Source: Tritonibacter scottomollicae
GTDB taxonomy: Bacteria; Pseudomonadota; Alphaproteobacteria; Rhodobacterales; Rhodobacteraceae
Direction of reading: 5' to 3'
DNA length: 64,000 bases
Assembly: GCF_003003215.1 (NCBI RefSeq)
Contig: NZ_PVUF01000008.1
Coordinates: 62,001-126,000, forward strand
Shown piece by piece: positions 1 through 64,000 of this stretch (positions within the stretch are counted from its first letter, which is position 1; every line of letters starts with the position of its first letter). The notes below the pieces were generated by a model. The model had not been told where the DNA came from and made no database searches. It saw nothing but the letters and a program-made list of their open reading frames with translations. The position numbers and the translations under genes were made by a program.

Positions 1-8
1 TCCGGATT

Positions 9-815
9 ATGCTGCGTCTTGTTCTCTGTGCTCTCGCCCTGCTGTTTCTTGCGCTGCCGCTGCACGCCGGGATTGCTGCCGAGCGCTGTCGTCTTGATGT
101 GCCCTGCACGCTGGGTGAGCGCTCTTATCACGTCATGGAGCCCGACGGTTGGGATGGCGAGACGCCGCTGGTGGTGCTGATGCATTTTCACGGCTGGGCG
201 CGCACCGGGGTGCATGCGCAAAATAGCGACCGGATCGGTGCCTCCACCCGGCGGCGGAGCGTGTTGCTGGTCACCCCGAACGGGCGGCGCAAAACCTGGG
301 ATTTCTGGCGCGCGGGCAGCGAAGATGTGGGCTTTGGCGATCAGGTACTGGCGGATGTCCTGGCGCGCTATCCGGTGGATGCGCAGCAGATCTATGTCTC
401 TGGGTATTCCTATGGGGCGGCGATGGCTTGGCGCTATGCCTGCGAGAGCGGCAATGACCTTGCGGCGCTGCTTGCGGTCGCAGGCAGTATCGACCAGCGC
501 GAGACCTGCGCCGAAGCGCCGCCGGTGGTGCGCCATGTGCATGGGCTGTCCGATACGGTGATGGATTTCCCAATGGGGCCGGGCGGTGACACCACCTATC
601 CGGTGGCGCTTTGGCGGGCGCGGCTGGGCTGTGCTGCCGGGCTGGGGCAGGGCCATTGGCAGGTGCGCAGCTTCCTCACCTTTACGCGTACCAGTTGGGA
701 CTGCGCCAAGGGGGCGGTGACGCTGGACCTGCATCCGGGCGGGCATTTTGTGCCGCATGGCTGGATCGGTCGGCAGCTGGACGAGCTGATGGGGCGTGCC
801 CCGTCCTACCCCTGA
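9..815 (+). CDS. Secreted polyhydroxybutyrate-depolymerase-like esterase
   Basis: An alpha/beta-hydrolase of the LpqC / extracellular PHB depolymerase-like group, predicted to hydrolyse an ester outside the cytoplasm. Residues 1-24 form a signal peptide (hydrophobic core, then Ala-rich cleavage region), which supports the ATG at position 9. An oxyanion-type HFHG stretch lies at 59-62 and the nucleophile elbow G-Y-S-Y-G has Ser134 at its centre. A DTVMDF segment near 180 and a GGH near 248 fit the acid and histidine of the triad. At 268 aa it is a bare catalytic domain without a substrate-binding domain. The true substrate is unknown; feruloyl or acetyl-xylan esterase activity is also possible within this fold. 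Confidence 0.75.
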   Translation: MLRLVLCALALLFLALPLHAGIAAERCRLDVPCTLGERSYHVMEPDGWDGETPLVVLMHFHGWARTGVHAQNSDRIGASTRRRSVLLVTPNGRRKTWDFWRAGSEDVGFGDQVLADVLARYPVDAQQIYVSGYSYGAAMAWRYACESGNDLAALLAVAGSIDQRETCAEAPPVVRHVHGLSDTVMDFPMGPGGDTTYPVALWRARLGCAAGLGQGHWQVRSFLTFTRTSWDCAKGAVTLDLHPGGHFVPHGWIGRQLDELMGRAPSYP

Positions 816-994
816 GGGCTGTCGCGATGGTGGGCAGGAGCCGCCTGTCGGCGGGCTAGCCGCTTGCGCGCGGCGGCAATCGCGCCGCAGTTGCCGGTCA
901 TGGTCCCGCTCCGGTGCGCCAAGGCTTGAACCCGGGGGCAATCTTTGTCATTGCCATGGGCAAACCTGATGACTTTGCCAAAGGGCGCTGACCG

Positions 995-3391
995 ATGAAA
1001 TTCACTCTCTCCTGGCTCAAGGACCACCTCGACACCGACGCAAGCGTTGAGGAGATCACCGAGACCCTGACCGACCTCGGGCTGGAGGTCGAGGAGGTCG
1101 TGAACCCCGCCGACGCCCTCAAGGCCTTTACCCTGGCCAAGGTGGTGGGCGCCGAGCAGCATCCGGATGCGGACCGTCTGCGCGTCTGCCGGGTGATGAC
1201 CGACGAAGGCGAAAAGCAGATCGTCTGCGGCGCGCCCAACGCGCGCGAAGGCATCACCGTGGTGCTGTGCAAGCCGGGCGATTATGTGCCGGGGCTGGAT
1301 TTCACCCTCTCCGTGGGCAAAATCCGCGGTGTTGAGAGCCATGGCATGATGGCATCGTGGAAAGAGCTGATGCTGGGCGAAGATCACGACGGCATCGTCG
1401 AACTGCCCTCGGGTGAGGTTGGCGAGCGGCTGGTGGACTGGCTGGCGGAGAATGACGCCGCCAAGGTCGACCCGATGATCGAGATCGCGATCACCCCGAA
1501 CCGCCCCGACGCGCTGGGTGTGTTCGGCATTGCCCGTGACCTTGCGGCGCGCGGTCTGGGCACGCTGAAGACCCGCGATTACATGCCTGTTGAGGGGCAG
1601 TACGACAGCCCGATCAAGGTCTCCATTGATGACGATACCCTGGATGGTTGCCCGCTGTTCACGGGCCGCATGATCCGTGGCGTTCAGAACGGCCCCTCGC
1701 CGAAATGGCTGCAGGATCGGCTGAATGCCATCGGCCTGCGTCCGATCTCGGCGCTGGTGGATATCACCAACTTCTTCACCTTCGACCAGAACCGGCCCCT
1801 GCACGTTTTTGATGCGGCAAAGGTCACCGGCAACCTGCGCATCCATCGGGCCGAGGGCGGCGAGGAGCTGCTGGCACTGGACGAGAAAACCTACACGATG
1901 CAGCCGGGCCAGATGGTCATCTCTGATGACAATGGTGCCGAGAGCATTGCGGGCATCATGGGCGGCGAAGAAACCGGCTGCACCGAGGAGACCGTGGATG
2001 TCTTCCTTGAAAGCGCGTTCTGGGATCACGTTCAGATCGCCACCACTGGCCGTGCGCTGAAGGTCAATTCCGATGCGCGCTACCGCTTCGAGCGTGGCGT
2101 CGACCCGGAGTACACCTACGAGGGGCTGGAGCGCGCAACGCAGATGATCCTCGATCTCTGCGGTGGCGAGCCGTCGAATGTGGTCGCTGCAGGCGATGTG
2201 CCGGATCATTCCCGCAGCTACCGGCTGAACGCCGAACGCGTGCAGTCGCTGGTGGGCATGGATATTCCCGAAAGCGAGCAGCGCCAGACCCTGACCCGGC
2301 TTGGTTTTCGCCTTGAGGGCAATATGGCACATGTGCCGAGCTGGCGCCCCGATGTGCAGGGCGAGGCGGATCTGGTCGAAGAAGTCGCCCGCATTGCTTC
2401 GCTGACCAAGCTGGAGGGCAAGCCGCTGCCGCGTCTGACCGCAGGCATCCCGGCGCCGGTGATGACGCCGCAGCAGCGCCGCCTGCAGATGGCGCGCCGC
2501 ACGGCGGCCTCGCTCGGCTACAACGAGGTGGTGAGCTATACCTTCATCGACAAGGCCGCAGCGGGTCTGTTTGGCGGCGGCACCGACGCCACCATGCTGG
2601 CCAACCCGATCTCCTCGGAGATGTCGCATCTGCGCCCGGACCTGCTGCCCGGTCTGTTGCAGGCGGCAGCGCGCAATCAGGCGCGCGGGTTTGCCGATGT
2701 ATCGCTGTTCGAGGTCGGACCTGCCTTCACCGGTGGCGAGCCGGGCGAGGAGCGTATCCAGATCGCGGGCCTGCTGGTGAACCGCAACGGGCCGAAGGAC
2801 GTGCATGGCGCGTCGCGCAACTGGGACGTCTATGATGCCAAGGCCGATGCCGAGGTGGTGCTGGCCGCGATCGGCGCACCGGCCAAGGTGCAGGTCCTGC
2901 GCAAGGGCGAGGCCTGGTGGCATCCGGGCCGTCATGGTCGCATCTGTCTGGGGCCGAAGAAAACGCTGGGCGTCTTTGGCGAACTGCACCCCAAGGTACT
3001 GGCCGAACTGGGCATCAAGGGCACTGCCGTGGCCTTCACCATCTATCCGGACGAGATTCCGCTGCCGCGCAAATCCAGCGCCAGCCGCAGCGCGCTGGCG
3101 ATCAGCGATCTGCAGGCGGTGGAGCGGGACTTTGCCTTTGTGGTGGATGCGGATGTGGAGGCACTGACGCTGGTCAATGCCGCTGCCGGTGCCGACAAGG
3201 TGCTGATCAACGATGTGCGGGTCTTTGACGAGTTCATCGGCGGCGCGTTGGGCGAGGGCAAGAAATCGCTGGCTATCGCGGTGCGGCTGCAGCCCACGGA
3301 TAAGACCCTGACCGAAAAGGACATCGAGGCGGTGAGCGAGAAGATCGTCACCAAGGTGACCAAGGCCACCGGCGGCACCCTGCGCGGTTGA
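995..3391 (+). CDS. pheT: Phenylalanine--tRNA ligase beta subunit
   Basis: Beta chain of the cytoplasmic alpha2-beta2 PheRS, which charges tRNA-Phe. It runs for 798 aa, the usual length. The order of domains is standard: an N-terminal tRNA-binding (EMAP/OB-like) domain at about 40-150, the B3/B4 editing region at about 200-400, a B5 domain at about 410-480, the pseudo-catalytic core at 490-690, and the C-terminal FDX-ACB anticodon-binding domain at about 700-798. The ATG at 995 follows an AAGGG at 981. pheS is not adjacent in this window; the gene upstream is an esterase, so the pair may be separated by an insertion. A strong terminator follows. Confidence 0.97.
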   Translation: MKFTLSWLKDHLDTDASVEEITETLTDLGLEVEEVVNPADALKAFTLAKVVGAEQHPDADRLRVCRVMTDEGEKQIVCGAPNAREGITVVLCKPGDYVPGLDFTLSVGKIRGVESHGMMASWKELMLGEDHDGIVELPSGEVGERLVDWLAENDAAKVDPMIEIAITPNRPDALGVFGIARDLAARGLGTLKTRDYMPVEGQYDSPIKVSIDDDTLDGCPLFTGRMIRGVQNGPSPKWLQDRLNAIGLRPISALVDITNFFTFDQNRPLHVFDAAKVTGNLRIHRAEGGEELLALDEKTYTMQPGQMVISDDNGAESIAGIMGGEETGCTEETVDVFLESAFWDHVQIATTGRALKVNSDARYRFERGVDPEYTYEGLERATQMILDLCGGEPSNVVAAGDVPDHSRSYRLNAERVQSLVGMDIPESEQRQTLTRLGFRLEGNMAHVPSWRPDVQGEADLVEEVARIASLTKLEGKPLPRLTAGIPAPVMTPQQRRLQMARRTAASLGYNEVVSYTFIDKAAAGLFGGGTDATMLANPISSEMSHLRPDLLPGLLQAAARNQARGFADVSLFEVGPAFTGGEPGEERIQIAGLLVNRNGPKDVHGASRNWDVYDAKADAEVVLAAIGAPAKVQVLRKGEAWWHPGRHGRICLGPKKTLGVFGELHPKVLAELGIKGTAVAFTIYPDEIPLPRKSSASRSALAISDLQAVERDFAFVVDADVEALTLVNAAAGADKVLINDVRVFDEFIGGALGEGKKSLAIAVRLQPTDKTLTEKDIEAVSEKIVTKVTKATGGTLRG

Positions 3392-3424
3392 TCGCGCGCT
3401 TGCACGTCTAAATATATTGAAGCA

Positions 3425-3452
3425 ACGCGCCCTGTTATGGGGCGCGTTTTTC
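3425..3452 (+). terminator. Rho-independent terminator after pheT
   Basis: A perfect 8-bp stem (ACGCGCCC with GGGCGCGT) around a 7-nt loop is followed by five T residues. It begins 34 bases after the pheT stop codon. Confidence 0.85.
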
Positions 3453-3531
3453 GTTTTCGTCGTTCGTTTTGCGGGTGCGCGGGGCCAGCCCTTCGCGCGC
3501 GCTGCGCCATTTTGGGGCAAGAGAAAGCCCG

Positions 3532-4422
3532 TCAGCTTTGATTGCTCAACGCTTCGGCCAGGTGATCGAACACCAGACGGATCTTGCGGCTGGTATGCAC
3601 TTCGCGGTGGGTGGTGAGCCAGAACGGAAACCGCAGTATATCGACCCAGGGCAGGACCCGCTCGATGCCTGCAGTCTGTTCGGCGACCTTTGTGTACATC
3701 GGGGCGATGCCAAAGCCACTGCGGACCAGCTCCCAGGCGACCAGACCATTGCGGGAGCCGATGTGGAACTGTTCGGGGGTGATCTCCAGGTTCAGGCCTT
3801 GTGCATAGGCGATCATCTCGGCGTTGTCGCCAAATCCGACAAAGTCATGACCGGGCAGGTCCGCCGGTGCCTGCGGTCGGCCGCGCCGGTCGAGATAACT
3901 GCTGGCGGCATAGAAATGCGCGTTACCCTCATGCACCAGCCGGGCGATCAGGTCGGGCTGGTCGGGGCGGACATGGCGAATGGCGATATCGGCCTCGCGT
4001 TTCATCAGGTCGCGGATGTCATTGGTGGCCACCATGTCGACCTTCAGGTTGGGCGCAATCCGGCGCAGGTGGTGCAGCACCGGCGGCAGCACATGGGCGG
4101 ACAGAATGTCGCTGGCGGTGATCCGCACCGTGCCCTCGATGGCGTTGGCCTGACCGCTGGCAGACAGGGTCAACGCGGTGGCAGCCTTGCCCATCTGGCG
4201 GCCCTGATCCAGCAACTGCTGTCCCGCCTGGGTAAGCACCAGCGCCCGGCCCACCCGTTCGAACAGCATCACGCCCAGCTCTGTCTCCAGCGCCGCGACC
4301 TGCCGTGACAGGGTGGGTTGGGTGAGGCCGAGACTGCGGGCGGCGGCGGAAAGAGACCCCTCTTCGGCGGTGGCGAGGAAGGCGCGGATGTGATTCCAAT
4401 CGGGTGAGGGCGGGCTGTCCAT
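3532..4422 (-). CDS. LysR-family transcriptional regulator
   Basis: DNA-binding regulator of 296 aa with an N-terminal winged HTH (about residues 8-67; core SLSAAARSLGLTQPTLSRQ) and a periplasmic-binding-protein-like effector domain. The ATG at 4422 places the HTH at the usual distance from the N terminus; a longer in-frame extension upstream has no regulator-like sequence. The gene is divergent from the methyltransferase at 4511, and an 88-bp shared promoter region contains a dyad (4442-4457). Roseobacter LysR proteins of this layout often control the divergent neighbour, but the effector cannot be read from sequence. Confidence 0.9.
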   Translation of the reverse strand: MDSPPSPDWNHIRAFLATAEEGSLSAAARSLGLTQPTLSRQVAALETELGVMLFERVGRALVLTQAGQQLLDQGRQMGKAATALTLSASGQANAIEGTVRITASDILSAHVLPPVLHHLRRIAPNLKVDMVATNDIRDLMKREADIAIRHVRPDQPDLIARLVHEGNAHFYAASSYLDRRGRPQAPADLPGHDFVGFGDNAEMIAYAQGLNLEITPEQFHIGSRNGLVAWELVRSGFGIAPMYTKVAEQTAGIERVLPWVDILRFPFWLTTHREVHTSRKIRLVFDHLAEALSNQS

Positions 4423-4441
4423 GCAAATATGTATATAAGCC

Positions 4442-4457
4442 TTGCGTATTTCCGCAA
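4442..4457. promoter_or_regulatory. Candidate LysR operator dyad
   Basis: TTGCG and CGCAA arms are separated by 6 bp in the divergent promoter between the LysR gene and the methyltransferase. Position and symmetry suit a LysR site; this is inferred. Confidence 0.4.
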
Positions 4458-4510
4458 TTCTTATGGCATTCCCGCATGTGTATTTTGGCGGCAGCCGCAG
4501 GAGAGATGCC

Positions 4511-5146
4511 ATGACCAATGAGGCCCAGTTCTGGGACAAGATCGCCGCCAAATATGCCGCCAGCCCGATCAAGGATGAGGCAGCCTATCAGATCACGCTG
4601 GAGCGCACGGCCAGCTATCTGCAGCCGGATCAGGAGGCGCTGGAGCTGGGCTGTGGCACCGGCAACACGGCAGTGAAATTGGCGCCACATCTGAGTCGGT
4701 TGGTGGCAACCGATCTGTCGCAGAAGATGCTCGACTTCGGCGCCGGGCGGGCGCAGGAGGCCGGGGTCACCAATCTAGAGCTGGTGCAGGCAGAGCCGAT
4801 GACGGCGCCGGAGGGGCCGTTTGACGTGGTGCTGGCGTTCAATCTGTTTCACCTGCTGGGAGACCTGGACGCCAACCTGCATGCGACTGCAATGCGTCTG
4901 CGTCCCGGTGGGTTGTTCATTTCCAAGACGGTCTGCATGCAGGATATCCGCAGCTCCCTGAAGCGCTTGCTGATCCGCGGTATGATCCCATTGATGCGTC
5001 TTGTGGGCAAAGCACCGGACGTGGTGCATTTCATGTCGGTGGCCGATTGGCAGGCCCGGATTGAGGCCGCGGGCTTTGAGATCATCGAAACAGGCAGCTA
5101 TCCGGTTGATCTGCCCAATCGTTTTGTTGTGGCGCGCAAGCGCTGA
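4511..5146 (+). CDS. Class I SAM-dependent methyltransferase
   Basis: Rossmann-fold methyltransferase of 211 aa. The SAM-binding motif I is the ELGCGTGNTA segment near residue 41, followed by an acidic residue at the end of strand 2 (ATDLS), and a motif with ALAFNLFHLLG-like strand 4 at about 110. This is the UbiE/Tam-type small-molecule subgroup. The ATG at 4511 is chosen because AGGAGA precedes it at good spacing; the in-frame ATG at 4442 lies inside the divergent promoter. The substrate is unknown. It is divergent from a LysR regulator and probably controlled by it. Confidence 0.85.
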   Translation: MTNEAQFWDKIAAKYAASPIKDEAAYQITLERTASYLQPDQEALELGCGTGNTAVKLAPHLSRLVATDLSQKMLDFGAGRAQEAGVTNLELVQAEPMTAPEGPFDVVLAFNLFHLLGDLDANLHATAMRLRPGGLFISKTVCMQDIRSSLKRLLIRGMIPLMRLVGKAPDVVHFMSVADWQARIEAAGFEIIETGSYPVDLPNRFVVARKR

Positions 5147-5229
5147 CGGGGTTGGCCCCGGTTGCGCAAGCGGCTAGGTCTTGGCCCGAACCCATGGCTC
5201 CCGCAGGGGGCAAGGCAGGAGGACCAAGC

Positions 5230-5679
5230 ATGACCCTATCCGTTTATCTTTCCGGCGAGATCCACACAGACTGGCGCGAGCAGATCATCGAAGGCGCGCG
5301 TGATCTCAATCTGCGCTTTGATAGTCCGGTGACCGATCACGATGCCTCTGACGATTGCGGCGTGACGATCCTCGGGGCCGAGGACAACAAGTTCTGGCAC
5401 GACCACAAGGGCGCAAAGCTGAACGCCATCCGCACCCGCAAGGGCATCGAGGACGCCGATGTGGTGGTGGTGCGTTTTGGTGAGAAATACAAACAGTGGA
5501 ACGCGGCCTTTGATGCGGGCTATGCCGCTGCGCTGGGCAAGTCGATCATCGTGCTGAACCCGCCAGAGCACCAGCACGCGCTGAAAGAGGTGCACGCGGC
5601 GGCACTGGCGGTGGCTGAAGAGCCGCGTCAGGTGGTGGAGATCCTGACCTATGTGCTGACGGGCAAGCTGCCTGCATGA
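5230..5679 (+). CDS. YtoQ family protein
   Basis: Protein of 149 aa matching the YtoQ family, a nucleoside-deoxyribosyltransferase-like fold whose function is not established. The sequence opens with VYLSGEIHTDWR and carries the family-typical GAEDNKFWHDHKGAKLN and VVVVRFGEKYKQWNAAFDAG regions. The ATG at 5230 has a strong AGGAGG 9 bases upstream, so the longer reading from 5152 is rejected. Its stop overlaps the start of the next gene (ATGA), so the two are probably translationally coupled. Confidence 0.85.
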   Translation: MTLSVYLSGEIHTDWREQIIEGARDLNLRFDSPVTDHDASDDCGVTILGAEDNKFWHDHKGAKLNAIRTRKGIEDADVVVVRFGEKYKQWNAAFDAGYAAALGKSIIVLNPPEHQHALKEVHAAALAVAEEPRQVVEILTYVLTGKLPA

Positions 5680-6206
5680 CGCCGGTTGTGCTGGAGAGCG
5701 ACCGTCTGATCCTGCGCCCGCATGAGGTGCAGGATTTCGACGACCTCGCGCGCATGTGGGCGGAACCGGAAGTGGTGCGCTACATCACGGGCACCCCATC
5801 GACCGAGGAGGCCAGCTGGGCACGCCTGATGAAATATATCGGTCATTGGCAGATGCTCGGCTTTGGCTATTGGGCGGTGATCCTGCGCGACACTGGCGCA
5901 TATGCCGGCGATGTCGGGTTTGCCGACTACAAACGTGCGTTAAAGCCCAGCCTCGATGGCGTTCCCGAGGCCGGCTGGGTGTTGTCACCTGAGGTGCATG
6001 GACGCGGTGTCGCCACCGAGGCGGTTGCCCGCATACATGCCTGGGCGGATGAGCATCCGACGTGGCACCGCACATGTTGTATCTTTGATCCTGAACATCA
6101 CGTGTCACAGAAGGTGGCGTTGCGGTTGGGGTATCGTCCAGAAGAGGCGCTTGGCCTCTATAACGACATGCCGACCCGGATCATGTATCGCGATATAAAG
6201 CGCTGA
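5676..6206 (+). CDS. GNAT-family N-acetyltransferase (RimJ/RimL type)
   Basis: An acetyl-CoA-dependent acyltransferase of 176 aa. The N terminus VLESDRLILRPHEVQDFDDLARMW is the classic opening of the RimJ/RimL-like branch, and the acetyl-CoA-binding region GWVLSPEVHGRGVATEAV (about 105-122) carries the GxGxA-type pattern. The start overlaps the ytoQ stop by four bases. The acceptor is unknown; members of this branch modify protein N termini or small molecules. Confidence 0.88.
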   Translation: MTPVVLESDRLILRPHEVQDFDDLARMWAEPEVVRYITGTPSTEEASWARLMKYIGHWQMLGFGYWAVILRDTGAYAGDVGFADYKRALKPSLDGVPEAGWVLSPEVHGRGVATEAVARIHAWADEHPTWHRTCCIFDPEHHVSQKVALRLGYRPEEALGLYNDMPTRIMYRDIKR

Positions 6207-6371
6207 ACGAAGGGATGGCGGGGGACGGTTTCGACAGTTTCCCGCACATCTATACCGGCGCAGAAAGCGGGGGCGCCGAGGTCTACAGCCACGCTTTCTT
6301 AATGAATCAAACGGATAGTTGATGCTTGGATCGCACCTTGAGTGTGATGTCTTTTCCCTGAACATTAACGT

Positions 6372-6944
6372 ATGCCAATGCCGCCAGATATCCCTAGAAT
6401 AGATCGCCGCGCGCGCGGTGCAGTTGCCCCGGAATATGAGGACAGCGGCCTTTTCAAGGGCGGTGTGATTCAGGTGCAGTTGGCGCTTGTGCCGGTGTTT
6501 GGGACCACCTCACGTGGGGATTGCTCCGCGCGCGGGTTCAACGCGGACGGTACGGAGGTGACGGTCGTCTTTGCCGGTCGTCGTCGGCCCCACTTCCAGG
6601 CGCTCTATACACAGCTGCGCTATATGTACGCGCAGGCCCAGCACAAGGATGCGCTCCTGGGGGTGAAAATGCGCGATATCAATTCGATCCAGCTGCCGGT
6701 GCAATGTGAGGGATCATGGCGTGCGCAACGGGAGCAGGACGAGCAGGGGCAAGAGCAGCGCAGTCTGCATTTCATGGTGGCCCGCTGGGCCTTCCAGGCG
6801 CATGATGGCCAGACGCTGAAATTCGGCACCGCTCCGTTGTTGAGCAGCAAGCCGCAGGGCACGGCCGAGGCGAAACGCGACAGGCCATTGTCTTATTCCG
6901 ATGTGTCCCCCGCCGGCAGGCAGGGGACCGTGTTTGGACGCTGA
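6372..6944 (+). CDS. Hypothetical protein
   Basis: A 190-aa protein that I do not recognise. It has no signal peptide or membrane segment. Residues 25-75 look like a series of beta strands (VIQVQLALVPVF, then EVTVVFAGRR), and the C-terminal 40 residues are polar and probably disordered. The start may be the ATG at 6372 or that at 6378; neither has a good ribosome-binding site. It is convergent with the mscS gene, ending 12 bases from it. The codon choice resembles that of its neighbours, so it is likely a real, lineage-restricted gene. Confidence 0.6.
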   Translation: MPMPPDIPRIDRRARGAVAPEYEDSGLFKGGVIQVQLALVPVFGTTSRGDCSARGFNADGTEVTVVFAGRRRPHFQALYTQLRYMYAQAQHKDALLGVKMRDINSIQLPVQCEGSWRAQREQDEQGQEQRSLHFMVARWAFQAHDGQTLKFGTAPLLSSKPQGTAEAKRDRPLSYSDVSPAGRQGTVFGR

Positions 6945-6956
6945 GACCCGGTGGGC

Positions 6957-7763
6957 TCAGCCTTCTTTCTGGATTTCCACGCTATGCGGATAGGGGATGG
7001 AGATGCCTTCGGCGTCGAACGCTTCTTTTACGCCTTGGATCATCGCCCATTTCAGCTCCCAGTAGTCACCGGCAGTGCACCACAGGCGGGTCGAAATATC
7101 GACCGAACTGTCGCCGAGGTTGGTCACACGCACCCAGGGTTCGGGGGTCGACAGCACGCGGCCATCGGCCTCGGCCAGCCGCAGGATGATCGCCTTGGCC
7201 TTTTCGATGTCGTCGCCATAGTCGATGCCATAGGTGATATCGAGCCGCCGGGTATCATGCGCCGAGTAGTTGGTGATGATGGTGCCCCAGGCCTGACCGT
7301 TGGGAACAATGATCTGCACATTGTCCGGGGTCACTAGTTCGGTGACGAAGAGGTTCAGGTCCTTGACCGTGCCGGAGGTGCCACCGATGTCGACAAACTG
7401 GCCGAGCTTGTAGGGGCGGAACAGGATCAGCATGAAACCGGCAGCGATGTCGCTGAGGGTGCCCTGCAACGCCAGGCCAATGGCGAGCGTCGCAGCGCCG
7501 AGCATTGCGACGAGGCTCGTGGCCTCAATGCCAAAGATGCCAAGTACGGCGACCAGAACGATTGCCAGCAGGACCCAGCGCACCAGGCTTGCAACAAAGT
7601 TGCCCAGTGTTTCGTCGATCTGCGGTGTCTTGTTGATGCGGGTGCGCACCGCGCTTGAAATCAGGCCTGCGGCGATCCAGCCGAGCACCAGAACGATCAG
7701 CGCCTTTGTGCCGCTGACGACCAGTGGCCAATATGCGCCAGCCTGTTCGATTACATTTTCCAT
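6957..7763 (-). CDS. Small-conductance mechanosensitive channel, MscS family
   Basis: Inner-membrane channel of 268 aa that relieves hypo-osmotic stress. Three N-terminal membrane helices (about 12-35, 55-80, 85-110) lead into the pore-lining TM3 with the Ala/Gly-rich pattern LGAATLAIGLALQGTLSDIAAGF. The cytoplasmic beta domain follows (YKLGQFVDIGGTSGTV). The length is close to that of E. coli MscS (286 aa). The ATG at 7763 follows GGGGACT; the upstream in-frame ATG adds a basic leader with no support. Confidence 0.92.
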   Translation of the reverse strand: MENVIEQAGAYWPLVVSGTKALIVLVLGWIAAGLISSAVRTRINKTPQIDETLGNFVASLVRWVLLAIVLVAVLGIFGIEATSLVAMLGAATLAIGLALQGTLSDIAAGFMLILFRPYKLGQFVDIGGTSGTVKDLNLFVTELVTPDNVQIIVPNGQAWGTIITNYSAHDTRRLDITYGIDYGDDIEKAKAIILRLAEADGRVLSTPEPWVRVTNLGDSSVDISTRLWCTAGDYWELKWAMIQGVKEAFDAEGISIPYPHSVEIQKEG

Positions 7764-7967
7764 GTCAGTCCCCACGTTTCTCGTAGATCGCCGTGCAGGC
7801 CGGGGAATGCTCCGGCAAGGCACGGGGAGTGTTCGTCTTGGTGGGCAGAGGCTCTGCCCGTTTTGCCTCTCCTTAGTGCGTCAGTCTGCCGCGCGGAATC
7901 GAGAGGTTTTTAACGAAAACATAGGGGAATTTATCGAACGTGACCGCCAAACAGCGGTGTAGGGCGC

Positions 7968-7996
7968 AAAACGCGGCCCCCATGTCGAGGGCCGCG
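7968..7996 (-). terminator. Rho-independent terminator of ald
   Basis: On the minus strand, an 8-bp perfect stem (CGCGGCCC with GGGCCGCG; 9-nt loop) is followed by TTTT. It lies 16 bases beyond the ald stop codon. Confidence 0.8.
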
Positions 7997-8011
7997 CTGA
8001 AAGATCGGACC

Positions 8012-9136
8012 TTAGGCGGCGTCGCGAAGGGCAAGTGTCGGCGACAACACATCGAGGCCAAGTGCCTTGCCAACGGCGTAGTAGGTCAACTTGCCCGCAT
8101 GCACATTGAGCCCGTTGAGCAGGTGCGGATCATCCGCGCAGGCCTGTTTCCACCCCTTGTCCGCCAAGGCGAGCAGGAATGGCAGCGTCGCATTGCCAAG
8201 CGCCTGCGTCGACGTGCGCGCCACGGCACCCGGCATATTCGCCACGCAATAGTGCATGATGCCGTCAACCTCGTAGATCGGGTCGGCATGGGTGGTCGCG
8301 CGGGAGGTCTCGAAACAGCCGCCCTGGTCGATGGCCACATCCACCAGCGCCGCGCCCGGTTTCATCGCGGCAAGATCTGCGCGGGAAATCAGCTTGGGCG
8401 CGGCCGCGCCGGGGATCAGCACCGCCCCGATCACCATGTCGGCTTCCTGGATCAGCTCTGCCGTGGCGCCGGCAGTGGAGTAGCGGTTCTTGAACGTGCC
8501 GCCAAAAACGTCATCAAGATACTTGAGCCGGGGCAGGGAGCGATCGAGAACGGTCACATCCGCACCCATTCCGGCGGCAATCTTAGCGGCATGGGTGCCA
8601 ACGACGCCACCGCCCACAACGACGACTTTGGCCGGGGCGACGCCGGGCACGCCGCCCATCAGCACCCCGCGGCCTCCATTGGCCTTTTGCAGCGTCCAGG
8701 CACCGACCTGCGGGGCCAGACGGCCCGCAACTTCGGACATCGGCGACAGCAGCGGCAGGCCGCCGCGATCATCGGTCACGGTTTCATAGGCAATTGCTGT
8801 GCATCCCGACGCCAGCAGGTCATGGGTCTGATCCGGGTCGGGCGCGAGATGCAGATAGGTGAACAGAAGCTGCCCCTCGCGCAGCATCTTGCGTTCACCG
8901 GACTGCGGCTCCTTTACCTTCACGATCATGTCGGCGCTGGCGAAGATCTCCTCGGCGGTGTCGATGATGACGGCACCGGCAGCGATGTAATCATCGTCGG
9001 GGAAACCGGCGCCAAGGCCTGCTCCCTTCTGGATCAACACCTGATGGCCGTGGGCGCAGGCTTCCCGCGCGGCATCGGGCGTCATGCCGACGCGAAATTC
9101 CTGGGGTTTGATCTCCGTGGGGCATCCGATTTTCAT
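8012..9136 (-). CDS. ald: Alanine dehydrogenase
   Basis: NAD-dependent oxidative deamination of L-alanine to pyruvate and ammonia in the cytoplasm. The 374 aa match the usual ~371. N-terminal EIKPQEFRVGMTP and the Rossmann segment VVVGGGVVGTHAAKIAAGMGADV (about 170-192) are family hallmarks; the catalytic Lys and His lie in the N-terminal half. The ATG at 9136 is preceded by GGAGGAG, which excludes the longer in-frame reading. The gene is divergent from an Lrp/AsnC regulator, the classical arrangement in which alanine or another amino acid induces ald. A perfect dyad sits between them. Confidence 0.95.
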   Translation of the reverse strand: MKIGCPTEIKPQEFRVGMTPDAAREACAHGHQVLIQKGAGLGAGFPDDDYIAAGAVIIDTAEEIFASADMIVKVKEPQSGERKMLREGQLLFTYLHLAPDPDQTHDLLASGCTAIAYETVTDDRGGLPLLSPMSEVAGRLAPQVGAWTLQKANGGRGVLMGGVPGVAPAKVVVVGGGVVGTHAAKIAAGMGADVTVLDRSLPRLKYLDDVFGGTFKNRYSTAGATAELIQEADMVIGAVLIPGAAAPKLISRADLAAMKPGAALVDVAIDQGGCFETSRATTHADPIYEVDGIMHYCVANMPGAVARTSTQALGNATLPFLLALADKGWKQACADDPHLLNGLNVHAGKLTYYAVGKALGLDVLSPTLALRDAA

Positions 9137-9221
9137 GGGGTCTCCTCCGTTCCCTTTGGGGCAAAGTGTCGCAGTGTACGGTTCAAAGGTGCTGCTTTTT
9201 TGAGCGCTTTGAAAAGGTGAC

Positions 9222-9240
9222 ATTCGAAGTATCTTCGAAT
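9222..9240. promoter_or_regulatory. Candidate Lrp/AsnC operator
   Basis: A perfect 8-3-8 dyad (ATTCGAAG, TAT, CTTCGAAT) lies in the 108-bp gap between ald and the lrp-type gene, ending five bases before the regulator's GTG start. Confidence 0.55.
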
Positions 9241-9244
9241 ATGA

Positions 9245-9736
9245 GTGACGCTTACGCAAGAAAAGGTAGGTCATTTGGCGCTAGATCAATTGGATCGTCG
9301 AATCATGGCAGTCCTGCAGAAGCAGGGCAGGATGTCCAACGCAGAGCTGAGCGAGACCGTGAACCTCTCGGCCTCTGCCTGCCATCGGCGTGTTCAGCGA
9401 CTGGAAAGTGACGGCTATATTCGCAACTACGTGGCGTTGCTGGATGCGCGCAAGCTGGGCGTGCCGACAACGGTTTTTGTGGAGATCACCCTGCAGACCC
9501 AGGCCGATGAGGTGCTGGACGCGTTTGAAAAGGCGGTCGCGCGCATCCCGGATGTGCTGGAATGCCACCTGATGGCCGGAACTGCGGACTACATCTTGAA
9601 GGTGGTGGCAGAGAATACCGATGACTTTGCCCGCATCCATCGCCAGCACCTGACCCGCCTGCCGGGTGTTGCTCAGATGCAGTCGAGCTTCGCCCTGCGC
9701 ACCGTGTTCAAGACCACCGCACTGCCGGTCACCTGA
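9245..9736 (+). CDS. Lrp/AsnC-family transcriptional regulator
   Basis: Feast/famine regulator with N-terminal HTH (LDQLDRRIMAVLQKQGRMSNAELSETVNLSASACHRRVQRLE, here quoted only as its start and end: LDQLDRR to RRVQRLE, about residues 13-54) and a C-terminal RAM/ligand-binding domain with the GTADYILKV core. There is no ATG before the HTH. Two starts are possible: GTG at 9245, or TTG at 9275 which has a purine-rich AAAAGGTAGG 4 bases upstream and gives a 153-aa protein. The gene is divergent from ald and most likely controls it; an amino acid is the probable effector. Confidence 0.9.
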   Translation: MTLTQEKVGHLALDQLDRRIMAVLQKQGRMSNAELSETVNLSASACHRRVQRLESDGYIRNYVALLDARKLGVPTTVFVEITLQTQADEVLDAFEKAVARIPDVLECHLMAGTADYILKVVAENTDDFARIHRQHLTRLPGVAQMQSSFALRTVFKTTALPVT

Positions 9737-9964
9737 CCTTGCCGGTGGAGCGGTGGTTGGCTACAATTTTTGGCTAAGAGACTGCGGCTGAGCCCGCCTA
9801 TTTTCTGTCCGACGCTGGTTTTGGCGTCGAATTGTCAGGGAGGAGAGAAATTCCTCGGCCCTGATCGGCGTTTTTCGACCATCACGACGCCATCTGACAC
9901 CAAAGGATTACATGCCACCATTATGCGGTGACATAACCCTGTTGCATGAATAAGGAGATACAGT

Positions 9965-10882
9965 GTGAGCAGCGATCAGGAAAATACATCCTTCGAATGG
10001 CTGGAAGCCGAGCTGCAGGACACGCTGGACGAGGATTTCGAAATCGAATTTGCCGAGCCCATGCTGTCCATGGAGCTGCGCAAGATCTACCGCGCCCAAC
10101 ATCCGGAGATGCTTGACCGCAAGGTCTATTTCCGCAACCTGCTGCGGTTGCAGGCAGAGTTGATCAAGGTTCAGGACTGGGTGCAGCACACCGGTGCCAA
10201 GGTCTGCATCCTGTTCGAGGGCCGCGACAGTGCCGGCAAGGGCGGTGTCATCAAACGCATCACCCAGCGGCTGAACCCGCGGGTGGCCCGGGTCGTGGCG
10301 CTGCCTGCACCAAGCCGCCGCGAGCAGAGCCAGTGGTATTTCCAGCGCTACGTGCCGCATCTGCCGGCGGCGGGCGAGATCGTGTTGTTTGATCGCTCTT
10401 GGTACAACCGTGCGGGTGTCGAGCGGGTGATGGGCTTTGCCGATGACGATCAGGTCGAACAGTTCTTTCAGGACGTTCCGGAATTTGAACGCATGCTGGT
10501 CCGTTCCGGCGTCATCCTGCTGAAATACTGGTTCTCGATCACCGACGAAGAGCAGCAATTGCGATTCCTCATGCGCATCCACGATCCGATGAAACAGTGG
10601 AAACTGTCGCCGATGGATCTCGAAAGCCGCATCCGCTGGGAGCAATATACCAAGGCCAAGGAAGACATGTTCTTCCGCACCAATATCGATGAAGCACCCT
10701 GGTATATCGTCGAGGGCAACGACAAAAAGCGCGAACGCCTGAACTGTATCGAGCATTTGCTGACACGGATCCCCTATCACGACGTGCCGAGCGAGAAGGT
10801 CACCCTGCCGGACCGGGAATATAACCCAAGCTATGAACGCCGGGTGCTGCCGGACGAGCTTTACGTGCCGAAGATCTACTGA
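9965..10882 (+). CDS. ppk2: Polyphosphate kinase 2 (class I)
   Basis: Transfers phosphate between polyphosphate and nucleoside diphosphates in the cytoplasm; class I enzymes usually act on GDP/ADP and their length of about 300 aa matches these 305 aa. Walker A is GRDSAGKG at 86-93, and the Walker B/lid region is LFDRSWYNRAGVE with Asp143. The KYWFSI and RIHDP segments are also typical. The GTG at 9965 is selected by AAGGAG about 8 bases upstream. It is monocistronic and ends at a bidirectional terminator shared with rpsU. Confidence 0.95.
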   Translation: MSSDQENTSFEWLEAELQDTLDEDFEIEFAEPMLSMELRKIYRAQHPEMLDRKVYFRNLLRLQAELIKVQDWVQHTGAKVCILFEGRDSAGKGGVIKRITQRLNPRVARVVALPAPSRREQSQWYFQRYVPHLPAAGEIVLFDRSWYNRAGVERVMGFADDDQVEQFFQDVPEFERMLVRSGVILLKYWFSITDEEQQLRFLMRIHDPMKQWKLSPMDLESRIRWEQYTKAKEDMFFRTNIDEAPWYIVEGNDKKRERLNCIEHLLTRIPYHDVPSEKVTLPDREYNPSYERRVLPDELYVPKIY

Positions 10883-11010
10883 CCGGAGCGACCGCAGTCG
10901 CCTTCATCTTTTTCCAAATACCTCGGGGAGCGCGAGGGGCAGGGCCCCTCGCAAGGCGGCCAGCGGCAAACATCATGTTCTGGCAGACATGACAGCTCCG
11001 GACAAAATGA

Positions 11011-11038
11011 AACCCCCGGAGCGGAAGCCACGGGGGTT
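11011..11038. terminator. Bidirectional terminator between ppk2 and rpsU
   Basis: AACCCCCG pairs with CGGGGGTT over a 12-nt loop. T runs follow on the plus strand, and an A-rich run precedes, so it can serve the convergent genes on both sides. Confidence 0.75.
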
Positions 11039-11085
11039 TTATTCTTGAACAGTATCCAGAAGCGACTGGAGACGGGCGAGGGGTC

Positions 11086-11292
11086 TTAGAGGAGACCTTC
11101 GCGCTGTGCTTTCTTGCGTGCCAGCTTGCGGGCACGGCGGATAGCTTCAGCTTTCTCGCGCGCTTTTTTCTCGGAGGGCTTCTCGAAATGTTGCTTGAGC
11201 TTCATTTCGCGGAAGACGCCTTCGCGCTGCAGCTTCTTCTTCAGGGCACGGAGCGCCTGGTCGACGTTGTTGTCGCGAACACTAACCTGCAT
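11086..11292 (-). CDS. rpsU: 30S ribosomal protein S21
   Basis: Small basic ribosomal protein of 68 aa that helps the 30S subunit engage mRNA. The N terminus ([20 protein letters not shown]) and the highly basic C-terminal helix ([14 protein letters not shown]) are diagnostic. It stands alone, convergent with ppk2. Confidence 0.97.
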
Positions 11293-11408
11293 GTGGTTTT
11301 CACCACCTTTCTAAGTTGAGTTGCAAGGATTTGCAGGAGCTGGCGTATAGCAAGGCGGAACTAAATTGTCTAGTACTGGAGCCAACAAGACAGAGGAGCA
11401 TGGGCGAC

Positions 11409-12125
11409 ATGGCGGAAAACCCAAGGGAATCTACGGATCAGGGGGCCGAATTACAGGATAGCCTGCTGGATGCAGCCTTGATGCATGTGGTGTTTGACGG
11501 CTGGAGCGCGGCGACTTGGGAGGCAGCTCTGGCTGATTCGGGCGTCGACCGGACGCTGGCGGAGGCGCTGTTCCCGCGCCGGGCGCTGGATCTTGCGGTG
11601 GCCTATCACAAGCGCGGCGACGCGCAGATGCTGCAGCGGCTTGCGGAGGCGGACCTTGGCAGTTTTCGCTTTCGCGACAAGGTGGCCGCCGCAGTGCGCT
11701 ACCGGCTGGAGGTGGTTGGCGACAAGGAGGCGGTGCGCCGCGGCGCGACGCTGTTTGCCATGCCGCAGCATGCTGCCGAGGGCACCCGGCTGATATGGGG
11801 CACGGCGGATGCGATCTGGACCGCACTGGGCGATACCTCCGAGGATGTGAACTGGTATACCAAGCGGGCAACCCTGTCGGGGGTCTATTCCTCCACCGTG
11901 CTGTTCTGGCTTGGCGATGACAGCCCGGAGCATCAGGCAACCTGGGAGTTTCTCGACCGACGCATCGACAATGTGATGCAGATTGAGACCCTGAAGGCCA
12001 GCGTCAACAAGAACCCGCTGCTGAAACCGCTGATGGCGGGGCCGAACTGGCTGATGAGCCACATTCGCGCCCCTCAAAGCCGTGAGGATCTACCCGGTCG
12101 CTGGTCGCCCCGCGCCGACCGTTGA
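11409..12125 (+). CDS. COQ9-family ubiquinone biosynthesis protein
   Basis: COQ9 homologue, a lipid-binding helper of the ubiquinone hydroxylation steps (with COQ7 in mitochondria). The N-terminal half is TetR-like helical, and the family core includes the WGTADAIWTALGDTSEDVNWYTKR segment at about 138-160 followed by the VYSSTVLFWLGD and WEFLDRRIDNVMQIE stretches. The C-terminal amphipathic helix is present. Start: the ATG at 11400 is only one base from AGAGGAG, while ATG 11409 is 10 bases away, so 11409 (238 aa) is preferred. The downstream quinone oxidoreductase on the same strand may share its transcript. Confidence 0.88.
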   Translation: MAENPRESTDQGAELQDSLLDAALMHVVFDGWSAATWEAALADSGVDRTLAEALFPRRALDLAVAYHKRGDAQMLQRLAEADLGSFRFRDKVAAAVRYRLEVVGDKEAVRRGATLFAMPQHAAEGTRLIWGTADAIWTALGDTSEDVNWYTKRATLSGVYSSTVLFWLGDDSPEHQATWEFLDRRIDNVMQIETLKASVNKNPLLKPLMAGPNWLMSHIRAPQSREDLPGRWSPRADR

Positions 12126-12234
12126 GCAGCCCGGCGGACGTCGCATTCGCGGGGCGTTGCGGATGTGGTGCTGCTTGGCCAATGGACGCCCGGGTGTTAG
12201 CTGTCGTGACAACTGCGACGAAAGGATAGACCCG

Positions 12235-13239
12235 ATGCCCACAGCCCTTCCCGAGACCATGCGCGCCGTCGAGATTTCCGAACATGGCGCGCCGGATGTC
12301 CTGAAGCCGGTGGAGCGCCCGGTGCCCGAGGCCCGGCATGGCGAGGTGGTGATCCGGGTGGCCTATGCCGGCGTCAACCGCCCCGATGCGCTGCAGCGCG
12401 CGGGGGCCTATGCGCCGCCCAAGGGGGCAAGTGATCTGCCGGGGCTGGAAGCCTCTGGCGAGATCGTCGCCATCGGCGCGGGCGTTACCGGCTGGAGCCC
12501 AGGCGACCTCGTCTGTGCCCTGCTGCCCGGTGGTGGCTACGCCGACTATGTCGCCACGCCTGCCGCCCACTGCCTGCCGATCCCCCAAGGGCTCGGCCTG
12601 AAAGAGGCCGCCTGCCTGCCGGAGACCTGCTTCACCGTCTGGTCCAATGTGGTGACACGCGGCGGGCTGACGGCGGGAGAGCGGTTCCTGGTGCATGGCG
12701 GCTCCTCCGGGATTGGCACCACCGCGATCCAGCTGGCCTCGGCGCTCGGGGCGCGGGTCTATGCAACCGCAGGCTCGGACGACAAATGCGCCGCCTGCGT
12801 GGGGCTCGGCGCGGAGGTGGCGATCAATTATCGCGACGAGGATTTCGTTGAAATCCTGAAGGCGGATGGCGGTGCCAATCTGATTCTGGACATGGTGGGT
12901 GGAGACTATATTCCCCGCAACATCAGGGCATTGGCGGATGATGGGCGATTGGTACACATCGCCTTCCTACAAGGTCCGAAGGCGGAGCTGAACTTTGCCC
13001 AGATCATGGCGCGCCGACTGACGGTGACGGGCTCTACCCTGCGACCGCAGAGCGATCTGGCCAAGGCGCGGATTGCGCGGGATCTGGCGGAGGCGGTCTG
13101 GCCGCTGATCGAGGCGGGCAAGCTGCGGCCCGTGATGGATTCGACCTTCCCGCTGGCGGAGGCGGCGGCGGCGCATGCGCGGATGGAAGGCTCCACCCAT
13201 ATCGGGAAGATCGTGCTGGAAGTGGGCGGCGAGAGCTGA
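12235..13239 (+). CDS. NAD(P)H-quinone oxidoreductase, zeta-crystallin-like
   Basis: Zinc-independent medium-chain reductase (QOR/PIG3 type) of 334 aa, predicted to reduce quinones with NADPH. Features are the N-terminal GroES-like domain with GVNRPDALQRAGAY, the LPGLEASGEI loop, and the nucleotide-binding VHGGSSGIGTTAIQLA segment at about 152-167. It lacks the structural-zinc cysteine lobe of alcohol dehydrogenases. The ATG at 12235 has AAAGGA upstream. Its position after COQ9 suggests a loose quinone theme, which is only inference. Confidence 0.88.
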   Translation: MPTALPETMRAVEISEHGAPDVLKPVERPVPEARHGEVVIRVAYAGVNRPDALQRAGAYAPPKGASDLPGLEASGEIVAIGAGVTGWSPGDLVCALLPGGGYADYVATPAAHCLPIPQGLGLKEAACLPETCFTVWSNVVTRGGLTAGERFLVHGGSSGIGTTAIQLASALGARVYATAGSDDKCAACVGLGAEVAINYRDEDFVEILKADGGANLILDMVGGDYIPRNIRALADDGRLVHIAFLQGPKAELNFAQIMARRLTVTGSTLRPQSDLAKARIARDLAEAVWPLIEAGKLRPVMDSTFPLAEAAAAHARMEGSTHIGKIVLEVGGES

Positions 13240-13297
13240 CCACCCGTCCGGGGGCAGTCCCAGCGCCGCATTCTGGCGTCGGGGCTGTCTTGCGGGC

Positions 13298-14164
13298 TTA
13301 TGTCACCGCTCGGCGATAGAAATGCCAAGTGGCGTGGCCGAGCAAGGGCACCACAAAGATCAGCCCGGCGAACAGCGGCACAGAGCCGATGAGCAGCGCC
13401 GCCCCGACCAGCAGCCCCCAGCACAGGCAGACAAAGCGGTTCTTGCGCATCACTTCCAGAGAGGTGGCCACGGCAACCGGCAGGCCAACGTGACGATCCA
13501 GCAGCAGCGGAAAAGACACGATGCTGATCGCAAGCGCTGCATAGGCCAGGATCGCGCCGGTTGTGGTGCCGATGATCATCATCGTCCAGCCCGGCCCGGT
13601 GGTGAACACGTCGGTCGCAAAGCTACTGAGGGATGATGGGGCGTCGGGGCCCAGCGTGGCGGCAAAGATGGCCTGTGCCACCATGATCCAGATGACGAAG
13701 AGCGCGGCGAGGTAGAAGGCCAGCATCAGGATGGATGCAAAGGCGGGAGAGCGCAGGACGGCAAAGGCCGACATCCAGCTCGCGCTCTCGCCCGCTTCGC
13801 GGCGGCGGGACATTTCATAAAGGCCGATGGCGGCGGCAGGGCCGACGATCGCAAAGCCCATCACCATGGGCAGCAGTAGTGGCAGCACCGCAAGGTGAAA
13901 GCCGCTCATGATCATGGCGATGCCAATCAGCGGGTAGATAAAGACAAGGAACATCGCATCCGAGCGCGCCGCCTTGAAATCCTGCCAGCCATCGCGCAGG
14001 GCTGCGGAAATGTCGCTGAGGTCAAGTGCGCGGACCTGGGGTGTTGCGCTGTCCTCGCTGCGTATCTCGTCAATGGCATCGGCTGTGCCGTGGCTGGCGG
14101 ATCGCAGCGACTGAAACACCCAGCTTGCCGGGTTTCCGATGGTCTTTGGGGCGACTTCTGACAT
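13298..14164 (-). CDS. DUF2189 domain-containing membrane protein
   Basis: Integral inner-membrane protein of 288 aa with about six hydrophobic segments (roughly 70-95, 98-120, 143-170, 190-225, 245-265, 265-280). It matches the DUF2189 family, whose function is unknown. The cytoplasmic N terminus has the family-typical LDLSDISAALRDGWQDFKAARSDAMFL region, quoted here only by its first part, LDLSDISAALRDGW. The ATG at 14164 follows CAGGAGGAG. It is transcribed alone, convergent with the quinone oxidoreductase. Confidence 0.85.
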   Translation of the reverse strand: MSEVAPKTIGNPASWVFQSLRSASHGTADAIDEIRSEDSATPQVRALDLSDISAALRDGWQDFKAARSDAMFLVFIYPLIGIAMIMSGFHLAVLPLLLPMVMGFAIVGPAAAIGLYEMSRRREAGESASWMSAFAVLRSPAFASILMLAFYLAALFVIWIMVAQAIFAATLGPDAPSSLSSFATDVFTTGPGWTMMIIGTTTGAILAYAALAISIVSFPLLLDRHVGLPVAVATSLEVMRKNRFVCLCWGLLVGAALLIGSVPLFAGLIFVVPLLGHATWHFYRRAVT

Positions 14165-14384
14165 GGCTTGGCTCCTCCTGTGGCTCGCCGGGGCGTGCCG
14201 CGCGGAACAGCAGGGTCAAAGCCGGGACTGGTGGCCAAGAGCTTGCGGACATGGCGCATCGGGTCTCGGTCGGTCCCGGTGGGGGGCCCCACGATTGGGC
14301 GCGCGCGGCATGTCGTGCGATCAGCGTAACACGCCCGGACGTGTTTGTCTGTCACAGTTGCGGGAGCGCAGGTGAGCGGGAGGC

Positions 14385-15029
14385 CTAGCGCACCGGCTCG
14401 AAGACCGCATCCTTGAGCGCGCAATCGCGGATGGTATCGCGACCACAGGGCACCGGGGTCAGGTCGCGGGACAGGCAGACACGCGCCTCCTGAATGAAAC
14501 CGTCACGGCAGGTGATGGTCAGGCTGTCGCGAGAGAGCTGCGGGTTGGCTTTCAGGAAAGCCTCTTCCACAACGGAGGCCGGGAGTTTCACCGGCTTGTC
14601 CAGACGGCGAAAAATCTCTGGCCGGGTGATGCTTTGATAGGCGGTGCGCGAGAGGTCGTAGTAACTGCGGGCCGACAGGCCGGAACAGGTGCCGTGCTTT
14701 TTCCACTGATGCCAGGCGAGGCCGGAGGTGCCCATGATATCGCCCATCTCGCTGGTCTGGCGACGGGTCGGCGGCGTTTCGGTGGTGCGGCAGTAGCTCG
14801 GCCAGCCCTGGTGAAACTGGGGCCAGAGCCCGTGCAGGGTCCAGCCGTAGTCATGCCGTGAATCGCATTGCTCGGAGCCTTTTGCATCGCCCTCGGTTGC
14901 GCACCAGTTGGGCGACCAGCTGAGTGCCATGACATAGTAGTCGAACACGCCCGCTCGCTCGCCATCGGCCTGCGCAGGCGTGGTCAACAGGGCAAAAGCT
15001 GCCAAAATAGTGAAGAAATGCCCGCGCAT
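14385..15029 (-). CDS. Ribonuclease T2 family, secreted
   Basis: RNase I-like endoribonuclease of 214 aa exported to the periplasm; the first ~22 residues are a signal peptide ending in PAQA. Both catalytic boxes are intact: CAS I as TLHGLWPQ and CAS II as WHQWKKHGTC, which supply the two histidines and the Lys/Glu partners. Several paired cysteines fit the disulphides of the fold. It likely scavenges RNA. It is divergent from the trcR gene. Confidence 0.95.
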   Translation of the reverse strand: MRGHFFTILAAFALLTTPAQADGERAGVFDYYVMALSWSPNWCATEGDAKGSEQCDSRHDYGWTLHGLWPQFHQGWPSYCRTTETPPTRRQTSEMGDIMGTSGLAWHQWKKHGTCSGLSARSYYDLSRTAYQSITRPEIFRRLDKPVKLPASVVEEAFLKANPQLSRDSLTITCRDGFIQEARVCLSRDLTPVPCGRDTIRDCALKDAVFEPVR

Positions 15030-15191
15030 TCGCCTCTTTCCTTATGGTTTCAAGGCGACTATATAGACCTGAAGTTCCCCGACAACGGAAACCCGCCCCG
15101 AAGATCCGGGGAAGCCGATTTAAGGCGACGGGAGAGGTTTATCCGCGAGATGTCCAGTTTGGGGACAGACGTGTTTAAAGGAGTAGAGCAC

Positions 15192-15956
15192 ATGGCAAAA
15201 CCGTTGATGGCCAAGGCGACCGCCGTGTGGCTGGTGGACAATACCACGATCAGCTTCAAGCAGATCGCCGATTTTGTTGGCATGCATGAGCTGGAAATTC
15301 AGGGCATCGCGGATGGCGATGTGGCCTCTGGTGTGAAGGGGTTTGACCCGGTTGCCAACAGCCAGCTGACGCAGGACGAGATCGCGACCGCCGAGAACAA
15401 TCCGCTGCACAAGCTGAAGCTGAAGTTCAATGCCGCCGCCGCAGGCGAGGAAAAGCGCCGCGGACCGCGCTATACGCCGCTGTCCAAGCGCCAAGACCGC
15501 CCGAACTCGATCCTGTGGCTGGTGAAGTTCCACCCGGAACTGGCCGATGCGCAGATTGCAAAGCTGGTGGGCACCACCAAGCCGACGATCCAGTCGATTC
15601 GTGAGCGCACGCACTGGAACATCTCCAACATGGAGCCGATCGATCCGGTCGCGCTGGGCCTGTGCAAGCAGTCCGAGCTGGATGCTGCTGTGCAGAAGGC
15701 CGCCCAGAAACGCGCGGCCGAAGGTGGCGTGATGAGCGACGACGAACGTCGCAAGCTGGTGTCTACCGAGCAGTCGCTGGAGATGGACGCAGAGCCGAAG
15801 ATGCCCACCGCGATCGAAGGTCTGGAGACCTTTACCCTCGGCTCGTCCGAGGAGAAGAAGGAAGAGCCGATCCCGGATGCGGACAGCTTCTTCAACCTGC
15901 CCTCCGGTGGGGATGAGGATGACGAGGACGACGATAGCGACGATCCGCGCTACTAA
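15192..15956 (+). CDS. trcR: Cell cycle transcriptional regulator TrcR (DUF1013)
   Basis: Alphaproteobacteria-specific DUF1013 protein of 254 aa; the Caulobacter homologue is called the cell cycle regulator TrcR. Two HTH-like segments are visible, SFKQIADFVGMHELEIQG near 20-37 and DAQIAKLVGTTKPTIQSI near 118-135, separated by the conserved GPRYTPLSKRQDRPNSI. The C-terminal tail is strongly acidic (DDEDDEDDD). AAAGGAG at the correct distance selects the ATG at 15192; the in-frame ATG at 15150 has no such site. A terminator follows. Confidence 0.9.
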   Translation: MAKPLMAKATAVWLVDNTTISFKQIADFVGMHELEIQGIADGDVASGVKGFDPVANSQLTQDEIATAENNPLHKLKLKFNAAAAGEEKRRGPRYTPLSKRQDRPNSILWLVKFHPELADAQIAKLVGTTKPTIQSIRERTHWNISNMEPIDPVALGLCKQSELDAAVQKAAQKRAAEGGVMSDDERRKLVSTEQSLEMDAEPKMPTAIEGLETFTLGSSEEKKEEPIPDADSFFNLPSGGDEDDEDDDSDDPRY

Positions 15957-16017
15957 AGACCGCACGCGTCAGGCCTCGCCCCAAGTGGGGCCGGGCCAGT
16001 CAAAACCTGATGTGAAG

Positions 16018-16052
16018 CGCCGCAGAGCCTCCGGGCCTGCGGCGTTTTTTTT
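16018..16052 (+). terminator. Rho-independent terminator after trcR
   Basis: CGCCGCAG pairs with CTGCGGCG over an 11-nt loop and is followed by eight T residues. Confidence 0.88.
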
Positions 16053-16202
16053 GGCTCTTGTCAATTCCTGACTGAATAAGTAGGAAAAGGCACCCAGCCT
16101 CCCCGGCGCCATGCAGCGACGGATCTGCCCGGTTTTGATGTGAACACGCTGCTCGTGCGGGACACGCATTGCGGGCGGGGCAGGTAGACAGAGGGCACAG
16201 CT

Positions 16203-16703
16203 ATGACACTGCAGGTTTCGATCACCCCCGAGCTGGCGCAAGCGCCTTTGGTAACATTTGGTTTTGACAGCTTTGAGGTGCGGCTGGTGTCGGTGATGCG
16301 CCACTTCGTGACCGCAGCCAATGCACCCGGCAGCCAGGCGTGGCATCGCGGCTTTGTCATCGCGGCGGAAAACTGGGGCGAGACACATGGACTAGCGGTG
16401 GCGCATGCGCTCTGGCCGGTGGTGCGCGAGGTGCTGGCGCTGCGGCAGGGGGATTTTGCCTTTAACGATCCGCTGGACCTCGACACGCGGGATTTGCTGA
16501 CTGCGGATGAGGCGCAGTTCATTGCGATGCTCCATCATATGCGCCGCGATGAGACCGGCAAGGCACGTGATGCGGTTGATGCGCTGACGCGAGGGCAGAT
16601 GGACCCGGAGCTGATCCGCGCCGGGCTGTCCTTTGCCGATCGGTTCCCCTCCGGCGCGCGGCATCGTTTGCGCGGAACGCCAAGCCTGCGTGTGGTGCAA
16701 TAG
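16203..16703 (+). CDS. Hypothetical protein
   Basis: A 166-aa protein without recognised domain, signal peptide or membrane segment. It has mixed alpha/beta character: a strand-rich start (TLQVSITPEL), then helices around AWHRGFVIAAENWGETHGLAVAHALWPVVREVL, cited here as its end AHALWPVVREVL. The ATG at 16203 follows AGAGGG. It lies between trcR and sseA on the same strand but with its own upstream spacer. Codon use resembles the neighbours. I cannot propose a function. Confidence 0.6.
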   Translation: MTLQVSITPELAQAPLVTFGFDSFEVRLVSVMRHFVTAANAPGSQAWHRGFVIAAENWGETHGLAVAHALWPVVREVLALRQGDFAFNDPLDLDTRDLLTADEAQFIAMLHHMRRDETGKARDAVDALTRGQMDPELIRAGLSFADRFPSGARHRLRGTPSLRVVQ

Positions 16704-16839
16704 AGACGCCTGTACGCTGATAGCGCATGACATTGGTGGATTTGCGGCGGGCGGGCATGAAAGCGGCGTCAGCAGCCTTGCACGACCGGGGCGCGGGTAG
16801 TAGGCATTTCGCCAACGCAAGTCCCGGGAGGCGTTGAGA

Positions 16840-17691
16840 ATGGACGATCCAAAAACCCTGGTTTCCACCGACTGGCTGGCCGCGCATCTGAAGGATCCCG
16901 ATCTTCGGATTCTGGATGCATCCTGGTACCTGCCGCAGATGGAACGTGATGCCAAGGCCGAGTATGAGGCCGGACATATTCCTGGCGCACGCTTCTTCGA
17001 CATAGATGACATTTCCGACCATCGGTCGGACCTGCCGCATATGGCTCCGCCCGTGGAGAAATTCATGTCGCGCCTGCGCGCCTTGGGTGTCGGCGATGGG
17101 CATCAGGTGGTGATTTATGACGGCGCGGGCCTGTTTTCGGCGGCGCGCGTCTGGTGGCTGTTCCGCCTTATGGGGCAGCTGAATGTTGCGGTGCTGGATG
17201 GCGGTCTGCCGAAATGGAAGGCCGAAGAGCGTCCGTTGGAAGACCTGCCGCCGGTGATCCGCGACCGCCACATGACGGTGCGGGTGCAGAACCAGCTGGT
17301 GCGTGACGTCACACAGGTGTCCTCTGCCGCCAAGCTGGGCGATCACGAGATCATCGACGCCCGCGCAGCCGACCGGTTCCGCGGCGACGCACCGGAGCCT
17401 CGTCCGGGCATGCGAGCGGGTCATATTCCCGGCTCGAAGAACGTGCCCTTCACCACGCTTTTGAACGACAATGGCACCATGAAAGCCCCGGACGCGCTGC
17501 GCGCGATCTTTGAGGGCGCCGGTGTCGACCTTGGCAAACCTGCCATCACCTCTTGCGGATCGGGGGTCACGGCTGCCGTGCTGAGCCTCGCCATGGAGCG
17601 CATGGGCAAGCACGACCACGCGCTCTATGACGGATCCTGGTCCGAATGGGGCGCCTTTCCGACCCTTCCCGTTGCAACCGGAGACAACTAA
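16840..17691 (+). CDS. sseA: 3-mercaptopyruvate sulfurtransferase
   Basis: Two-domain rhodanese of 283 aa that moves sulfur from 3-mercaptopyruvate to acceptors such as cyanide or thioredoxin. The inactive N-terminal domain contains DASWYLP and the HIPGARFFDIDD loop; the catalytic C-terminal domain ends in the six-residue active-site loop C-G-S-G-V-T with Cys239, the MST rather than the thiosulfate-rhodanese signature. The ATG at 16840 has GGGAGG upstream. It is followed after three bases by an aminotransferase, which could supply mercaptopyruvate from cysteine, so a shared operon in cysteine breakdown is plausible. Confidence 0.93.
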   Translation: MDDPKTLVSTDWLAAHLKDPDLRILDASWYLPQMERDAKAEYEAGHIPGARFFDIDDISDHRSDLPHMAPPVEKFMSRLRALGVGDGHQVVIYDGAGLFSAARVWWLFRLMGQLNVAVLDGGLPKWKAEERPLEDLPPVIRDRHMTVRVQNQLVRDVTQVSSAAKLGDHEIIDARAADRFRGDAPEPRPGMRAGHIPGSKNVPFTTLLNDNGTMKAPDALRAIFEGAGVDLGKPAITSCGSGVTAAVLSLAMERMGKHDHALYDGSWSEWGAFPTLPVATGDN

Positions 17692-17694
17692 GAC

Positions 17695-18879
17695 ATGTTC
17701 GAGAACCTGAAACCCCAGCCTGCCGACAAAATTCTGGCGCTGATGCAGATGTACCGTGATGACCCGCGGGAACAGAAGGTCGATCTGGGTGTGGGGGTCT
17801 ACAAGAACGCCGAGGGCGTGACCCCGGTGATGCGTGCGGTCAAAGTCGCCGAACAACGGATCATCGACGAGCAGGCCACCAAGGCCTACACGGGTCTGGC
17901 CGGGGATCCTGCCTATGCAGATGCGATGATCGATCTGATCCTTGGCAACGCAGTGGAGCGCGACAAGATTGCTGCCGCTGCCACCCCAGGCGGGACCGGC
18001 GCCGTGCGTCAGGCGTTTGAGCTGATCAAGATGGCCAACCCCGGTGCGCGAGTCTTCGTGTCTGATCCGACCTGGCCGAACCACGTGTCGATCCTGAAAT
18101 ACGTTGGCATCGAGGCCGTGGTTTACCGCTATTTTGATGCCAGCACTGGCGCGGTGAACTTCGATGGCATGTTGGAAGACCTGAAGGGCGCCAAGGAAGG
18201 CGATGTGGTGCTGCTGCACGGTTGCTGCCACAACCCGACGGGCGCCAATCTGAACAGCACGCAGTGGCAGGCTGTGGTCGAATTGCTCAACGAACGGGGC
18301 CTGATCCCGATGGTCGACATCGCCTATCAGGGCTTTGGCGATGGTCTGGAAGAAGACGCCGCGGGCGTGCGTCTGGTGGCGTCCTCTGTGCCGGAGTGCC
18401 TGATTGCGGCGAGCTGTTCGAAGAACTTCGGCATCTATCGCGAACGCACGGGCCTGTTGATGGCGATCAGCCAGCAGGGGGACGCGGAAGGTCTGAACCA
18501 GAAGACACTGGCCTATCTGAACCGCCAGAACTACTCCTTCCCGCCCGATCACGGCGCTCGTGTGGTGACCACGATCCTGAATGATCCAGAGCTGCGCGCG
18601 GACTGGAAACAGGAGCTGGAGGAAACCCGTCTGGGCATGCTGGCCCTGCGTCAGCAATTGGCGGATGAGCTGCAGCGCCTGTCCGGATCCGACCGGTTTG
18701 GCTTTATCGCCGAGCACCGTGGCATGTTCTCGCTGTTGGGTACCACGCCCGAGCTGGTGGAAAAGATGCGCGTGGATGCGGGCATTTACATGGTGGGCGA
18801 CAGCCGGTTGAACATCGCTGGTTTGAACGCGCAATCGGTTCCGGTGCTGGCTAAGGCGATCATCGACGCAGGCGTCTGA
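17695..18879 (+). CDS. Aromatic amino acid / aspartate aminotransferase
   Basis: PLP-dependent class I aminotransferase (AspC/TyrB Ib-type branch) of 394 aa. Family marks are the opening MFENLKPQPADKIL, the substrate loop DLGVGVYKN, HGCCHNPTGA, and the PLP-lysine segment SCSKNFGIYRERTG. The C-terminal arginine for the alpha-carboxylate is in the SRLNIAG stretch. It starts three bases after sseA, so they are co-transcribed. Probable reactions are transamination of tyrosine, phenylalanine, aspartate or cysteine with 2-oxoglutarate; sequence does not separate these. Confidence 0.92.
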   Translation: MFENLKPQPADKILALMQMYRDDPREQKVDLGVGVYKNAEGVTPVMRAVKVAEQRIIDEQATKAYTGLAGDPAYADAMIDLILGNAVERDKIAAAATPGGTGAVRQAFELIKMANPGARVFVSDPTWPNHVSILKYVGIEAVVYRYFDASTGAVNFDGMLEDLKGAKEGDVVLLHGCCHNPTGANLNSTQWQAVVELLNERGLIPMVDIAYQGFGDGLEEDAAGVRLVASSVPECLIAASCSKNFGIYRERTGLLMAISQQGDAEGLNQKTLAYLNRQNYSFPPDHGARVVTTILNDPELRADWKQELEETRLGMLALRQQLADELQRLSGSDRFGFIAEHRGMFSLLGTTPELVEKMRVDAGIYMVGDSRLNIAGLNAQSVPVLAKAIIDAGV

Positions 18880-18908
18880 CCCTGATCCTCACGACTGTGT
18901 ATGGAGAG

Positions 18909-18938
18909 CGCGTCCCGATTGGGGCGCGTTTTCTTTTT
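18909..18938 (+). terminator. Rho-independent terminator of the sseA operon
   Basis: CGCGTCCC pairs with GGGGCGCG (one T-G wobble) around a 4-nt loop, followed by a T-rich run. Confidence 0.8.
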
Positions 18939-18950
18939 GCGACGGGGGAC

Positions 18951-19018
18951 CTCCCGCCCGCCCCGCCTGCATTGAAAATGCAGGCGCGCCCGTTGGGCCG
19001 GGCGCCGCTGCGCGGCGC
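18951..19018 (-). repeat. Intergenic hairpin element, copy 1
   Basis: Read on the minus strand: a 7-bp hairpin (GCGCCGC / GCGGCGC), then CGGCCCAACG, about 28 bases with a small inner hairpin (CCTGCATT with AATGCAGG), then GGGCGGGAG. The same order of parts occurs at 19175, 31986 and 52779. Confidence 0.6.
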
Positions 19019-19174
19019 AAAGGAAAGAAAAGGATCTGCTGAGAAGCGGTTCAGGGGCAGGTCTGCCCTGAACGCGCCTTATCGAGTGTGGGGCGGCCCA
19101 TCCGCGCCTCAAGGGTAAACCGCGCGTGCCGCGCGGCGGCGGGGCCGCCCTTGACCCGCGGCTGCACCTGGGGT

Positions 19175-19251
19175 GCACCGCGTGAGCGGTGCGCGGCCCA
19201 ACGCCTGACAGGGGCTGTCGTCAGACAGGGCCTGCGCAGGGGGCGGGAGCC
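19175..19251 (+). repeat. Intergenic hairpin element, copy 2
   Basis: Hairpin GCACCGC-GTGA-GCGGTGC, then GCGGCCCAACG, a variable stretch and GGCGGGAGCC. It faces copy 1 in inverted orientation about 150 bp away, so the two could fold together or mark one composite unit. The rest of the 18880-19326 spacer has no gene I can support. Confidence 0.6.
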
Positions 19252-19267
19252 TCACCCCGTTCAGATG

Positions 19268-19297
19268 CAAAACGCGGCCCCCGAAAGAGCCGCGTTT
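19268..19297 (-). terminator. Rho-independent terminator of amtB
   Basis: On the minus strand AAACGCGGC pairs with GCCGCGTTT over a 10-nt loop, extended by further T residues, 30 bases beyond the amtB stop. Confidence 0.8.
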
Positions 19298-19326
19298 CAG
19301 TATTCTAGAAGAGCAGGGGGCGTGGG

Positions 19327-20652
<1,326 letters not shown>

Positions 20653-20682
20653 TGTCTTTGGCTTTCCTTTGCGAAGGGCGCG

Positions 20683-21021
20683 TTAGAGCGCTTCCTGATT
20701 GGTTTCGCCGGTGCGCACGCGCACGGCCTGGGCCACGTCCAGCACGAAAATCTTGCCATCGCCGATCTTGCCGGTGCGGGCGGTCTGGGTGATGGTCTCA
20801 ACCACCTGATCTGCCAGATCAGACGGCACCACGATTTCCAGCTTAACTTTCGGTACGAAGTTCACTTCGTACTCAGCGCCGCGGTAGATCTCCGTGTGAC
20901 CCGCCTGCGCGCCAAAGCCCTTGATTTCGGTTACCATCAAACCTGAGACACCGAGGGTGGTCAGCGCCTCGCGGACCTCCTCCAGTTTGAAGGGTTTGAT
21001 GGCAGCAATGATCAATTTCAT
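20683..21021 (-). CDS. glnK: Nitrogen regulatory protein P-II
   Basis: PII signal protein of exactly 112 aa. MKLIIAAIKPFKLEEVREAL opens it, the T-loop contains the uridylylation site Tyr51 in RGAEYEVNF, and the ATP-binding TGKIGDGKIFV B-loop is intact. It blocks AmtB when nitrogen is sufficient. The linkage to amtB indicates GlnK rather than GlnB. The ATG at 21021 gives the canonical length; a longer in-frame extension is not family-like. The 290 bp upstream hold its promoter; I found no convincing sigma-54 site there. Confidence 0.96.
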   Translation of the reverse strand: MKLIIAAIKPFKLEEVREALTTLGVSGLMVTEIKGFGAQAGHTEIYRGAEYEVNFVPKVKLEIVVPSDLADQVVETITQTARTGKIGDGKIFVLDVAQAVRVRTGETNQEAL

Positions 21022-21310
21022 CTCGACACCCTTTCCCGGGCCCTGCGCCCGCTGTTTGCAGTTGCAGAAGATCGCCCCGCTCGAGTCGGGGGAACGTTTT
21101 AGGGGGGCTGATGCGCCTGCTTTCCGGGCGTCGGCTGAATAATTTCGCTTAAAAAAGGGGCTTTGCTCGTTTATTGGGCGTAATTTGGATGGCATTTGGC
21201 GAAAAACCGCCTCTCTACATTCTGAGACGGAGCCGCTATTCTGTGCCAAAGAGGCTGGGCGTAAGCCCCACGAGACCCAAAATACGAGCAGTCAGAACAG
21301 GATTTTCAGC

Positions 21311-23536
21311 ATGACGCAGGGGCGCAATTCCGGGCGCAATTCCGGGCGCGGTACATCTGGGCGAGGACGTGGTCCGCTGGTCGCGGAGAAGCGTCAAGCG
21401 GGCGGACCCAAACGCAAACCGGCCAAGGCGCCGCGTCGCAAACCCGCGACACGCGCCAAGACGGGCTGGAGCCTGTTTGGGCGTCGCAAGGCACGTGCCC
21501 CGCGCAAGCGCGGCGTGTTGGGGTGGTTGTTAATGCCGTTCCAAATCGTGCTCCGGGCCGTCTGGGCCGTGAGCTGGCGCATGGGGGTTCTGGTCGGGCT
21601 CTTTCTTGCCGGGGCGGTGGCCTATCATTATTCCAAGCTGCCGGAGTATCAGGCGCTGCTGGATGGTCGGAACCAGGGCTCAGTCACATTGCTGGATCGC
21701 GCGGGCAAGACCTTTGCCTGGCGCGGGGATCAGTTTGGCGGTGTGGTGACCGCGGATACGGTGTCGCCGCATTTGAAGAACGCCATTGTCGCCACCGAGG
21801 ACAAACGCTTCTATCGCCACTTCGGCGTCTCGCCGCGCGGTATCGCCGGCGCGGTGCGCATCAATCTGAGCGAGGGACGTGGGCCGCTGTCGGGGCACGG
21901 GGGCTCTACCATTACCCAGCAGACCGCCAAGCTGATGTGTCTGGGCGTGCAATTTGATCCGACCATGTGGGAGAGCGAAGCGGCCTATGAGTCCGACTGC
22001 CGTCAGTCGTCGCTGTGGCGCAAGGCCAAGGAAGCGATCTTCTCGATGGCGATGGAGGCGAAATACTCCAAGAACGAGATCCTCTCCATCTATATGAACC
22101 GTGCCTATATGGGTGGCGGTGCCTATGGTGCCGAAGCCGCAGCGCAGCGGTTCTTTGGCAAGTCGGCCAATCAGGTCAACCCGCCCGAAGCGGCGATGCT
22201 GGCAGGACTTCTGACGGCCCCTTCGACGCTGGCGCCCACCAGCAATATCGAACGCTCGCGCAATCGCGCCGCGACGGTCCTGCGGTTGATGGAAGAACAG
22301 GGATATCTGACCGAACAGGAACGTCAGCGGGCCGCGGCCAATCCGGCGGAATTGAGTGAGGCCGCCGCGGCACGGGCCGGGGGCTATTTCGCCGATTGGA
22401 TCATGGACACGGTGCCAGGCTTCCTTGGCGATCAGACCACCGAGGATGTGGTGATCCGCACCACGCTCGACCAGCGTCTGCAGCAGGCGGCGGAAGATGC
22501 CGTGAACTATGTGTTTGAGAACAAGGTCCGCGAAGGGTCCAAGGCGCAGGCCGCCGTGGTGGTAATGAGCGCCGATGGCGCCGTGCGCGCCATGGTCGGC
22601 GGGCGCAAGGTGCGGGCATCGGGCGTGTTCAACCGGGCCACGCAGGCCAAGCGGCAGACCGGGTCCGCCTTCAAGCCGTTTGTCTATGCGGCGGCTTTGG
22701 AGCTTGGATATTCGCCCTATGACCGGGTGCTGGATGCGGAGTATTGCCTTGATATCCCCGGCTCCGGTCCGTGGTGCCCGCAGAACTACACCCGCAAGCA
22801 TTATGGCGAGATCACTTTGACTCGGGCGTTGCGAGATTCCCTGAACGTCCCGGCTGTAAAAGTGTCCGAAGCCGTGGGCCGGGACAATGTACGTCATGTG
22901 GCGGGCGAGTTCGGCATCGAGAGCGACCTGGCCGATGGCCCGTCTCTGGCGCTTGGTGCGTCCGAGAGCACGCTGCTGGAGATGACTGGCGCCTACGCGG
23001 GGATCCTGAACGGCGGCTCTTCCGTGACACCCTACGGCGTGGATGCGCTGACGTTGGTGGGCGATTCCGAACCGCTGATGGGCGCCTCTGGCGGCATGGG
23101 CGAACGGGTGATACGCCCCGCCGCCGCGCAGGAGTTGATCTGGATGATGGAGAAGGTCATCGCAGAAGGCACCGGGCGCCGGGCGCAGATACCGGGCTGG
23201 CAGGCGGCTGGTAAATCCGGCACCACCTCAGCGGCAAAGGATGCCTGGTTTGTCGGTTTCACGGCGGATTACGTGGCCGGGGTCTGGATGGGCTATGATG
23301 ACAATACGCCCCTGACCGGCGTGACCGGTGGGGGTCTTCCGGCGGATATCTGGCGCGAGACCATGGTCCGCGTGCATGAGGGGCTTGAACCGCAGCCGCT
23401 TCCGATGAAAGCGCCGGAGCCTATCGCCGTGCCCGAGCCGCAGCCCCAGCAACAGCGTCGCAACAATGGCGGCGGTCTGGGACGTGAGATCGAACGCACG
23501 TTGAATGGCGTGCTGCGGGATATCTTCGGCAACTAA
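21311..23536 (+). CDS. Class A penicillin-binding protein, PBP1A-like
   Basis: Bifunctional peptidoglycan synthase of 741 aa. A very basic, Arg/Gly-rich cytoplasmic tail (1-68) precedes one membrane helix (about 70-105). The GT51 glycosyltransferase domain has the catalytic ATEDKRFYRHFG motif at about Glu163 and GGSTITQQ. The transpeptidase domain has S-x-x-K in TGSAFKPF (Ser about 451), S-L-N, and K-S-G-T (about 634). A Pro/Gln-rich tail follows. The ATG at 21311 is preferred over the upstream in-frame ATG at 21185, which adds sequence without family resemblance. A hairpin lies 55 bases after the stop. Confidence 0.93.
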   Translation: MTQGRNSGRNSGRGTSGRGRGPLVAEKRQAGGPKRKPAKAPRRKPATRAKTGWSLFGRRKARAPRKRGVLGWLLMPFQIVLRAVWAVSWRMGVLVGLFLAGAVAYHYSKLPEYQALLDGRNQGSVTLLDRAGKTFAWRGDQFGGVVTADTVSPHLKNAIVATEDKRFYRHFGVSPRGIAGAVRINLSEGRGPLSGHGGSTITQQTAKLMCLGVQFDPTMWESEAAYESDCRQSSLWRKAKEAIFSMAMEAKYSKNEILSIYMNRAYMGGGAYGAEAAAQRFFGKSANQVNPPEAAMLAGLLTAPSTLAPTSNIERSRNRAATVLRLMEEQGYLTEQERQRAAANPAELSEAAAARAGGYFADWIMDTVPGFLGDQTTEDVVIRTTLDQRLQQAAEDAVNYVFENKVREGSKAQAAVVVMSADGAVRAMVGGRKVRASGVFNRATQAKRQTGSAFKPFVYAAALELGYSPYDRVLDAEYCLDIPGSGPWCPQNYTRKHYGEITLTRALRDSLNVPAVKVSEAVGRDNVRHVAGEFGIESDLADGPSLALGASESTLLEMTGAYAGILNGGSSVTPYGVDALTLVGDSEPLMGASGGMGERVIRPAAAQELIWMMEKVIAEGTGRRAQIPGWQAAGKSGTTSAAKDAWFVGFTADYVAGVWMGYDDNTPLTGVTGGGLPADIWRETMVRVHEGLEPQPLPMKAPEPIAVPEPQPQQQRRNNGGGLGREIERTLNGVLRDIFGN

Positions 23537-23590
23537 GCGCCCTTCGCAGAGGCTCAGTCAATGCAGCCCTGCGGGCAACGAAAGCGATAC

Positions 23591-23624
23591 AGGGCCATCC
23601 GCGGGGCATCCGGCGGATGGCCCT
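23591..23624. terminator. Strong hairpin after the PBP gene
   Basis: A perfect 12-bp stem (AGGGCCATCCGC with GCGGATGGCCCT) around a 10-nt loop. There is no T run, so a terminator role is uncertain; the three 14-bp tandem repeats start directly after it. Confidence 0.5.
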
Positions 23625-23666
23625 GCTGCGTTGGCCCTGCTGCGTTGGCTCTGCTGTGTTGGCTCT
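23625..23666. repeat. Three 14-bp tandem repeats
   Basis: Three head-to-tail copies of a 14-bp unit (GCTGCGTTGGCCCT, GCTGCGTTGGCTCT, GCTGTGTTGGCTCT) differing by one base from copy to copy. A partial copy is fused to the arm of the preceding hairpin. Confidence 0.8.
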
Positions 23667-23798
23667 GACTGTGTGATCCCACGAGAATAGGGTTGCGCGC
23701 GCAACGTCGCGCGCCAGGTCAGGGCTCGTCTGCCCAAGGGCCGCCGTCCGGGGGGGGTGACACGTGAGGCGGCATGTGAGGCAGATGCGACCGCCCCA

Positions 23799-24095
23799 TC
23801 ACCCCGCCGTCGATGCGGAAGCCTGTATCGGATGAGAGACAGGCAAGCCTGCAGCCTGCGTCGCGCGCATGGCATTGCCGTTTGGGGTACTGAGGTCACG
23901 CAATCGTTGTAGCAAAGGCTGCGCCGGGGCTGAGGTGATGGCGTGAGACATCGGTCTGTCTGACGCATGCACAGGCGAGGTCGCCACGATCAGCGCCGTG
24001 ACCGCGACGCATACGCTTGCGAATTTGCCGGCCGAGCCTGCACGCGAAGGGGCCTTGGTCTTTGCGCCGGTGGACGTTGCCATTGGGTATGCCAT
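23799..24095 (-). CDS. Small putative secreted protein
   Basis: A 98-aa protein of unknown function. The ATG at 24095 has an excellent AGGAGGT eight bases upstream, which is the main reason to call it a gene. The N terminus is basic (residues 8-24), followed by a hydrophobic stretch (VCVAVTALIVATS) and a VHA-S type cleavage site, so a signal peptide is likely. The mature part of about 55 residues is polar and low in complexity (QPLLQRLRDLSTPNGNAM). It lies between a PBP and the GAK locus. No family is recognised. Confidence 0.5.
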   Translation of the reverse strand: MAYPMATSTGAKTKAPSRAGSAGKFASVCVAVTALIVATSPVHASDRPMSHAITSAPAQPLLQRLRDLSTPNGNAMRATQAAGLPVSHPIQASASTAG

Positions 24096-24238
24096 CAATC
24101 TGAACCTCCTGAAGCATCACTCTGTTGTGGAGGGAGATATCCGGCGGCGCGTCAGACCGCGCGGTGGTCCTGTGTCGAAATTGCGGAGCTTCGGTTCAGT
24201 TTAGGACGATTTGTCGACAGCGCGGAGGAGGGGCGGGT

Positions 24239-25423
24239 TCACGCGAGTGAGATCAGCAGGCTGCAAACCGCTTCCGGGTCATAGCGGTCGGGGCGGTCCC
24301 CGCGCGACAGTGGCAGTCTGTGGCATGCGACATCGTGATCTGCGACGACGCGGTCGCATTCTTTGGCAGGGGTCTTTGCATCGCAGATGACATGGCTGAG
24401 CAAGGCTGCGGTGGGGATATCGTCCCCGACGTCCCGGCGCATGGCAGCCAGCAGCGCGGAGATCTGGTCCGTCAGGCGCATGCCGTGACATTCCGGGTCA
24501 TCGCCGAGGCTGGGGATGTAAACCTTGGGCACATTGCGCGCTGCAATGGCGCGACCGACACCAGCCGGCAGCAGGTTTGAGATCACGCTGGAATAGAGAC
24601 TGCCGGGCGGGTAGCAGATCAGGTCACTGGCGGCGATCAGCTTCTGGTTCCGCTTCGGCAGGCGCGCCGTTTCGGCAGGCAGTTCGCTAGACCCATCGGA
24701 GAGAAACAGGCGGGTGATCCGGGTGCCCAGTGGCGCGCTTTCCTTACCGGTCATCTGGCGCTGACCGATGACGCGCCGTCCGTCCTCAAGCTCGGCGCCG
24801 ATCTGCAGGTTCACATCGGCAATCGGGCGCACGATGCCGCGCACATCGACCATCTTCGACATCAGGAACAGCACCGGCTCCAACACCCGGTCATTGTCGA
24901 GGTAGCCCCCCGCCAGGATCAGGTTGCCGATGCTGGCATTGCGGTAATCCAGTCCTTTGGGCGCGGCGTCCTCAAAATGGCGCAGATAGCCGACGATCAG
25001 CTGTCGCATCGGTTTCGACAGCGCCTTCAGCAGCGGGTGCGCGCAATCGAACAGGCTGGCCACCTCGCGGGCCAACTCCTTGTCGCTGACGTCCTTGGGC
25101 AACCGGTGCGAAAACAACCGGTAGATGTCGGGCTGGCCCAGTTCCGTTTCATCCGCCAGCGCCATCAGCCGACTGCGCAGATCGCCGACGGCGGGCATGC
25201 CAAAGGCCTCGCGCAGCACCTGAGAGGAGCCACCACTGTCGAACGGCGTGATCAGATGCGCCGAATTATGCGTGTAGAGCTTAAGCTTGCGGGAAATTTC
25301 GTTGAGCGCACTGCCGCCGGAAAAGAACAGCAGACGCGGCCCGAGGTTGGGGGCGGCAAGAGAGCGCGCGATGCGCAGGTTGTCGGGAACCGAGGCGTGG
25401 CGTAGAATCGAGATATCGGACAT
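24239..25423 (-). CDS. CofD/YvcK-related protein of a GAK system
   Basis: 394-aa protein of the CofD-like superfamily (2-phospho-L-lactate transferase / YvcK, UDP-sugar binding). The three nucleotide-facing motifs are visible: SGGSALN at 35-41, TPFDSGGSS at 59-67, and GDLRSRLMALAD at about 81-92; a CYPPGSLYSSV region follows. Family knowledge: TIGRFAMs describes a CofD-related branch tied to the GAK gene set, and the genes next door (ATP-grasp, HprK-related kinase B, amphi-Trp) support that assignment. It is divergent from the operon starting with the Nudix gene, leaving about 66 bp for both promoters. The substrate is unknown; a nucleotide-activated small molecule is likely. Confidence 0.85.
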   Translation of the reverse strand: MSDISILRHASVPDNLRIARSLAAPNLGPRLLFFSGGSALNEISRKLKLYTHNSAHLITPFDSGGSSQVLREAFGMPAVGDLRSRLMALADETELGQPDIYRLFSHRLPKDVSDKELAREVASLFDCAHPLLKALSKPMRQLIVGYLRHFEDAAPKGLDYRNASIGNLILAGGYLDNDRVLEPVLFLMSKMVDVRGIVRPIADVNLQIGAELEDGRRVIGQRQMTGKESAPLGTRITRLFLSDGSSELPAETARLPKRNQKLIAASDLICYPPGSLYSSVISNLLPAGVGRAIAARNVPKVYIPSLGDDPECHGMRLTDQISALLAAMRRDVGDDIPTAALLSHVICDAKTPAKECDRVVADHDVACHRLPLSRGDRPDRYDPEAVCSLLISLA

Positions 25424-25489
25424 GGTCACCCGTTCGTGCAGCTCGCGGCGACCATGCCATTCCTTTTGCCAAAACACCACAGGCTTGCC

Positions 25490-25960
25490 ATGCCCACTCG
25501 CCAACCAGAGTTCCTAGAGGTCATCCGCATCGCCGCAAGGGCAGTGATCTGGCGTGAGGGGCGCGTTCTGGTGCAGGTGAAACAGGCCGCCGACGGGCGC
25601 ATCTACCTCGGCCTGCCGGGTGGTCGGATGGAGCCTGGCGAGACCCTCGCCGAGGCGACCCGGCGCGAGGCGCTGGAAGAAGTCGGCGCCGAGGTGCGGG
25701 TGGGGCCGCTGCTGCAAGTGCTGGAAACCTACAGGAAACGCCCCGAGGGGCTGCGCCATCAGGTGGAACATCTGTTCGTCTGTCATGTGGATGACACATA
25801 TGTCCCCCAGATGGGTCAGCATCCGGATTCAAAGCAGATCGCGGTGCGGTGGGCCGACCCAGTTGTCGAAGCCGCGCTGTTTGACCCGCCCTATGGTGCG
25901 CTGCTAACGGACAAGACCGCAGAGACGTACCAAGGGGTCGTGCAAGATGAAACTGCCTGA
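25490..25960 (+). CDS. Nudix hydrolase in the GAK operon
   Basis: A 156-aa pyrophosphohydrolase. The Nudix box is complete (GGRMEPGETLAEATRREALEEVG at about 42-64, cited by its ends GGRMEPGET and RREALEEVG), giving the metal-binding glutamates. Starts at GTG 25436, ATG 25454 and ATG 25490 are in frame; none has a strong ribosome-binding site, and 25490 is preferred because the domain begins directly after it and space for a divergent promoter remains. It overlaps the next gene by 14 bases. The substrate may be a nucleoside diphosphate derivative produced or used by the GAK enzymes. Confidence 0.85.
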   Translation: MPTRQPEFLEVIRIAARAVIWREGRVLVQVKQAADGRIYLGLPGGRMEPGETLAEATRREALEEVGAEVRVGPLLQVLETYRKRPEGLRHQVEHLFVCHVDDTYVPQMGQHPDSKQIAVRWADPVVEAALFDPPYGALLTDKTAETYQGVVQDETA

Positions 25961-27581
25961 GGCAGCACAGGAAAACCTGGCGTTTCTGCTGGCGGAGCTG
26001 GACGGTCAGATGTCCAACCTGCTGGCTTACTTCAAGGAGCCTTCGGCCGATGGCGCGCAGAAGGTGGTCCTGCGGGCGGGCTATGCCCATAACCTGTGGT
26101 CGCGGGTGCAAGCCGCCTGTCGCAGCGCCACGACCCGTGGCAAGTCTTCGCAGTCCAGGCGCTTGCTGCTGCAGAATGTCGACACCATTGCCCGCAACCT
26201 TGACCAGCTGTCGCGCCTGTCCCGTATGGCGCTGTTGCATGCCGAGGATGTGCAGCGCGTGAAGCTCCTGCGTCCCGAGGCCTACCGCAAGGTGCTGAGG
26301 CAGGTGGCCTGTGCGTTGCACGAGGTGCTGCCGGCGCTGGAGGCCAATGACAGCAAGAGCGCTATTGCGATTGGTCAGAACAAGGCCGAGGTTGATGACT
26401 TCTACGACCGGATGTTTCGCACTTATACCCGCGACATGCGCGACACCCGCCATACCGAGGATCTGGCCAATGCGCTCTTGGTGCTTAACGAGGTGCGCCG
26501 CATGGGCGAAAGCCTGCAGGGCATCTCGGAGGCGCTGCTGTCGATCTCGATCGGGCAGAATGTGCAGTTCGAACGCTATTTCACCCTGCGCAGTGTGTTG
26601 TCCGGCAGCAGGGTGGCTGATGACGACCTGACGCTGAAGCCGCTGGCCGAAACCCGGTCCGGCAGCGCCATCTCGTCGGTCAGCACCCGCGACAAGGCGG
26701 GCGATCTGATCGACGCGGTCTTCAAGGACGGCGAAAAAAGCAAGGTCAAGGAAGAGCGCGCCGGGGTCAAAAGCTGGCACGCGATCTATCCCGGTCTTGC
26801 GCCGCGCATCCTGTCCTATGAAAAACGCGGCCAGTCGGCGGCGCTGTTGATCGAGCATCTGTCGGGCTACACGTTTGAACATGCGCTGTTGAACGAAGGC
26901 GACGCAACTTTGGCGGCGGCGCAGAGCGCGCTGCACAAGACACTCACCGATATCTGGACCCGGACCCAGTCCGATGATCCGGCAGAGATGCAGGCGATGA
27001 AGCAGCTCTCGGCCCGGATGAAGGACGTCTACCGTGTCCACCCGGAGTTTGACACCGGCGCGGCCCGCATTCAGGGGGTGAAACAGCCCGCCTTTGCGGA
27101 ATTGCTGAAGGCGGCGGAGAAGCGCGAAACACAGGTCGCGGCACCTTTCTCGGTCTATATCCACGGGGATTTCAACCTCGATAATGTGATCTATGATCCC
27201 GCAGAGCGAAAGATCCGGTTTATTGATCTGCATCGCTCGCGCTACATGGACTATGTGCAGGATGTCTCTGTCTTCATGGTGTCGAACTACCGTCTGCAGG
27301 TGCAGGACGGCCCGGTGCGGGCCCGCATCGGCGACACTGCGCTGGGGCTGCATCGGATGGCGGCCAGATTCGCCCGGGCGCGCAAGGACACCACGTTTGA
27401 ATACCGGTTGGCACTGGGGCTGGCGCGCAGCTTTGCCTCGTCCACCCGGTTTGTATTCGACAAGGAGCACGCCCGGCGCATGTTCCTGCGTGCACGTTAT
27501 CTGCTGGACTTGGCCCTCGCCGTGCCCGAGGGGCGCGAAGCCCGACTGAAATTGCCGATCAAGGAGCTGTTTGGTGACTGA
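25947..27581 (+). CDS. PhoU-like / aminoglycoside-phosphotransferase fusion protein
   Basis: A 544-aa protein with two parts. Residues about 10-220 are all-helical with PhoU-like repeats (for example QNVDTIARNLDQLSRLSRM and TEDLANALLVLNEVRRMGE). Residues about 260-540 are a kinase of the APH/choline-kinase fold: HGDFNLDNVIYD at about 406-417 holds the catalytic Asp and Asn, and FIDLHRSRYMDY at about 425-436 holds the metal-binding Asp of the DxD-like motif. No other architecture of this kind is known to me outside GAK-type loci. It overlaps its neighbours by 14 and 8 bases. It may phosphorylate a small molecule or protein, with the PhoU part sensing phosphate status; this is inference. Confidence 0.8.
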   Translation: MKLPEAAQENLAFLLAELDGQMSNLLAYFKEPSADGAQKVVLRAGYAHNLWSRVQAACRSATTRGKSSQSRRLLLQNVDTIARNLDQLSRLSRMALLHAEDVQRVKLLRPEAYRKVLRQVACALHEVLPALEANDSKSAIAIGQNKAEVDDFYDRMFRTYTRDMRDTRHTEDLANALLVLNEVRRMGESLQGISEALLSISIGQNVQFERYFTLRSVLSGSRVADDDLTLKPLAETRSGSAISSVSTRDKAGDLIDAVFKDGEKSKVKEERAGVKSWHAIYPGLAPRILSYEKRGQSAALLIEHLSGYTFEHALLNEGDATLAAAQSALHKTLTDIWTRTQSDDPAEMQAMKQLSARMKDVYRVHPEFDTGAARIQGVKQPAFAELLKAAEKRETQVAAPFSVYIHGDFNLDNVIYDPAERKIRFIDLHRSRYMDYVQDVSVFMVSNYRLQVQDGPVRARIGDTALGLHRMAARFARARKDTTFEYRLALGLARSFASSTRFVFDKEHARRMFLRARYLLDLALAVPEGREARLKLPIKELFGD

Positions 27582-28461
27582 ACTGAAAATCGGGGTGATT
27601 GGCATCCCGGGAAAATGGTCGACGGAGGCCATCGCCGACGCCCTGGAGGCGCGGACCGGGTTTCGCCTGGTGATCGACATGGCCGAAGTCTCGCTGGATC
27701 TCGGCACCGGCGCGCTGGTCTATTGCGGGCAGGACCTGTGCCAGCTTGACGGGCTGGTGATCAAGAAGATCTCGGAGGTCTACAGCTACCACGCGCTGGA
27801 TCGGCTGGAGATGCTGCGCGTGGCCGAGGCCAAGGGCGTGAAAATCTACAGCCGTCCTGAGGCGATCCTGCGGCTGATGGACCGGTTGGCCTGCACGGTG
27901 ACGCTGGCCAATGCCGCGATCCCGATGCCGCCGACCACCATCACCGAAGATGAAACGGCTGCGCTGCAGGCGGTTCTGGCCTATGGCAGTGCGGTGTTCA
28001 AGCCGCTGTTCTCCACCAAGGCGCGCGGCATGTGCGTGATTTCCGCCAGCGATGCGGATGCGGCAGGGCGGATCGCCGCCTTCAAGGCGGACAACCCGGT
28101 GATGTATGTTCAGGCCAAGCGAGAGCTGTCGGGCCAGGATCTTGGCATGGTTTTTCTGGGCGGCGACTATGTCTGCACCTATGCGCGGGTGAAACAGGAC
28201 GAGACCAGCTGGAACACCACCATCCTGTCGGGCGGCAAATACGAGGCGTTTGAGCCTGACGCCGCGTTGATCGACCTTGGTCGTCGGGCGCAGGCGCCCT
28301 TTGGCCTGACCTTCACCACCGTGGATGTGGCCCTGACCGACAGCGGCCCGATCGTCTTCGAAGTCTCCGCTTTTGGCGGCTATCGCGGCGTCAAGGAAGG
28401 CTGCGGCATTGATGCGGCTGCGCGGGTGGCTGATCACGTGGTGGCGGGAGTATCTGCATGA
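27574..28461 (+). CDS. ATP-grasp enzyme of a GAK system
   Basis: A 295-aa ATP-grasp ligase related to RimK and tetrahydromethanopterin ligases. The central ATP-binding elements are visible: SRPEAILRLMDRL, VFKPLFSTKARGM (phosphate-contacting lysine and loop) and the C-terminal metal site IVFEVSAFGGYRG, where Glu and a following residue replace the usual E-x-N. AAGGAG at 27561 is seven bases before the GTG at 27574, so that codon is the start and it lies inside the end of the previous gene. ATP-grasp members join an amino acid or sugar acid to a carboxylate, so a peptide-like modification of the amphi-Trp protein or of a small molecule is possible. Confidence 0.85.
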   Translation: MTELKIGVIGIPGKWSTEAIADALEARTGFRLVIDMAEVSLDLGTGALVYCGQDLCQLDGLVIKKISEVYSYHALDRLEMLRVAEAKGVKIYSRPEAILRLMDRLACTVTLANAAIPMPPTTITEDETAALQAVLAYGSAVFKPLFSTKARGMCVISASDADAAGRIAAFKADNPVMYVQAKRELSGQDLGMVFLGGDYVCTYARVKQDETSWNTTILSGGKYEAFEPDAALIDLGRRAQAPFGLTFTTVDVALTDSGPIVFEVSAFGGYRGVKEGCGIDAAARVADHVVAGVSA

Positions 28462-29546
28462 GCCTGACAACGGTCTCCGATATCGCGGCGCAACTGGAGC
28501 TCAGCGGCGCGCAGGCCGCAGAGCCGCTGGGGTTGCGCGTCGGGCCGGTCTCGGTCTGCATTCTCTGCGAAGGCCCGCTGCGCGACGTGTTGGCCGACTA
28601 CTTCAAGGAAGCCACGGATGTGGTCGCCAACCCGGACATCACCGTGCATGTGGTCGAAGGGCAGACCCTTGATCGCGCCCCGGCCTGGCAGGATTGGGCG
28701 CGCGAGCCGGGCAAGACCGGGCGCAAGGATGCGATCCACGAACTGACAGACGGGCGGCTGATCCACAAGCGCCGCACCGGCGTGACCTTCCTGCAGTCCA
28801 TTGACCTTCTGGTGGCCTTTGGCCCGGTGACGGAAAATGCCAATCAAGTGGTGAATTTCGTCAACACGCAGGTGCTGAACAACCGTCAGCGTGCCGGCTG
28901 GCAGATTTGCCACGCCGCCGCCGTCAGCAAGGGCGGGCGCACATTGGCCATTGCCGGATTGTCGGGCGGCGGTAAATCCACCTCGATCCTGCGCATGATG
29001 GATATCCCCGGCATGTCGTTCATGACCAATGACCGGTTGTTGGTGCAGGCGGACGGCCTGGGGGCGCAGGGGCTCGGCATTCCGAAACATCCGCGCATCA
29101 ACCCGGGCACCATTCTTGGCAATGATCGTCTGCACGACATGCTCAGCGCGCAGCGCAAAGCGGAGCTTCGGGCCATGCCAGCGGATGACCTTTGGCAGCT
29201 GGAGGAAAAATACGACCTGTTCATTTCCGACATATATGGCGCGGGGCGTATCACATATGCTGCGCCGCTGACGGATTTCTGGGTGTTGAACTGGCAGCGC
29301 GACGAGGAACAGGTGACCATGATCGAGGAGGTCGATCTAGCGGCGCGCCCGGATTTGCTGGCCGCGATCATGAAGAGTGCGGGCCCGTTCTACCAGTTCC
29401 CCGATGGCAGCTTCCTGCGTGACACGGCGGCCCCCGATCCGGAGGGCTATCTTGCTGCATTGCGCAATGTGCGGGTGCAGGAGGTGACAGGACGGCTGGA
29501 TTTCGATGCCATCGCCTATCTTGGGCGCGAGCTGTTTGATGACTGA
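28458..29546 (+). CDS. HprK-related kinase B of a GAK system
   Basis: A 362-aa P-loop kinase related to the catalytic domain of HPr kinase/phosphorylase. Walker A is GLSGGGKST at about 168-176, and a downstream FMTNDRLLV takes the place of the HprK LVADD-type catalytic strand. An N-terminal domain of ~160 residues differs from the HprK receiver-like domain. The start ATG overlaps the ATP-grasp stop (ATGA). The classical PTS target HPr is not encoded here, so the substrate is expected to be another protein or metabolite of this cluster. Confidence 0.85.
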   Translation: MSLTTVSDIAAQLELSGAQAAEPLGLRVGPVSVCILCEGPLRDVLADYFKEATDVVANPDITVHVVEGQTLDRAPAWQDWAREPGKTGRKDAIHELTDGRLIHKRRTGVTFLQSIDLLVAFGPVTENANQVVNFVNTQVLNNRQRAGWQICHAAAVSKGGRTLAIAGLSGGGKSTSILRMMDIPGMSFMTNDRLLVQADGLGAQGLGIPKHPRINPGTILGNDRLHDMLSAQRKAELRAMPADDLWQLEEKYDLFISDIYGAGRITYAAPLTDFWVLNWQRDEEQVTMIEEVDLAARPDLLAAIMKSAGPFYQFPDGSFLRDTAAPDPEGYLAALRNVRVQEVTGRLDFDAIAYLGRELFDD

Positions 29547-30237
29547 CGGCGCACGCTACATCGCATTGATCCGCCACGGGGCCTATCACCAGAAACCCGG
29601 CGCGCCCTCCGCGTTGCAGCCCTTTCCCCTGACTGAAGACGGGGTGGCGCAGGCGAAGGCCTGCGGCGAAGCGCTGAACGCGGCTCTGATACGGGAGAAC
29701 TGGACCCTTTCGCCGGTGATCCATGCCTCGCATCAGCTCCGCGCGTGGCAGACAGCGGAGGGGATTGCTGGCGTCTTGCGCCAGGCGGGGCACGCCGTGT
29801 CAGACATCGCCGAGACGCCCCGTTTAGCTGAGCGCAGCGTCGGTGCGCTGGCGAATCTGACGACTACAGAGATCGAGACCCTGCTGCAGCAGGACCCCCG
29901 CTATGATACCCCCCCGGAGGGATGGAAGTCCGACAGCCACTACCGTTTGCCATTTCAGGACGCGGAGTCGCTGTTGGAGGCGGGCGCGCGTGTGGCCAGC
30001 CATCTGACCGATGTGGCCGAGGCCGCCGCGGCGGAGAGCCTGACGCTCTGTGTTGGGCACGGGGCGTCCTTTCGCCATGCAGCACATCACCTCGGTCTGC
30101 TGACCTTGGGCGATATTCCGCAACTCTCGATGCATCACGCGCAGCCGTTACTGCTCTGTTACATGGGGGATGGTAGATGGTCGCACTTTGGCGGTGCCTG
30201 GAAGCAGCGGCAGAGACAGGAGACCCATCTGGACTAG
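29539..30237 (+). CDS. Histidine phosphatase-superfamily protein in the GAK operon
   Basis: 232-aa phosphatase of the SixA/phosphoglycerate-mutase type. The catalytic RHG is at 12-14 (His13), and the second histidine is in the CVGHGASF motif. Start ATG 29539 overlaps the kinase stop by eight bases; an upstream in-frame ATG at 29506 would lie inside the kinase gene. In this context it is a candidate reverse enzyme for the kinases of the operon. It overlaps the next gene by 61 bases if that gene begins at 30177. Confidence 0.87.
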   Translation: MTDGARYIALIRHGAYHQKPGAPSALQPFPLTEDGVAQAKACGEALNAALIRENWTLSPVIHASHQLRAWQTAEGIAGVLRQAGHAVSDIAETPRLAERSVGALANLTTTEIETLLQQDPRYDTPPEGWKSDSHYRLPFQDAESLLEAGARVASHLTDVAEAAAAESLTLCVGHGASFRHAAHHLGLLTLGDIPQLSMHHAQPLLLCYMGDGRWSHFGGAWKQRQRQETHLD

Positions 30238-31589
30238 GGACAGACGCCTTGCAGAGCTGCCACACCGCCCGTTCCCCGCTTTTGCCGCCCATTCATGACC
30301 CCGTTGGCGAATTGTCCGACCTGCCGCAGGAGCTGGAACGCTGGTGCGTGACCGCGGCGCATTCCGGCTGTGCCCGTCCCGAAAGCGCCAATCACCTGCA
30401 GGCCTGTCTGGAACGCGCTGAGGCCCATGGTGGCTGGCGCTGGCCTGCCAAGCCGGTGGTGTTTCTCTCCGACACCCATGCCGATGCCGAGGGGTTCTTG
30501 CGCTCCCTTGTGGCCGCCGGTCTGATCCGGCGCGGACGGGCGGAGCCGGGCGGGTTCAGTCTGACCGAATTTGGCCAGAGTGCCACCATCCTGATCGGCG
30601 GTGATTGTCTCGACAAGGGGCCGAGCGATCTGGACATGCTGGATGCGCTGGGCACGCTGATGGCCAAGGGGCCGGATCTGCGCATCCTGGCGGGCAACCA
30701 CGACCTGCGCCTGCGGCTGGCTGTCGCCGCCCTGCACGAGACACCCACGGCGCTGACCGAACATCTTCTGGTGCGCATGGGGCGCAAGATCATCCCGCTG
30801 CTGCGCGAGGTTCATGACCGCTACGTGTGCGATGCGGATCTGGCCGACCTGCCGGATGAGGCCAGCTGCCGCGCGCGCCTGCACCCCGGCCGCGACTGGG
30901 CCGAACGGTTCTCGGTTGCCGCCGCGCGTCATTTGAATGGAGCCGCCGTTGCGTCCGAAGTCGAGAAGCTGGCAAAGAAGGCCGCACAATTTGATGCGGA
31001 GCTTGCCCGGGCGGGGCTGACCTCGCGGATGGTGCTGGCCGCAGCGCTCAAATGCCGCGAGGTGTTTTTCACGTCCGGGGGCGACTACGCCTGGTTCTAC
31101 GAGTCGATGGATGTGGTCTGCCAGCTGGGCTCGCTGCTGTTTGTGCACGCCGGGATCGACGACAGCATGTGCGAGTTGCTGTCCGAGGCAGGCGCTGCTG
31201 GCATCAACGCCCGCTACAGGGCGGAGCAGGGCGCGCACCCCTTTGCTTTCTATTTCGGACCACTGGCCAATCTGGTGCGGACAAAATATCGCGCCTCTGA
31301 TGCGGCGCTGACACAGCAGGGCGTCGCCGTGCTGCATGGGCTTGGCATCCATATGGTGGTGCAGGGGCATGTGAACAATCAAAGCGGCCAGCGGATACTG
31401 GCCAAACAGGGGCTGCTGCACCTTGAAGGGGATGTGACGCTGGACCGGGCGTCGCGTCGGTTGGAAGGGCTCTCCGGCATCGGGGCGGGGGCCACCTTGA
31501 TCTTTCCCAGCGGGGATGTCATCGGGTTGAGCACAGATTACCCGCGCGCCAAGCATTTTGCGCCGGAGCGGCAATTCCTTCCGCGTTAG
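30177..31589 (+). CDS. Calcineurin-like metallophosphoesterase in the GAK operon
   Basis: A 470-aa metallophosphoesterase. All five metal motifs are seen: SDTHAD (Asp99, His101), GGDCLDKG, GNHD (173-176), VHAGID and QGH. A helical insertion of about 130 residues lies between GNHD and VHAGID. Start is uncertain: ATG 30177 overlaps the previous gene by 61 bases, and a TTG at 30249 with purines upstream would remove the overlap. Together with the histidine phosphatase it makes two phosphate-removing activities in one operon with two kinases. Confidence 0.8.
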   Translation: MVALWRCLEAAAETGDPSGLGTDALQSCHTARSPLLPPIHDPVGELSDLPQELERWCVTAAHSGCARPESANHLQACLERAEAHGGWRWPAKPVVFLSDTHADAEGFLRSLVAAGLIRRGRAEPGGFSLTEFGQSATILIGGDCLDKGPSDLDMLDALGTLMAKGPDLRILAGNHDLRLRLAVAALHETPTALTEHLLVRMGRKIIPLLREVHDRYVCDADLADLPDEASCRARLHPGRDWAERFSVAAARHLNGAAVASEVEKLAKKAAQFDAELARAGLTSRMVLAAALKCREVFFTSGGDYAWFYESMDVVCQLGSLLFVHAGIDDSMCELLSEAGAAGINARYRAEQGAHPFAFYFGPLANLVRTKYRASDAALTQQGVAVLHGLGIHMVVQGHVNNQSGQRILAKQGLLHLEGDVTLDRASRRLEGLSGIGAGATLIFPSGDVIGLSTDYPRAKHFAPERQFLPR

Positions 31590-31626
31590 AGCCGCACTCA
31601 CGCAGCTGAGATCAGGACGGGCAGTG

Positions 31627-31920
31627 ATGGCCAAGGACGACAAGACAGGCGACGACGCGCGATTTCGTCACGACTCCCTGCAGGATCGCAAGACGATCAA
31701 GGGGTTGGTGGATGCCATCGGCAAAGGGCTGGCCAAGGGCGAGCTGAGCCTGAGCGATGACGAGGGTGAAATCGTGCTGAACCCCGAAGGGTTGCTGACC
31801 CTGCGCATCCGGGCCGAGCGCAACGACGGCCAATGCAAGGTCGATTTTCGCGTCAGCTGGACCGAGCGTGACGATGATCTTCAGCAAAAACCTGCGCCAA
31901 AGGTCAAAGCGCGCGGCTAG
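31627..31920 (+). CDS. Amphi-Trp domain protein of a GAK system
   Basis: A 97-aa protein with a charged N-terminal helix (about 12-38) followed by a short beta sheet ending in FRVSW, where alternating hydrophobic residues (LTLRIRAERN, KVDFRVSW) form an amphipathic sheet with the signature Trp. This is the amphi-Trp family, the small partner protein in GAK systems and the likely target of the ATP-grasp or kinase. The start ATG at 31627 lies 37 bases after the phosphoesterase. The tail is lysine-rich. Confidence 0.85.
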   Translation: MAKDDKTGDDARFRHDSLQDRKTIKGLVDAIGKGLAKGELSLSDDEGEIVLNPEGLLTLRIRAERNDGQCKVDFRVSWTERDDDLQQKPAPKVKARG

Positions 31921-31985
31921 GGGCGATTGGGCCTGCTCTTCGAGAATACCTACTTAAAGGCTTCGAACAGGACAATTGGGGGGGG

Positions 31986-32071
31986 CTCCCGCCTGTTTCT
32001 CAGCGCCTGTCGGCTTGTCGAAACAGTTGGGCCCGGCGCCGCGCGCGCCCCGCAGGGGCGCGCGCGGCGCC
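31986..32071 (-). repeat. Intergenic hairpin element, copy 3
   Basis: On the minus strand: a perfect 17-bp hairpin (32035-32071, 3-nt loop), then GGGCCCAAC, a variable stretch and GGCGGGAG. A second perfect 10-bp hairpin (CGCTTCGGGC) lies at 32075-32097 towards maiA. The element occupies the spacer between the amphi-Trp gene and maiA. Confidence 0.65.
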
Positions 32072-32128
32072 GATCGCTTCGGGCAAAGCCCGAAGCGAAA
32101 CCCCTCAAGCGCGATGTGCAGTTAAACG

Positions 32129-32764
32129 TCAGCCCGGCCTGTGCCGGTCTGGGTGCGCGGCGTCAAAGGCCGGATGCGCGGCGCAGCTCTGCTCAATGCG
32201 CAACAGGCGCGGGAAGGGCGCGAGATCCACCTCCCAGCGGCGCGCATTGTAGAGCTGCGGCATCAGGCAGATATCGGCAAGGCTTGGTGACGCTCCGGTG
32301 CAGAACGGCGCATCCTCCCAGCGCTCCAGCAGCGCCGCAAAGGCCTGGAGCCCGGGGCCGATGAAGTGATGCATCCAGCCCGCCATGTCGAGGGCGCCGC
32401 CACTTTGCGAGACGCCGAAGCGGGCGACCGAGAGGTTGCAGACCGGATGCAGATCCATCGCAATGCTCTGCGCCAAGGCCTCCACATGGGCGCGGGCGAC
32501 GGGATCCTGCGGCCTCAACCCAAGGCCCCGCGTGGCGTCCAGATAGGTGAGGCAGGCCAGCGACTGGGTGAACCGCTGCCCGTCGATATCAAGCACCGGC
32601 ACCAGCCCCTGCGGGTTGCGCGCCAGATGATTTGCCGTGCGATGATCTCCGGCCACCAGGTCGACGGAGCGGCTCTCATAGGAGATGCCTGCGAGGTTGA
32701 GCGCGATGCGCAACCGGTAGCTGGCCGAGGAGCGCCAATAGTCCCAGAGCACGGTGTCAGCCAT
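32129..32764 (-). CDS. maiA: Maleylacetoacetate isomerase
   Basis: Zeta-class glutathione transferase of 211 aa that isomerises maleylacetoacetate to fumarylacetoacetate with glutathione as cofactor. The catalytic WRSSASYRLRIALNL segment holds the essential Ser pair near the N terminus, and GAEPS/PSLADICLMPQ follows in the second domain. It is last in a minus-strand series with hmgA and fahA, and its start overlaps the stop of the DUF2783 gene by eight bases, so it is translationally coupled to that small gene. Confidence 0.93.
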   Translation of the reverse strand: MADTVLWDYWRSSASYRLRIALNLAGISYESRSVDLVAGDHRTANHLARNPQGLVPVLDIDGQRFTQSLACLTYLDATRGLGLRPQDPVARAHVEALAQSIAMDLHPVCNLSVARFGVSQSGGALDMAGWMHHFIGPGLQAFAALLERWEDAPFCTGASPSLADICLMPQLYNARRWEVDLAPFPRLLRIEQSCAAHPAFDAAHPDRHRPG

Positions 32765-32963
32765 CGATCAGACCCGCTTTGGCCTGTGTTAGAGCCTGTT
32801 TCAGGATCTCCGCCTCCCCTATGTGGTTGGCCAGGATCAGGATCAGGCGCGCATTGAGGGCGTCGCTTTGGGCCTTGCTCAGCCCCTCATGCGCAGACAG
32901 CAGCATTGCGTAAGTGTCATCCGGGGTCGCAAGGTTTGCGGTCAGCGTCAGTGTCTCGGGCAT
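32757..32963 (-). CDS. DUF2783 small protein, possible hydroxylase coupling protein
   Basis: 68-aa protein matching DUF2783, with the conserved DDTYAMLLSAHEGLS and NARLILILANHIG segments. The ATG at 32963 follows GGAGTAA; it sits four bases after the flavoprotein gene. I recall that in Pseudomonas putida the 3-hydroxyphenylacetate 6-hydroxylase has a large flavoprotein (MhaA) and a tiny coupling protein (MhaB) encoded beside homogentisate genes; size, order and context fit that pair here, but this has not been checked by alignment. Confidence 0.75.
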   Translation of the reverse strand: MPETLTLTANLATPDDTYAMLLSAHEGLSKAQSDALNARLILILANHIGEAEILKQALTQAKAGLIDG

Positions 32964-32967
32964 CGGG

Positions 32968-34581
32968 TTACTCCTTGCCGATGGTGCGGCGCAAGGCGGC
33001 GCGGATCTTGGCATCGTCAAACGCAGGCATGCGGGTTGCCACGTGTTGATCGGGCCGGATCAGGTAGATGGCAGAGGCGCCCGTGCCCAGATAGCGGTCG
33101 CGCAGCGCGGTGGTGGTTGCATCATCGGTTGAGATCGAGAGTCTGGAGATCGTCACGCCCGCCTCCTCCAGCGTCTCCGGTGCCTCTGCGTTGATCGCCA
33201 GCAGGGTGAAGGTGTTGCCAAGCTGCGGCAGCAGGAAGCCGTCCTCGATCGGGGCATCCGGGCAGGGCGCACCGGGGCGTGTGCGGGCCGGGCCGCCGGG
33301 CAGATGATCGTCGGAGTTGAGCGGAGAGCCATCGTAGATCGAGGGCAGCGACAGGCGTCCGGAATTCACCAGCGGGCGGGCAAACCCGTGGTGCTCCGAC
33401 AGGTCCAGCACCGCGTCGCGGAAGATACGCGACATCTCCGATTTCGGCGTGATGAAATCGGTTGAGCGCGAGGAGTTCAGGATGTTTTCCTCTGCCGCCG
33501 CAATCCGTTCCGTGTCGTAACTGTCCAGCAGGCTGTCGTCCGCCAAGCCCTCCAGCACCAGTTTCAATTTCCACATCAGATTGTCGGTGTCCTGCAGGCC
33601 GGAGTTTGCCCCGCGTGCCCCAAAGGGTGAGACCTGATGGGCGCTGTCGCCGGCAAAGATCACCCGACCGTGACGGAACCTTTCCATGCGGCGGCATTGG
33701 AACGTGTAGATGGAGACCCACTCCAACTCGAACTGCACGTCGTCGCCCAGCATTGCTTTGAGCCGGGGGATGACATTCTCGGGCTTCTTCTCCTCCGCCT
33801 TGTCGATATCCCAGCCGAGCTGCAGGTCAATGCGCCAGACCCCGTCGGGCTGTTTGTGCAGAAGTGCCGATTGCCCCTTGTTGAAGGGCGGGTCGAACCA
33901 GAACCAGCGTTCGGTCGGAAAATCAGCCTCCATTGTGACATCGGCGATCAGGAAATTGTCCTCAAACACCCGGCCCACAAAATCCAGCCCCATTTGTGCG
34001 CGGATCGGAGAGCCGGCGCCGTCGCAGGCGATCAGCCATTCGGCCTCAAGCGTGTAGGCACCATCCGGGGTGTCGACGGTGAGCGTGGCGTGGCTGCCGT
34101 GATCCGTCACACCCGCGACCCGGTTCTTGCCGCGGATTTCGATGGGCGCGCCTGCGGCCTGCAGGCTGCGCACACGGTCCACGAGGTAGTCCTCGATATA
34201 GTATTGCTGCAGGTTCACGAAGGCGGGGAACTGGTGACCGTCCTCGGGCAGCAGGTTGAAGTCATAGACCTTGCGATCCCCGAAGAAGACTTTGCCCATG
34301 TTCCATTCGACGCCCTTGTCGGCCATGGCGTGCCCGACGCCAAGCCGATCCGCGATCTCCAATGTGCGTTTGGCAAAGCAGATGGCGCGGGAGCCGGAGC
34401 TGACCTTGTCGTTGTCATCCAGGACCAGAACCGGCACGCCAGACTGCGCAAGGTCGATGGCAGCGGCGAGGCCGACCGGCCCTGCGCCGACCACGACGAC
34501 CCTGTGGCGTGCGGGCGGGGTCGCATCCTGATCCGCATGGCGTGCATAGGGGTACAGCGGCACCTCAAAAATCTTGTTCAT
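32968..34581 (-). CDS. FAD-dependent aromatic hydroxylase in the homogentisate cluster
   Basis: A 537-aa single-component-like flavin hydroxylase of the MhpA/UbiH type. The FAD-binding dinucleotide fold starts with VVVGAGPVGLAAAIDLA at about 29-45, the DG motif is in LIACDGAGSPIR, and the second FAD motif is GRVIFAGDSAHQVSPFGARG. The start ATG 34581 follows GAGGGAGG; the upstream in-frame reading is rejected. It lies with hmgA, fahA and maiA, so it probably makes homogentisate or a close analogue from a hydroxyphenylacetate, with the DUF2783 protein as partner. Confidence 0.8.
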   Translation of the reverse strand: MNKIFEVPLYPYARHADQDATPPARHRVVVVGAGPVGLAAAIDLAQSGVPVLVLDDNDKVSSGSRAICFAKRTLEIADRLGVGHAMADKGVEWNMGKVFFGDRKVYDFNLLPEDGHQFPAFVNLQQYYIEDYLVDRVRSLQAAGAPIEIRGKNRVAGVTDHGSHATLTVDTPDGAYTLEAEWLIACDGAGSPIRAQMGLDFVGRVFEDNFLIADVTMEADFPTERWFWFDPPFNKGQSALLHKQPDGVWRIDLQLGWDIDKAEEKKPENVIPRLKAMLGDDVQFELEWVSIYTFQCRRMERFRHGRVIFAGDSAHQVSPFGARGANSGLQDTDNLMWKLKLVLEGLADDSLLDSYDTERIAAAEENILNSSRSTDFITPKSEMSRIFRDAVLDLSEHHGFARPLVNSGRLSLPSIYDGSPLNSDDHLPGGPARTRPGAPCPDAPIEDGFLLPQLGNTFTLLAINAEAPETLEEAGVTISRLSISTDDATTTALRDRYLGTGASAIYLIRPDQHVATRMPAFDDAKIRAALRRTIGKE

Positions 34582-34701
34582 CCGGTTTCCTCCCTCCGGC
34601 AAACAGCTTCTGGTCCGACCCCGCGTTACGGGGTCGGTGGCAAGGACGGACAACCGTCGTTGCATATAAGATAGGCTCTAAAGGGTGGTTTAGAGCCGAA
34701 T

Positions 34702-35652
34702 TCAGGCCTGCAGGGCTTCCCACATCTCCAGATCGCGCTGTGCGGTCCAGATGCGGGGTGTGTCGATGCCGCGGGCCTCGTCATAGGCGCGGGCGACGTT
34801 GAAGGGCAGGCAATGTTCGTAAATCGCGTAGTCCTTGAACTTCGGATCACAGGCCTCACGCACCGCGTCCCAGGCCTCTTTCAGCGACCCGCCACGGGCT
34901 GCGACCTTTGCCGCCGGGCGATAGGTGCTGTCGACAAAGTCGCGGGTGTTCTCGATGGCAGCGTTGACCATCTCCTTGCCCACGAGAGCGTCGCCGCGAC
35001 CGGGGGCGATGGCGTCCACATCATAGGATTTGATGTTGTCGAGCGTGTTGCCCCAATCGCCAAAATGCCCGTCACCGCAATAGCAGGCAGAGTGGTATTC
35101 GACGATGTCGCCGGTGAACATGACGTTTTGATCCGGCACATGGATCACCGCATCACCGGCGGTATGGGCGCGACCCAGATGCTTGATGTCGACGCGGCGA
35201 TTGCCGAGGTAGACGGTCATGCTGTCGGAGAAAGTGGTGGTGGGCCAAGTGAGGCCTGGAATGCTCTCATGGCCCTCAAACAGGCGCGGGAAGCGCTGGA
35301 ATTCGCTGTCCCAGTCTTCCTGTCCGCGTTCCACCACCATGGCGCGGGCGGTGTCGGACATGATGATGTTCTCGGCGCCAAAGGCCGAGGCCCCCAGTAC
35401 GCGCACTGCGTGATAGTGGGTCAGCACCACATGAGAGATCGGCTTGTCTGTGACCGAGCGCACGCAGTCGATGACCTTGTTGGCAAGGCGCGGGGTCGCC
35501 TGCGCCTCGACGATCATGACGCTGTCGTCGCCAATGATGACGCCGGAATTTGGATCTCCTTCGGCGGTGAAGGCATAAAGGCCTTCGCCCACCTCGGTGA
35601 AGGAGATGTTCTTTTCGCTCATGTCGCCCTGGGATGCGAAGGCTTTGGCCAT
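34702..35652 (-). CDS. MBL-fold metallo-hydrolase-like protein
   Basis: Metallo-beta-lactamase-fold protein of 316 aa located between the flavin hydroxylase and fahA. The metal motif is altered: THYHAVR carries His79 and His81, but the Asp and His of the canonical H-x-H-x-D-H are Val83 and Arg84. His163 (GRAHTAGD) and Asp182 (TGDIVEYHS) remain. The lost residues are ligands of the second metal, so it may be mononuclear or non-hydrolytic. The start ATG 35652 is preceded by AAGGA. Its role in aromatic catabolism is not known. Confidence 0.82.
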   Translation of the reverse strand: MAKAFASQGDMSEKNISFTEVGEGLYAFTAEGDPNSGVIIGDDSVMIVEAQATPRLANKVIDCVRSVTDKPISHVVLTHYHAVRVLGASAFGAENIIMSDTARAMVVERGQEDWDSEFQRFPRLFEGHESIPGLTWPTTTFSDSMTVYLGNRRVDIKHLGRAHTAGDAVIHVPDQNVMFTGDIVEYHSACYCGDGHFGDWGNTLDNIKSYDVDAIAPGRGDALVGKEMVNAAIENTRDFVDSTYRPAAKVAARGGSLKEAWDAVREACDPKFKDYAIYEHCLPFNVARAYDEARGIDTPRIWTAQRDLEMWEALQA

Positions 35653-35734
35653 AGGGTTGTGTCCTTTTTGTCTGTTCCGCCGAAGGTCAGGTTGGGGTGC
35701 CTCCGGCGGAGGTATTTGAGAAAAGATGAAGATC

Positions 35735-36991
35735 CTAGCGTGCGTAAGGATCGCTGAGCGCGGGCAATACAGTGCCGGTGCAGTCGCCGAAACCGATGGT
35801 ATAGCCATCGCCCTTCGCCGCGCCCTTCAGGGTCAGCGTATCGCCATCCTCGATGAAGCTGCGGCTCTCGCCTGTGGGCAGGGTTAACGGCTCCTTGCCG
35901 CCCCAGCTGAGCTCCAGGAGCGAGCCGCGTTGGTCCTTTTCAGGGCCTGAAATGGTTCCGGAGCCGAGGAGGTCGCCCGGGGTCATCGGGCAGCCGGAGG
36001 TGGTGTGATGCGCCAGTTGCTGCGCGGCGGAATAGTACATTTCCTTGTAGTTGGTGCGCGCGATGGTGGCGCCCTCGCCGCCTTCGGGCCGCAGGGTGAC
36101 CTCCAGTTCGATGTCATACAGCATCGGGCCGCAGTCTTTCAGATGGTCCAGAAGCTCTACCTCGCGGGAGGGCGTGTCGCAGCGGAACGGTTCGAGCGCC
36201 GCCTTGGTGACGATCCAAGGGCTAATGGAGGTGGCGGTCGCCTTGGCTTGGAACGGGCCCAGCGGCTGGTATTCCCAAGCCTGGATGTCGCGGGCCGACC
36301 AATCGTTCAGCAGCACATAGCCAAAGATGTTGTCATCGGCTTCCTGTACCGTGATCGGACCCTCGGAGGGGGTGCCGACAAGCGCGCCCATCTCCAGTTC
36401 GATGTCGAAGCGCGCGCAGGGTGCCCAGCGAGGGGCTGCATCATTCGGCCCCTTCAGTTGCCCCCAGGGGCGGCGCACATCGGTGCCGGAGACCATGACC
36501 GACGAGGCACGGCCGTTATAACCGATCGGGATATGCAGCCAGTTCGGCGGCAACGCATTCTCGGCGCCGCGGAACATGGTGCCCACATTGGTGGCGTGGT
36601 GACGGCCAGCATAGAAATCGGTGTATTCCGACACGATCACCGGCATGTGCAGCTCTGCATCAGCCATGGGAACAAGGCAGGGCTCCACCTTCTTCTGCTC
36701 TTCGGCACCATCCTGCAGCAAAGCGATCAGGCGATTGCGCAGGGCGGTCCAGAGTGCCGGGCCTTCTTCCATGATCTCGTTCCAGAACGGCATCTCGAAC
36801 ATCGGTTCGTCACCCAGATCCACCAGCCCTGCGGCCTCGGCTGCTTGCAAATCAAGGATCATGTCGCCGATGGCCACGCCGCAGCGCGGATCGGTGCCTG
36901 CGGTGGAAAACACGCCGTAAGGCAAGTTGTTGAGCGGGAAGGGGTGATCGGCGGAATTGGCCGAGGTGACCCAGGATTTTTTCAAAGGCAT
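35735..36991 (-). CDS. fahA: Fumarylacetoacetase
   Basis: Last enzyme of homogentisate degradation: hydrolyses fumarylacetoacetate to fumarate and acetoacetate. The 418 aa fit the eukaryotic-type FAH, with an N-terminal SH3-like domain and the C-terminal catalytic domain. Motifs YTDFYAGRHHATNVGTMFR and FGYVLLNDWSARDIQAWEYQPLGPF are quoted by their ends YTDFYAG and DWSARDIQ. Two ATGs (36997 and 36991) are six bases apart; AAGGA lies directly before 36997 and six bases from 36991, so 36991 is preferred. Confidence 0.96.
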   Translation of the reverse strand: MPLKKSWVTSANSADHPFPLNNLPYGVFSTAGTDPRCGVAIGDMILDLQAAEAAGLVDLGDEPMFEMPFWNEIMEEGPALWTALRNRLIALLQDGAEEQKKVEPCLVPMADAELHMPVIVSEYTDFYAGRHHATNVGTMFRGAENALPPNWLHIPIGYNGRASSVMVSGTDVRRPWGQLKGPNDAAPRWAPCARFDIELEMGALVGTPSEGPITVQEADDNIFGYVLLNDWSARDIQAWEYQPLGPFQAKATATSISPWIVTKAALEPFRCDTPSREVELLDHLKDCGPMLYDIELEVTLRPEGGEGATIARTNYKEMYYSAAQQLAHHTTSGCPMTPGDLLGSGTISGPEKDQRGSLLELSWGGKEPLTLPTGESRSFIEDGDTLTLKGAAKGDGYTIGFGDCTGTVLPALSDPYAR

Positions 36992-37098
36992 GCGCATTCC
37001 TTGTGGCGGTGAGGGCTCTGTCGGCCCTGCTTCATCTTTTCACAAATATCTCGGGGGTGAATGCGGCCCGTCAGGGCCGCAGAGGGGGCAGCGCCCCG

Positions 37099-38454
37099 TC
37101 ACTTCTTGCCCGGGGTGCCGTCGAATTTCTTCTCCAGCGAGGTCCAGCAGTCGATGTATTCATCCTGCAACGGTGCTTCCTTGGCGGCAAACTCCGTCAG
37201 ATGCTGCGGGAAGCGGGTCTCGAACATGAAGGACATGGTGTTCTCCAGCTTCTCCGGTCCGAGGTTGGAATTCGACGCGCCTTCAAACGCATCTTTGTCC
37301 GGCCCATGCGGCAGCATCATGTTGTGGAGGCTCACGCCACCGGGCACAAACCCCTGTGGTTTGGCATCATACTGGCCGTAGATATTGCCCATCAGCTCCG
37401 ACATGATGTTCTTGTGATACCACGGCGGGCGGAAGGTGTTCTCGGCCACCATCCAGCGTTCGCGGAACAGCACAAAGTCGATATTCGCGGTGCCCGGCTG
37501 GCCCGACGGCGCGGTCAGCACGGTAAAGATCGAGGGGTCCGGATGGTCGAACAGGATGGCGCCGACCGGGCAGTAGGTGCGCAGATCGTATTTGTAAGGC
37601 GCGTAATTGCCGTGCCAGGCCACCACATCCAGCGGGCTCTGGTTGATCTTGGTCTCATGGAACTGGCCACACCATTTCACAGTCAGGGTCGAGGGCACCT
37701 CACGGTCCTCATAGGCAGCCACCGGCGCCTTGAAGTCGCGCGGGTTGGCCATGCAGTTGGCGCCGATCGGGCCACGGCCCGGCAGGTCGAACTTTTGGCC
37801 GTAGTTTTCGCAGACGAACCCGCGCGCCGGCCCCTCCAGCACCTCGACCCGATAGACCAGACCGCGCGGGATGATGGCGATCTCCTTGGGCTCCACATCG
37901 ATGATACCCAGTTCGGTGGCAAAGCGCAGCCGGCCCTCTTGTGGCACCACCAGCAGCTCGGAATCGGCGGAGAAGAAATAGGCGTCCTGCATCGATTCGG
38001 TGACCAAATAGACATGGGTGGCCATGCCGACCTGGGTGTTCACATCCCCCGCCGTGGTCATGCTGCGCATGCCGGTGAGCCAGGTCAGCCCCTCGTCCGT
38101 ATGCGGCACCGGATCCCAGCGGTATTGACCAAGCGAGATCACATCCTCGGGAATATGCGGCGCGCTCTTCCAGTAGGGCAGGTCGATCTTGCTGTAGCGG
38201 TGCGAATGCTTGACGCTGGGACGAATGCGATAGCACCAGGTGCGCTCCGGGCGCTCGGCGGTAAAGGCGGTGCCGGAGAGCTGCTCGCCATAGAGACCAT
38301 ATTCGCATTTCTGCGGGCTGTTCATCCCTTGCGGCAGCGCGCCGGGCAGGGCCTCTGTTTCAAAATCATTGCCAAATCCGGGCATGTAGCCCTCTGTGGT
38401 GCCCTGGTTCGACGGGGCCTGAATCATCTGGTCCGGCAGTGCGTGACGGGTCAT
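37099..38454 (-). CDS. hmgA: Homogentisate 1,2-dioxygenase
   Basis: Non-haem iron ring-cleaving dioxygenase that turns homogentisate into maleylacetoacetate. The 451 aa match the family length. The iron ligands are in [13 protein letters not shown] (His and Glu) and in MLPHGPD (His). The ATG at 38454 has AGGAGG nine bases upstream, so the earlier TTG is rejected. It is the first gene of the minus-strand cluster with fahA, the MBL protein, the hydroxylase, DUF2783 and maiA. It is divergent from a MarR regulator with a dyad between. Confidence 0.97.
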
Positions 38455-38490
38455 TGCGGCCAACCTCCTCTTGCATTTCCTTCTCGGTAA

Positions 38491-38508
38491 TAGTTGGTTT
38501 TGTAACTA
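38491..38508. promoter_or_regulatory. Candidate MarR operator
   Basis: TAGTT and AACTA arms separated by 8 bp in the 60-bp gap between hmgA and the MarR gene. A MarR dimer binding here could block both promoters. Confidence 0.5.
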
Positions 38509-38530
38509 ACAAGGGATGCGGAGTGCACGA

Positions 38531-38986
38531 GTGGACGAAAATGATGATTTTGTAGTGCAGGATTTCCTGCCCTATCTGCTGAACCGGGCGGCGGAGGACT
38601 CCTCTCTGGCGTTTCAGACGCTCTACAAGGGGCGCTACGGGATGCTCCGGACGGAATGGCGGGTGCTGTTTCACCTTGGGATGTATCATCGCATGACGGC
38701 GCGCGACATCAGCACCCGCGCCAAGATCCACAAAACGAAGATCAGCCGCGCCGTGGCGAAGCTTTCGGCGCGGCGCTGGGTCATTCGCAATCGCGATGAA
38801 GCCGACCGTCGCTCGGAGCATCTGGAGCTGACACCTGCCGGACGCAGCGTCTACGAGGATCTGCGCGAACAGGCCAAGATCTATGACCGGCGCCTCACGC
38901 AGGAGTTTTCCGCTGGTGACGTTGCGCTATTGCGCCGTATGTTGCGACAGTTGGCCAGCATGGAGACCTCGGTCGATCCAGATTGA
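38531..38986 (+). CDS. MarR-family transcriptional regulator
   Basis: Winged-helix regulator of 151 aa; the HTH core is MTARDISTRAKIHKTKISRAVAKL, cited as its ends MTARDIS and ISRAVAKL, followed by the wing RNRDEADRRSEHLELT. Two starts are possible: ATG at 38516 without good spacing, and GTG at 38531 with GGAG seven bases upstream, which is preferred. It lies divergent from hmgA and probably represses the homogentisate genes in the absence of an aromatic inducer. The cyclase follows in the same frame after 33 bases. Confidence 0.85.
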   Translation: MDENDDFVVQDFLPYLLNRAAEDSSLAFQTLYKGRYGMLRTEWRVLFHLGMYHRMTARDISTRAKIHKTKISRAVAKLSARRWVIRNRDEADRRSEHLELTPAGRSVYEDLREQAKIYDRRLTQEFSAGDVALLRRMLRQLASMETSVDPD

Positions 38987-39019
38987 GGGCGTGCGGTCAG
39001 GCATGAGGAGGGCGCGGAA

Positions 39020-40288
39020 ATTCGTGCGGCGATTGAAGAACTGAAGACCTGGCTCACACGGCAGGGGCTGAAGGCCCGCAGTCGCGAAGAGATGCTGCGG
39101 AGTTTTTGCGAGCAATTGGTCAACCACGGGGTACCTTTGCTTCGGATGCAGTTGGCGCAGCGCGCATTGCACCCGGAATTCGGCGGCATCGGGTTTACCT
39201 GGACCCGCGCGGATGGAATGAACGCCGAGTATTTCGCCCGCACCGACCACACCGAGGCACCTGTCGAATGGTTGCAGAGCCCGTTCTTCGCGTTGATCGA
39301 AGGGGGGGAAGACGAAATATATGCCGATCTGACCGGGCCGGATGCGGCGCGTTTTCCCATCTTTGAGCGGTTGCGCGCCATGGGGGCGACGAGCTACTTC
39401 GCCCATTGGCAGCCCGTCGGTGAAGTCACCCATGCGGACTATGATGCCACCAGCCAAAAGGCCGAAGGGGTCGTCGGTTCATGGAGCTTTGACGGAGAGC
39501 CCGCGGCAGCGAAGGCCTATCACGCGCTGATCCGAGAGGTGTTTGAAACGCTCGCGCTGGTTTTGTCTGCCGCCAGCAACCGAGAGATGGGCCGGTCGCT
39601 CCTGCAGGTCTATCTGGGGCGCGACGCCGGGGCTCGGGTGCTTTCGGGAGAGATCGCACGCGGCTCTTCCGAGCGGATCGATGCGGTCATCTATCTATTT
39701 GATCTGCGTGGGTTTACCGAACTGTCCGAACGTTTGCCGGGCGAGGATCTGGTCGACCTCCTGAACGATTATTTCGGACATGTGGTGCAGGTCATCCAGG
39801 CCCATGGCGGCAATATTCTCAAGTTCATGGGCGATGGCGTTATGGCGATGTTCAATGTGGGCTCGCTGGGCGAGGATGCGCAGGCAGCGATGCGGGCCAT
39901 ACGAGAGCTGGGGCCGCGGATGGAGCGGGTCAATGCCGTGCGCGCCGCGCAAGGCCTGCCGTTGGCGGGGTATACCATGGCGCTGCATGCGGGCGAGATC
40001 CTCTACGGCAATATCGGCGCGCCCAATCGTCTGGATTTCACGGTGATTGGGCCAGCGGTGAACCTGACTGCGCGGATTGCCGACATGCATCGCACGGTGG
40101 AGCGGTCGATCATCTTGTCCGAGGACGTGCGCAAAGCCGCCGGAGTCGAGGGAGACTGTCTGGTGTCGGTGGGACGTTACATGTTGCGCGGGGTGGCAAC
40201 CCCGATCGAGCTGTTCACTCTCTACGACCCGGATGCAGGTGCCGTCATCGCGACCGACATCGAACCCCCGGAGGGGCGCAAAGCTTAG
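39020..40288 (+). CDS. Class III adenylate/guanylate cyclase
   Basis: The C-terminal half (about residues 220-400) is a class III cyclase: FDLRGFTELSERLP and FMGDGVMAMF carry the two metal-binding Asp residues. The N-terminal half resembles a roseobacter-type sensory region. No ATG, GTG or TTG exists in frame between the MarR stop and the ATG at 39092; but the 24 codons before it encode a plausible family N terminus (IEELKTWLTRQGL), and AGGAGG at 39006 is eight bases from ATT at 39020. I therefore use the ATT, noting that the alternative is a one-base deletion near 39007 that destroyed an ATG start at 39003. The conservative start is 39092 (398 aa). Confidence 0.8.
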   Translation: MRAAIEELKTWLTRQGLKARSREEMLRSFCEQLVNHGVPLLRMQLAQRALHPEFGGIGFTWTRADGMNAEYFARTDHTEAPVEWLQSPFFALIEGGEDEIYADLTGPDAARFPIFERLRAMGATSYFAHWQPVGEVTHADYDATSQKAEGVVGSWSFDGEPAAAKAYHALIREVFETLALVLSAASNREMGRSLLQVYLGRDAGARVLSGEIARGSSERIDAVIYLFDLRGFTELSERLPGEDLVDLLNDYFGHVVQVIQAHGGNILKFMGDGVMAMFNVGSLGEDAQAAMRAIRELGPRMERVNAVRAAQGLPLAGYTMALHAGEILYGNIGAPNRLDFTVIGPAVNLTARIADMHRTVERSIILSEDVRKAAGVEGDCLVSVGRYMLRGVATPIELFTLYDPDAGAVIATDIEPPEGRKA

Positions 40289-40384
40289 CTGGGGCCGCCT
40301 GCACCGAGCGGTTTGCCCGGTGCATTCATTGGTCTGGAGGGGTCGTCGCGCTGAGAGCGTGGCGGGTCTCCCCGCCCCGTGCTG

Positions 40385-41194
40385 TTAGATGTCGATGTCG
40401 ACGTCTGGCAGCTCCAGCGCCTTCATCATGTCGCGCAGCTCCTGCCGTGCGGCGATGTTTGAAATGTTGAGCTGCTTAACGCCCACATCCTTCAGATCCA
40501 GCAGGGTCAGGCCGCGCGGGAACAACTCGCGGAAGATCACCCGCTCGGAGAAGCCCGGTGCAACACGAAAGCCGATCCGCTTGGACAGCATCTTGATCGC
40601 GCGTTCCATCTTTTCCTTGTTGACCATGCGCTGGGTGCCGACACGGTTGCGGATCACGATCCAGTCGATCGGCGGCAGCCCGGCCTGAGCGCGCAGCTGT
40701 CGGGCATTCCAGACCATCTCGGAATAGACCGAGGGGCCTTTGATCTTCTCGCCATGCTCATCCGTGTGGGCGAGCAGATCGAAGTCCACAAAACTGTCGT
40801 TCAGGGGGGTGATCAGGGTGTCGGCGAGGGAATGGGCCACCTGGCTCAAACGGGTGTGGGAGCCGGGGCAGTCGATCAGGATGAAGTCATACTCGGGCTC
40901 CAGCTCGGAGATCGCCTCCGAGAGCCGCAGGTCGTAGATGTTCTCGCCCGGTTGCACCGTGTCGGGGTTGATCTCTGGCAGCTCGTGCAGCGCCACCATT
41001 GGCAGATTGAGATCGGTGGCCGCGATAAACGCGAGGCGGTTTTCGAGGTACCGACCCAACGACCTCTGTCGCAGGTCGAGGTCCAGGCCCGCCACCTTGT
41101 ACCCCATGCGGCCAAGCGTGGTCGCCACATGCATGGAGACGGTGGATTTCCCCGCGCCGCCCTTTTCGTTTCCGACGACAATGATATGCGCCAT
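40385..41194 (-). CDS. mipZ: Division-plane positioning ATPase MipZ
   Basis: ParA-like ATPase of 269 aa. In Caulobacter, MipZ forms a gradient from the poles with ParB and inhibits FtsZ away from mid-cell. The deviant Walker A is KGGAGKST at 11-18, with the DLDLRQRSLGRYLENR region and the FILIDCPGSHTRLS Walker B/switch. The alphaproteobacterial context and the sequence (VSMHVATTLGRMGYKVAGLD) favour MipZ over ParA. It is convergent with the cyclase. Confidence 0.92.
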   Translation of the reverse strand: MAHIIVVGNEKGGAGKSTVSMHVATTLGRMGYKVAGLDLDLRQRSLGRYLENRLAFIAATDLNLPMVALHELPEINPDTVQPGENIYDLRLSEAISELEPEYDFILIDCPGSHTRLSQVAHSLADTLITPLNDSFVDFDLLAHTDEHGEKIKGPSVYSEMVWNARQLRAQAGLPPIDWIVIRNRVGTQRMVNKEKMERAIKMLSKRIGFRVAPGFSERVIFRELFPRGLTLLDLKDVGVKQLNISNIAARQELRDMMKALELPDVDIDI

Positions 41195-41365
41195 CTACCG
41201 GATCCCTTCAAAGCTGCGCCGCTTTTGCGCGGCACCTTTTGTCTTTGAGGTGACTATAGAGTCCAAGAGAATCAATGGAAAGCGGCCAAAACACCCTATT
41301 TAGAGCCTATTGTCGCAATCTGACGCTTCGTGGAAAATGCAGACAATGCGAACGGTCTCTAACGT

Positions 41366-41393
41366 AAAACGCCGCCCCGAAGGACGGCGTTTT
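41366..41393 (-). terminator. Terminator of the rplS-rpmE transcript
   Basis: On the minus strand AAAACGCCG pairs with CGGCGTTTT over a 10-nt loop, 40 bases beyond the rpmE stop. Confidence 0.78.
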
Positions 41394-41432
41394 CTGGAAT
41401 ATCCATGTGGATAAGTCCGTGGAGGGAATGGC

Positions 41433-41654
41433 TCAGAAGCCGAGACCTTCGTATTTCTTTTTGAACTTGGATACGCGGCCACCGGTGTCCATCAGGCGGG
41501 ACGTGCCGCCGGTCCATGCGGGGTGCACGGAGGGGTCGATGTCCAGCGCCAGTTGGTCGCCTTCGTTGCCCCAAGTGGAGCGCATCTGGATGACGGTACC
41601 GTCGGTCAACTTGACGTTGATCGTGTGGTATTCGGGATGGGTGTCTTTTTTCAT
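41433..41654 (-). CDS. rpmE: 50S ribosomal protein L31
   Basis: L31 of 73 aa with the family opening [19 protein letters not shown] and the C-terminal HPAWTGG and SKFKKKY segments. It has no CxxC zinc ribbon, so it belongs to the zinc-independent type common in this group. It lies 11 bases after rplS on the same transcript. Confidence 0.96.
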
Positions 41655-41665
41655 GATACCGCTCC

Positions 41666-42037
41666 TTACGCTTTCGCTTTGTAGTTTGCGTCTTCAGCGA
41701 TACGGGCAGATTTGCCGCGACGCGAACGCAGATAGTACAGCTTGGCGCGACGCACGCGACCGCGGCGCACGACTTCGATGTACTCGATGTTGGTGGAGAA
41801 CAGCGGGAATACACGTTCCACACCTTCGCCGAAGGAAATCTTACGAACGGTGAAAGACCCGGCAATGCCGTCGCCGTTCTTGCGGCTGATGCAAACGCCT
41901 TCGTAGGCCTGCACACGGGTGCGCGTGCCTTCAGTCACCTTATAGCCGACGCGGATGGTGTCACCGGCCTTGAAGTCGGGGATGGTTTTCCCCAGCGCAG
42001 CAACTTGCTCCGCTTCGAGTTGTGCGATCAGATCCAT
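41666..42037 (-). CDS. rplS: 50S ribosomal protein L19
   Basis: L19, 123 aa, a protein at the 30S-50S interface; it starts [13 protein letters not shown] and contains the [13 protein letters not shown] and [11 protein letters not shown] segments. AAAGGAG precedes the ATG at 42037. A small hairpin (42056-42073) lies just upstream. In most bacteria rplS directly follows trmD; here an MFS gene, a MerR gene and others intervene. Confidence 0.97.
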
Positions 42038-42310
42038 GATCGTCTCCTTTGCTGCTCGTGGTTATATCCACGAAGTTCGTATGATCCCCAGAGCTGCTGG
42101 TCTTCACCGGGTCCGCAGGGAGTGCCCCATACGCCCGCCAGAGATACGGTCTCGTTGCTTGTCGTCGCCGCTGCTGATTTGCGATACCGCCGAAGAAGAC
42201 TGGCACAGGCAATACAAAGCGGGTCCGGACGACTCAAACCGAGCCCCGGACGCGCGGTTCTTAGGCCAGATCTCCCCTGTTTGCAAGCCTGATACGCGGC
42301 CGTCGGGCCT

Positions 42311-43522
42311 TTAGATCCGGTTTGCTATCGGCTTACGCAGACTGTGCCGAACCAAGGCCACAGCGGCACAGATCAGCAGTACGGTTGCCAATGTGATGAA
42401 GGTGCCGCGATAGCCCGTCGCCTGTACCAGAGGCAGGGTCAGCAAGGGCGACACGATCTGACCGAGAAAGACGGATGTGGTCATGACCCCTGCTGCGCGT
42501 CCGCGCCGGTTGGCGGGGGCGGATTTCAGAGCGATCTCGTTGAAGTTGGGAGAGACCGTGGCAAAGCCCAGACCCACCAGCGTCGCGCCAACGAAGATCA
42601 CGCCGAGGTTCGGGGCCAGCGCAAGTGTGAGCATGCCGCTGCCCATCAATCCAAAGCCGATGGTGAACAGGCCGGTGTGCCCGTACCTCGGCTTGAGCGT
42701 GGCATAGCGTGTCGCCGCCAGCGCGCCTGCGAGGGTGAGCGCGCCCATGACGCCTCCTATGACTGCCGTATTTGTGACGCCGTGGCTGGCAACAAAAAAT
42801 GGCACTTGGGTGGGCATCGTGAAGAAGCAAATGACGGTCAGCATTTGCAGCGCTGCCATGGACCACAGACCCAGGCCAAGGCCGTCTGGCGCGGGGGCTG
42901 TGTCGACAGTTGCCCCGGGTATAGCGGTTGGCGTTTCTGCGGGCTTAGGCTCTCGGATGGCGGTCCACAGGAGGGGCAGGATCAGGAGCGCCAGCCCGTG
43001 AATGGCAAAGACATGCATCGGCGACAGGAGTGCCAGAAAACCGGCCAGGGTGATGGACACCAGCCCACCGATGTTGCGCGCCGAAATCTGCAGGCCAAGG
43101 AGGCGACTGCGGGCCTCATCCTGGAAATAGTCTCCGATCAGTGCGGTTTGTGCGGTCATGATCAGCGCCACGGCGACGCCGAGTGCAAGACGACTGGCCA
43201 GAATGGCTTCCAGACTGTCGAGCACCGTGCCCAGGCTCCCGGCGATCGCAAACAGGATCACGCCGCCCAGCAACAGAATGCGCTTGCCGACACGGTCGGC
43301 GAGCACGCCGGACCAGCCCGCGATCAGCACTACCGCCACGGATGGTGCAGGCACCAGAAACCGGGTCAGCAATGCGGCCTGCGGGTGATCGGCAAAACGG
43401 GCCTCCAGTCCCGGCAGGGCGGGGCTGATGGCGGCGTTCGCCATGGTGGTCAGGGTTGCCGCGAGCAGGAGCGCCACCGCTCGCTGGTCCTTGAAGGGCG
43501 AAAATGAAGAGGACGATGACAT
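42311..43522 (-). CDS. Major facilitator superfamily transporter
   Basis: 403-aa permease with 12 predicted membrane helices and the loop 2-3 motif (GVLADRVGKRI) of the drug:H+ antiporter branch. The N-terminal Ser-rich stretch is cytoplasmic. It is divergent from a MerR regulator with a dyad in between, the usual layout of an inducible efflux pump. The substrate is unknown. Transport of a toxic compound and coupling to MerR are inferred. Confidence 0.88.
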   Translation of the reverse strand: MSSSSSFSPFKDQRAVALLLAATLTTMANAAISPALPGLEARFADHPQAALLTRFLVPAPSVAVVLIAGWSGVLADRVGKRILLLGGVILFAIAGSLGTVLDSLEAILASRLALGVAVALIMTAQTALIGDYFQDEARSRLLGLQISARNIGGLVSITLAGFLALLSPMHVFAIHGLALLILPLLWTAIREPKPAETPTAIPGATVDTAPAPDGLGLGLWSMAALQMLTVICFFTMPTQVPFFVASHGVTNTAVIGGVMGALTLAGALAATRYATLKPRYGHTGLFTIGFGLMGSGMLTLALAPNLGVIFVGATLVGLGFATVSPNFNEIALKSAPANRRGRAAGVMTTSVFLGQIVSPLLTLPLVQATGYRGTFITLATVLLICAAVALVRHSLRKPIANRI

Positions 43523-43567
43523 GTTGTTTCCCTTGCCAATATTCGATTCGAGGCACAGGATGCGAAT

Positions 43568-43581
43568 TCAAGTCAACTTGA
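43568..43581. promoter_or_regulatory. Candidate MerR-family operator
   Basis: TCAAGT and ACTTGA arms separated by 2 bp lie nine bases upstream of the MerR start and 46 bases from the MFS start. The extended form on the minus strand resembles the SoxR site pattern CCTCAAGTT...ACTTGA. Confidence 0.5.
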
Positions 43582-43589
43582 GGTCAAGC

Positions 43590-44009
43590 ATGAAGCTGCT
43601 CGATATCGGCGAAGTCTCTGAGCGCAGCGGGGTGAAACCGTCGGCGCTGCGTTATTACGAGGAGAAGGGTCTGATCCAGTCGCTGTCACGTCACGGGTTG
43701 CGGCGACAGTATGGGCATGAGGTCCTGCAACAGCTCTCGCTTGTTGCGCTGGGCAAACAGGGTGGCTTCACGCTGGACGAGATCGCGGCAATGTTCGGCT
43801 CCGGCGGAAAACCGGATCTGCCACGTGACGATTTGCAGGCCCGTGCCGACGCGATGCGACGACAAGCCCGCCAGATGGAGGCGCTGGCGCAGATGATGCT
43901 GCATGTGGCGGAATGCCCGGCGCCAAACCATCTGGACTGTGACCGTTTTCAACAGTTGCTCCGCGTGGCGGTCCGGGCGCAGCAACGGGGCGGTTCAAAG
44001 CACAGATAG
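43590..44009 (+). CDS. MerR-family transcriptional regulator
   Basis: 139-aa regulator with the HTH (LLDIGEVSERSGVKPSALRYYEEKGLI at 3-29, cited by its start LLDIGEVSERSG) and a dimerisation helix. Two cysteines, Cys109 and Cys117, stand in CPAPNHLDC. It lacks the SoxR CxxCxC iron-sulfur cluster. The ATG at 43590 is the usual MerR start; an in-frame ATG at 43560 would include the operator. The neighbouring MFS pump is the probable target. Confidence 0.88.
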   Translation: MKLLDIGEVSERSGVKPSALRYYEEKGLIQSLSRHGLRRQYGHEVLQQLSLVALGKQGGFTLDEIAAMFGSGGKPDLPRDDLQARADAMRRQARQMEALAQMMLHVAECPAPNHLDCDRFQQLLRVAVRAQQRGGSKHR

Positions 44010-44064
44010 CCCGATAGGGTAGGGCGACGCCGCGCGCGGATGGGCGATGCGGCGTCTGGCAGTA

Positions 44065-44397
44065 TCAGCTCAGGTCTTCGACCCTGGCGTCCGGTGCATT
44101 GGATTGCACCGAAGCGATGCCATTGTCGCGTCCAGACGCGCTGGCGTAGCTTTGCGAGGTGCCGATCACCTGACCATTCGTGGCCTTGAGGTTGAACATA
44201 TGTTTCCCCGCCGCGGTCTCTTTCCGCTCATAGCGCGCGTCGTCTCCGGCGTTCTTTTTGACGGACTCAATACCGTTCTCTGCACTGGACTTTTGTTTGT
44301 AGCCCTCGCTGGCCAGAATGTTCTCGCCATTGCCGGCCTTGAGACGGAACCGGTACTCCCCGGCATTGTCGGTGTAGAGTTCGAATTTTCCAGCCAT
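44065..44397 (-). CDS. YegP-like protein with two DUF1508 repeats
   Basis: 110-aa protein made of two DUF1508 repeats: GKFELYTDNAGEYRFRLKAGNGENIL and GKHMFNLKATNGQVIGTSQSY, cited by GKFELYTD and KHMFNLKATNGQ. The second repeat starts near residue 63. Function is unknown; the E. coli homologue is YegP. It is convergent with the MerR gene. Confidence 0.9.
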   Translation of the reverse strand: MAGKFELYTDNAGEYRFRLKAGNGENILASEGYKQKSSAENGIESVKKNAGDDARYERKETAAGKHMFNLKATNGQVIGTSQSYASASGRDNGIASVQSNAPDARVEDLS

Positions 44398-44624
44398 CAG
44401 CAGTGTCTCCTTGTTGTTCCGTACACTTACTGATCGACTAAAGCATGTCGTGGGAAAACCGGCAACGGTCCGAGTGGTGCTGATCCAACCCGTCGCCCAG
44501 CATGGAACGGGCAGTATTTACACTGGGCAAACAGCCGCCAGACGGCACGGTGAGGGTGCCGAACTTCGATTGACGGCGGGGCGGGGGGACGCCACTATAA
44601 GAGCACCCTTCTGGAGGCGGTTTG

Positions 44625-45017
44625 ATGAATATAAGATATTGTTCTGCATTGATTTTCGCGACACTGGTTGCGGCCGGTTGCGATGTCACAGGGCCGAATT
44701 CAAGCGAGATGGCAGCAAAGCGCGCGCAGAATGATGCGCTCTGGTCGCAGCGCCAGACGGTAACAGACAGCGGCAAGGCTTATGCTTTTAGTGCGGATAC
44801 CACGCGCGAGATTGCCCTTATTGCACCTGCTGCGGGCGGGTTTTCCTATACGGCGTCGGATCTGGAGCGGATCTCGACCGCGCAAACCGGGTGTCAGGCG
44901 CTGTTCCAGGGCGGGTTTCTCGACCTCCTGGATGGTTACACGCCGGGAACCAATCTGCGTGGAACACAAGAAGGTATGGAGAACTTCAGGCGCTGGCAGA
45001 TCAATCTCGACTGCTGA
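44625..45017 (+). CDS. Putative lipoprotein of unknown function
   Basis: A 130-aa protein. The ATG at 44625 has GGAGG at seven bases. The N terminus is a short signal (MNIRYCSALIFATLVAAG) with Cys at the lipobox position in LVAAGC followed by Asp, which would keep it in the inner membrane. The remainder contains an ASDLERISTAQTGC helix and a second cysteine at the C terminus. No family is recognised. It is convergent with trmD, nine bases apart. Confidence 0.65.
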   Translation: MNIRYCSALIFATLVAAGCDVTGPNSSEMAAKRAQNDALWSQRQTVTDSGKAYAFSADTTREIALIAPAAGGFSYTASDLERISTAQTGCQALFQGGFLDLLDGYTPGTNLRGTQEGMENFRRWQINLDC

Positions 45018-45025
45018 GCGTTTCC

Positions 45026-45841
45026 TCAGTCGTCAGACGCGCGCGCTTGATGTGCCGCCCAGAGGTCGGGGCGGCGCTCTTGGGTGATCGTCTCGCTCAT
45101 CTCCTGGCGCCAGTCGGCGATCTTGCCATGGTGGCCCGACATCAGAACCTCCGGGATCTGATGTCCTCTCCATTCGGCCGGGCGGGTGTATTGCGGATGC
45201 TCCAGCAGGCCGGAAGAGAAGCTCTCCTCCTCCGTTGAGGCGTGATTGCCCAGAACGCCCGGGATCAACCGCACGGTCGCATCAATCAGCGCCTGCGCGG
45301 CCAATTCGCCTCCGGTCATCACGAAGTCCCCCAGCGAGACCTCCATGATGCCGTAGTGTTCCAGCACCCGTTCATCCACACCTTCGAAGCGACCACACAG
45401 CAGCGTCAGGCCATCGCAGCGGGCGAAGGTCTGCATCATCTTCTGATCCATGCGACGCCCGCGTGGCGAGAGGTAGATCAGCGGCCAGTTGCCACCCTTG
45501 GGGGCAGTGGTGCCGGCCATGGCATGGTCTATGGCCTCTCCCAGAACGTCAGCACGCAAGACCATTCCGGCGCCGCCGCCTGCTGGCGTATCATCGACGT
45601 TCTTGTGCTTGCCGATACCGAAGGGGCGCAGATCCACAGTCTCCAGCTGCCATAGGCCCTGTTGCAGGGCCTTGCCGGTCAGGCTCTCTCCCAATACGCC
45701 CGGAAAGGCCTCGGGGAACAATGTCAGGATCTTTGCTTTCCACACACCTGCCAGGTCCGGCGTGTCGCTCATCAGCTCACGCGGCTTCAGGGTGGCGCCA
45801 ATAGAGAGGCGCCCGTGGGATTTGGACGGCGTTTGGGTCAT
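45026..45841 (-). CDS. trmD: tRNA (guanine(37)-N1)-methyltransferase
   Basis: Methylates G37 of tRNAs with SAM, preventing +1 frameshifts. The trefoil-knot SPOUT fold is shown by VDDTPAGGGAGMVLRADV, LLCGRFEGVDERV and SLGDFVMTGGELAA. Start: ATG 45841 (271 aa) is favoured since the following SKSHGRLSIGATLKPREL looks like a roseobacter family extension; the ATG at 45772 (248 aa) is an alternative closer to E. coli length. It is preceded by the phosphotransferase gene on the opposite strand. Confidence 0.95.
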   Translation of the reverse strand: MTQTPSKSHGRLSIGATLKPRELMSDTPDLAGVWKAKILTLFPEAFPGVLGESLTGKALQQGLWQLETVDLRPFGIGKHKNVDDTPAGGGAGMVLRADVLGEAIDHAMAGTTAPKGGNWPLIYLSPRGRRMDQKMMQTFARCDGLTLLCGRFEGVDERVLEHYGIMEVSLGDFVMTGGELAAQALIDATVRLIPGVLGNHASTEEESFSSGLLEHPQYTRPAEWRGHQIPEVLMSGHHGKIADWRQEMSETITQERRPDLWAAHQARASDD

Positions 45842-45926
45842 GCAGGCGTGCATGCCGCCGATCAGAAGGGTTTGCAATAGTGTTTTTACGCCTACTATGG
45901 CCTGAAACCCAGACGTCGGAGGCCGA

Positions 45927-46916
45927 ATGCCCCAAACCTCGCCCGTCCTGTTGCAGGGCCTGAGCCTCGATGCGCTGGCGCGCGATCTGGGTCTGGCGCC
46001 CGCGCGTGTGCAGTGGCGGCAGATCAAATCGGTCAAGACGGAGCGCGAGGATCGTCAGGTGCTTCTGCTGGAGCATGACGATGACGCGAAGCTGGTGGTG
46101 AAGCAGGAGCCGGGCCTGTCCGCGCGCCGTTTCGACAGCTTGCTCGAAAGCTACGGCACGCTGGGCCGGGCGCTGGGTGATGACGGGGCGTTTCGTATGG
46201 TTCCTGTGATCCTGGCACGGCCTGAGGACCGGCTGGTCGTGCTGGCGCATGTGCCCGGCCTCACTGCGCATGCGCGGTTGGAGGCGGCCGAAATCGGGCT
46301 GGATCAGCGTGCGGAGGTGATCGAGAGCTGCGCAGCCTGGCTTGGTCAGCTGCATCGGGCCAGCAGCGTCGGAGTGACCGCGTTTGAGGGAGGTGATGTG
46401 TTGCACCGGGTGCGAAAGTTTGCCCGTGACGTGCGCGAGGGTGTTCGCCCCGTGGCCTATCCCAAGAGGTTTCTCGGGCTTTGCGCCTTCATGCACAAGG
46501 CCGTGCGGGGGGGCGAGGGGGCGCCCAGGCAACAGGCGCTGCGCCACGGAGATGCCCATTCACGCAACTTCATATTCGGGGCAGAGGCGCTGTTTGCCGT
46601 CGACCCGACGCCGCGCGGCGCGGGGCCGGTTGCGTTGGACATTGCACGCTACATGACTCGTCTGGCGTATTCCTTTGGCGTAGCAGAAGAGGGCGCGGGG
46701 CATGCCGGACTGGCGCGGGCGGACTGGCAGGCGCTGGCGACCGGATATGAGCACCCTTGGGAAGATGATCCGGTACTGACCGTCTTCCTTGGGCTACAGC
46801 TCTTGAATGACTGGGTTCAGATGCCAGACGCGCGGGAGCAGCGCACCTCGTCACAACAGCATCGGCTGTCGCGACTGGTGATGATGTTTCAGCTGCTGCG
46901 CGAACAGTGTGACTGA
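45927..46916 (+). CDS. Aminoglycoside-phosphotransferase-fold kinase
   Basis: A 329-aa APH-like kinase. The Brenner motif is LRHGDAHSRNFIF at about 211-223, followed by the metal motif AVDPTPRG. The N-lobe has VVKQEPGLS with the ATP-lysine. Substrate unknown: choline, homoserine and fructosamine kinases share this fold. It is unrelated in sequence position to the GAK fusion. It is transcribed against the rimM gene, ending two bases from it. Confidence 0.82.
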   Translation: MPQTSPVLLQGLSLDALARDLGLAPARVQWRQIKSVKTEREDRQVLLLEHDDDAKLVVKQEPGLSARRFDSLLESYGTLGRALGDDGAFRMVPVILARPEDRLVVLAHVPGLTAHARLEAAEIGLDQRAEVIESCAAWLGQLHRASSVGVTAFEGGDVLHRVRKFARDVREGVRPVAYPKRFLGLCAFMHKAVRGGEGAPRQQALRHGDAHSRNFIFGAEALFAVDPTPRGAGPVALDIARYMTRLAYSFGVAEEGAGHAGLARADWQALATGYEHPWEDDPVLTVFLGLQLLNDWVQMPDAREQRTSSQQHRLSRLVMMFQLLREQCD

Positions 46917-46918
46917 CC

Positions 46919-47434
46919 TCAGAACAGACCCTCTGGCGGGTCGGCGATAATGCGTCCCTTGTCGAGGTCGACCGTGGGCACCGCTGCCATGGTAAAGGGC
47001 AGCAGCACCGTTGCCGATTGCCCCGGCGCCTGAATTTCCAGCAGGTCGGCCGCGCCGTGGTTCTGAACGGATTTCACACGCCCCAACAGTGTTCCACCGG
47101 TGTCATAGACCTCCAGACCCATGAGGTCGGCGTGGTAGAATTCATCATCGGGCAGAGAGGGCAGGCGGCCGCGCGGCGCAAAAAGTTGCACGCCTTTGAG
47201 TGCGTCTGCCTCTTCCTTGCTGTCGACGCCCACGATGCGCACGGCAAAACCGTTCTTTACCGTGCGGGCGATGGCCAGCGCATAGCTTGTCTTGCCATCC
47301 GCGCTGAGCAGGGGGGAGTAGTCCTCGATTTCTGCGGGGTCGGCGCAAAAGCTCTTCAGCCGCACTTCGCCGCGCACCCCGAAGGAGCCGGAAAGCGCGC
47401 CCACACAGATCAGATCGTCATTTGCGTCTGTCAT
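46919..47434 (-). CDS. rimM: Ribosome maturation factor RimM
   Basis: 171-aa assembly factor of the 30S head that binds S19. N-terminal RimM domain opens with [21 protein letters not shown]; the PRC-barrel is in the C-terminal half ([22 protein letters not shown], cited as its first seven residues DEFYHAD, and DLLEIQ). It is one base after the small membrane protein gene and is part of the rpsP-rimM-trmD series. Confidence 0.95.
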
Positions 47435-47435
47435 G

Positions 47436-47585
47436 TCACATCCGGCAGATCATGCCGGTCCCCGTTTCAGTTCGTGTCCAGTCGCCGCCCGTGGCGGCGC
47501 AGCGCTCGCGGGCGCCGCTGCGTTCATAAAGGACCCCGGCGCCAAAGGCGACAAGGGTGAAGATCAGCATGCGGATCAGCCCCAT
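47436..47585 (-). CDS. Small single-helix membrane protein
   Basis: A 49-aa protein read on the minus strand, starting [21 protein letters not shown], one membrane helix (residues 5-19). The tail has two cysteines spaced C-(17)-C with a [10 protein letters not shown] segment between, typical of small roseobacter hypotheticals. Its stop lies just before the rimM start and it begins a few bases after bluB. It is too short for routine ORF calling, and the tight spacing supports it. Confidence 0.6.
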
Positions 47586-47591
47586 GGATGG

Positions 47592-48245
47592 CTACCGCGT
47601 CTCGACCGGCAGCGCGGCAAAGCGCTGTTCCCAGCCTTCCTGCTCCAGTTCCGGCGTGTCCGACAGATGTTCCGGATGGCCGATGCAGAAATAGCCGATC
47701 AGGCGCCATCCTGCAGGCACATTCAGGTCGCGGGTCATCTGTTCTGGGTCGAGCACCGACACCCAGCCCAGACCCAGCCCTTCGGCGCGCAGGGCAAGCC
47801 AGAACAGGGTGATCGCGGTCACCACAGAGTAGCGGCGCATTTCCGGCATGGTGCGGGCACCAAGCCCGTGGCCCTTGTCGGTTTCGTCATCACAGTAAAA
47901 GGCGATCTGCACCGGCGCCTCGCGCATGCCCGAAAGCTTCAGGCGCGCATAGCTGGCGGCACGATCATCGCTATAGTCCGCCAAGGCCTCTGCATTGGCA
48001 GCTTCGAAATTCTTCAGAGCTGCCGCGCGGGCGGCCTCGCTCTCGACGCGGATAATGCGCCAGGGTTCACTGAGGCCGACAGAGGGCGCTAGTGAAACGG
48101 CAGAGAGGCAGCGCGTCAGCACTGCCTCATCCACCGGATCGGTGCGAAAGCGCCGCACGTCGCGGCGCAGCTTCATCAACAGATCGAGCTCGGCGCGGAA
48201 CGCCTGCGGGAAACATCCCATCGCATCCTGCGCCGAACCCGTCAT
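47592..48245 (-). CDS. bluB: 5,6-dimethylbenzimidazole synthase
   Basis: Nitroreductase-fold flavoprotein of 217 aa that converts reduced FMN to dimethylbenzimidazole, the lower ligand of cobalamin. BluB marks rather than general nitroreductase marks are LAPSVGLSEPWRII, the GLGARTMPEMRRYSVVTAI stretch and LGWVSVLDP. The ATG at 48245 is separated from the rpsP stop by four bases. It suggests B12 synthesis in this organism; other cob genes are outside the window. Confidence 0.86.
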   Translation of the reverse strand: MTGSAQDAMGCFPQAFRAELDLLMKLRRDVRRFRTDPVDEAVLTRCLSAVSLAPSVGLSEPWRIIRVESEAARAAALKNFEAANAEALADYSDDRAASYARLKLSGMREAPVQIAFYCDDETDKGHGLGARTMPEMRRYSVVTAITLFWLALRAEGLGLGWVSVLDPEQMTRDLNVPAGWRLIGYFCIGHPEHLSDTPELEQEGWEQRFAALPVETR

Positions 48246-48249
48246 GTGA

Positions 48250-48618
48250 TTATTCCGCGTCTGCGGGAGCTTCGGCCGCTTCAGCAGCTTTGGCGGCTTT
48301 CTCTTCAGCGCGATCCTGGGCTTTCTTGCCCGGGGTGCCCTTGTTGGGGTTGTTGCGGGTTGCTTTGTCGCGAACGCCGGCAGCTTCCAGCATGCGGGCC
48401 ACACGGTCGGTGGGCTGTGCGCCCTTGTCGAGCCATGCCTGGATTTTTTCGATGTCCATTTTCACGCGCTCTTCGCTGTCTTTCGGCAGCAGCGGGTTGT
48501 AGGTGCCCAGCTTCTCGATGAAGCGGCCGTCGCGCGGCATGCGGCTGTCGGAGGCCACGATGCGATAGAAGGGGCGCTTTTTAGAACCGCCGCGGGCGAG
48601 ACGAATTTTCATAGCCAT
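48250..48618 (-). CDS. rpsP: 30S ribosomal protein S16
   Basis: S16 of 122 aa. [19 protein letters not shown] and [14 protein letters not shown] are diagnostic. The C-terminal ~35 residues are an Ala/Glu/Lys-rich extension that is common in alphaproteobacterial S16. The first ATG (48618) and that at 48612 are both possible. It precedes bluB and rimM on the minus strand. Confidence 0.97.
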
Positions 48619-48677
48619 GGTGTCATTCTCCTTTGATGGCGTTGAACGAGGTGTCCTGAGATCAGGTCGACCCCCGC

Positions 48678-48986
48678 TTATTCCTTGTGCTTCTTGTGGT
48701 GGCGGATGACCTCATCGATGATGAAGTTCAAGAACGCCTTGGCAAATTCGGGGTCCAGATCGGCCTCTTTCGCCAATTCTTCGAGCCGAGCGATCTGCGT
48801 GGCTTCACGCGTGGGATCGGACGGGGGAAGGTCGTGTGTCGCCTTGAGCTGGCCCACCGCCTGGGTGTGCTTGAACCGCTCTCCCAGGGTGTAGACAAGG
48901 ATCGCGTCAAGGCGGTCGATGCTCTCGCGGTGCCCTTTCAGGAGGGCGGCTGCACGGGCAACGGGATCGGTCGTTGTGTCAGTCAA
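48678..48986 (-). CDS. Chorismate mutase (AroQ class)
   Basis: A 102-aa, all-helical AroQ mutase that turns chorismate into prephenate for phenylalanine and tyrosine. The helix 1 motif [19 protein letters not shown] and a central [21 protein letters not shown] (cited as [10 protein letters not shown]) are typical; the active-site Arg and Lys are in this part. No ATG fits; TTG at 48986 with AAGGA seven bases upstream is chosen, and it overlaps the end of the preceding GNAT gene by eight bases. Confidence 0.87.
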
Positions 48987-49584
48987 TGGCCCATCCTTTT
49001 GGTGTGAACAGCGGGTCGGCGTAATGGCCGATTTCCATCTCGATACCATGCGTCAGCTGGCTGTCGCACAGCGCCGCGGGCGAGGGGTGACGGTAGACTG
49101 CATCATTGCCGTCGATGGTCTGCGCGTCGTGATCCTTTTGGGCTCCGAGCCGCTCCGCAAGGCGGATCGAATCGAGGTTCTTGGGGTCGATATAGCTGAC
49201 CGCGCCATCCCAGCCGCCTTGGGTATAGAGATACTGGCGCGCTGCATGGGTCGCTTCCAGCGCATAGCCCTTGCCAGCCTTTTCCGGCCAGATGATCCAG
49301 GCGATCTCGGGTTCGGGCCAACCCGCGGGTTGCCAGCCTCCGGCCATGCCATAGGTCTCGTCCGTGTCCTTGTCGTGGATCATCCACATGCCAAAGCCGC
49401 GGATCTGCCAGTGACCGATCTCGGCGGCATAGAGCATCCAGGCCTCGTAGGTGTTGAGCGGCCCGCCCATGAAACGTGCGCGATACGACGTGAAGGTCGC
49501 CTTGAAGTTCGGGTAGTCCTCCGCCTCCGGGCCGCGCAGGACCAGGCGTTTGGTTTCGATCACCGGAATGGATGCAGCGTTCAT
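48979..49584 (-). CDS. GNAT-family N-acetyltransferase, paralogue A
   Basis: 201-aa RimJ/RimL-type acetyltransferase starting TKRLVLRGPEAEDYPNFKAT near residue 11 with the acetyl-CoA loop WPEKAGKGYALEAT. The start overlaps the stop of the next GNAT (ATGA) and its end overlaps chorismate mutase, so the three are translationally coupled. It is similar in layout to paralogue B, suggesting tandem duplication. Confidence 0.88.
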   Translation of the reverse strand: MNAASIPVIETKRLVLRGPEAEDYPNFKATFTSYRARFMGGPLNTYEAWMLYAAEIGHWQIRGFGMWMIHDKDTDETYGMAGGWQPAGWPEPEIAWIIWPEKAGKGYALEATHAARQYLYTQGGWDGAVSYIDPKNLDSIRLAERLGAQKDHDAQTIDGNDAVYRHPSPAALCDSQLTHGIEMEIGHYADPLFTPKGWAID

Positions 49585-50111
49585 GCGTAGGCCTCCAGTC
49601 CGGGGCCGGAGCTGTCCGGCGTGTGGCGATAGACCAGATCCGCCGGATCATAGCTCTGCGCATCGGGGTCCAGCACCGCGCCCATGCGGTCCGCCAGCGC
49701 GATGGACCGGCGGTTCTTCTGGTCGATGTAGCTGACCAGCGTCGGCACCTCGAGGATCTCAAACGCGAAATCCCGCATGGCGGAGGCGGCCTCAAAGGCA
49801 AAGCCCGCGCCCTCGAACCCTTCGAATGCGATCCAGCCCAGTTCCAGTTCCGGGAAATGCGGTGGTTGGCTGATGCAGATCTGACCGGCCAGCTCGCCGT
49901 CCTTGGTTTCGATCGCAAGGCCACCCCAGCCGTAGACCTCCCAGGAGCCGACCTCGGCCATCAGTCCTGTCCAGAGCTGCGAGCGGCTGTCCGGCGCGTC
50001 CATATACTTCGACCGGTCACTCTGGAAAAAGCTCCAGAATTTATCCAGATCCCCAGCCTCATGCGGGCGCAGGATCAGGCGGTCGGTTTCTATGATGGGG
50101 GCGGCGGTCAT
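49581..50111 (-). CDS. GNAT-family N-acetyltransferase, paralogue B
   Basis: 176-aa acetyltransferase with ETDRLILRPHEAGDLDKFW at the N terminus and the acetyl-CoA region LGWIAFEGFEGAGFAFEAA. It starts nine bases after ffh and overlaps paralogue A by four bases. Acceptors unknown. Confidence 0.88.
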   Translation of the reverse strand: MTAAPIIETDRLILRPHEAGDLDKFWSFFQSDRSKYMDAPDSRSQLWTGLMAEVGSWEVYGWGGLAIETKDGELAGQICISQPPHFPELELGWIAFEGFEGAGFAFEAASAMRDFAFEILEVPTLVSYIDQKNRRSIALADRMGAVLDPDAQSYDPADLVYRHTPDSSGPGLEAYA

Positions 50112-50120
50112 CTGTCTTGC

Positions 50121-51659
50121 CTACTTCTTCTTGCCAAAACCGGACAGGCCGCCGGGCAGGCCCATGCCGCCGCCGAGCCCGCCAAGACCGCCGGGCAATC
50201 CGCCCTTGCCACCCATCGCCTTGGCCGCTGCTTCCAGTGCCTTGGGGTCCATCTGGCTGGGGTCCATGCCACCGGGCATACCGCCTTGCATATCCGGCAT
50301 GCCGCCGCCCTTGCCGAGCATGCCCTTCATGGCCTCTTTCAGCATCTTGCCTTTGCCCATCTTGCCCATCTTCTTCATCATGTCGCCCATCTGGCGGTGC
50401 ATTTTCAGAAGCTTGTTGAGATCGGAAACCGCCATGCCGGAGCCCGCCGCGATGCGTTTCTTGCGGCTGGCCTGCAGCAGCGCGGGGTTGGCGCGCTCTT
50501 TCTTGGTCATCGACTGGATCATGGCGATCTGGCGCGTGATAGCCTTGTCGTCAAAGCCCGAATCCTCGACCTGTTTGGCCATCTTGTTCATGCCGGGCAT
50601 CATCTGCATCATGCCCTGCATGCCGCCCATCTGCTGCATCTGTTCCAGCTGCATGCGCAGGTCGTTCATGTTGAACTGACCTTTCATCATGCGCTTCATC
50701 ATGCGCTCGGCCTGTTCGGCCTCGATGGTGTCCTGCGCCTTCTCGACCAGCGCGACGATGTCGCCCATGCCGAGGATACGGCCCGCGATCCGGTCCGGCT
50801 CGAAGGTCTCGATGGCGTCCATCTTCTCGCCAAGGCCGACGAAGCGGATCGGCTTGCCGGTCACTGCGCGCATCGAGAGCGCCGCACCGCCGCGACCGTC
50901 GCCATCCATCCGGGTCAGCACCACGCCGGAGATGCCGATCTTGCTGTCGAACTCCTCGGCAACCTCGACCGCGACCTGACCGGTCAGGCCATCGACCACC
51001 AGCAGGGTCTCGCGCGGGCTGACCACATCGCGGACGTCCTCGACCTCTTTCATCAGGACTTCGTCGATCTGCAGACGGCCTGCGGTATCGAGCATATAGA
51101 CGTCGTAACCACCCAGCGCGGCCTGCTGTTTGGCACGGCGCGCGATGTCTACAGGGGTCTGGCCTTTGACGATCGGCAGGGTGTCGACGCCGATCTGGGT
51201 GCCGAGCACCGCCAGCTGATCCATCGCCGCCGGGCGATAGACGTCGAGCGAAGCAAGGAGGACTTTCTTGCCCTCTTTTTCTTTCAGGCGCTTGGCGAGT
51301 TTACCGGTGGTTGTGGTTTTGCCGGAGCCTTGCAGACCGACCATCAGGATCGGCGCAGGAGGGCTGTCGATCTTCAAGGCGCCGGGATCGTCTTCGCCGC
51401 GCAGGGTGTCGACCAGCGCGTCATGCACGATCTTGACCACCTGCTGGCCGGGGGTGACGGATTTGGTGACTGCCTGACCGGTGGCCTGGTCCTGTACCTT
51501 CTTGACGAAGTCGCGGGCCACGGGCAGCGAGACATCCGCCTCCAGCAGCGCCACGCGCACTTCGCGCAGGGCGGTCTTGACGTCGTCTTCGGACAGCGCA
51601 CCCTGTTTGGTCAGCCGGTCAAAGACGCCAGACAGGCGTTCGGATAGATTTTCAAACAT
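50121..51659 (-). CDS. ffh: Signal recognition particle protein Ffh
   Basis: SRP54 GTPase of 512 aa that targets membrane proteins with 4.5S RNA. The N domain is MFENLSERLSGVFDRL; the G domain has GLQGSGKTTTTGKLA, LLVVDGLTGQ and the DTAGRLQID switch; the M domain from about 330 is rich in Met, ending in Gly/Met-rich repeats (GKGGGMPDMQGGMPGG). ATG 51659 follows GGAGG, preferred over an ATG six codons earlier. It heads the minus-strand series with rpsP and rimM. Confidence 0.97.
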   Translation of the reverse strand: MFENLSERLSGVFDRLTKQGALSEDDVKTALREVRVALLEADVSLPVARDFVKKVQDQATGQAVTKSVTPGQQVVKIVHDALVDTLRGEDDPGALKIDSPPAPILMVGLQGSGKTTTTGKLAKRLKEKEGKKVLLASLDVYRPAAMDQLAVLGTQIGVDTLPIVKGQTPVDIARRAKQQAALGGYDVYMLDTAGRLQIDEVLMKEVEDVRDVVSPRETLLVVDGLTGQVAVEVAEEFDSKIGISGVVLTRMDGDGRGGAALSMRAVTGKPIRFVGLGEKMDAIETFEPDRIAGRILGMGDIVALVEKAQDTIEAEQAERMMKRMMKGQFNMNDLRMQLEQMQQMGGMQGMMQMMPGMNKMAKQVEDSGFDDKAITRQIAMIQSMTKKERANPALLQASRKKRIAAGSGMAVSDLNKLLKMHRQMGDMMKKMGKMGKGKMLKEAMKGMLGKGGGMPDMQGGMPGGMDPSQMDPKALEAAAKAMGGKGGLPGGLGGLGGGMGLPGGLSGFGKKK

Positions 51660-52135
51660 GCCTTCGGCCTCCATTGCCGGTTACGAGATGTGCCCCTGAT
51701 GTAAGGAGCGGTGGACCTTTACACAATCGTCCCCACCTTCGGCTGCGGTGCGGGGCCAATTCAAACAGTTTGCCCGCGCCGTGTCAGCACGATGCGAGCA
51801 AACCAAAACAGATTTGCCCCCACGGGCGCAACGCGCTGGTGGAGGGCGATCCCCGACACGCGCCGAGGACCGGAAGACACAGTGCTCCCGGGGTTGAGGC
51901 AGGGCCTACCGCTGGGGCGCAGGAGAGTCAAGGCAAAGCAGACAAGAGTGGCGGATGCAGGCAAGGATGCCGTAGGCGAGAAGCGACCGGACGTTGCGGA
52001 TTTGACGCAAGTGCGGTGCGGTGCGTCGATTAATGGCGCAGTTGCCCGAGACGGATGCGCAAAACTGCGTTGAAAGGCGCAGGTTCGATCTGCAGACTGC
52101 GCCCGATTCAATTCCGGTTCAAGTGGGGCTATATC
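51660..52135. other. Intergenic region without recognised gene
   Basis: About 475 bp between ffh and the prolyl-tRNA editing gene. Open frames on both strands overlap one another, are Arg-rich, and lack ribosome-binding sites. I looked for the 4.5S RNA tetraloop region and found none. It must hold the divergent promoters. Confidence 0.4.
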
Positions 52136-52663
52136 ATGGACGCGTCATCCCTTTATCAGGACAGCTTGCCGCTCTCCTCCGACATGTTGCTGGCGCAACT
52201 GGACAGCTGGGGGATCTCCTATGTCCTGCATGAGCATGTGCCGCTGCGCACCGTCGAGGAGTCGAAGGCGGTTGAGGATGACCTCATGGTGCCGGGGGAG
52301 CATGCGCTGCGCCTGAAGAACCTCTATCTGCGTGATCGCAAGAAACGGAACTATCTGATATCGTTGCAGCAGGACCGCGAGATCGACCTCAAGGTGCTTG
52401 GCGCTGAGCTTGGTGTGGGCGGGTTGTCTTTTGGCTCGGCCGATCGGCTGATGCAGTTTCTCGGCATCCGTCCCGGCGCGGTCAGCCCGCTGGCGATGAT
52501 CAATGGTGCGGAGCAGGGGGTACGCTTCTTCATGGATGCACAGGCACGGGATGCGGAGGTGATCTATATGCATCCGCTGGTCAATGATCGCACCGTGGCG
52601 ATGCCGCGCGCGGACATGATGACCTTTCTCAAAAAGATCAACGTCACTCCCGACTGGATCTAG
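52136..52663 (+). CDS. Prolyl-tRNA editing (YbaK/ProX-type) protein
   Basis: A 175-aa YbaK/EbsC-fold protein that removes misacylated Ala or Cys from tRNA-Pro. The conserved KNLYLRDRKKRNYLI segment and GLSFGSADRLMQFLGIRPGAVSPLAMIN are present, together with HPLVNDRTVAM near the C terminus. The start ATG 52136 follows a weakly purine-rich stretch; an earlier in-frame ATG at 52055 adds unrelated sequence. It is ProXp-ala rather than YbaK by the length and LRDRKKR motif. Confidence 0.88.
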   Translation: MDASSLYQDSLPLSSDMLLAQLDSWGISYVLHEHVPLRTVEESKAVEDDLMVPGEHALRLKNLYLRDRKKRNYLISLQQDREIDLKVLGAELGVGGLSFGSADRLMQFLGIRPGAVSPLAMINGAEQGVRFFMDAQARDAEVIYMHPLVNDRTVAMPRADMMTFLKKINVTPDWI

Positions 52664-52778
52664 ACTGGATCTAAAGGGTATCGGGACCCGGTCTGACGGT
52701 GTGGCACCCCAGCCTTGTGGCGCGCGATACAGCTGAAACCAGGTCGAGGGATTGCGCTCCGCCTTGCGGATCGCCGGG

Positions 52779-52858
52779 GGCAGGCCGCGCCTTCGGCGCG
52801 GCCTGCCGGGCCCAACGGGTCTTGGGCAGCCTGTGGCTGACCGATGACCGGGCGGGAG
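52779..52858 (+). repeat. Intergenic hairpin element, copy 4
   Basis: A perfect 13-bp hairpin (GGCAGGCCGCGCC, TTC loop), then GGGCCCAACG, a variable stretch and GGCGGGAG at 52851. It is followed by an additional CCCCGCC palindrome partner. It lies between the editing protein gene and azoR. Confidence 0.65.
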
Positions 52859-52916
52859 AGCCCCCGCCCGTCCCGAATGGAACGGAGCGGTCTCTGGACA
52901 CCGATCAGGTCAAACG

Positions 52917-53498
52917 TCAGGCCGCCAGTTGAGCGATGGCGTCCTTTGCCTTTTGAACGGAGCCTTCTGCGTCCAGCGCCTGCTGGTCGGCCGCCACGAG
53001 TTCGATGTCGGTGATGCCGATGAACCCCAACATGTGCTGCAGGTAGCGGCTCGCGTAGTCGATGTCCGACCCTGCCTCAGTGCCACCGGAAGCGATCACG
53101 ACGATGGCGCGCTTGCCTTTTAGCAGTCCTTCGGGGCCGGCCTCGGTGTATTGGAAGGTCTTGCCCACACGTGCGACCAGATCAATCCAGGCCTTTAGCG
53201 TGGTGGGCACGGTGAAATTGTAGACCGGCGCGCCAATCACCACGGTGTCAACGCGCTCCAGTTCGGCGACCAACGCGTCAGACAGCGCCAGCGTCGCCTT
53301 CTGATCGTCGGATCGCTGGTCTGCGGGTGTGAAGTTTGCACCGATCCAGGCCTCATCCAGCAGGGGCAGCGGCGTGGCCAGGTCGCGACGGATCACCTCT
53401 TTTGCGCCGAGACGCTCGACGACCTGAGCTGTCAGGTCGCGGGAAACGGAGCCGGAAAGGCGGGCGGAGCTGTCGATATGAAGAACGGTCTGGGTCAT
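52917..53498 (-). CDS. azoR: FMN-dependent NADH-azoreductase
   Basis: 193-aa flavodoxin-like quinone reductase. VLHIDSSARLSGSVSR is the FMN phosphate loop, and APVYNFTVPTTLKAWID is the isoalloxazine contact. It reduces quinones and azo compounds by two electrons and so protects against thiol or quinone stress. It is divergent from a LysR regulator, with a dyad in the 147-bp gap, which suggests induction by an electrophile. Confidence 0.9.
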   Translation of the reverse strand: MTQTVLHIDSSARLSGSVSRDLTAQVVERLGAKEVIRRDLATPLPLLDEAWIGANFTPADQRSDDQKATLALSDALVAELERVDTVVIGAPVYNFTVPTTLKAWIDLVARVGKTFQYTEAGPEGLLKGKRAIVVIASGGTEAGSDIDYASRYLQHMLGFIGITDIELVAADQQALDAEGSVQKAKDAIAQLAA

Positions 53499-53557
53499 TG
53501 TCTTTGAGTCCTCGTGGGGGGCGATGTCAATCTACTGAACCGGAGAATGGGTATTTA

Positions 53558-53576
53558 CAAATGCGAACACAATTTG
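53558..53576. promoter_or_regulatory. Candidate LysR operator dyad upstream of azoR
   Basis: CAAAT and ATTTG arms separated by 9 bp in the divergent promoter between azoR and the LysR gene. Confidence 0.4.
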
Positions 53577-53645
53577 AGATATTCAACATGATCTGTGCGT
53601 ATTTGCGCAGGCTGTCAGAGGCATGTTTCTGAACTGGGGAGCAGG

Positions 53646-54524
53646 TTGGAAAATTGGGATGAAGTGCGCACCGCCTATCAGGTTGCGCGGCTGGGAACCG
53701 TGAGTGGCGCGGCCGAGGTTCTGGGGGTGCATCATGCGACGGTGATCCGTCATATCGATGCGATCGAGACGCGGCTGGGGGTGAAACTGTTTCAGCGCCA
53801 TGCGCGTGGTTACACGCCGACCGAAGCGGGGTTGGATCTGTTGCGGGTGGCGCAGACCACCGATGACCAGTTCAGCCAGTTGGTCGGACGCCTGAAAGGG
53901 CAGGGTGACGAGGTTTCGGGGGAATTGGTGGTGACCTCCCTGTCGTCGATGGCGCCGATGCTGGCCCCGGCGCTGACGGAATTCCAACAAATGCATCCGG
54001 ATCTGGTGATCCGCTACCTGACCGGCGACCGCTTGTTCCGTCTGGAGTATGGCGAGGCCCATGTGGCCTTGCGCGCTGGTGCCGCGCCGGAGCAGCCAGA
54101 CAATGTGGTGCAGCCCTTTGTCGGTCAGCGCCTCGCGCTCTATGCCTCACGCGACTACGTGGAGCGCCACGGCATGTTGCAGGGGCAGGATGACATGGTG
54201 AACCACCGCTTTGTCGCCAGTGACAATGAAAACACCCGCGCGCCGTTTGAACGCTGGCTGCGCGCCACCATTCCGGCCGAGAACATCGTGTTCCGCTGCT
54301 CCGACGCTGTGGCGGGGCATAAGGCGATCCGCGCCGGGGCGGGCATCGGGTTCATCTCGCTGTGGGAAGCGGCGAACAGCCCCGACCTGGTGATGATGAT
54401 GGATCCGCGCGATGACTGGTCGGGCAAGATCTGGCTGGTGACCCATGTGGATCTGCACCGCACCAACAAGGTGCAGAGCTTCGTGCGCTTCTTGAAGGAA
54501 CACGCCAAGGGCTGGCCGCAGTAA
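53646..54524 (+). CDS. LysR-family transcriptional regulator
   Basis: 292-aa LysR protein. The HTH is in TVSGAAEVLGVHHATVIRHIDAIE, cited as its ends TVSGAAEVLG and VIRHIDAIE. There is no ATG near its start; TTG at 53646, with GGGGAGC upstream, gives the correct distance to the HTH, whereas the GTG at 53595 adds sequence not seen in the family. It probably controls azoR and perhaps the EamA gene that follows with a TAATG overlap. Confidence 0.88.
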   Translation: MENWDEVRTAYQVARLGTVSGAAEVLGVHHATVIRHIDAIETRLGVKLFQRHARGYTPTEAGLDLLRVAQTTDDQFSQLVGRLKGQGDEVSGELVVTSLSSMAPMLAPALTEFQQMHPDLVIRYLTGDRLFRLEYGEAHVALRAGAAPEQPDNVVQPFVGQRLALYASRDYVERHGMLQGQDDMVNHRFVASDNENTRAPFERWLRATIPAENIVFRCSDAVAGHKAIRAGAGIGFISLWEAANSPDLVMMMDPRDDWSGKIWLVTHVDLHRTNKVQSFVRFLKEHAKGWPQ

Positions 54525-55450
54525 TGAGCATGAACAGCAACTCGCTGCCCGAACGCCCCGCGTTGAGCGACGGGCACAAGGGCCATCTAGCGATGCTTGC
54601 CTTCTCGGCGCTGGTGGCGGGGTCCTTCTCGCTGGGGTCAATGGTGGCGAATGAAATCACTCCGGCAGCAATCAACGCAGTTCGGTTTGTACTGGCAGGC
54701 GCGCTGATCGGTGCGGCTGCAGCGTTGGGGCCGGGGTTGCGACGTGCGCATTTTGCGGCGCCCTGGCGCTATTTGCTGCTGGGTGGGGTGTTCGCGATCT
54801 ACTTCGTGCTGATGTTCTACGGGCTGAAGACCGCAGCACCGGTCAGCGCGGCGGCGGTTTTCACCCTCACACCCGCGATGAGCGGCGTCTTTGGCTGGCT
54901 GTTGCTGCGGCAGGTCACCACGCCACGGATGGCCCTGGCATTGACCATTGGTGGGGCAGGGGCGCTCTGGGTGATCTTTCGCGCGGATCTGTCCGCCCTC
55001 ATGGCATTTGAGATCGGCCAGGGAGAGATGGTCTATTTCTGGGGCTGTATGGCGCACGCGCTATACACGCCGCTGGTACGCAAGCTGAACCGGTGCGAAC
55101 CGGCGCTGGTCTTCACTTTTGGCATGCTGGTGGCGGGCGCATTGGTGCTGATCATCTTTGGCTGGCGCGACCTGCGGGCCACGGATTGGGCTGGGCTGAA
55201 ACCCATCGTCTGGATCGGTCTCTTCTACCTGTCGTTCTGCGCCTCGGCGCTGACGTTTGTGCTACTGCAGTTCTCCACTCTGCGGCTGCCCTCGGCCAAG
55301 GTCATGGCCTATACATATTTGGTGCCCACATGGGTGATCCTGTGGGAAATGGCGCTGGGCAAGGGCTGGCCCTCGGGGTTCATCCTCGTGGGCATCGCGC
55401 TGACCATGGTGGCGCTCTGGCTGTTGCTCAAGGATGAGGGACGACACTAG
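54524..55450 (+). CDS. EamA/DMT-family exporter
   Basis: 308-aa permease with ten membrane helices in two EamA repeats (about 15-150 and 165-305). The start ATG is fused with the stop of the LysR gene (TAATG), indicating one operon. It exports an amino acid, nucleotide or drug; the substrate is unknown. Confidence 0.87.
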   Translation: MSMNSNSLPERPALSDGHKGHLAMLAFSALVAGSFSLGSMVANEITPAAINAVRFVLAGALIGAAAALGPGLRRAHFAAPWRYLLLGGVFAIYFVLMFYGLKTAAPVSAAAVFTLTPAMSGVFGWLLLRQVTTPRMALALTIGGAGALWVIFRADLSALMAFEIGQGEMVYFWGCMAHALYTPLVRKLNRCEPALVFTFGMLVAGALVLIIFGWRDLRATDWAGLKPIVWIGLFYLSFCASALTFVLLQFSTLRLPSAKVMAYTYLVPTWVILWEMALGKGWPSGFILVGIALTMVALWLLLKDEGRH

Positions 55451-55492
55451 GCGTCATTGCGCGCCGTAGCTGCTCGCAGGTCCTGCAGGGGG

Positions 55493-55834
55493 TCAGGCCT
55501 CGTCGGACTGCGGCGGTGCCAGCTCGGTCTCCAGAAACCGTTCAAAGGCATCAAGGTTCACCGGCTCGAACTGACCAAACCCCTGCATCCATACGGAGGC
55601 GTTGCGCAGGGCGTCGGGCTGCAGCTTGCACCATTTCACCCGCCCGCGTTTCTCCTGCGCGATCAGACCGGCGCGGGTGAGGATGGTGAGATGCTTGGAA
55701 ATCGCTGCCAGCGACATCTCGAACGGTTCCGCCACATCGGTGACGGCCATGTCGTCTTCCAGTAGCATCGACAGGATCGCCCGCCGGGTCGGATCTGCGA
55801 GGGCCGCAAAGACTGTATCAAGGGTGTCGCTCAT
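55493..55834 (-). CDS. ArsR-family winged-helix regulator
   Basis: 113-aa metal- or stress-type repressor. ADPTRRAILSMLLEDDMAVTDVAEPFEMSLAAISKHL carries the HTH, cited as ADPTRRAIL and SLAAISKHL. The arsenic-binding cysteines of the ELCVCD motif are absent, so another ligand is likely. ATG 55834 follows AGGAGG. It is divergent from the second EamA gene, its likely target. Confidence 0.9.
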   Translation of the reverse strand: MSDTLDTVFAALADPTRRAILSMLLEDDMAVTDVAEPFEMSLAAISKHLTILTRAGLIAQEKRGRVKWCKLQPDALRNASVWMQGFGQFEPVNLDAFERFLETELAPPQSDEA

Positions 55835-55921
55835 GCAGATACCTCCTAAAGTGCAGGATGCGGGTCGACAATCCCGAAGCGTGCGCGCAGAACTCTCGCA
55901 CAGAAACACAGGGAGACCACC

Positions 55922-56809
55922 ATGGCGCTGCGCGATTGGGCGATTATTGTCATTCTCGGCATCGGCTGGGGCATGTCCTTCATGTTCAACGCCGTGCTTC
56001 TGCGTGAATTGGATCCGCTGTGGATCTCGACCGGGCGGGTTGGCCTCGGGGCGCTGGGGTGCTGGATCTTCCTTCTGGCGCGTGGTCGTCGCTGGCGCAT
56101 CCCGATGTCGCGGGCGCTGGCGCTCGCGGGGTTTGGCGCACTGAGCTATGCGATCCCGTTCTCATTCTATGCCATCGGACAGCAGCATATCGCCAGCGGC
56201 GTTGCCGGTATTGTCAATGCGAGCACGCCGGCGCTGGCGGTCGTTGTGACCCATTTCTGGCCGGGCGGCGAGCGCGCCAGCTGGCGCAAGAGCCTCGGCG
56301 TTGGGGCGGGGCTTGCCGGGATCGTGATCCTGTCGCTCCCCATCCTGCAAAGCGGTGAGCCATCGGCCATCTGGGCGGTTCTGGTGACGCTGGGTGCACC
56401 GCTGTGCTATGCCTTTTCTGTCAATGTCGCCCGCCAGTTTCGCGACATGGAAGCAGTGGTGCTGGTTGCCTGGGCCCTGTCCGGGGCGACAGTCTTCATT
56501 CTGCCGCTTGCGATCTGGAGCGAAGGCCTGCCAGGTGCCCTCAGCGCTCAGGCATGGGGCGCGCTGGCCATCATCGGATTTGCGCTTACCTCTGCGGCCT
56601 TTATCGCGATGTACTGGGTGCTGCCGCGCGTGGGGCCAACCAACATCACGCTGCCGACGTTGATCGCTCCGACCTCCGCGTTGACGCTGGGGGTCCTGGT
56701 GTTGGGAGAGCCGCTGGCGCTCAGCCATCTGATGGGGCTGGCGGCGATCCTCTTCGGGCTGCTTCTGATCGACGGGCGATTGTTCCGGCGCCGTCCGGTG
56801 CCCGCCTGA
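55922..56809 (+). CDS. EamA/DMT-family exporter, second copy
   Basis: 295-aa permease with ten predicted helices and two EamA repeats (WGMSFMFNAVLLRELDPLWI, cited as its beginning WGMSFMFNAVL). It is unlike the first EamA gene in sequence, so they are distinct families. ACAGGGAG precedes the ATG. A Pro/Arg-rich tail is short. The ArsR gene is divergent. Confidence 0.87.
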   Translation: MALRDWAIIVILGIGWGMSFMFNAVLLRELDPLWISTGRVGLGALGCWIFLLARGRRWRIPMSRALALAGFGALSYAIPFSFYAIGQQHIASGVAGIVNASTPALAVVVTHFWPGGERASWRKSLGVGAGLAGIVILSLPILQSGEPSAIWAVLVTLGAPLCYAFSVNVARQFRDMEAVVLVAWALSGATVFILPLAIWSEGLPGALSAQAWGALAIIGFALTSAAFIAMYWVLPRVGPTNITLPTLIAPTSALTLGVLVLGEPLALSHLMGLAAILFGLLLIDGRLFRRRPVPA

Positions 56810-57017
56810 TCTCAAGATCAACCGTTTGGTTGAATATGGCGTTCTGCGCCATTTGACGCCAAACGACTGTCTCTGAGGCGATGCGGGTCTGGGCGGGATT
56901 TGTATAAGAGATTGATTATTAATAGAAATATATGGAGAATGTGACGCGCATTGTGCAATTGACTCTGAGCGGGGGACCGCTTAGCAACACATCAGATTTC
57001 GCGTGAGGAACCGTCTG

Positions 57018-57359
57018 TTGATTGACGATGACCAAAAGCAGCGCATGGCGCAGCTGGAGGCAAAACTGGCCGCTGCCAAACAGGCGCATGAAGAGCCAGA
57101 GCCCCGTGCGGATGAACACTATTCCATGGCCAATCAGGCCTGGCGGATGGTGACGGAATTGGTGGCCGGTCTCGTGATCGGCCTCGGCATCGGATACGGG
57201 TTGGACGTTCTGTTTGGAACCATGCCCCTCTTCATGGTGCTGTTTATAATGTTGGGTCTGGCCGCCGGGGTGAAGGTAATGCTCCGCAGCGCACGCGAGA
57301 TCCAGGACAAGCAAATGGCCGAGGCGGAGAAACACGCCGACGCTGATAAAGACGTATGA
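57018..57359 (+). CDS. atpI: ATP synthase protein I
   Basis: 113-aa membrane protein that helps assemble the c-ring. Two helices lie near residues 43-63 and 70-90 ([17 protein letters not shown] and [12 protein letters not shown]). The N-terminal cytoplasmic stretch is charged. The TTG at 57018 has GAGGA eight bases upstream; the GTG at 57003 overlaps this sequence and is disfavoured. It opens the F0 operon. Confidence 0.87.
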
Positions 57360-57397
57360 ATGTCGGGCGCCAGTCCGGCGACAGGAGAAGCGGAACG

Positions 57398-58201
57398 ATG
57401 GGCAAACTGTTCTTTTACGTAGCTTTGGCTCTGGTGCTCGTATCGGGTGTGTTGTTTGCACCTGAAACCGCGGGCCTGGCCATCCACCCGATGGATCAGT
57501 TCACCGTGACGCCGCTGTTTGGCGGCGACCACATCGCGTGGTACACGCCGACCAACGTGACCCTGTGGATGTTCTTCGCCGTGGTTGCAGTCTTCGCACT
57601 GCTGGTGTTCGGCTCTGCCAACCGTGGCATCGTGCCGTCGCGCGCTCAATCGGTTGCTGAACTGGCTTACGGCTTCATCTACAAGATGGTCGAAGATGTC
57701 GCCGGCAAGGACGCGGTGAAGTTCTTCCCCTACATCATCACATTGTTCATGTTCATCGTGACCGCCAACTTCCTTGGCCTGATCCCGATGTCCTTTACCA
57801 CAACGTCGCATTTCGCCGTCACCGGCCTGCTGGCGGTCGTGGTCTTCGTAGCGATCACCATCACCGGCTTCGTGCTGCATGGTGTCAAGTTTCTCGGCCT
57901 GTTCTGGGTCAGCTCCGCTCCGCTGGCGCTGCGTCCGGTCCTCGCCCTGATCGAAGTGATTTCCTACTTCGTGCGCCCCGTCAGCCTCTGCATTCGTCTT
58001 GCAGGCAACGTGATGGCGGGACACGCGGTTCTGAAGGTGTTCGCAGGATTTGCCGGCGCGTTGGGCGCGGCCTCCTTCCTGCCGATCTTTGCCATCACCG
58101 CGTTCTACGCACTCGAGGTTCTCGTGGCCTTCATCCAGGCCTACGTGTTCACCATTCTGACCTGTGTCTATCTGAAAGACGCGCTGCACCCGTCCCACTA
58201 A
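57398..58201 (+). CDS. atpB: ATP synthase F0 subunit a
   Basis: Proton-path subunit of 267 aa. The essential Arg is in the [14 protein letters not shown] motif at about 200, and the family segments [15 protein letters not shown] and [19 protein letters not shown] are complete. AGGAGA precedes ATG 57398; the earlier in-frame ATG at 57356 overlaps atpI and is less likely. It is followed by atpE. Confidence 0.95.
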
Positions 58202-58259
58202 GGGGCCGCGTGCTGGTCTGAACTACTACCGCAACTTCCAATCGTAAGGAGATACTATC

Positions 58260-58484
58260 ATGGAAGGCGATCTCGCATACATCGGCGCTGGCCTGGCTGG
58301 CATGGGTACTGGCATTGCAGCTCTGGGTGTTGGCAACGTTGCAGCCAACTTCCTGGCAGGCGCACTGCGCAACCCCTCCGCAGCTGCTTCGCAGACTGCT
58401 ACTCTCTTCATCGGCATCGCATTTGCAGAAGCTCTGGGCATCTTCTCGTTCCTGGTTGCTCTGCTGCTGATGTTCGCCGTCTAA
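58260..58484 (+). CDS. atpE: ATP synthase F0 subunit c
   Basis: 74-aa proteolipid of the rotating ring. Helix 1 is rich in Gly/Ala, the polar loop is ARNPS (35-41), and the proton-carrying acid is Glu57 in [12 protein letters not shown]. No Na-binding Gln-Ser pattern is visible, so it is a proton-type ring. AAGGAG lies ahead of the ATG at 58260. Confidence 0.97.
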
Positions 58485-58570
58485 GACTCCGGAACACTTT
58501 TTCCTTACGGCCGGGCGGAGTGCCAACCGCGCCCCGCCCGGTGTAACGGCAAGTTCCATAGGAGGACGAC

Positions 58571-59116
58571 ATGGCAACTACTACGCATGACGCAGGTCAT
58601 GGAGCTGCCGACGCGGCGCACGGGTCTTCCGGCATGCCGCAGCTGGACTTCTCGACCTACGGAAACCAGATCTTCTGGCTTCTGGTCACGCTTGTCGTGA
58701 TCTATCTGATCCTGTCGCGCGTCGCGCTGCCTCGCATTGCAGGCATCCTGAACGAACGTCAGGGCACCATAACCAACGACCTCGCCGCGGCTGAAGATCT
58801 CAAAGCCAAGGCAGTTGAGGCCGAAAACGCTTATAACAAGGCTCTGGCTGACGCCCGCTCCGAGGCACAGCGCATCGTCGCTGAAACTCGTGCGGAAATT
58901 CAGGTCGGAGTCGACGAGGCGATCGCCAAGGCCGACGCGGAAATTGCTGCCAAGGCAGAAGAATCCGAGAAGGCCATTGCCGAGATCCGCGCAACTGCGT
59001 TGGATAACGTCAAGATCGTTGCGTCCGACACCGCCTCTGCGCTGGTTGCAGCACTGGGTGGCAAGGACGATACCGACACAATCGCGGCTGCAGTCGCCAA
59101 ACGGACGGAGGTCTAA
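58571..59116 (+). CDS. ATP synthase F0 subunit b'
   Basis: 181-aa peripheral-stalk subunit (AtpF2/b'). A polar His/Ala-rich N terminus ([17 protein letters not shown]) precedes one helix (about 32-52) and a long coiled coil. It and the next gene are the paired b subunits of photosynthetic-type and alphaproteobacterial F0 operons. TAGGAGGA precedes the ATG. Confidence 0.92.
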
Positions 59117-59120
59117 GATC

Positions 59121-59678
59121 ATGCGCGCAACTCTCGCACTCGCTCTGACCCTCGCGTCCGCGTCCCCCGCGTTTGCGGCGGGTGGTGGCTGGAACCTCGG
59201 CAACACCGATTTTGTTGTCGTACTCGCCTTCCTGCTGTTCATTGGCATTCTGCTCGCTGCCAATGTGCCGTCCTTGATTGGCAAGCAGCTCGACGGACGT
59301 GCGGACAGCATCAAGTCGGAACTGGAAGAAGCCCGCGCCCTGCGTGAAGAGGCCCAGACCCTTCTGGCGTCCTATGAACGCAAGCAGCAGGATGTTCAGG
59401 CTCAGGCTGACCGCATCGTGTCCAACGCCCGTGACGAAGCCGCAGCAGCGGCCGAGCAGGCGAAAGCGGATCTTGCCGCTTCCATCGCGAACCGCATGGC
59501 CGCTGCCGAAGAGCAGATCGTGTCTGCCCAGGCCTCCGCGGTGAAGGAAGTGCGTGATCGCGCCATCACCATTGCTGTCGAGGTTGCCGATCAGGTGATC
59601 GCAAAGCAGATGACGGCGGCGGAAGCCAACAAGCTGATCGACGCAGCCATTCAGGACGTGAACGCAAAGCTGCACTAA
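59121..59678 (+). CDS. atpF: ATP synthase F0 subunit b
   Basis: 185-aa stalk subunit with signal-like N terminus (1-20), a membrane helix (about 30-50) and a long coiled coil rich in Ala/Glu/Gln. ATG 59121 lies four bases after b'. The F1 genes are not in the window; in Rhodobacteraceae they are encoded elsewhere. A terminator follows. Confidence 0.92.
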   Translation: MRATLALALTLASASPAFAAGGGWNLGNTDFVVVLAFLLFIGILLAANVPSLIGKQLDGRADSIKSELEEARALREEAQTLLASYERKQQDVQAQADRIVSNARDEAAAAAEQAKADLAASIANRMAAAEEQIVSAQASAVKEVRDRAITIAVEVADQVIAKQMTAAEANKLIDAAIQDVNAKLH

Positions 59679-59704
59679 GCAGGTTTTGTGTTAGATCCGA
59701 TAAG

Positions 59705-59733
59705 AGCCCCGGTGGAAACGCCGGGGCTTTTTG
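59705..59733 (+). terminator. Terminator of the F0 operon
   Basis: AGCCCCGG pairs with CCGGGGCT over an 8-nt loop, followed by five T residues. Confidence 0.88.
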
Positions 59734-59847
59734 CATTCGCGAATTTACGGGTTTTGTGAAGTTTTTATGATCGACGGCTTTGCGACATGACTCTGACGTC
59801 CCGCCGTGCCACATGGTTTTTCAAGTCATGCTGCATCCAGGGCACAA

Positions 59848-60681
59848 ATGTTCGACTCGCTTCCAAAGCCTCAGCACGATGTGCGTCAGACCGCGGGAGA
59901 GGGTCCTGCAGGTGATTCCGGACCGGCGCTGATGTCGCTGCAGGGATTTTCAGCCTCAATCAACGGTCAGCTTTTGTTGCGGGATCTTAGTTTTGATCTC
60001 CACCAGGGCGAGGTCTTGGGTCTGATTGGTCGGGCGGGCGCCGGAAAGACAGCCCTGTTGCGCGCCATGTGTCGTCTGCTGGATGAGCATCGCGGCCTTG
60101 GGATCACTGGTCACATCCTGCTGGATGGTGCTGATATCTATCATAACGCTTGCGATCTGCCGACGCTGCGTCGGCAGCTGGCGTTCATTTCGCAGCAGGC
60201 CAACCCCTTCCCAATGTCGATCTGGGACAACATCGCCTATGGCGTGCGTCTGAACCGGATCGCCAGCACGCCTTCGCAGGTCGCCGAAGTGGTGGAAACC
60301 GTGCTGCGCCGCTGCCTGTTGTGGGACGACGTCAAGGATCTGCTGCACAAGATGCCCGCCACCAAATTGCCCATTCAACGCCAGCGGTTGCTGTGCATTG
60401 CCCGCAGCCTCGCCATCCGACCGAAGGTATTGCTGCTGGACCGGCCCACTGGTTCGATCGACCGGATGGAGCTGGCTCTGCTGAACCGTCTGATCGTGGA
60501 TCTGAAGCAGGATCACACCGTGGTTCTGGTCACCGCATCCCTCACCGAGACCGCGCATGTTGCGGATCGGGTGGCCTATCTCGAAGAGGGGCGACTGGTT
60601 GAAATCGACAGTGCGGAGATGATCTTTACTGCCGCACTCAATCAAAGAACCCGAGATTTCATCAACAGCACCGCCATGTGA
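59848..60681 (+). CDS. PstB-like ATP-binding protein with lost catalytic motifs
   Basis: 277-aa relative of the phosphate ABC transporter ATPase. Walker A is intact (GRAGAGKT at 61-68), and the Q-loop Gln116 and NPFPMSIWDN are PstB-like. But the LSGGQ signature is replaced by LPIQRQ (174-179), the Walker B Glu is Arg199 (LLLDRPT), and the H-loop His is Ala230 (VTASLTE). Hydrolysis is therefore doubtful. There is no permease nearby. Start ATG 59848 gives PstB-like length plus an N-terminal tail. It might be a regulator of phosphate sensing. Confidence 0.82.
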   Translation: MFDSLPKPQHDVRQTAGEGPAGDSGPALMSLQGFSASINGQLLLRDLSFDLHQGEVLGLIGRAGAGKTALLRAMCRLLDEHRGLGITGHILLDGADIYHNACDLPTLRRQLAFISQQANPFPMSIWDNIAYGVRLNRIASTPSQVAEVVETVLRRCLLWDDVKDLLHKMPATKLPIQRQRLLCIARSLAIRPKVLLLDRPTGSIDRMELALLNRLIVDLKQDHTVVLVTASLTETAHVADRVAYLEEGRLVEIDSAEMIFTAALNQRTRDFINSTAM

Positions 60682-60690
60682 CGTGCCGCA

Positions 60691-61458
60691 TCAGCGGTTG
60701 CGTTCATGCTCCAGCCGCTGGGCTGCGATTTCGGCGTTGCGCTCAGCCCGGATCTGTTCGTCCAGAGCTTGTTTCACATAGTCCAGATGTGCCTCCACCG
60801 CCGCCCTTGCGTCAGCAGCATTGCGCGACTGCAACGCGGTGTTGATGGCGCGGTGTTGCTCCAGCAGCGCCTCGTAGGTGGTGTGTGCGCCAAACATGAT
60901 GCGCCGGTTGTAGAACACCCCCTTGCGCAGCATGTCGAACATCGACCGCATCATGTGCAAGAGGACCACGTTGTGGCTGGCCTCCAGAATCGCCGAATGG
61001 AACTGCGCGTCCAGCTCTGCCGCCGCCTCCGAGATGCTGGGATCCCCGGCCTGTTCCATCCTGTCGAAAATTTCCTGAATCACGGCAAGGTCGGCATCAG
61101 AGCCGAATTTGGCGGCCCGTTCGGCGGCCATGCCCTCCAGATCGCGCCGGAAGGAGAGATAGTCGAACACCGCTTCGTCGTCGCTGGCAAAGAGCTGGAT
61201 GAGCGCCGGCGAGAAGGCCGAGCCCAGAACATCGGCCACGAACACCCCGGACCCGGCCCGGCTGGCCAGCAAACCCCGGTCCTGCAGCTCTGCCAGCGCG
61301 TCGCGCAACGAGGGACGCGAGACACCCAGCCGTTCGGCCAGCTCTCGTTCGGGCGGGAGCCGCTCTCCCGGTCGCAGGATACCCCGCAGGATCAGCTTTT
61401 CGATCTGGCGCACCACGGCGGCAGAGAGCTTTTCCGGCTGAACTTTCTGGAACGGCAT
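60691..61458 (-). CDS. GntR/FadR-family regulator with FCD domain
   Basis: 255-aa protein with a winged HTH (about 12-75, ERLPPERELAERLGVSRPSLRDAL, cited as ERELAERLGVSR) and a helical FCD ligand domain from about 95. Members sense carboxylates such as lactate, pyruvate or glycolate. It is divergent from the aminotransferase at 61598, with two dyads in the gap, and likely controls it and itself. Confidence 0.92.
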   Translation of the reverse strand: MPFQKVQPEKLSAAVVRQIEKLILRGILRPGERLPPERELAERLGVSRPSLRDALAELQDRGLLASRAGSGVFVADVLGSAFSPALIQLFASDDEAVFDYLSFRRDLEGMAAERAAKFGSDADLAVIQEIFDRMEQAGDPSISEAAAELDAQFHSAILEASHNVVLLHMMRSMFDMLRKGVFYNRRIMFGAHTTYEALLEQHRAINTALQSRNAADARAAVEAHLDYVKQALDEQIRAERNAEIAAQRLEHERNR

Positions 61459-61480
61459 GAGTGGCCTCGGAAATGTCGAT

Positions 61481-61499
61481 TGGTCAAATCATATGACCA
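61481..61499. promoter_or_regulatory. GntR operator candidate 1
   Basis: TGGTCA and TGACCA arms in a perfect 6-7-6 dyad, 23 bp upstream of the GntR start codon. The pattern fits the FadR-type consensus T-G-G-T-C with central A/T. Confidence 0.6.
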
Positions 61500-61540
61500 C
61501 CAACCGCCCCGAGCTGCAAGATCACGATGGGTGAAATAAT

Positions 61541-61559
61541 AGGTCAGGACTATTGACTT
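61541..61559. promoter_or_regulatory. GntR operator candidate 2
   Basis: AGGTCA and TGACTT in the same 6-7-6 arrangement, with two mismatches from copy 1. Centre is 60 bp from copy 1, 39 bp from the aminotransferase start. Confidence 0.5.
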
Positions 61560-61597
61560 GGTTTTCGTCTTTCTATCGATTGCGGACATGATCGAGA

Positions 61598-62827
61598 ATG
61601 AAAGTGATTCAAATGACCCTCCCAGCGCAATTTGCGAAACGTGTTGGCCGCATGAAGGCTTCGGAAATTCGCGAGCTGTTGAAGTTGCTGGATCAGCCGG
61701 GGATGTTGTCCTTTGCCGGTGGCATCCCCGATCCGGCACTTTTTCCCGCTGAGGCCTTTGCCGAGGCCTTCCAGTCCGCCCTCACTCCCGAGCATCAGGC
61801 GCAGGCGCTGCAATACTCGATCTCCGAAGGTTACCTGCCGCTGCGCCAGTGGATCGCGGCGCATATGGCAGAGATGGGAGTGACCTGCGCGCCAGAGAAC
61901 GTGCTGATCACCTCCGGCTCGCAGCAGGCTCTGGACTATCTGGGAAAGCTGTTCCTCAACCCCGGCGACACGGCGCTGGTGGGCTGGCCGACATACCTTG
62001 GCGCGCTGGCGGCGTTCAACGCCTATGAGCCGCGCTATGACTGCCTGCGCCCGGGAGATAACCAGCCGCCCGAAGCCTATGCCGCCGCAGCAGAGGTCGC
62101 CGGGGGGCGGGTCAAGTTCGCCTATATGAGCCCCGATTTTGCCAATCCCACCGGCGTCACCATGACCCGAGCGGAGCGGGTGGCAGCCTTGCAGATGGCG
62201 GAGGCACTGGGCGCCGCCGTGATCGAGGACGGCGCCTATCAGGCCCTGCGCTATGATGGTGAGGCGGTGCCGCCGATGCTGGCGCTGGAGCAGGAGCAGA
62301 AGGGTGGCGATCTCGACGCCTGCCGCACGATCTACTGCGGTACCTTCTCCAAGACCCTGTCGCCGGGGCTGCGCGTCGGCTGGGTGGTGGCGGCGACGCC
62401 GGTGATCCAGCAGCTGGTGCTGATGAAGCAGGCCGCCGACCTGCATTCCGCCACCATCAACCAGATCGCCACCCATCAGGTGGCCGCGCGGCTTTTCGAC
62501 GACCACGTTGCGTCCCTGCGCGCGGTCTACATGCGCCGCCGCGATGCCATGCTCGCCGCGCTGGAGGCGCATATGCCTGAAGGTGTCACCTGGGCTCGGC
62601 CTGAGGGCGGGATGTTCATCTGGCTGACCCTGCCTGAGGGGATCAGCAGCGCCACGCTTCTGGAGCGCGCTTTGGCGCAGGAGCAGCTGGCCTTTGTCCC
62701 CGGTCAGGCCTTCTATGCCGACGGCTCCGGCGCCAACACGCTGCGGCTGAGCTTCTCCAACAGCAATGAAACCATGATTGCTGAGGGCATGGCGCGTCTG
62801 GGGCGGGTGCTCAACTCCGCGCTGTAA
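61598..62827 (+). CDS. PLP-dependent aminotransferase
   Basis: 409-aa class I aminotransferase of the LysN/2-aminoadipate or MocR-like branch. LSFAGGIPDPALFP, SPDFANPTGVTMT and the PLP-lysine GTFSKTLSPGLRVGW are visible. No N-terminal HTH, so it is not a MocR regulator. ATG 61598 or ATG 61613 may be used; neither has a strong ribosome-binding site. It is controlled presumably by the divergent GntR regulator. Substrate unknown. Confidence 0.88.
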   Translation: MKVIQMTLPAQFAKRVGRMKASEIRELLKLLDQPGMLSFAGGIPDPALFPAEAFAEAFQSALTPEHQAQALQYSISEGYLPLRQWIAAHMAEMGVTCAPENVLITSGSQQALDYLGKLFLNPGDTALVGWPTYLGALAAFNAYEPRYDCLRPGDNQPPEAYAAAAEVAGGRVKFAYMSPDFANPTGVTMTRAERVAALQMAEALGAAVIEDGAYQALRYDGEAVPPMLALEQEQKGGDLDACRTIYCGTFSKTLSPGLRVGWVVAATPVIQQLVLMKQAADLHSATINQIATHQVAARLFDDHVASLRAVYMRRRDAMLAALEAHMPEGVTWARPEGGMFIWLTLPEGISSATLLERALAQEQLAFVPGQAFYADGSGANTLRLSFSNSNETMIAEGMARLGRVLNSAL

Positions 62828-62956
62828 ACGGCGGTTATCCACAAGATATGGTGGGGGTGCAGGGCGAAAAGTGCCGATTTTGCGTCATGCGCCGTTGACA
62901 CTTGGCCCGCAAGACTGATGTGATTTCCGGCAACGGAATCACCAGAAAGGGCGATC

Positions 62957-64000
62957 TTGCGCTTTTCCAAACTCAGGCTGACTGGCTTCAAGAGTTTTGT
63001 TGACCCCACCGACCTGATCATCGCCGATGGTCTGACCGGCGTTGTGGGGCCAAACGGCTGTGGCAAGTCGAACCTGCTGGAGGCGCTGCGCTGGGTGATG
63101 GGCGAGACCCGCGCCAAGGCGATGCGCGGCGGCGGCATGGAAGATGTGATCTTCGCCGGCACCGCCAGCCGCTCGGCCCGCAACTTTGCCGAGGTGAGCC
63201 TGCAGATCGACAACTCCGAGCGGCTGGCGCCGTCGGGGTTCAACGAGGCCGATCAGCTTGACATCGTGCGCCGGATCACCCGCGACGTGGGCTCCGCCTA
63301 CAAGGCCAACACCCGTGACGTGCGCGCCAAGGACGTGCAGATGCTCTTTGCCGATGCCTCGACCGGCGCGCATTCACCGGCGCTGGTGCGGCAGGGGCAG
63401 ATCTCCGAACTGATCAACGCTAAGCCCAAGGCCCGCCGTCGGGTGCTGGAAGAGGCGGCGGGGATCTCCGGCCTCTATCAGCGGCGCCACGAGGCGGAGC
63501 TGAAGCTGAAGAACACCGAACAGAACCTGTTGCGCGTCGATGACGTGATCGAACAGCTCGCCAGCCAGTTGGGGCAGCTGGGGCGGCAGGCGAAACAGGC
63601 GCAGCGCTACCGCGAGATTGGCGAGAAGCTGCGGCTGGCCGAGGGCATGCTGCTCTACCGGCGCTGGCGCGAAGCGGATGACGCCCGCCTTGCCGCCGAG
63701 GAGGAACTTCGCACCCGCGTGACCCAGGCCGCCAAGGCAGAGGCACTGGCCCGCGTGGCGAGCGAGAAACGGGCCGAGGCCGAAGAAGGCCTGCCGCCCC
63801 TGCGCGAGGAAGACGCGATCGCTGCGGCCGTGTTGCAGCGGCTGGTGGTGCAGCGCGATGCGCTCTCGGATCAGGAGGCGCAGGCGCGTCAGAACATCGA
63901 ACGTCTGAACAGCCGCATCCAGCAGCTGGGCAATGACATTGAGCGCGAGTCCGGCCTGAACAAGGACGCGGGCGAGACCATTGAACGGCTTGAATGGGAA
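62957..64000 (+). CDS. smc: Chromosome segregation protein SMC (5' part)
   Basis: N-terminal 348 codons of the SMC condensin ATPase, cut by the window end. Walker A is GPNGCGKSN near residue 34, with the family opening LRLTGFKSFVDPT and the GGGMEDVIFAGTASR and RQGQISELINAKPKARR regions. The coiled coil begins near residue 175. TTG 62957 with AAAGGG upstream is the start; no ATG fits. It has its own upstream spacer after the aminotransferase. Confidence 0.93.
   Translation, partial: MRFSKLRLTGFKSFVDPTDLIIADGLTGVVGPNGCGKSNLLEALRWVMGETRAKAMRGGGMEDVIFAGTASRSARNFAEVSLQIDNSERLAPSGFNEADQLDIVRRITRDVGSAYKANTRDVRAKDVQMLFADASTGAHSPALVRQGQISELINAKPKARRRVLEEAAGISGLYQRRHEAELKLKNTEQNLLRVDDVIEQLASQLGQLGRQAKQAQRYREIGEKLRLAEGMLLYRRWREADDARLAAEEELRTRVTQAAKAEALARVASEKRAEAEEGLPPLREEDAIAAAVLQRLVVQRDALSDQEAQARQNIERLNSRIQQLGNDIERESGLNKDAGETIERLEWE

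Follow-up and report, generated by a model that had tools for sequence, protein, structure and literature searches.

What does a locus do that brings together three enzymes that use ATP, three that take off phosphate, one CofD-like protein and one very small protein? These eight genes lie at positions 24239-31920 of the window, the 64,000-nucleotide stretch of DNA from the marine bacterium Tritonibacter scottomollicae that was analysed, and all eight open reading frames are present where an initial annotation had put them. A complete GAK set had been claimed, and this was borne out: all four NCBIfam GAK families score above their cut-offs in the order claimed, namely TIGR04357 CofD_rel_GAK (470 bits against a cut-off of 340), TIGR04356 grasp_GAK (437 against 300), TIGR04355 HprK_rel_B (310 against 200) and TIGR04354 amphi-Trp (62 against 31). 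The Pfam families above cut-off at the locus are NUDIX, APH, PhoU, His_Phos_1 and CofD. GAK has been known so far as family names in databases, and our literature searches found no paper on the system. We propose, tentatively and with somewhat less than even confidence, that GAK may be a phosphoryl-transfer cycle in which a phosphate-rich compound is made, removed and read by the amphi-Trp protein.

The CofD-like gene is divergent from the other seven, with a gap of 66 bases (25424-25489) to the start of the Nudix gene if ATG starts are used. The overlaps of 14, 8, 4, 8 and 61 bases described initially match starts at 25947, 27574, 28458, 29539 and 30177. The last of these holds only with the ATG at 30177; a TTG at 30249, preceded by AGGGAC, would instead leave an 11-base gap between the histidine phosphatase and metallophosphoesterase (MPE) genes, and the median gap between these two genes in 66 relatives is 11.5 bases (longest ORFs). 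The further claim that six of the seven genes overlap their neighbour does not extend to the amphi-Trp gene, whose most likely start, the ATG at 31627, lies 37 bases past the MPE stop codon (a TTG at 31558 is less likely).

A scan of a genome collection gave 380 places that encode a relative of the GAK ATP-grasp protein. The best 80 of these, chosen by ATP-grasp and biased to the seed clade, formed our locus sample; nearly all stand under names of Proteobacteria that we take to be marine or salt-loving. Counts over 73 loci leave out seven with short flanks (L042, L056, L092, L094, L115, L116 and L121), and nine of the 80 share their contig, judged by its length, with a second sample, of 61 relatives. 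The ATP-grasp family was searched in these 61 relatives and in 22 chosen of 398 genomes of the phylum. PhoU-APH, the kinase and the amphi-Trp protein are each encoded in 73/73 loci, ATP-grasp itself being there by construction, having picked the loci. Among the 61 relatives, the four genes occur in an identical set of 10 genomes; if genomes are independent, two such sets would coincide with a chance of 1e-11. Because PhoU-APH is always found with the other three in both samples, we count it as the fourth core member. The genes from PhoU-APH to amphi-Trp, where present, keep their order and strand in 72/73 loci, the sole exception having a split PhoU-APH, and this conservation is more than chance. 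The initial annotation had staked its GAK assignment on the extra genes accompanying the core, and they do (PhoU-APH in 73/73 loci, the histidine phosphatase and MPE in 66 each and Nudix in 50), so the assignment stands.

The histidine phosphatase and MPE genes are absent together from the same 7/73 loci, with the core retained, and are thus dispensable; their joint absence is what one would expect if both acted in a single branch of phosphate removal. Remnants are left in six of the seven loci, that of MPE in L063 being short (21 residues, E 2e-5), and L071 is without any. On the tree, built with FastTree only, the loss corresponds to four changes, which may include a regain.

In the proposed cycle, it is these two enzymes and the Nudix hydrolase, joined in relatives by a SixA-Nudix protein, that would strip phosphates from the compound again. 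The histidine phosphatase (branch 1; 29539-30237, plus strand; PF00300, 75 bits) keeps its RH(G) and GHG motifs, and its nearest solved structures are phosphoglycerate mutases (PGM/BPGM). The ApaH-like MPE (30177-31589, plus strand) has conserved metal and phosphate motifs (DxHAD, GGDxxDKG, GNHD, HAG and GH); its profile match to ApaH is weak (E 0.007), and it scores 20.5 with Pfam Metallophos, just below the cut-off of 21.5. The optional Nudix hydrolase (25490-25960, plus strand, or from a GTG at 25436 in a longer form; PF00293, 57 bits) has an intact Nudix box, whose residues are invariant across 19 rows, and its nearest solved relatives are a mixed set. A role in anti-phage defence was considered and rejected: searched against PADLOC with E values up to 1, the eight proteins gave a single match, that of Nudix (residues 29-97 of 174) to the candidate PDC-S07, at 36.8 bits.

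The SixA-Nudix protein, of which there is none in this window, is encoded in 28/80 loci and resembles Ap4A hydrolase and diphosphoinositol polyphosphate phosphohydrolases (DIPP). This count is a recount by profile; neighbour genes had been called by codon usage, and the caller missed some SixA-Nudix genes (L050, L052, L065 and L094 among them). Full-length SixA-Nudix proteins are also found in 2/51 operon-negative relatives. By eye, the gene adjoins urease genes in L160 and L162. It is present in 6/7 loci that lost the phosphatase pair against 18/66 others (Fisher p 0.004); as a substitute for the pair it found no support on the tree, where four independent pairs are too few to test.

The compound would be built by the three ATP-using enzymes, all of them core members. 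The PhoU-APH fusion kinase (25947-27581, plus strand; PF01636, 42 bits; PF01895, 25.9 bits) has a PhoU-like part at about residues 18-228, which perhaps puts synthesis under phosphate control, and an APH kinase part at about 258-471; it retains the invariants HGDFNxDN and IDLHR, and its solved relatives are PhoU (4q25) and APH. For the RimK-like ATP-grasp protein (27574-28461, plus strand, with an alternative TTG start at 27571), the nearest solved structure is RimK (4iwx/5zct), and the nearest solved relatives are amino-acid ligases. Aligned with four proteins above the RimK cut-off, it keeps Lys144, Asp252 and Glu264, and NTT, SGG and EVS-AFGG replace their RSN, RGG (QGG in one of the four) and EVN-SSPG. 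Its scores are below cut-off for rimK_fam (78.9 against 143.4), RimK (54.8 against 331) and MptN (118.8 against 350). HprK-related kinase B (28458-29546, plus strand; Walker A SGGGKST) matches neither a Pfam family nor an HprK model with E values up to 1. Its AlphaFold model (pLDDT 94.8) matches PEPCK (3e-7) and HprK/P (1.4e-5) in Foldseek, and the protein is thus predicted to have the PEPCK/HprK fold. Seven basic residues (R82, K86, K90, R100, K104, K210 and R213) are at least 95% conserved over 82 rows, which would suit an anionic substrate.

The 97-residue amphi-Trp protein (31627-31920, plus strand; Pfam score 24.5, below the cut-off of 27) would bind or carry the product through its FxHxS region. 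This motif reads FRHDSLQ here (31663-31683, plus strand; His15 and Ser17) and is of GAK type: His is kept in 80/81 GAK rows, one having Tyr, and Ser in 81/81, and the motif is absent from 8/8 above-cut-off amphi-Trp proteins of genomes without a grasp match. A ninth match, L196, is below cut-off and reads FRHDG. Two GAK loci beyond these rows deviate and read FRHEAL (L159) and FKYEAL (L158), both without Ser and one also without His. The model (pLDDT 85) has one helix followed by four strands and no match among solved structures (best Foldseek E 0.98). The order of elements in HPr is different; an HPr-like carrier was rejected by fold, there being no structural match and HPr being absent among the 50 matches listed of 113.

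The amphi-Trp protein could itself be the substrate, a small acceptor like HPr for HprK or LysW for LysX, with the HprK-fold kinase phosphorylating His15 or Ser17, the ATP-grasp protein ligating a group, or both, and the phosphatases reversing the step. Among the matches of the kinase model is an HprK/P-HPr complex. RimK and LysX, to which the ATP-grasp protein is akin, have proteins as substrates, and the GAK-type motif and strict co-occurrence with the core would fit as well. Nevertheless, we find this possibility rather doubtful, given the loci that lack Ser or His, the Asn-Asp of kinase B at the position of the HprK Asp pair, the predicted fold of amphi-Trp, and the mostly small-molecule substrates of APH, Nudix and ApaH relatives.

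A CofD-type donor step had been suggested for the system, and as an obligatory step it does not agree with the distribution of the CofD/YvcK-like protein (24239-25423, minus strand, from an ATG at 25423, or from a TTG at 25504 in a longer form; PF01933, 131 bits). It occurs without the operon in 8/18 CofD-positive relatives, and in seven grasp-positive genomes of the phylum sample a search for CofD_GAK with an E limit of 1e-20 gave no match; the protein and the operon are separable in both directions. Its nearest solved structures are of UPF0052/YvcK type (2ppv and 2o2z), as are all of the solved relatives found. We know of no such set of kinases and phosphatases in F420 synthesis. These observations, together with scores far below cut-off for both MptN and CofF, make it very improbable that GAK is an F420-like cofactor pathway in which the CofD-like protein is the transferase for a phospho group donated by a nucleotide conjugate, a RimK/CofF-like ATP-grasp enzyme adds amino acids and amphi-Trp is the carrier, despite the CofD Pfam domain and the ATP-grasp matches to MptN (119 bits) and CofF (22 bits). 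In the phosphoryl-transfer cycle, CofD would be an auxiliary YvcK-type protein.

CHAD is described, in an excerpt of one source, as a polyphosphate-binding domain (PMC6537752). A CHAD gene lies in the 10-kb flanks of 6/80 loci against about 0.5 expected (loci treated as independent), and CHAD is found in 10/10 operon-positive and 21/51 operon-negative relatives. Co-occurrence of CHAD with the operon was not upheld within the genus (8/8 against 7/10, p 0.22, not significant). A PPK2 gene is present in the window at 9965-10882, and in G005, G010 and G015 the contig with the operon carries one on the operon's upstream side; since PPK2 is found in 45/61 relatives, GAK-positive or not, we regard its proximity as ordinary shared gene order. 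These neighbours would agree with a module serving inorganic polyphosphate only, its PhoU-APH and other kinases charging or using the polymer and its phosphatases trimming it. We consider this improbable in view of the general presence of PPK2, the small number of loci with CHAD nearby, and the core proteins, none of which matched a polyphosphate enzyme family of NCBIfam or Pfam.

We infer a phosphate-rich compound because the hydrolases resemble ApaH (MPE, weakly), Ap4A hydrolase and DIPP (SixA-Nudix) and phosphoglycerate mutases (histidine phosphatase); the CHAD neighbours, the four-gene core, the altered RimK signature and the Arg and Lys residues of the kinase also favour it. Against it we count the amino-acid ligases nearest to ATP-grasp, the weak MPE-ApaH match and the mixed Nudix relatives, as well as the CHAD result within the genus, the lack of tree support for linking SixA-Nudix with phosphatase loss, and the SixA-Nudix genes of operon-negative relatives and beside urease genes. 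Now that four core genes, a dispensable pair of phosphatases and an added SixA-Nudix component have been defined, the function is directly testable: loss of the pair, as happened in some lineages, should trap the product.

Comparison with known systems places GAK near several of them. Kinase B shares with HprK/P-HPr and the PEPCK fold family its predicted fold, the Walker A motif and a His (His152) ahead of it; HprK carries an Asp pair where kinase B reads Asn191-Asp192, and the amphi-Trp model is unlike the HPr fold. The profile match of the ATP-grasp protein to the alpha-L-glutamate ligases RimK, LysX and MptN is nearly full-length, but it stays below the cut-offs of all three, with signature residues altered. 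YvcK/GlmR has the solved structures closest to the CofD-like protein, which differs by an insert of about 45 residues and scores 111.9 bits with TIGR01826, below the cut-off of 196. Of the YvcK residues given for UDP-sugar in an excerpted account (Thr13, Asn217, Tyr264 and Arg300, B. halodurans numbering; PMC5482804), Thr13 and Asn217 align with Ser, and the other two fell outside the alignable part. In Streptomyces, a ppk-pptA(CHAD)-Nudix operon is known in which the polyphosphate-binding CHAD protein adjoins a Nudix hydrolase; the excerpted account mentions neither an ATP-grasp or amphi-Trp protein nor an HprK-like kinase (PMC8003754). An ATP-grasp kinase, a histidine phosphatase and a Nudix enzyme are likewise among the parts of the eukaryotic inositol-pyrophosphate cycle, with PPIP5K (PMC11836120, in excerpt) and DIPP. 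By analogy, GAK might be a bacterial polyphosphorylated second-messenger system, its ATP-grasp protein acting as a kinase, not a ligase, beside two kinases of other folds, with hydrolases of Nudix, histidine and ApaH-like type and a small FxHxS protein as its dedicated reader. We think this unlikely. Of the solved structures related to the ATP-grasp protein, 11 at E up to 0.001, none is PPIP5K, and DIPP is resembled by the SixA-Nudix fusion of relatives, which this window lacks. The locus matches the NCBIfam GAK set (TIGR04354-TIGR04357), which carries no stated function and whose four named families are all adjacent here; to it we add PhoU-APH as a further core gene, the histidine phosphatase-MPE pair, Nudix and SixA-Nudix as accessories here or in relatives, and a CofD-like protein that can be separated from the rest.

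The GAK locus (window positions 24239-31920, ORFs of the window) consists of a minus-strand CofD-like gene and, divergent from it, seven plus-strand genes in the order Nudix, PhoU-APH, ATP-grasp, HprK-related kinase B, HisPhos (histidine phosphatase), MPE (metallophosphoesterase) and amphi-Trp. The initial annotation placed all four named GAK families here, and each of the four proteins indeed exceeds its curated NCBIfam cut-off. In Pfam, the Nudix, APH, PhoU and His_Phos_1 domains of the window proteins score above the cut-off, and MPE and amphi-Trp fall just below it. As a gene set, it belongs to a kind that has a name but so far no explanation. The gene overlaps first reported (14, 8, 4, 8 and 61 bases) are correct for the chosen starts; the 61-base one is probably an effect of start choice, because an alternative TTG start of MPE at 30249, preceded by AGGGAC, gives an 11-base gap from HisPhos and the median gap between these genes in relatives is 11.5 bases. 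About 13 kb upstream of the CofD-like gene lies a polyphosphate kinase 2 gene (9965-10882, plus strand; TIGR03707, 364 bits against a cut-off of 301.8), and in genomes G005, G010 and G015 such a gene likewise shares a contig with the operon, on its upstream side. Downstream, at 32129-38463, maleylacetoacetate isomerase (TIGR01262, 230 bits) and, by eye, flavin monooxygenase, fumarylacetoacetase and homogentisate dioxygenase form an ordinary aromatic catabolism cluster.

The ATP-grasp alignment was scanned against a one-genome-per-species collection, giving 380 relatives, and the best 80 were fetched. Gene presence was counted in the 73 loci with full flanks, all chosen by ATP-grasp. PhoU-APH, the kinase and amphi-Trp are each present in 73/73 of these loci, and HisPhos (66), MPE (66), Nudix (50) and CofD (46) are optional; the genes from PhoU-APH to amphi-Trp, where present, have identical order and strand in 72. 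In a sample of 61 genomes, made up of 60 relatives and the source genome of the window, ATP-grasp (over cut-off), amphi-Trp, the kinase and PhoU-APH are each found in one and the same set of 10. PhoU-APH is therefore as much a core member as the three name-giving genes, which we take to be grasp, amphipathic protein and kinase. It retains the HGDFNxDN and IDLHR motifs. In the Lamellibrachia barhami symbiont record (L108), unlike its close kin, PhoU-APH is broken into two ORFs and SixA-Nudix, a fusion protein described below, is two partial ORFs over overlapping model parts, reflecting decay, duplication or assembly error.

HisPhos and MPE are both missing from the same 7 of the 73 loci. A remnant of the MPE gene end precedes amphi-Trp in six of these seven (short in L063), and L068 retains HisPhos remnants as well. 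On the FastTree tree of three core enzymes the pair requires four changes, which may include a regain, and this is the number forced by well supported branches. Decay thus strikes both phosphatase genes together and spares the ATP-using core, the pattern to be expected if the two serve a single removal branch. The pair is not strictly inseparable, since L158, a locus outside the 80, has MPE and HisPhos was not found there.

An added component, SixA-Nudix, joins a SixA-type histidine phosphatase to a Nudix domain and was observed in 28 of the 80 loci. In 14 of them (all gammaproteobacterial or tubeworm-symbiont records) its gene stands within the operon, between kinase and HisPhos; in 12 it lies on the minus strand, either past CofD or immediately upstream of the operon; and in two it is on the plus strand further upstream. 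In Methylophaga sp. SAT92 (L097:11984-12930) it is in two ORFs, covering model positions 2-99 and 104-319. Nearest to its Nudix part are Ap4A hydrolases and human diphosphoinositol polyphosphate phosphohydrolases. SixA-Nudix is not restricted to GAK; full-length matches occur in 5 of the 61 relatives, three of them with the operon, and it adjoins urease genes (by eye) in L160 and L162. CHAD genes were near 6 of the 80 loci, compared with about 0.5 expected if loci are independent; CHAD domains bind polyphosphate (PMC6537752).

CofD is separable from the operon. Among the 61 relatives, 18 have a CofD_GAK above the cut-off: every one of the 10 operon carriers, and 8 genomes that lack the operon. 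In operon-less G012 it is flanked by a SixA-Nudix gene and rpoC (the latter by eye). CofD_GAK and SixA-Nudix also adjoin each other beside rpoC (by eye) at L161:8344-10562, in a genome that lacks the GAK operon. In the part of the 398-genome phylum sample in which grasp was sought, seven grasp-positive genomes (G416, G183, G245, G163, G139, G175 and G107) gave no CofD_GAK match at E up to 1e-20, and five others (G000, G074, G109, G201 and G217) have both. The system is sparse, with CofD_GAK over cut-off in 6/398 phylum-sample genomes. Tritonibacter-labelled records fall in three separate tree places (L042, L061 and L107), and CofD is on a different contig in 2 of the 10 operon-bearing relatives (G024 and G016); these observations are most simply explained by horizontal transfer of the operon. 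The GAK proteins of L074, titled Enemella evansiae (Actinomycetota), grouped with roseobacters in the tree, and that assembly is probably mislabelled or contaminated.

The amphi-Trp protein was modeled (pLDDT 85) as a helix followed by four strands and a short helix at the end, with no good match among solved structures (best E 0.98). Its helix is preceded by FxHxS, with Ser in all 81 alignment rows and His in 80 of them; five rows differing just after Ser were read by eye. The motif is absent from 8/8 over-cut-off amphi-Trp proteins of genomes without an ATP-grasp match, although two of these genomes have a completeness of no more than 71 and 80%. L196, a ninth match that scores below the cut-off, reads FRHDG and so has the His but lacks the Ser. 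FxHxS marks a putative GAK-type site, which would either be modified or bind a ligand. Two more GAK loci deviate (L159, FRHEAL; L158, FKYEAL), which counts against an essential phosphoserine. We tentatively favor a cycle, possible though short of probable, in which the three ATP-using enzymes would build a phosphate-rich small compound, amphi-Trp would read it, and the hydrolases would be the off branch. The main rival reading, in which amphi-Trp itself is the modified acceptor, appears somewhat less likely to us. TIGR04354 also detects, where the GAK-type profile does not, a second amphi-Trp subtype outside GAK (71-86 aa; L190, L191, L192, L194 and L195), with an RDIEK-like start followed by FV.KLRRLAD.

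No literature was found on the GAK system, amphi-Trp, or the family accessions and names, in a search outside which most subscription papers lie. The ATP-grasp papers among the matches listed contain neither GAK term, and an Enterococcus proteomics paper among the matches mentions a 'CofD-like protein' (PMC4411035). Added here are PhoU-APH as core, a separable CofD, the co-lost phosphatase pair, the SixA-Nudix component, the GAK-type motif and a changed ATP-grasp site.

The confident model of HprK-related kinase B (pLDDT 94.8) matches the structures of PEPCK (E 3e-7) and of HprK/P with HPr (E 1.4e-5). The window CofD matches YvcK-type structures. Four UDP-sugar residues were tested in B. subtilis YvcK (PMC5482804); two of them align with Ser in the window CofD and the other two could not be aligned, so that UDP-sugar binding by CofD is not supported. 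For the GAK ATP-grasp protein, the nearest PDB proteins are RimK and other amino-acid ligases, and its site was compared with four proteins above the RimK cut-off. Lys144, Asp252 and Glu264 are common to both, whereas the GAK protein has NTT for RSN, SGG for RGG (QGG in one) and EVS-AFGG for EVN-SSPG, with Ser266 of EVS kept in at least 95% of 83 alignment rows. Given these changes from RimK, its reaction need not be amino-acid ligation.
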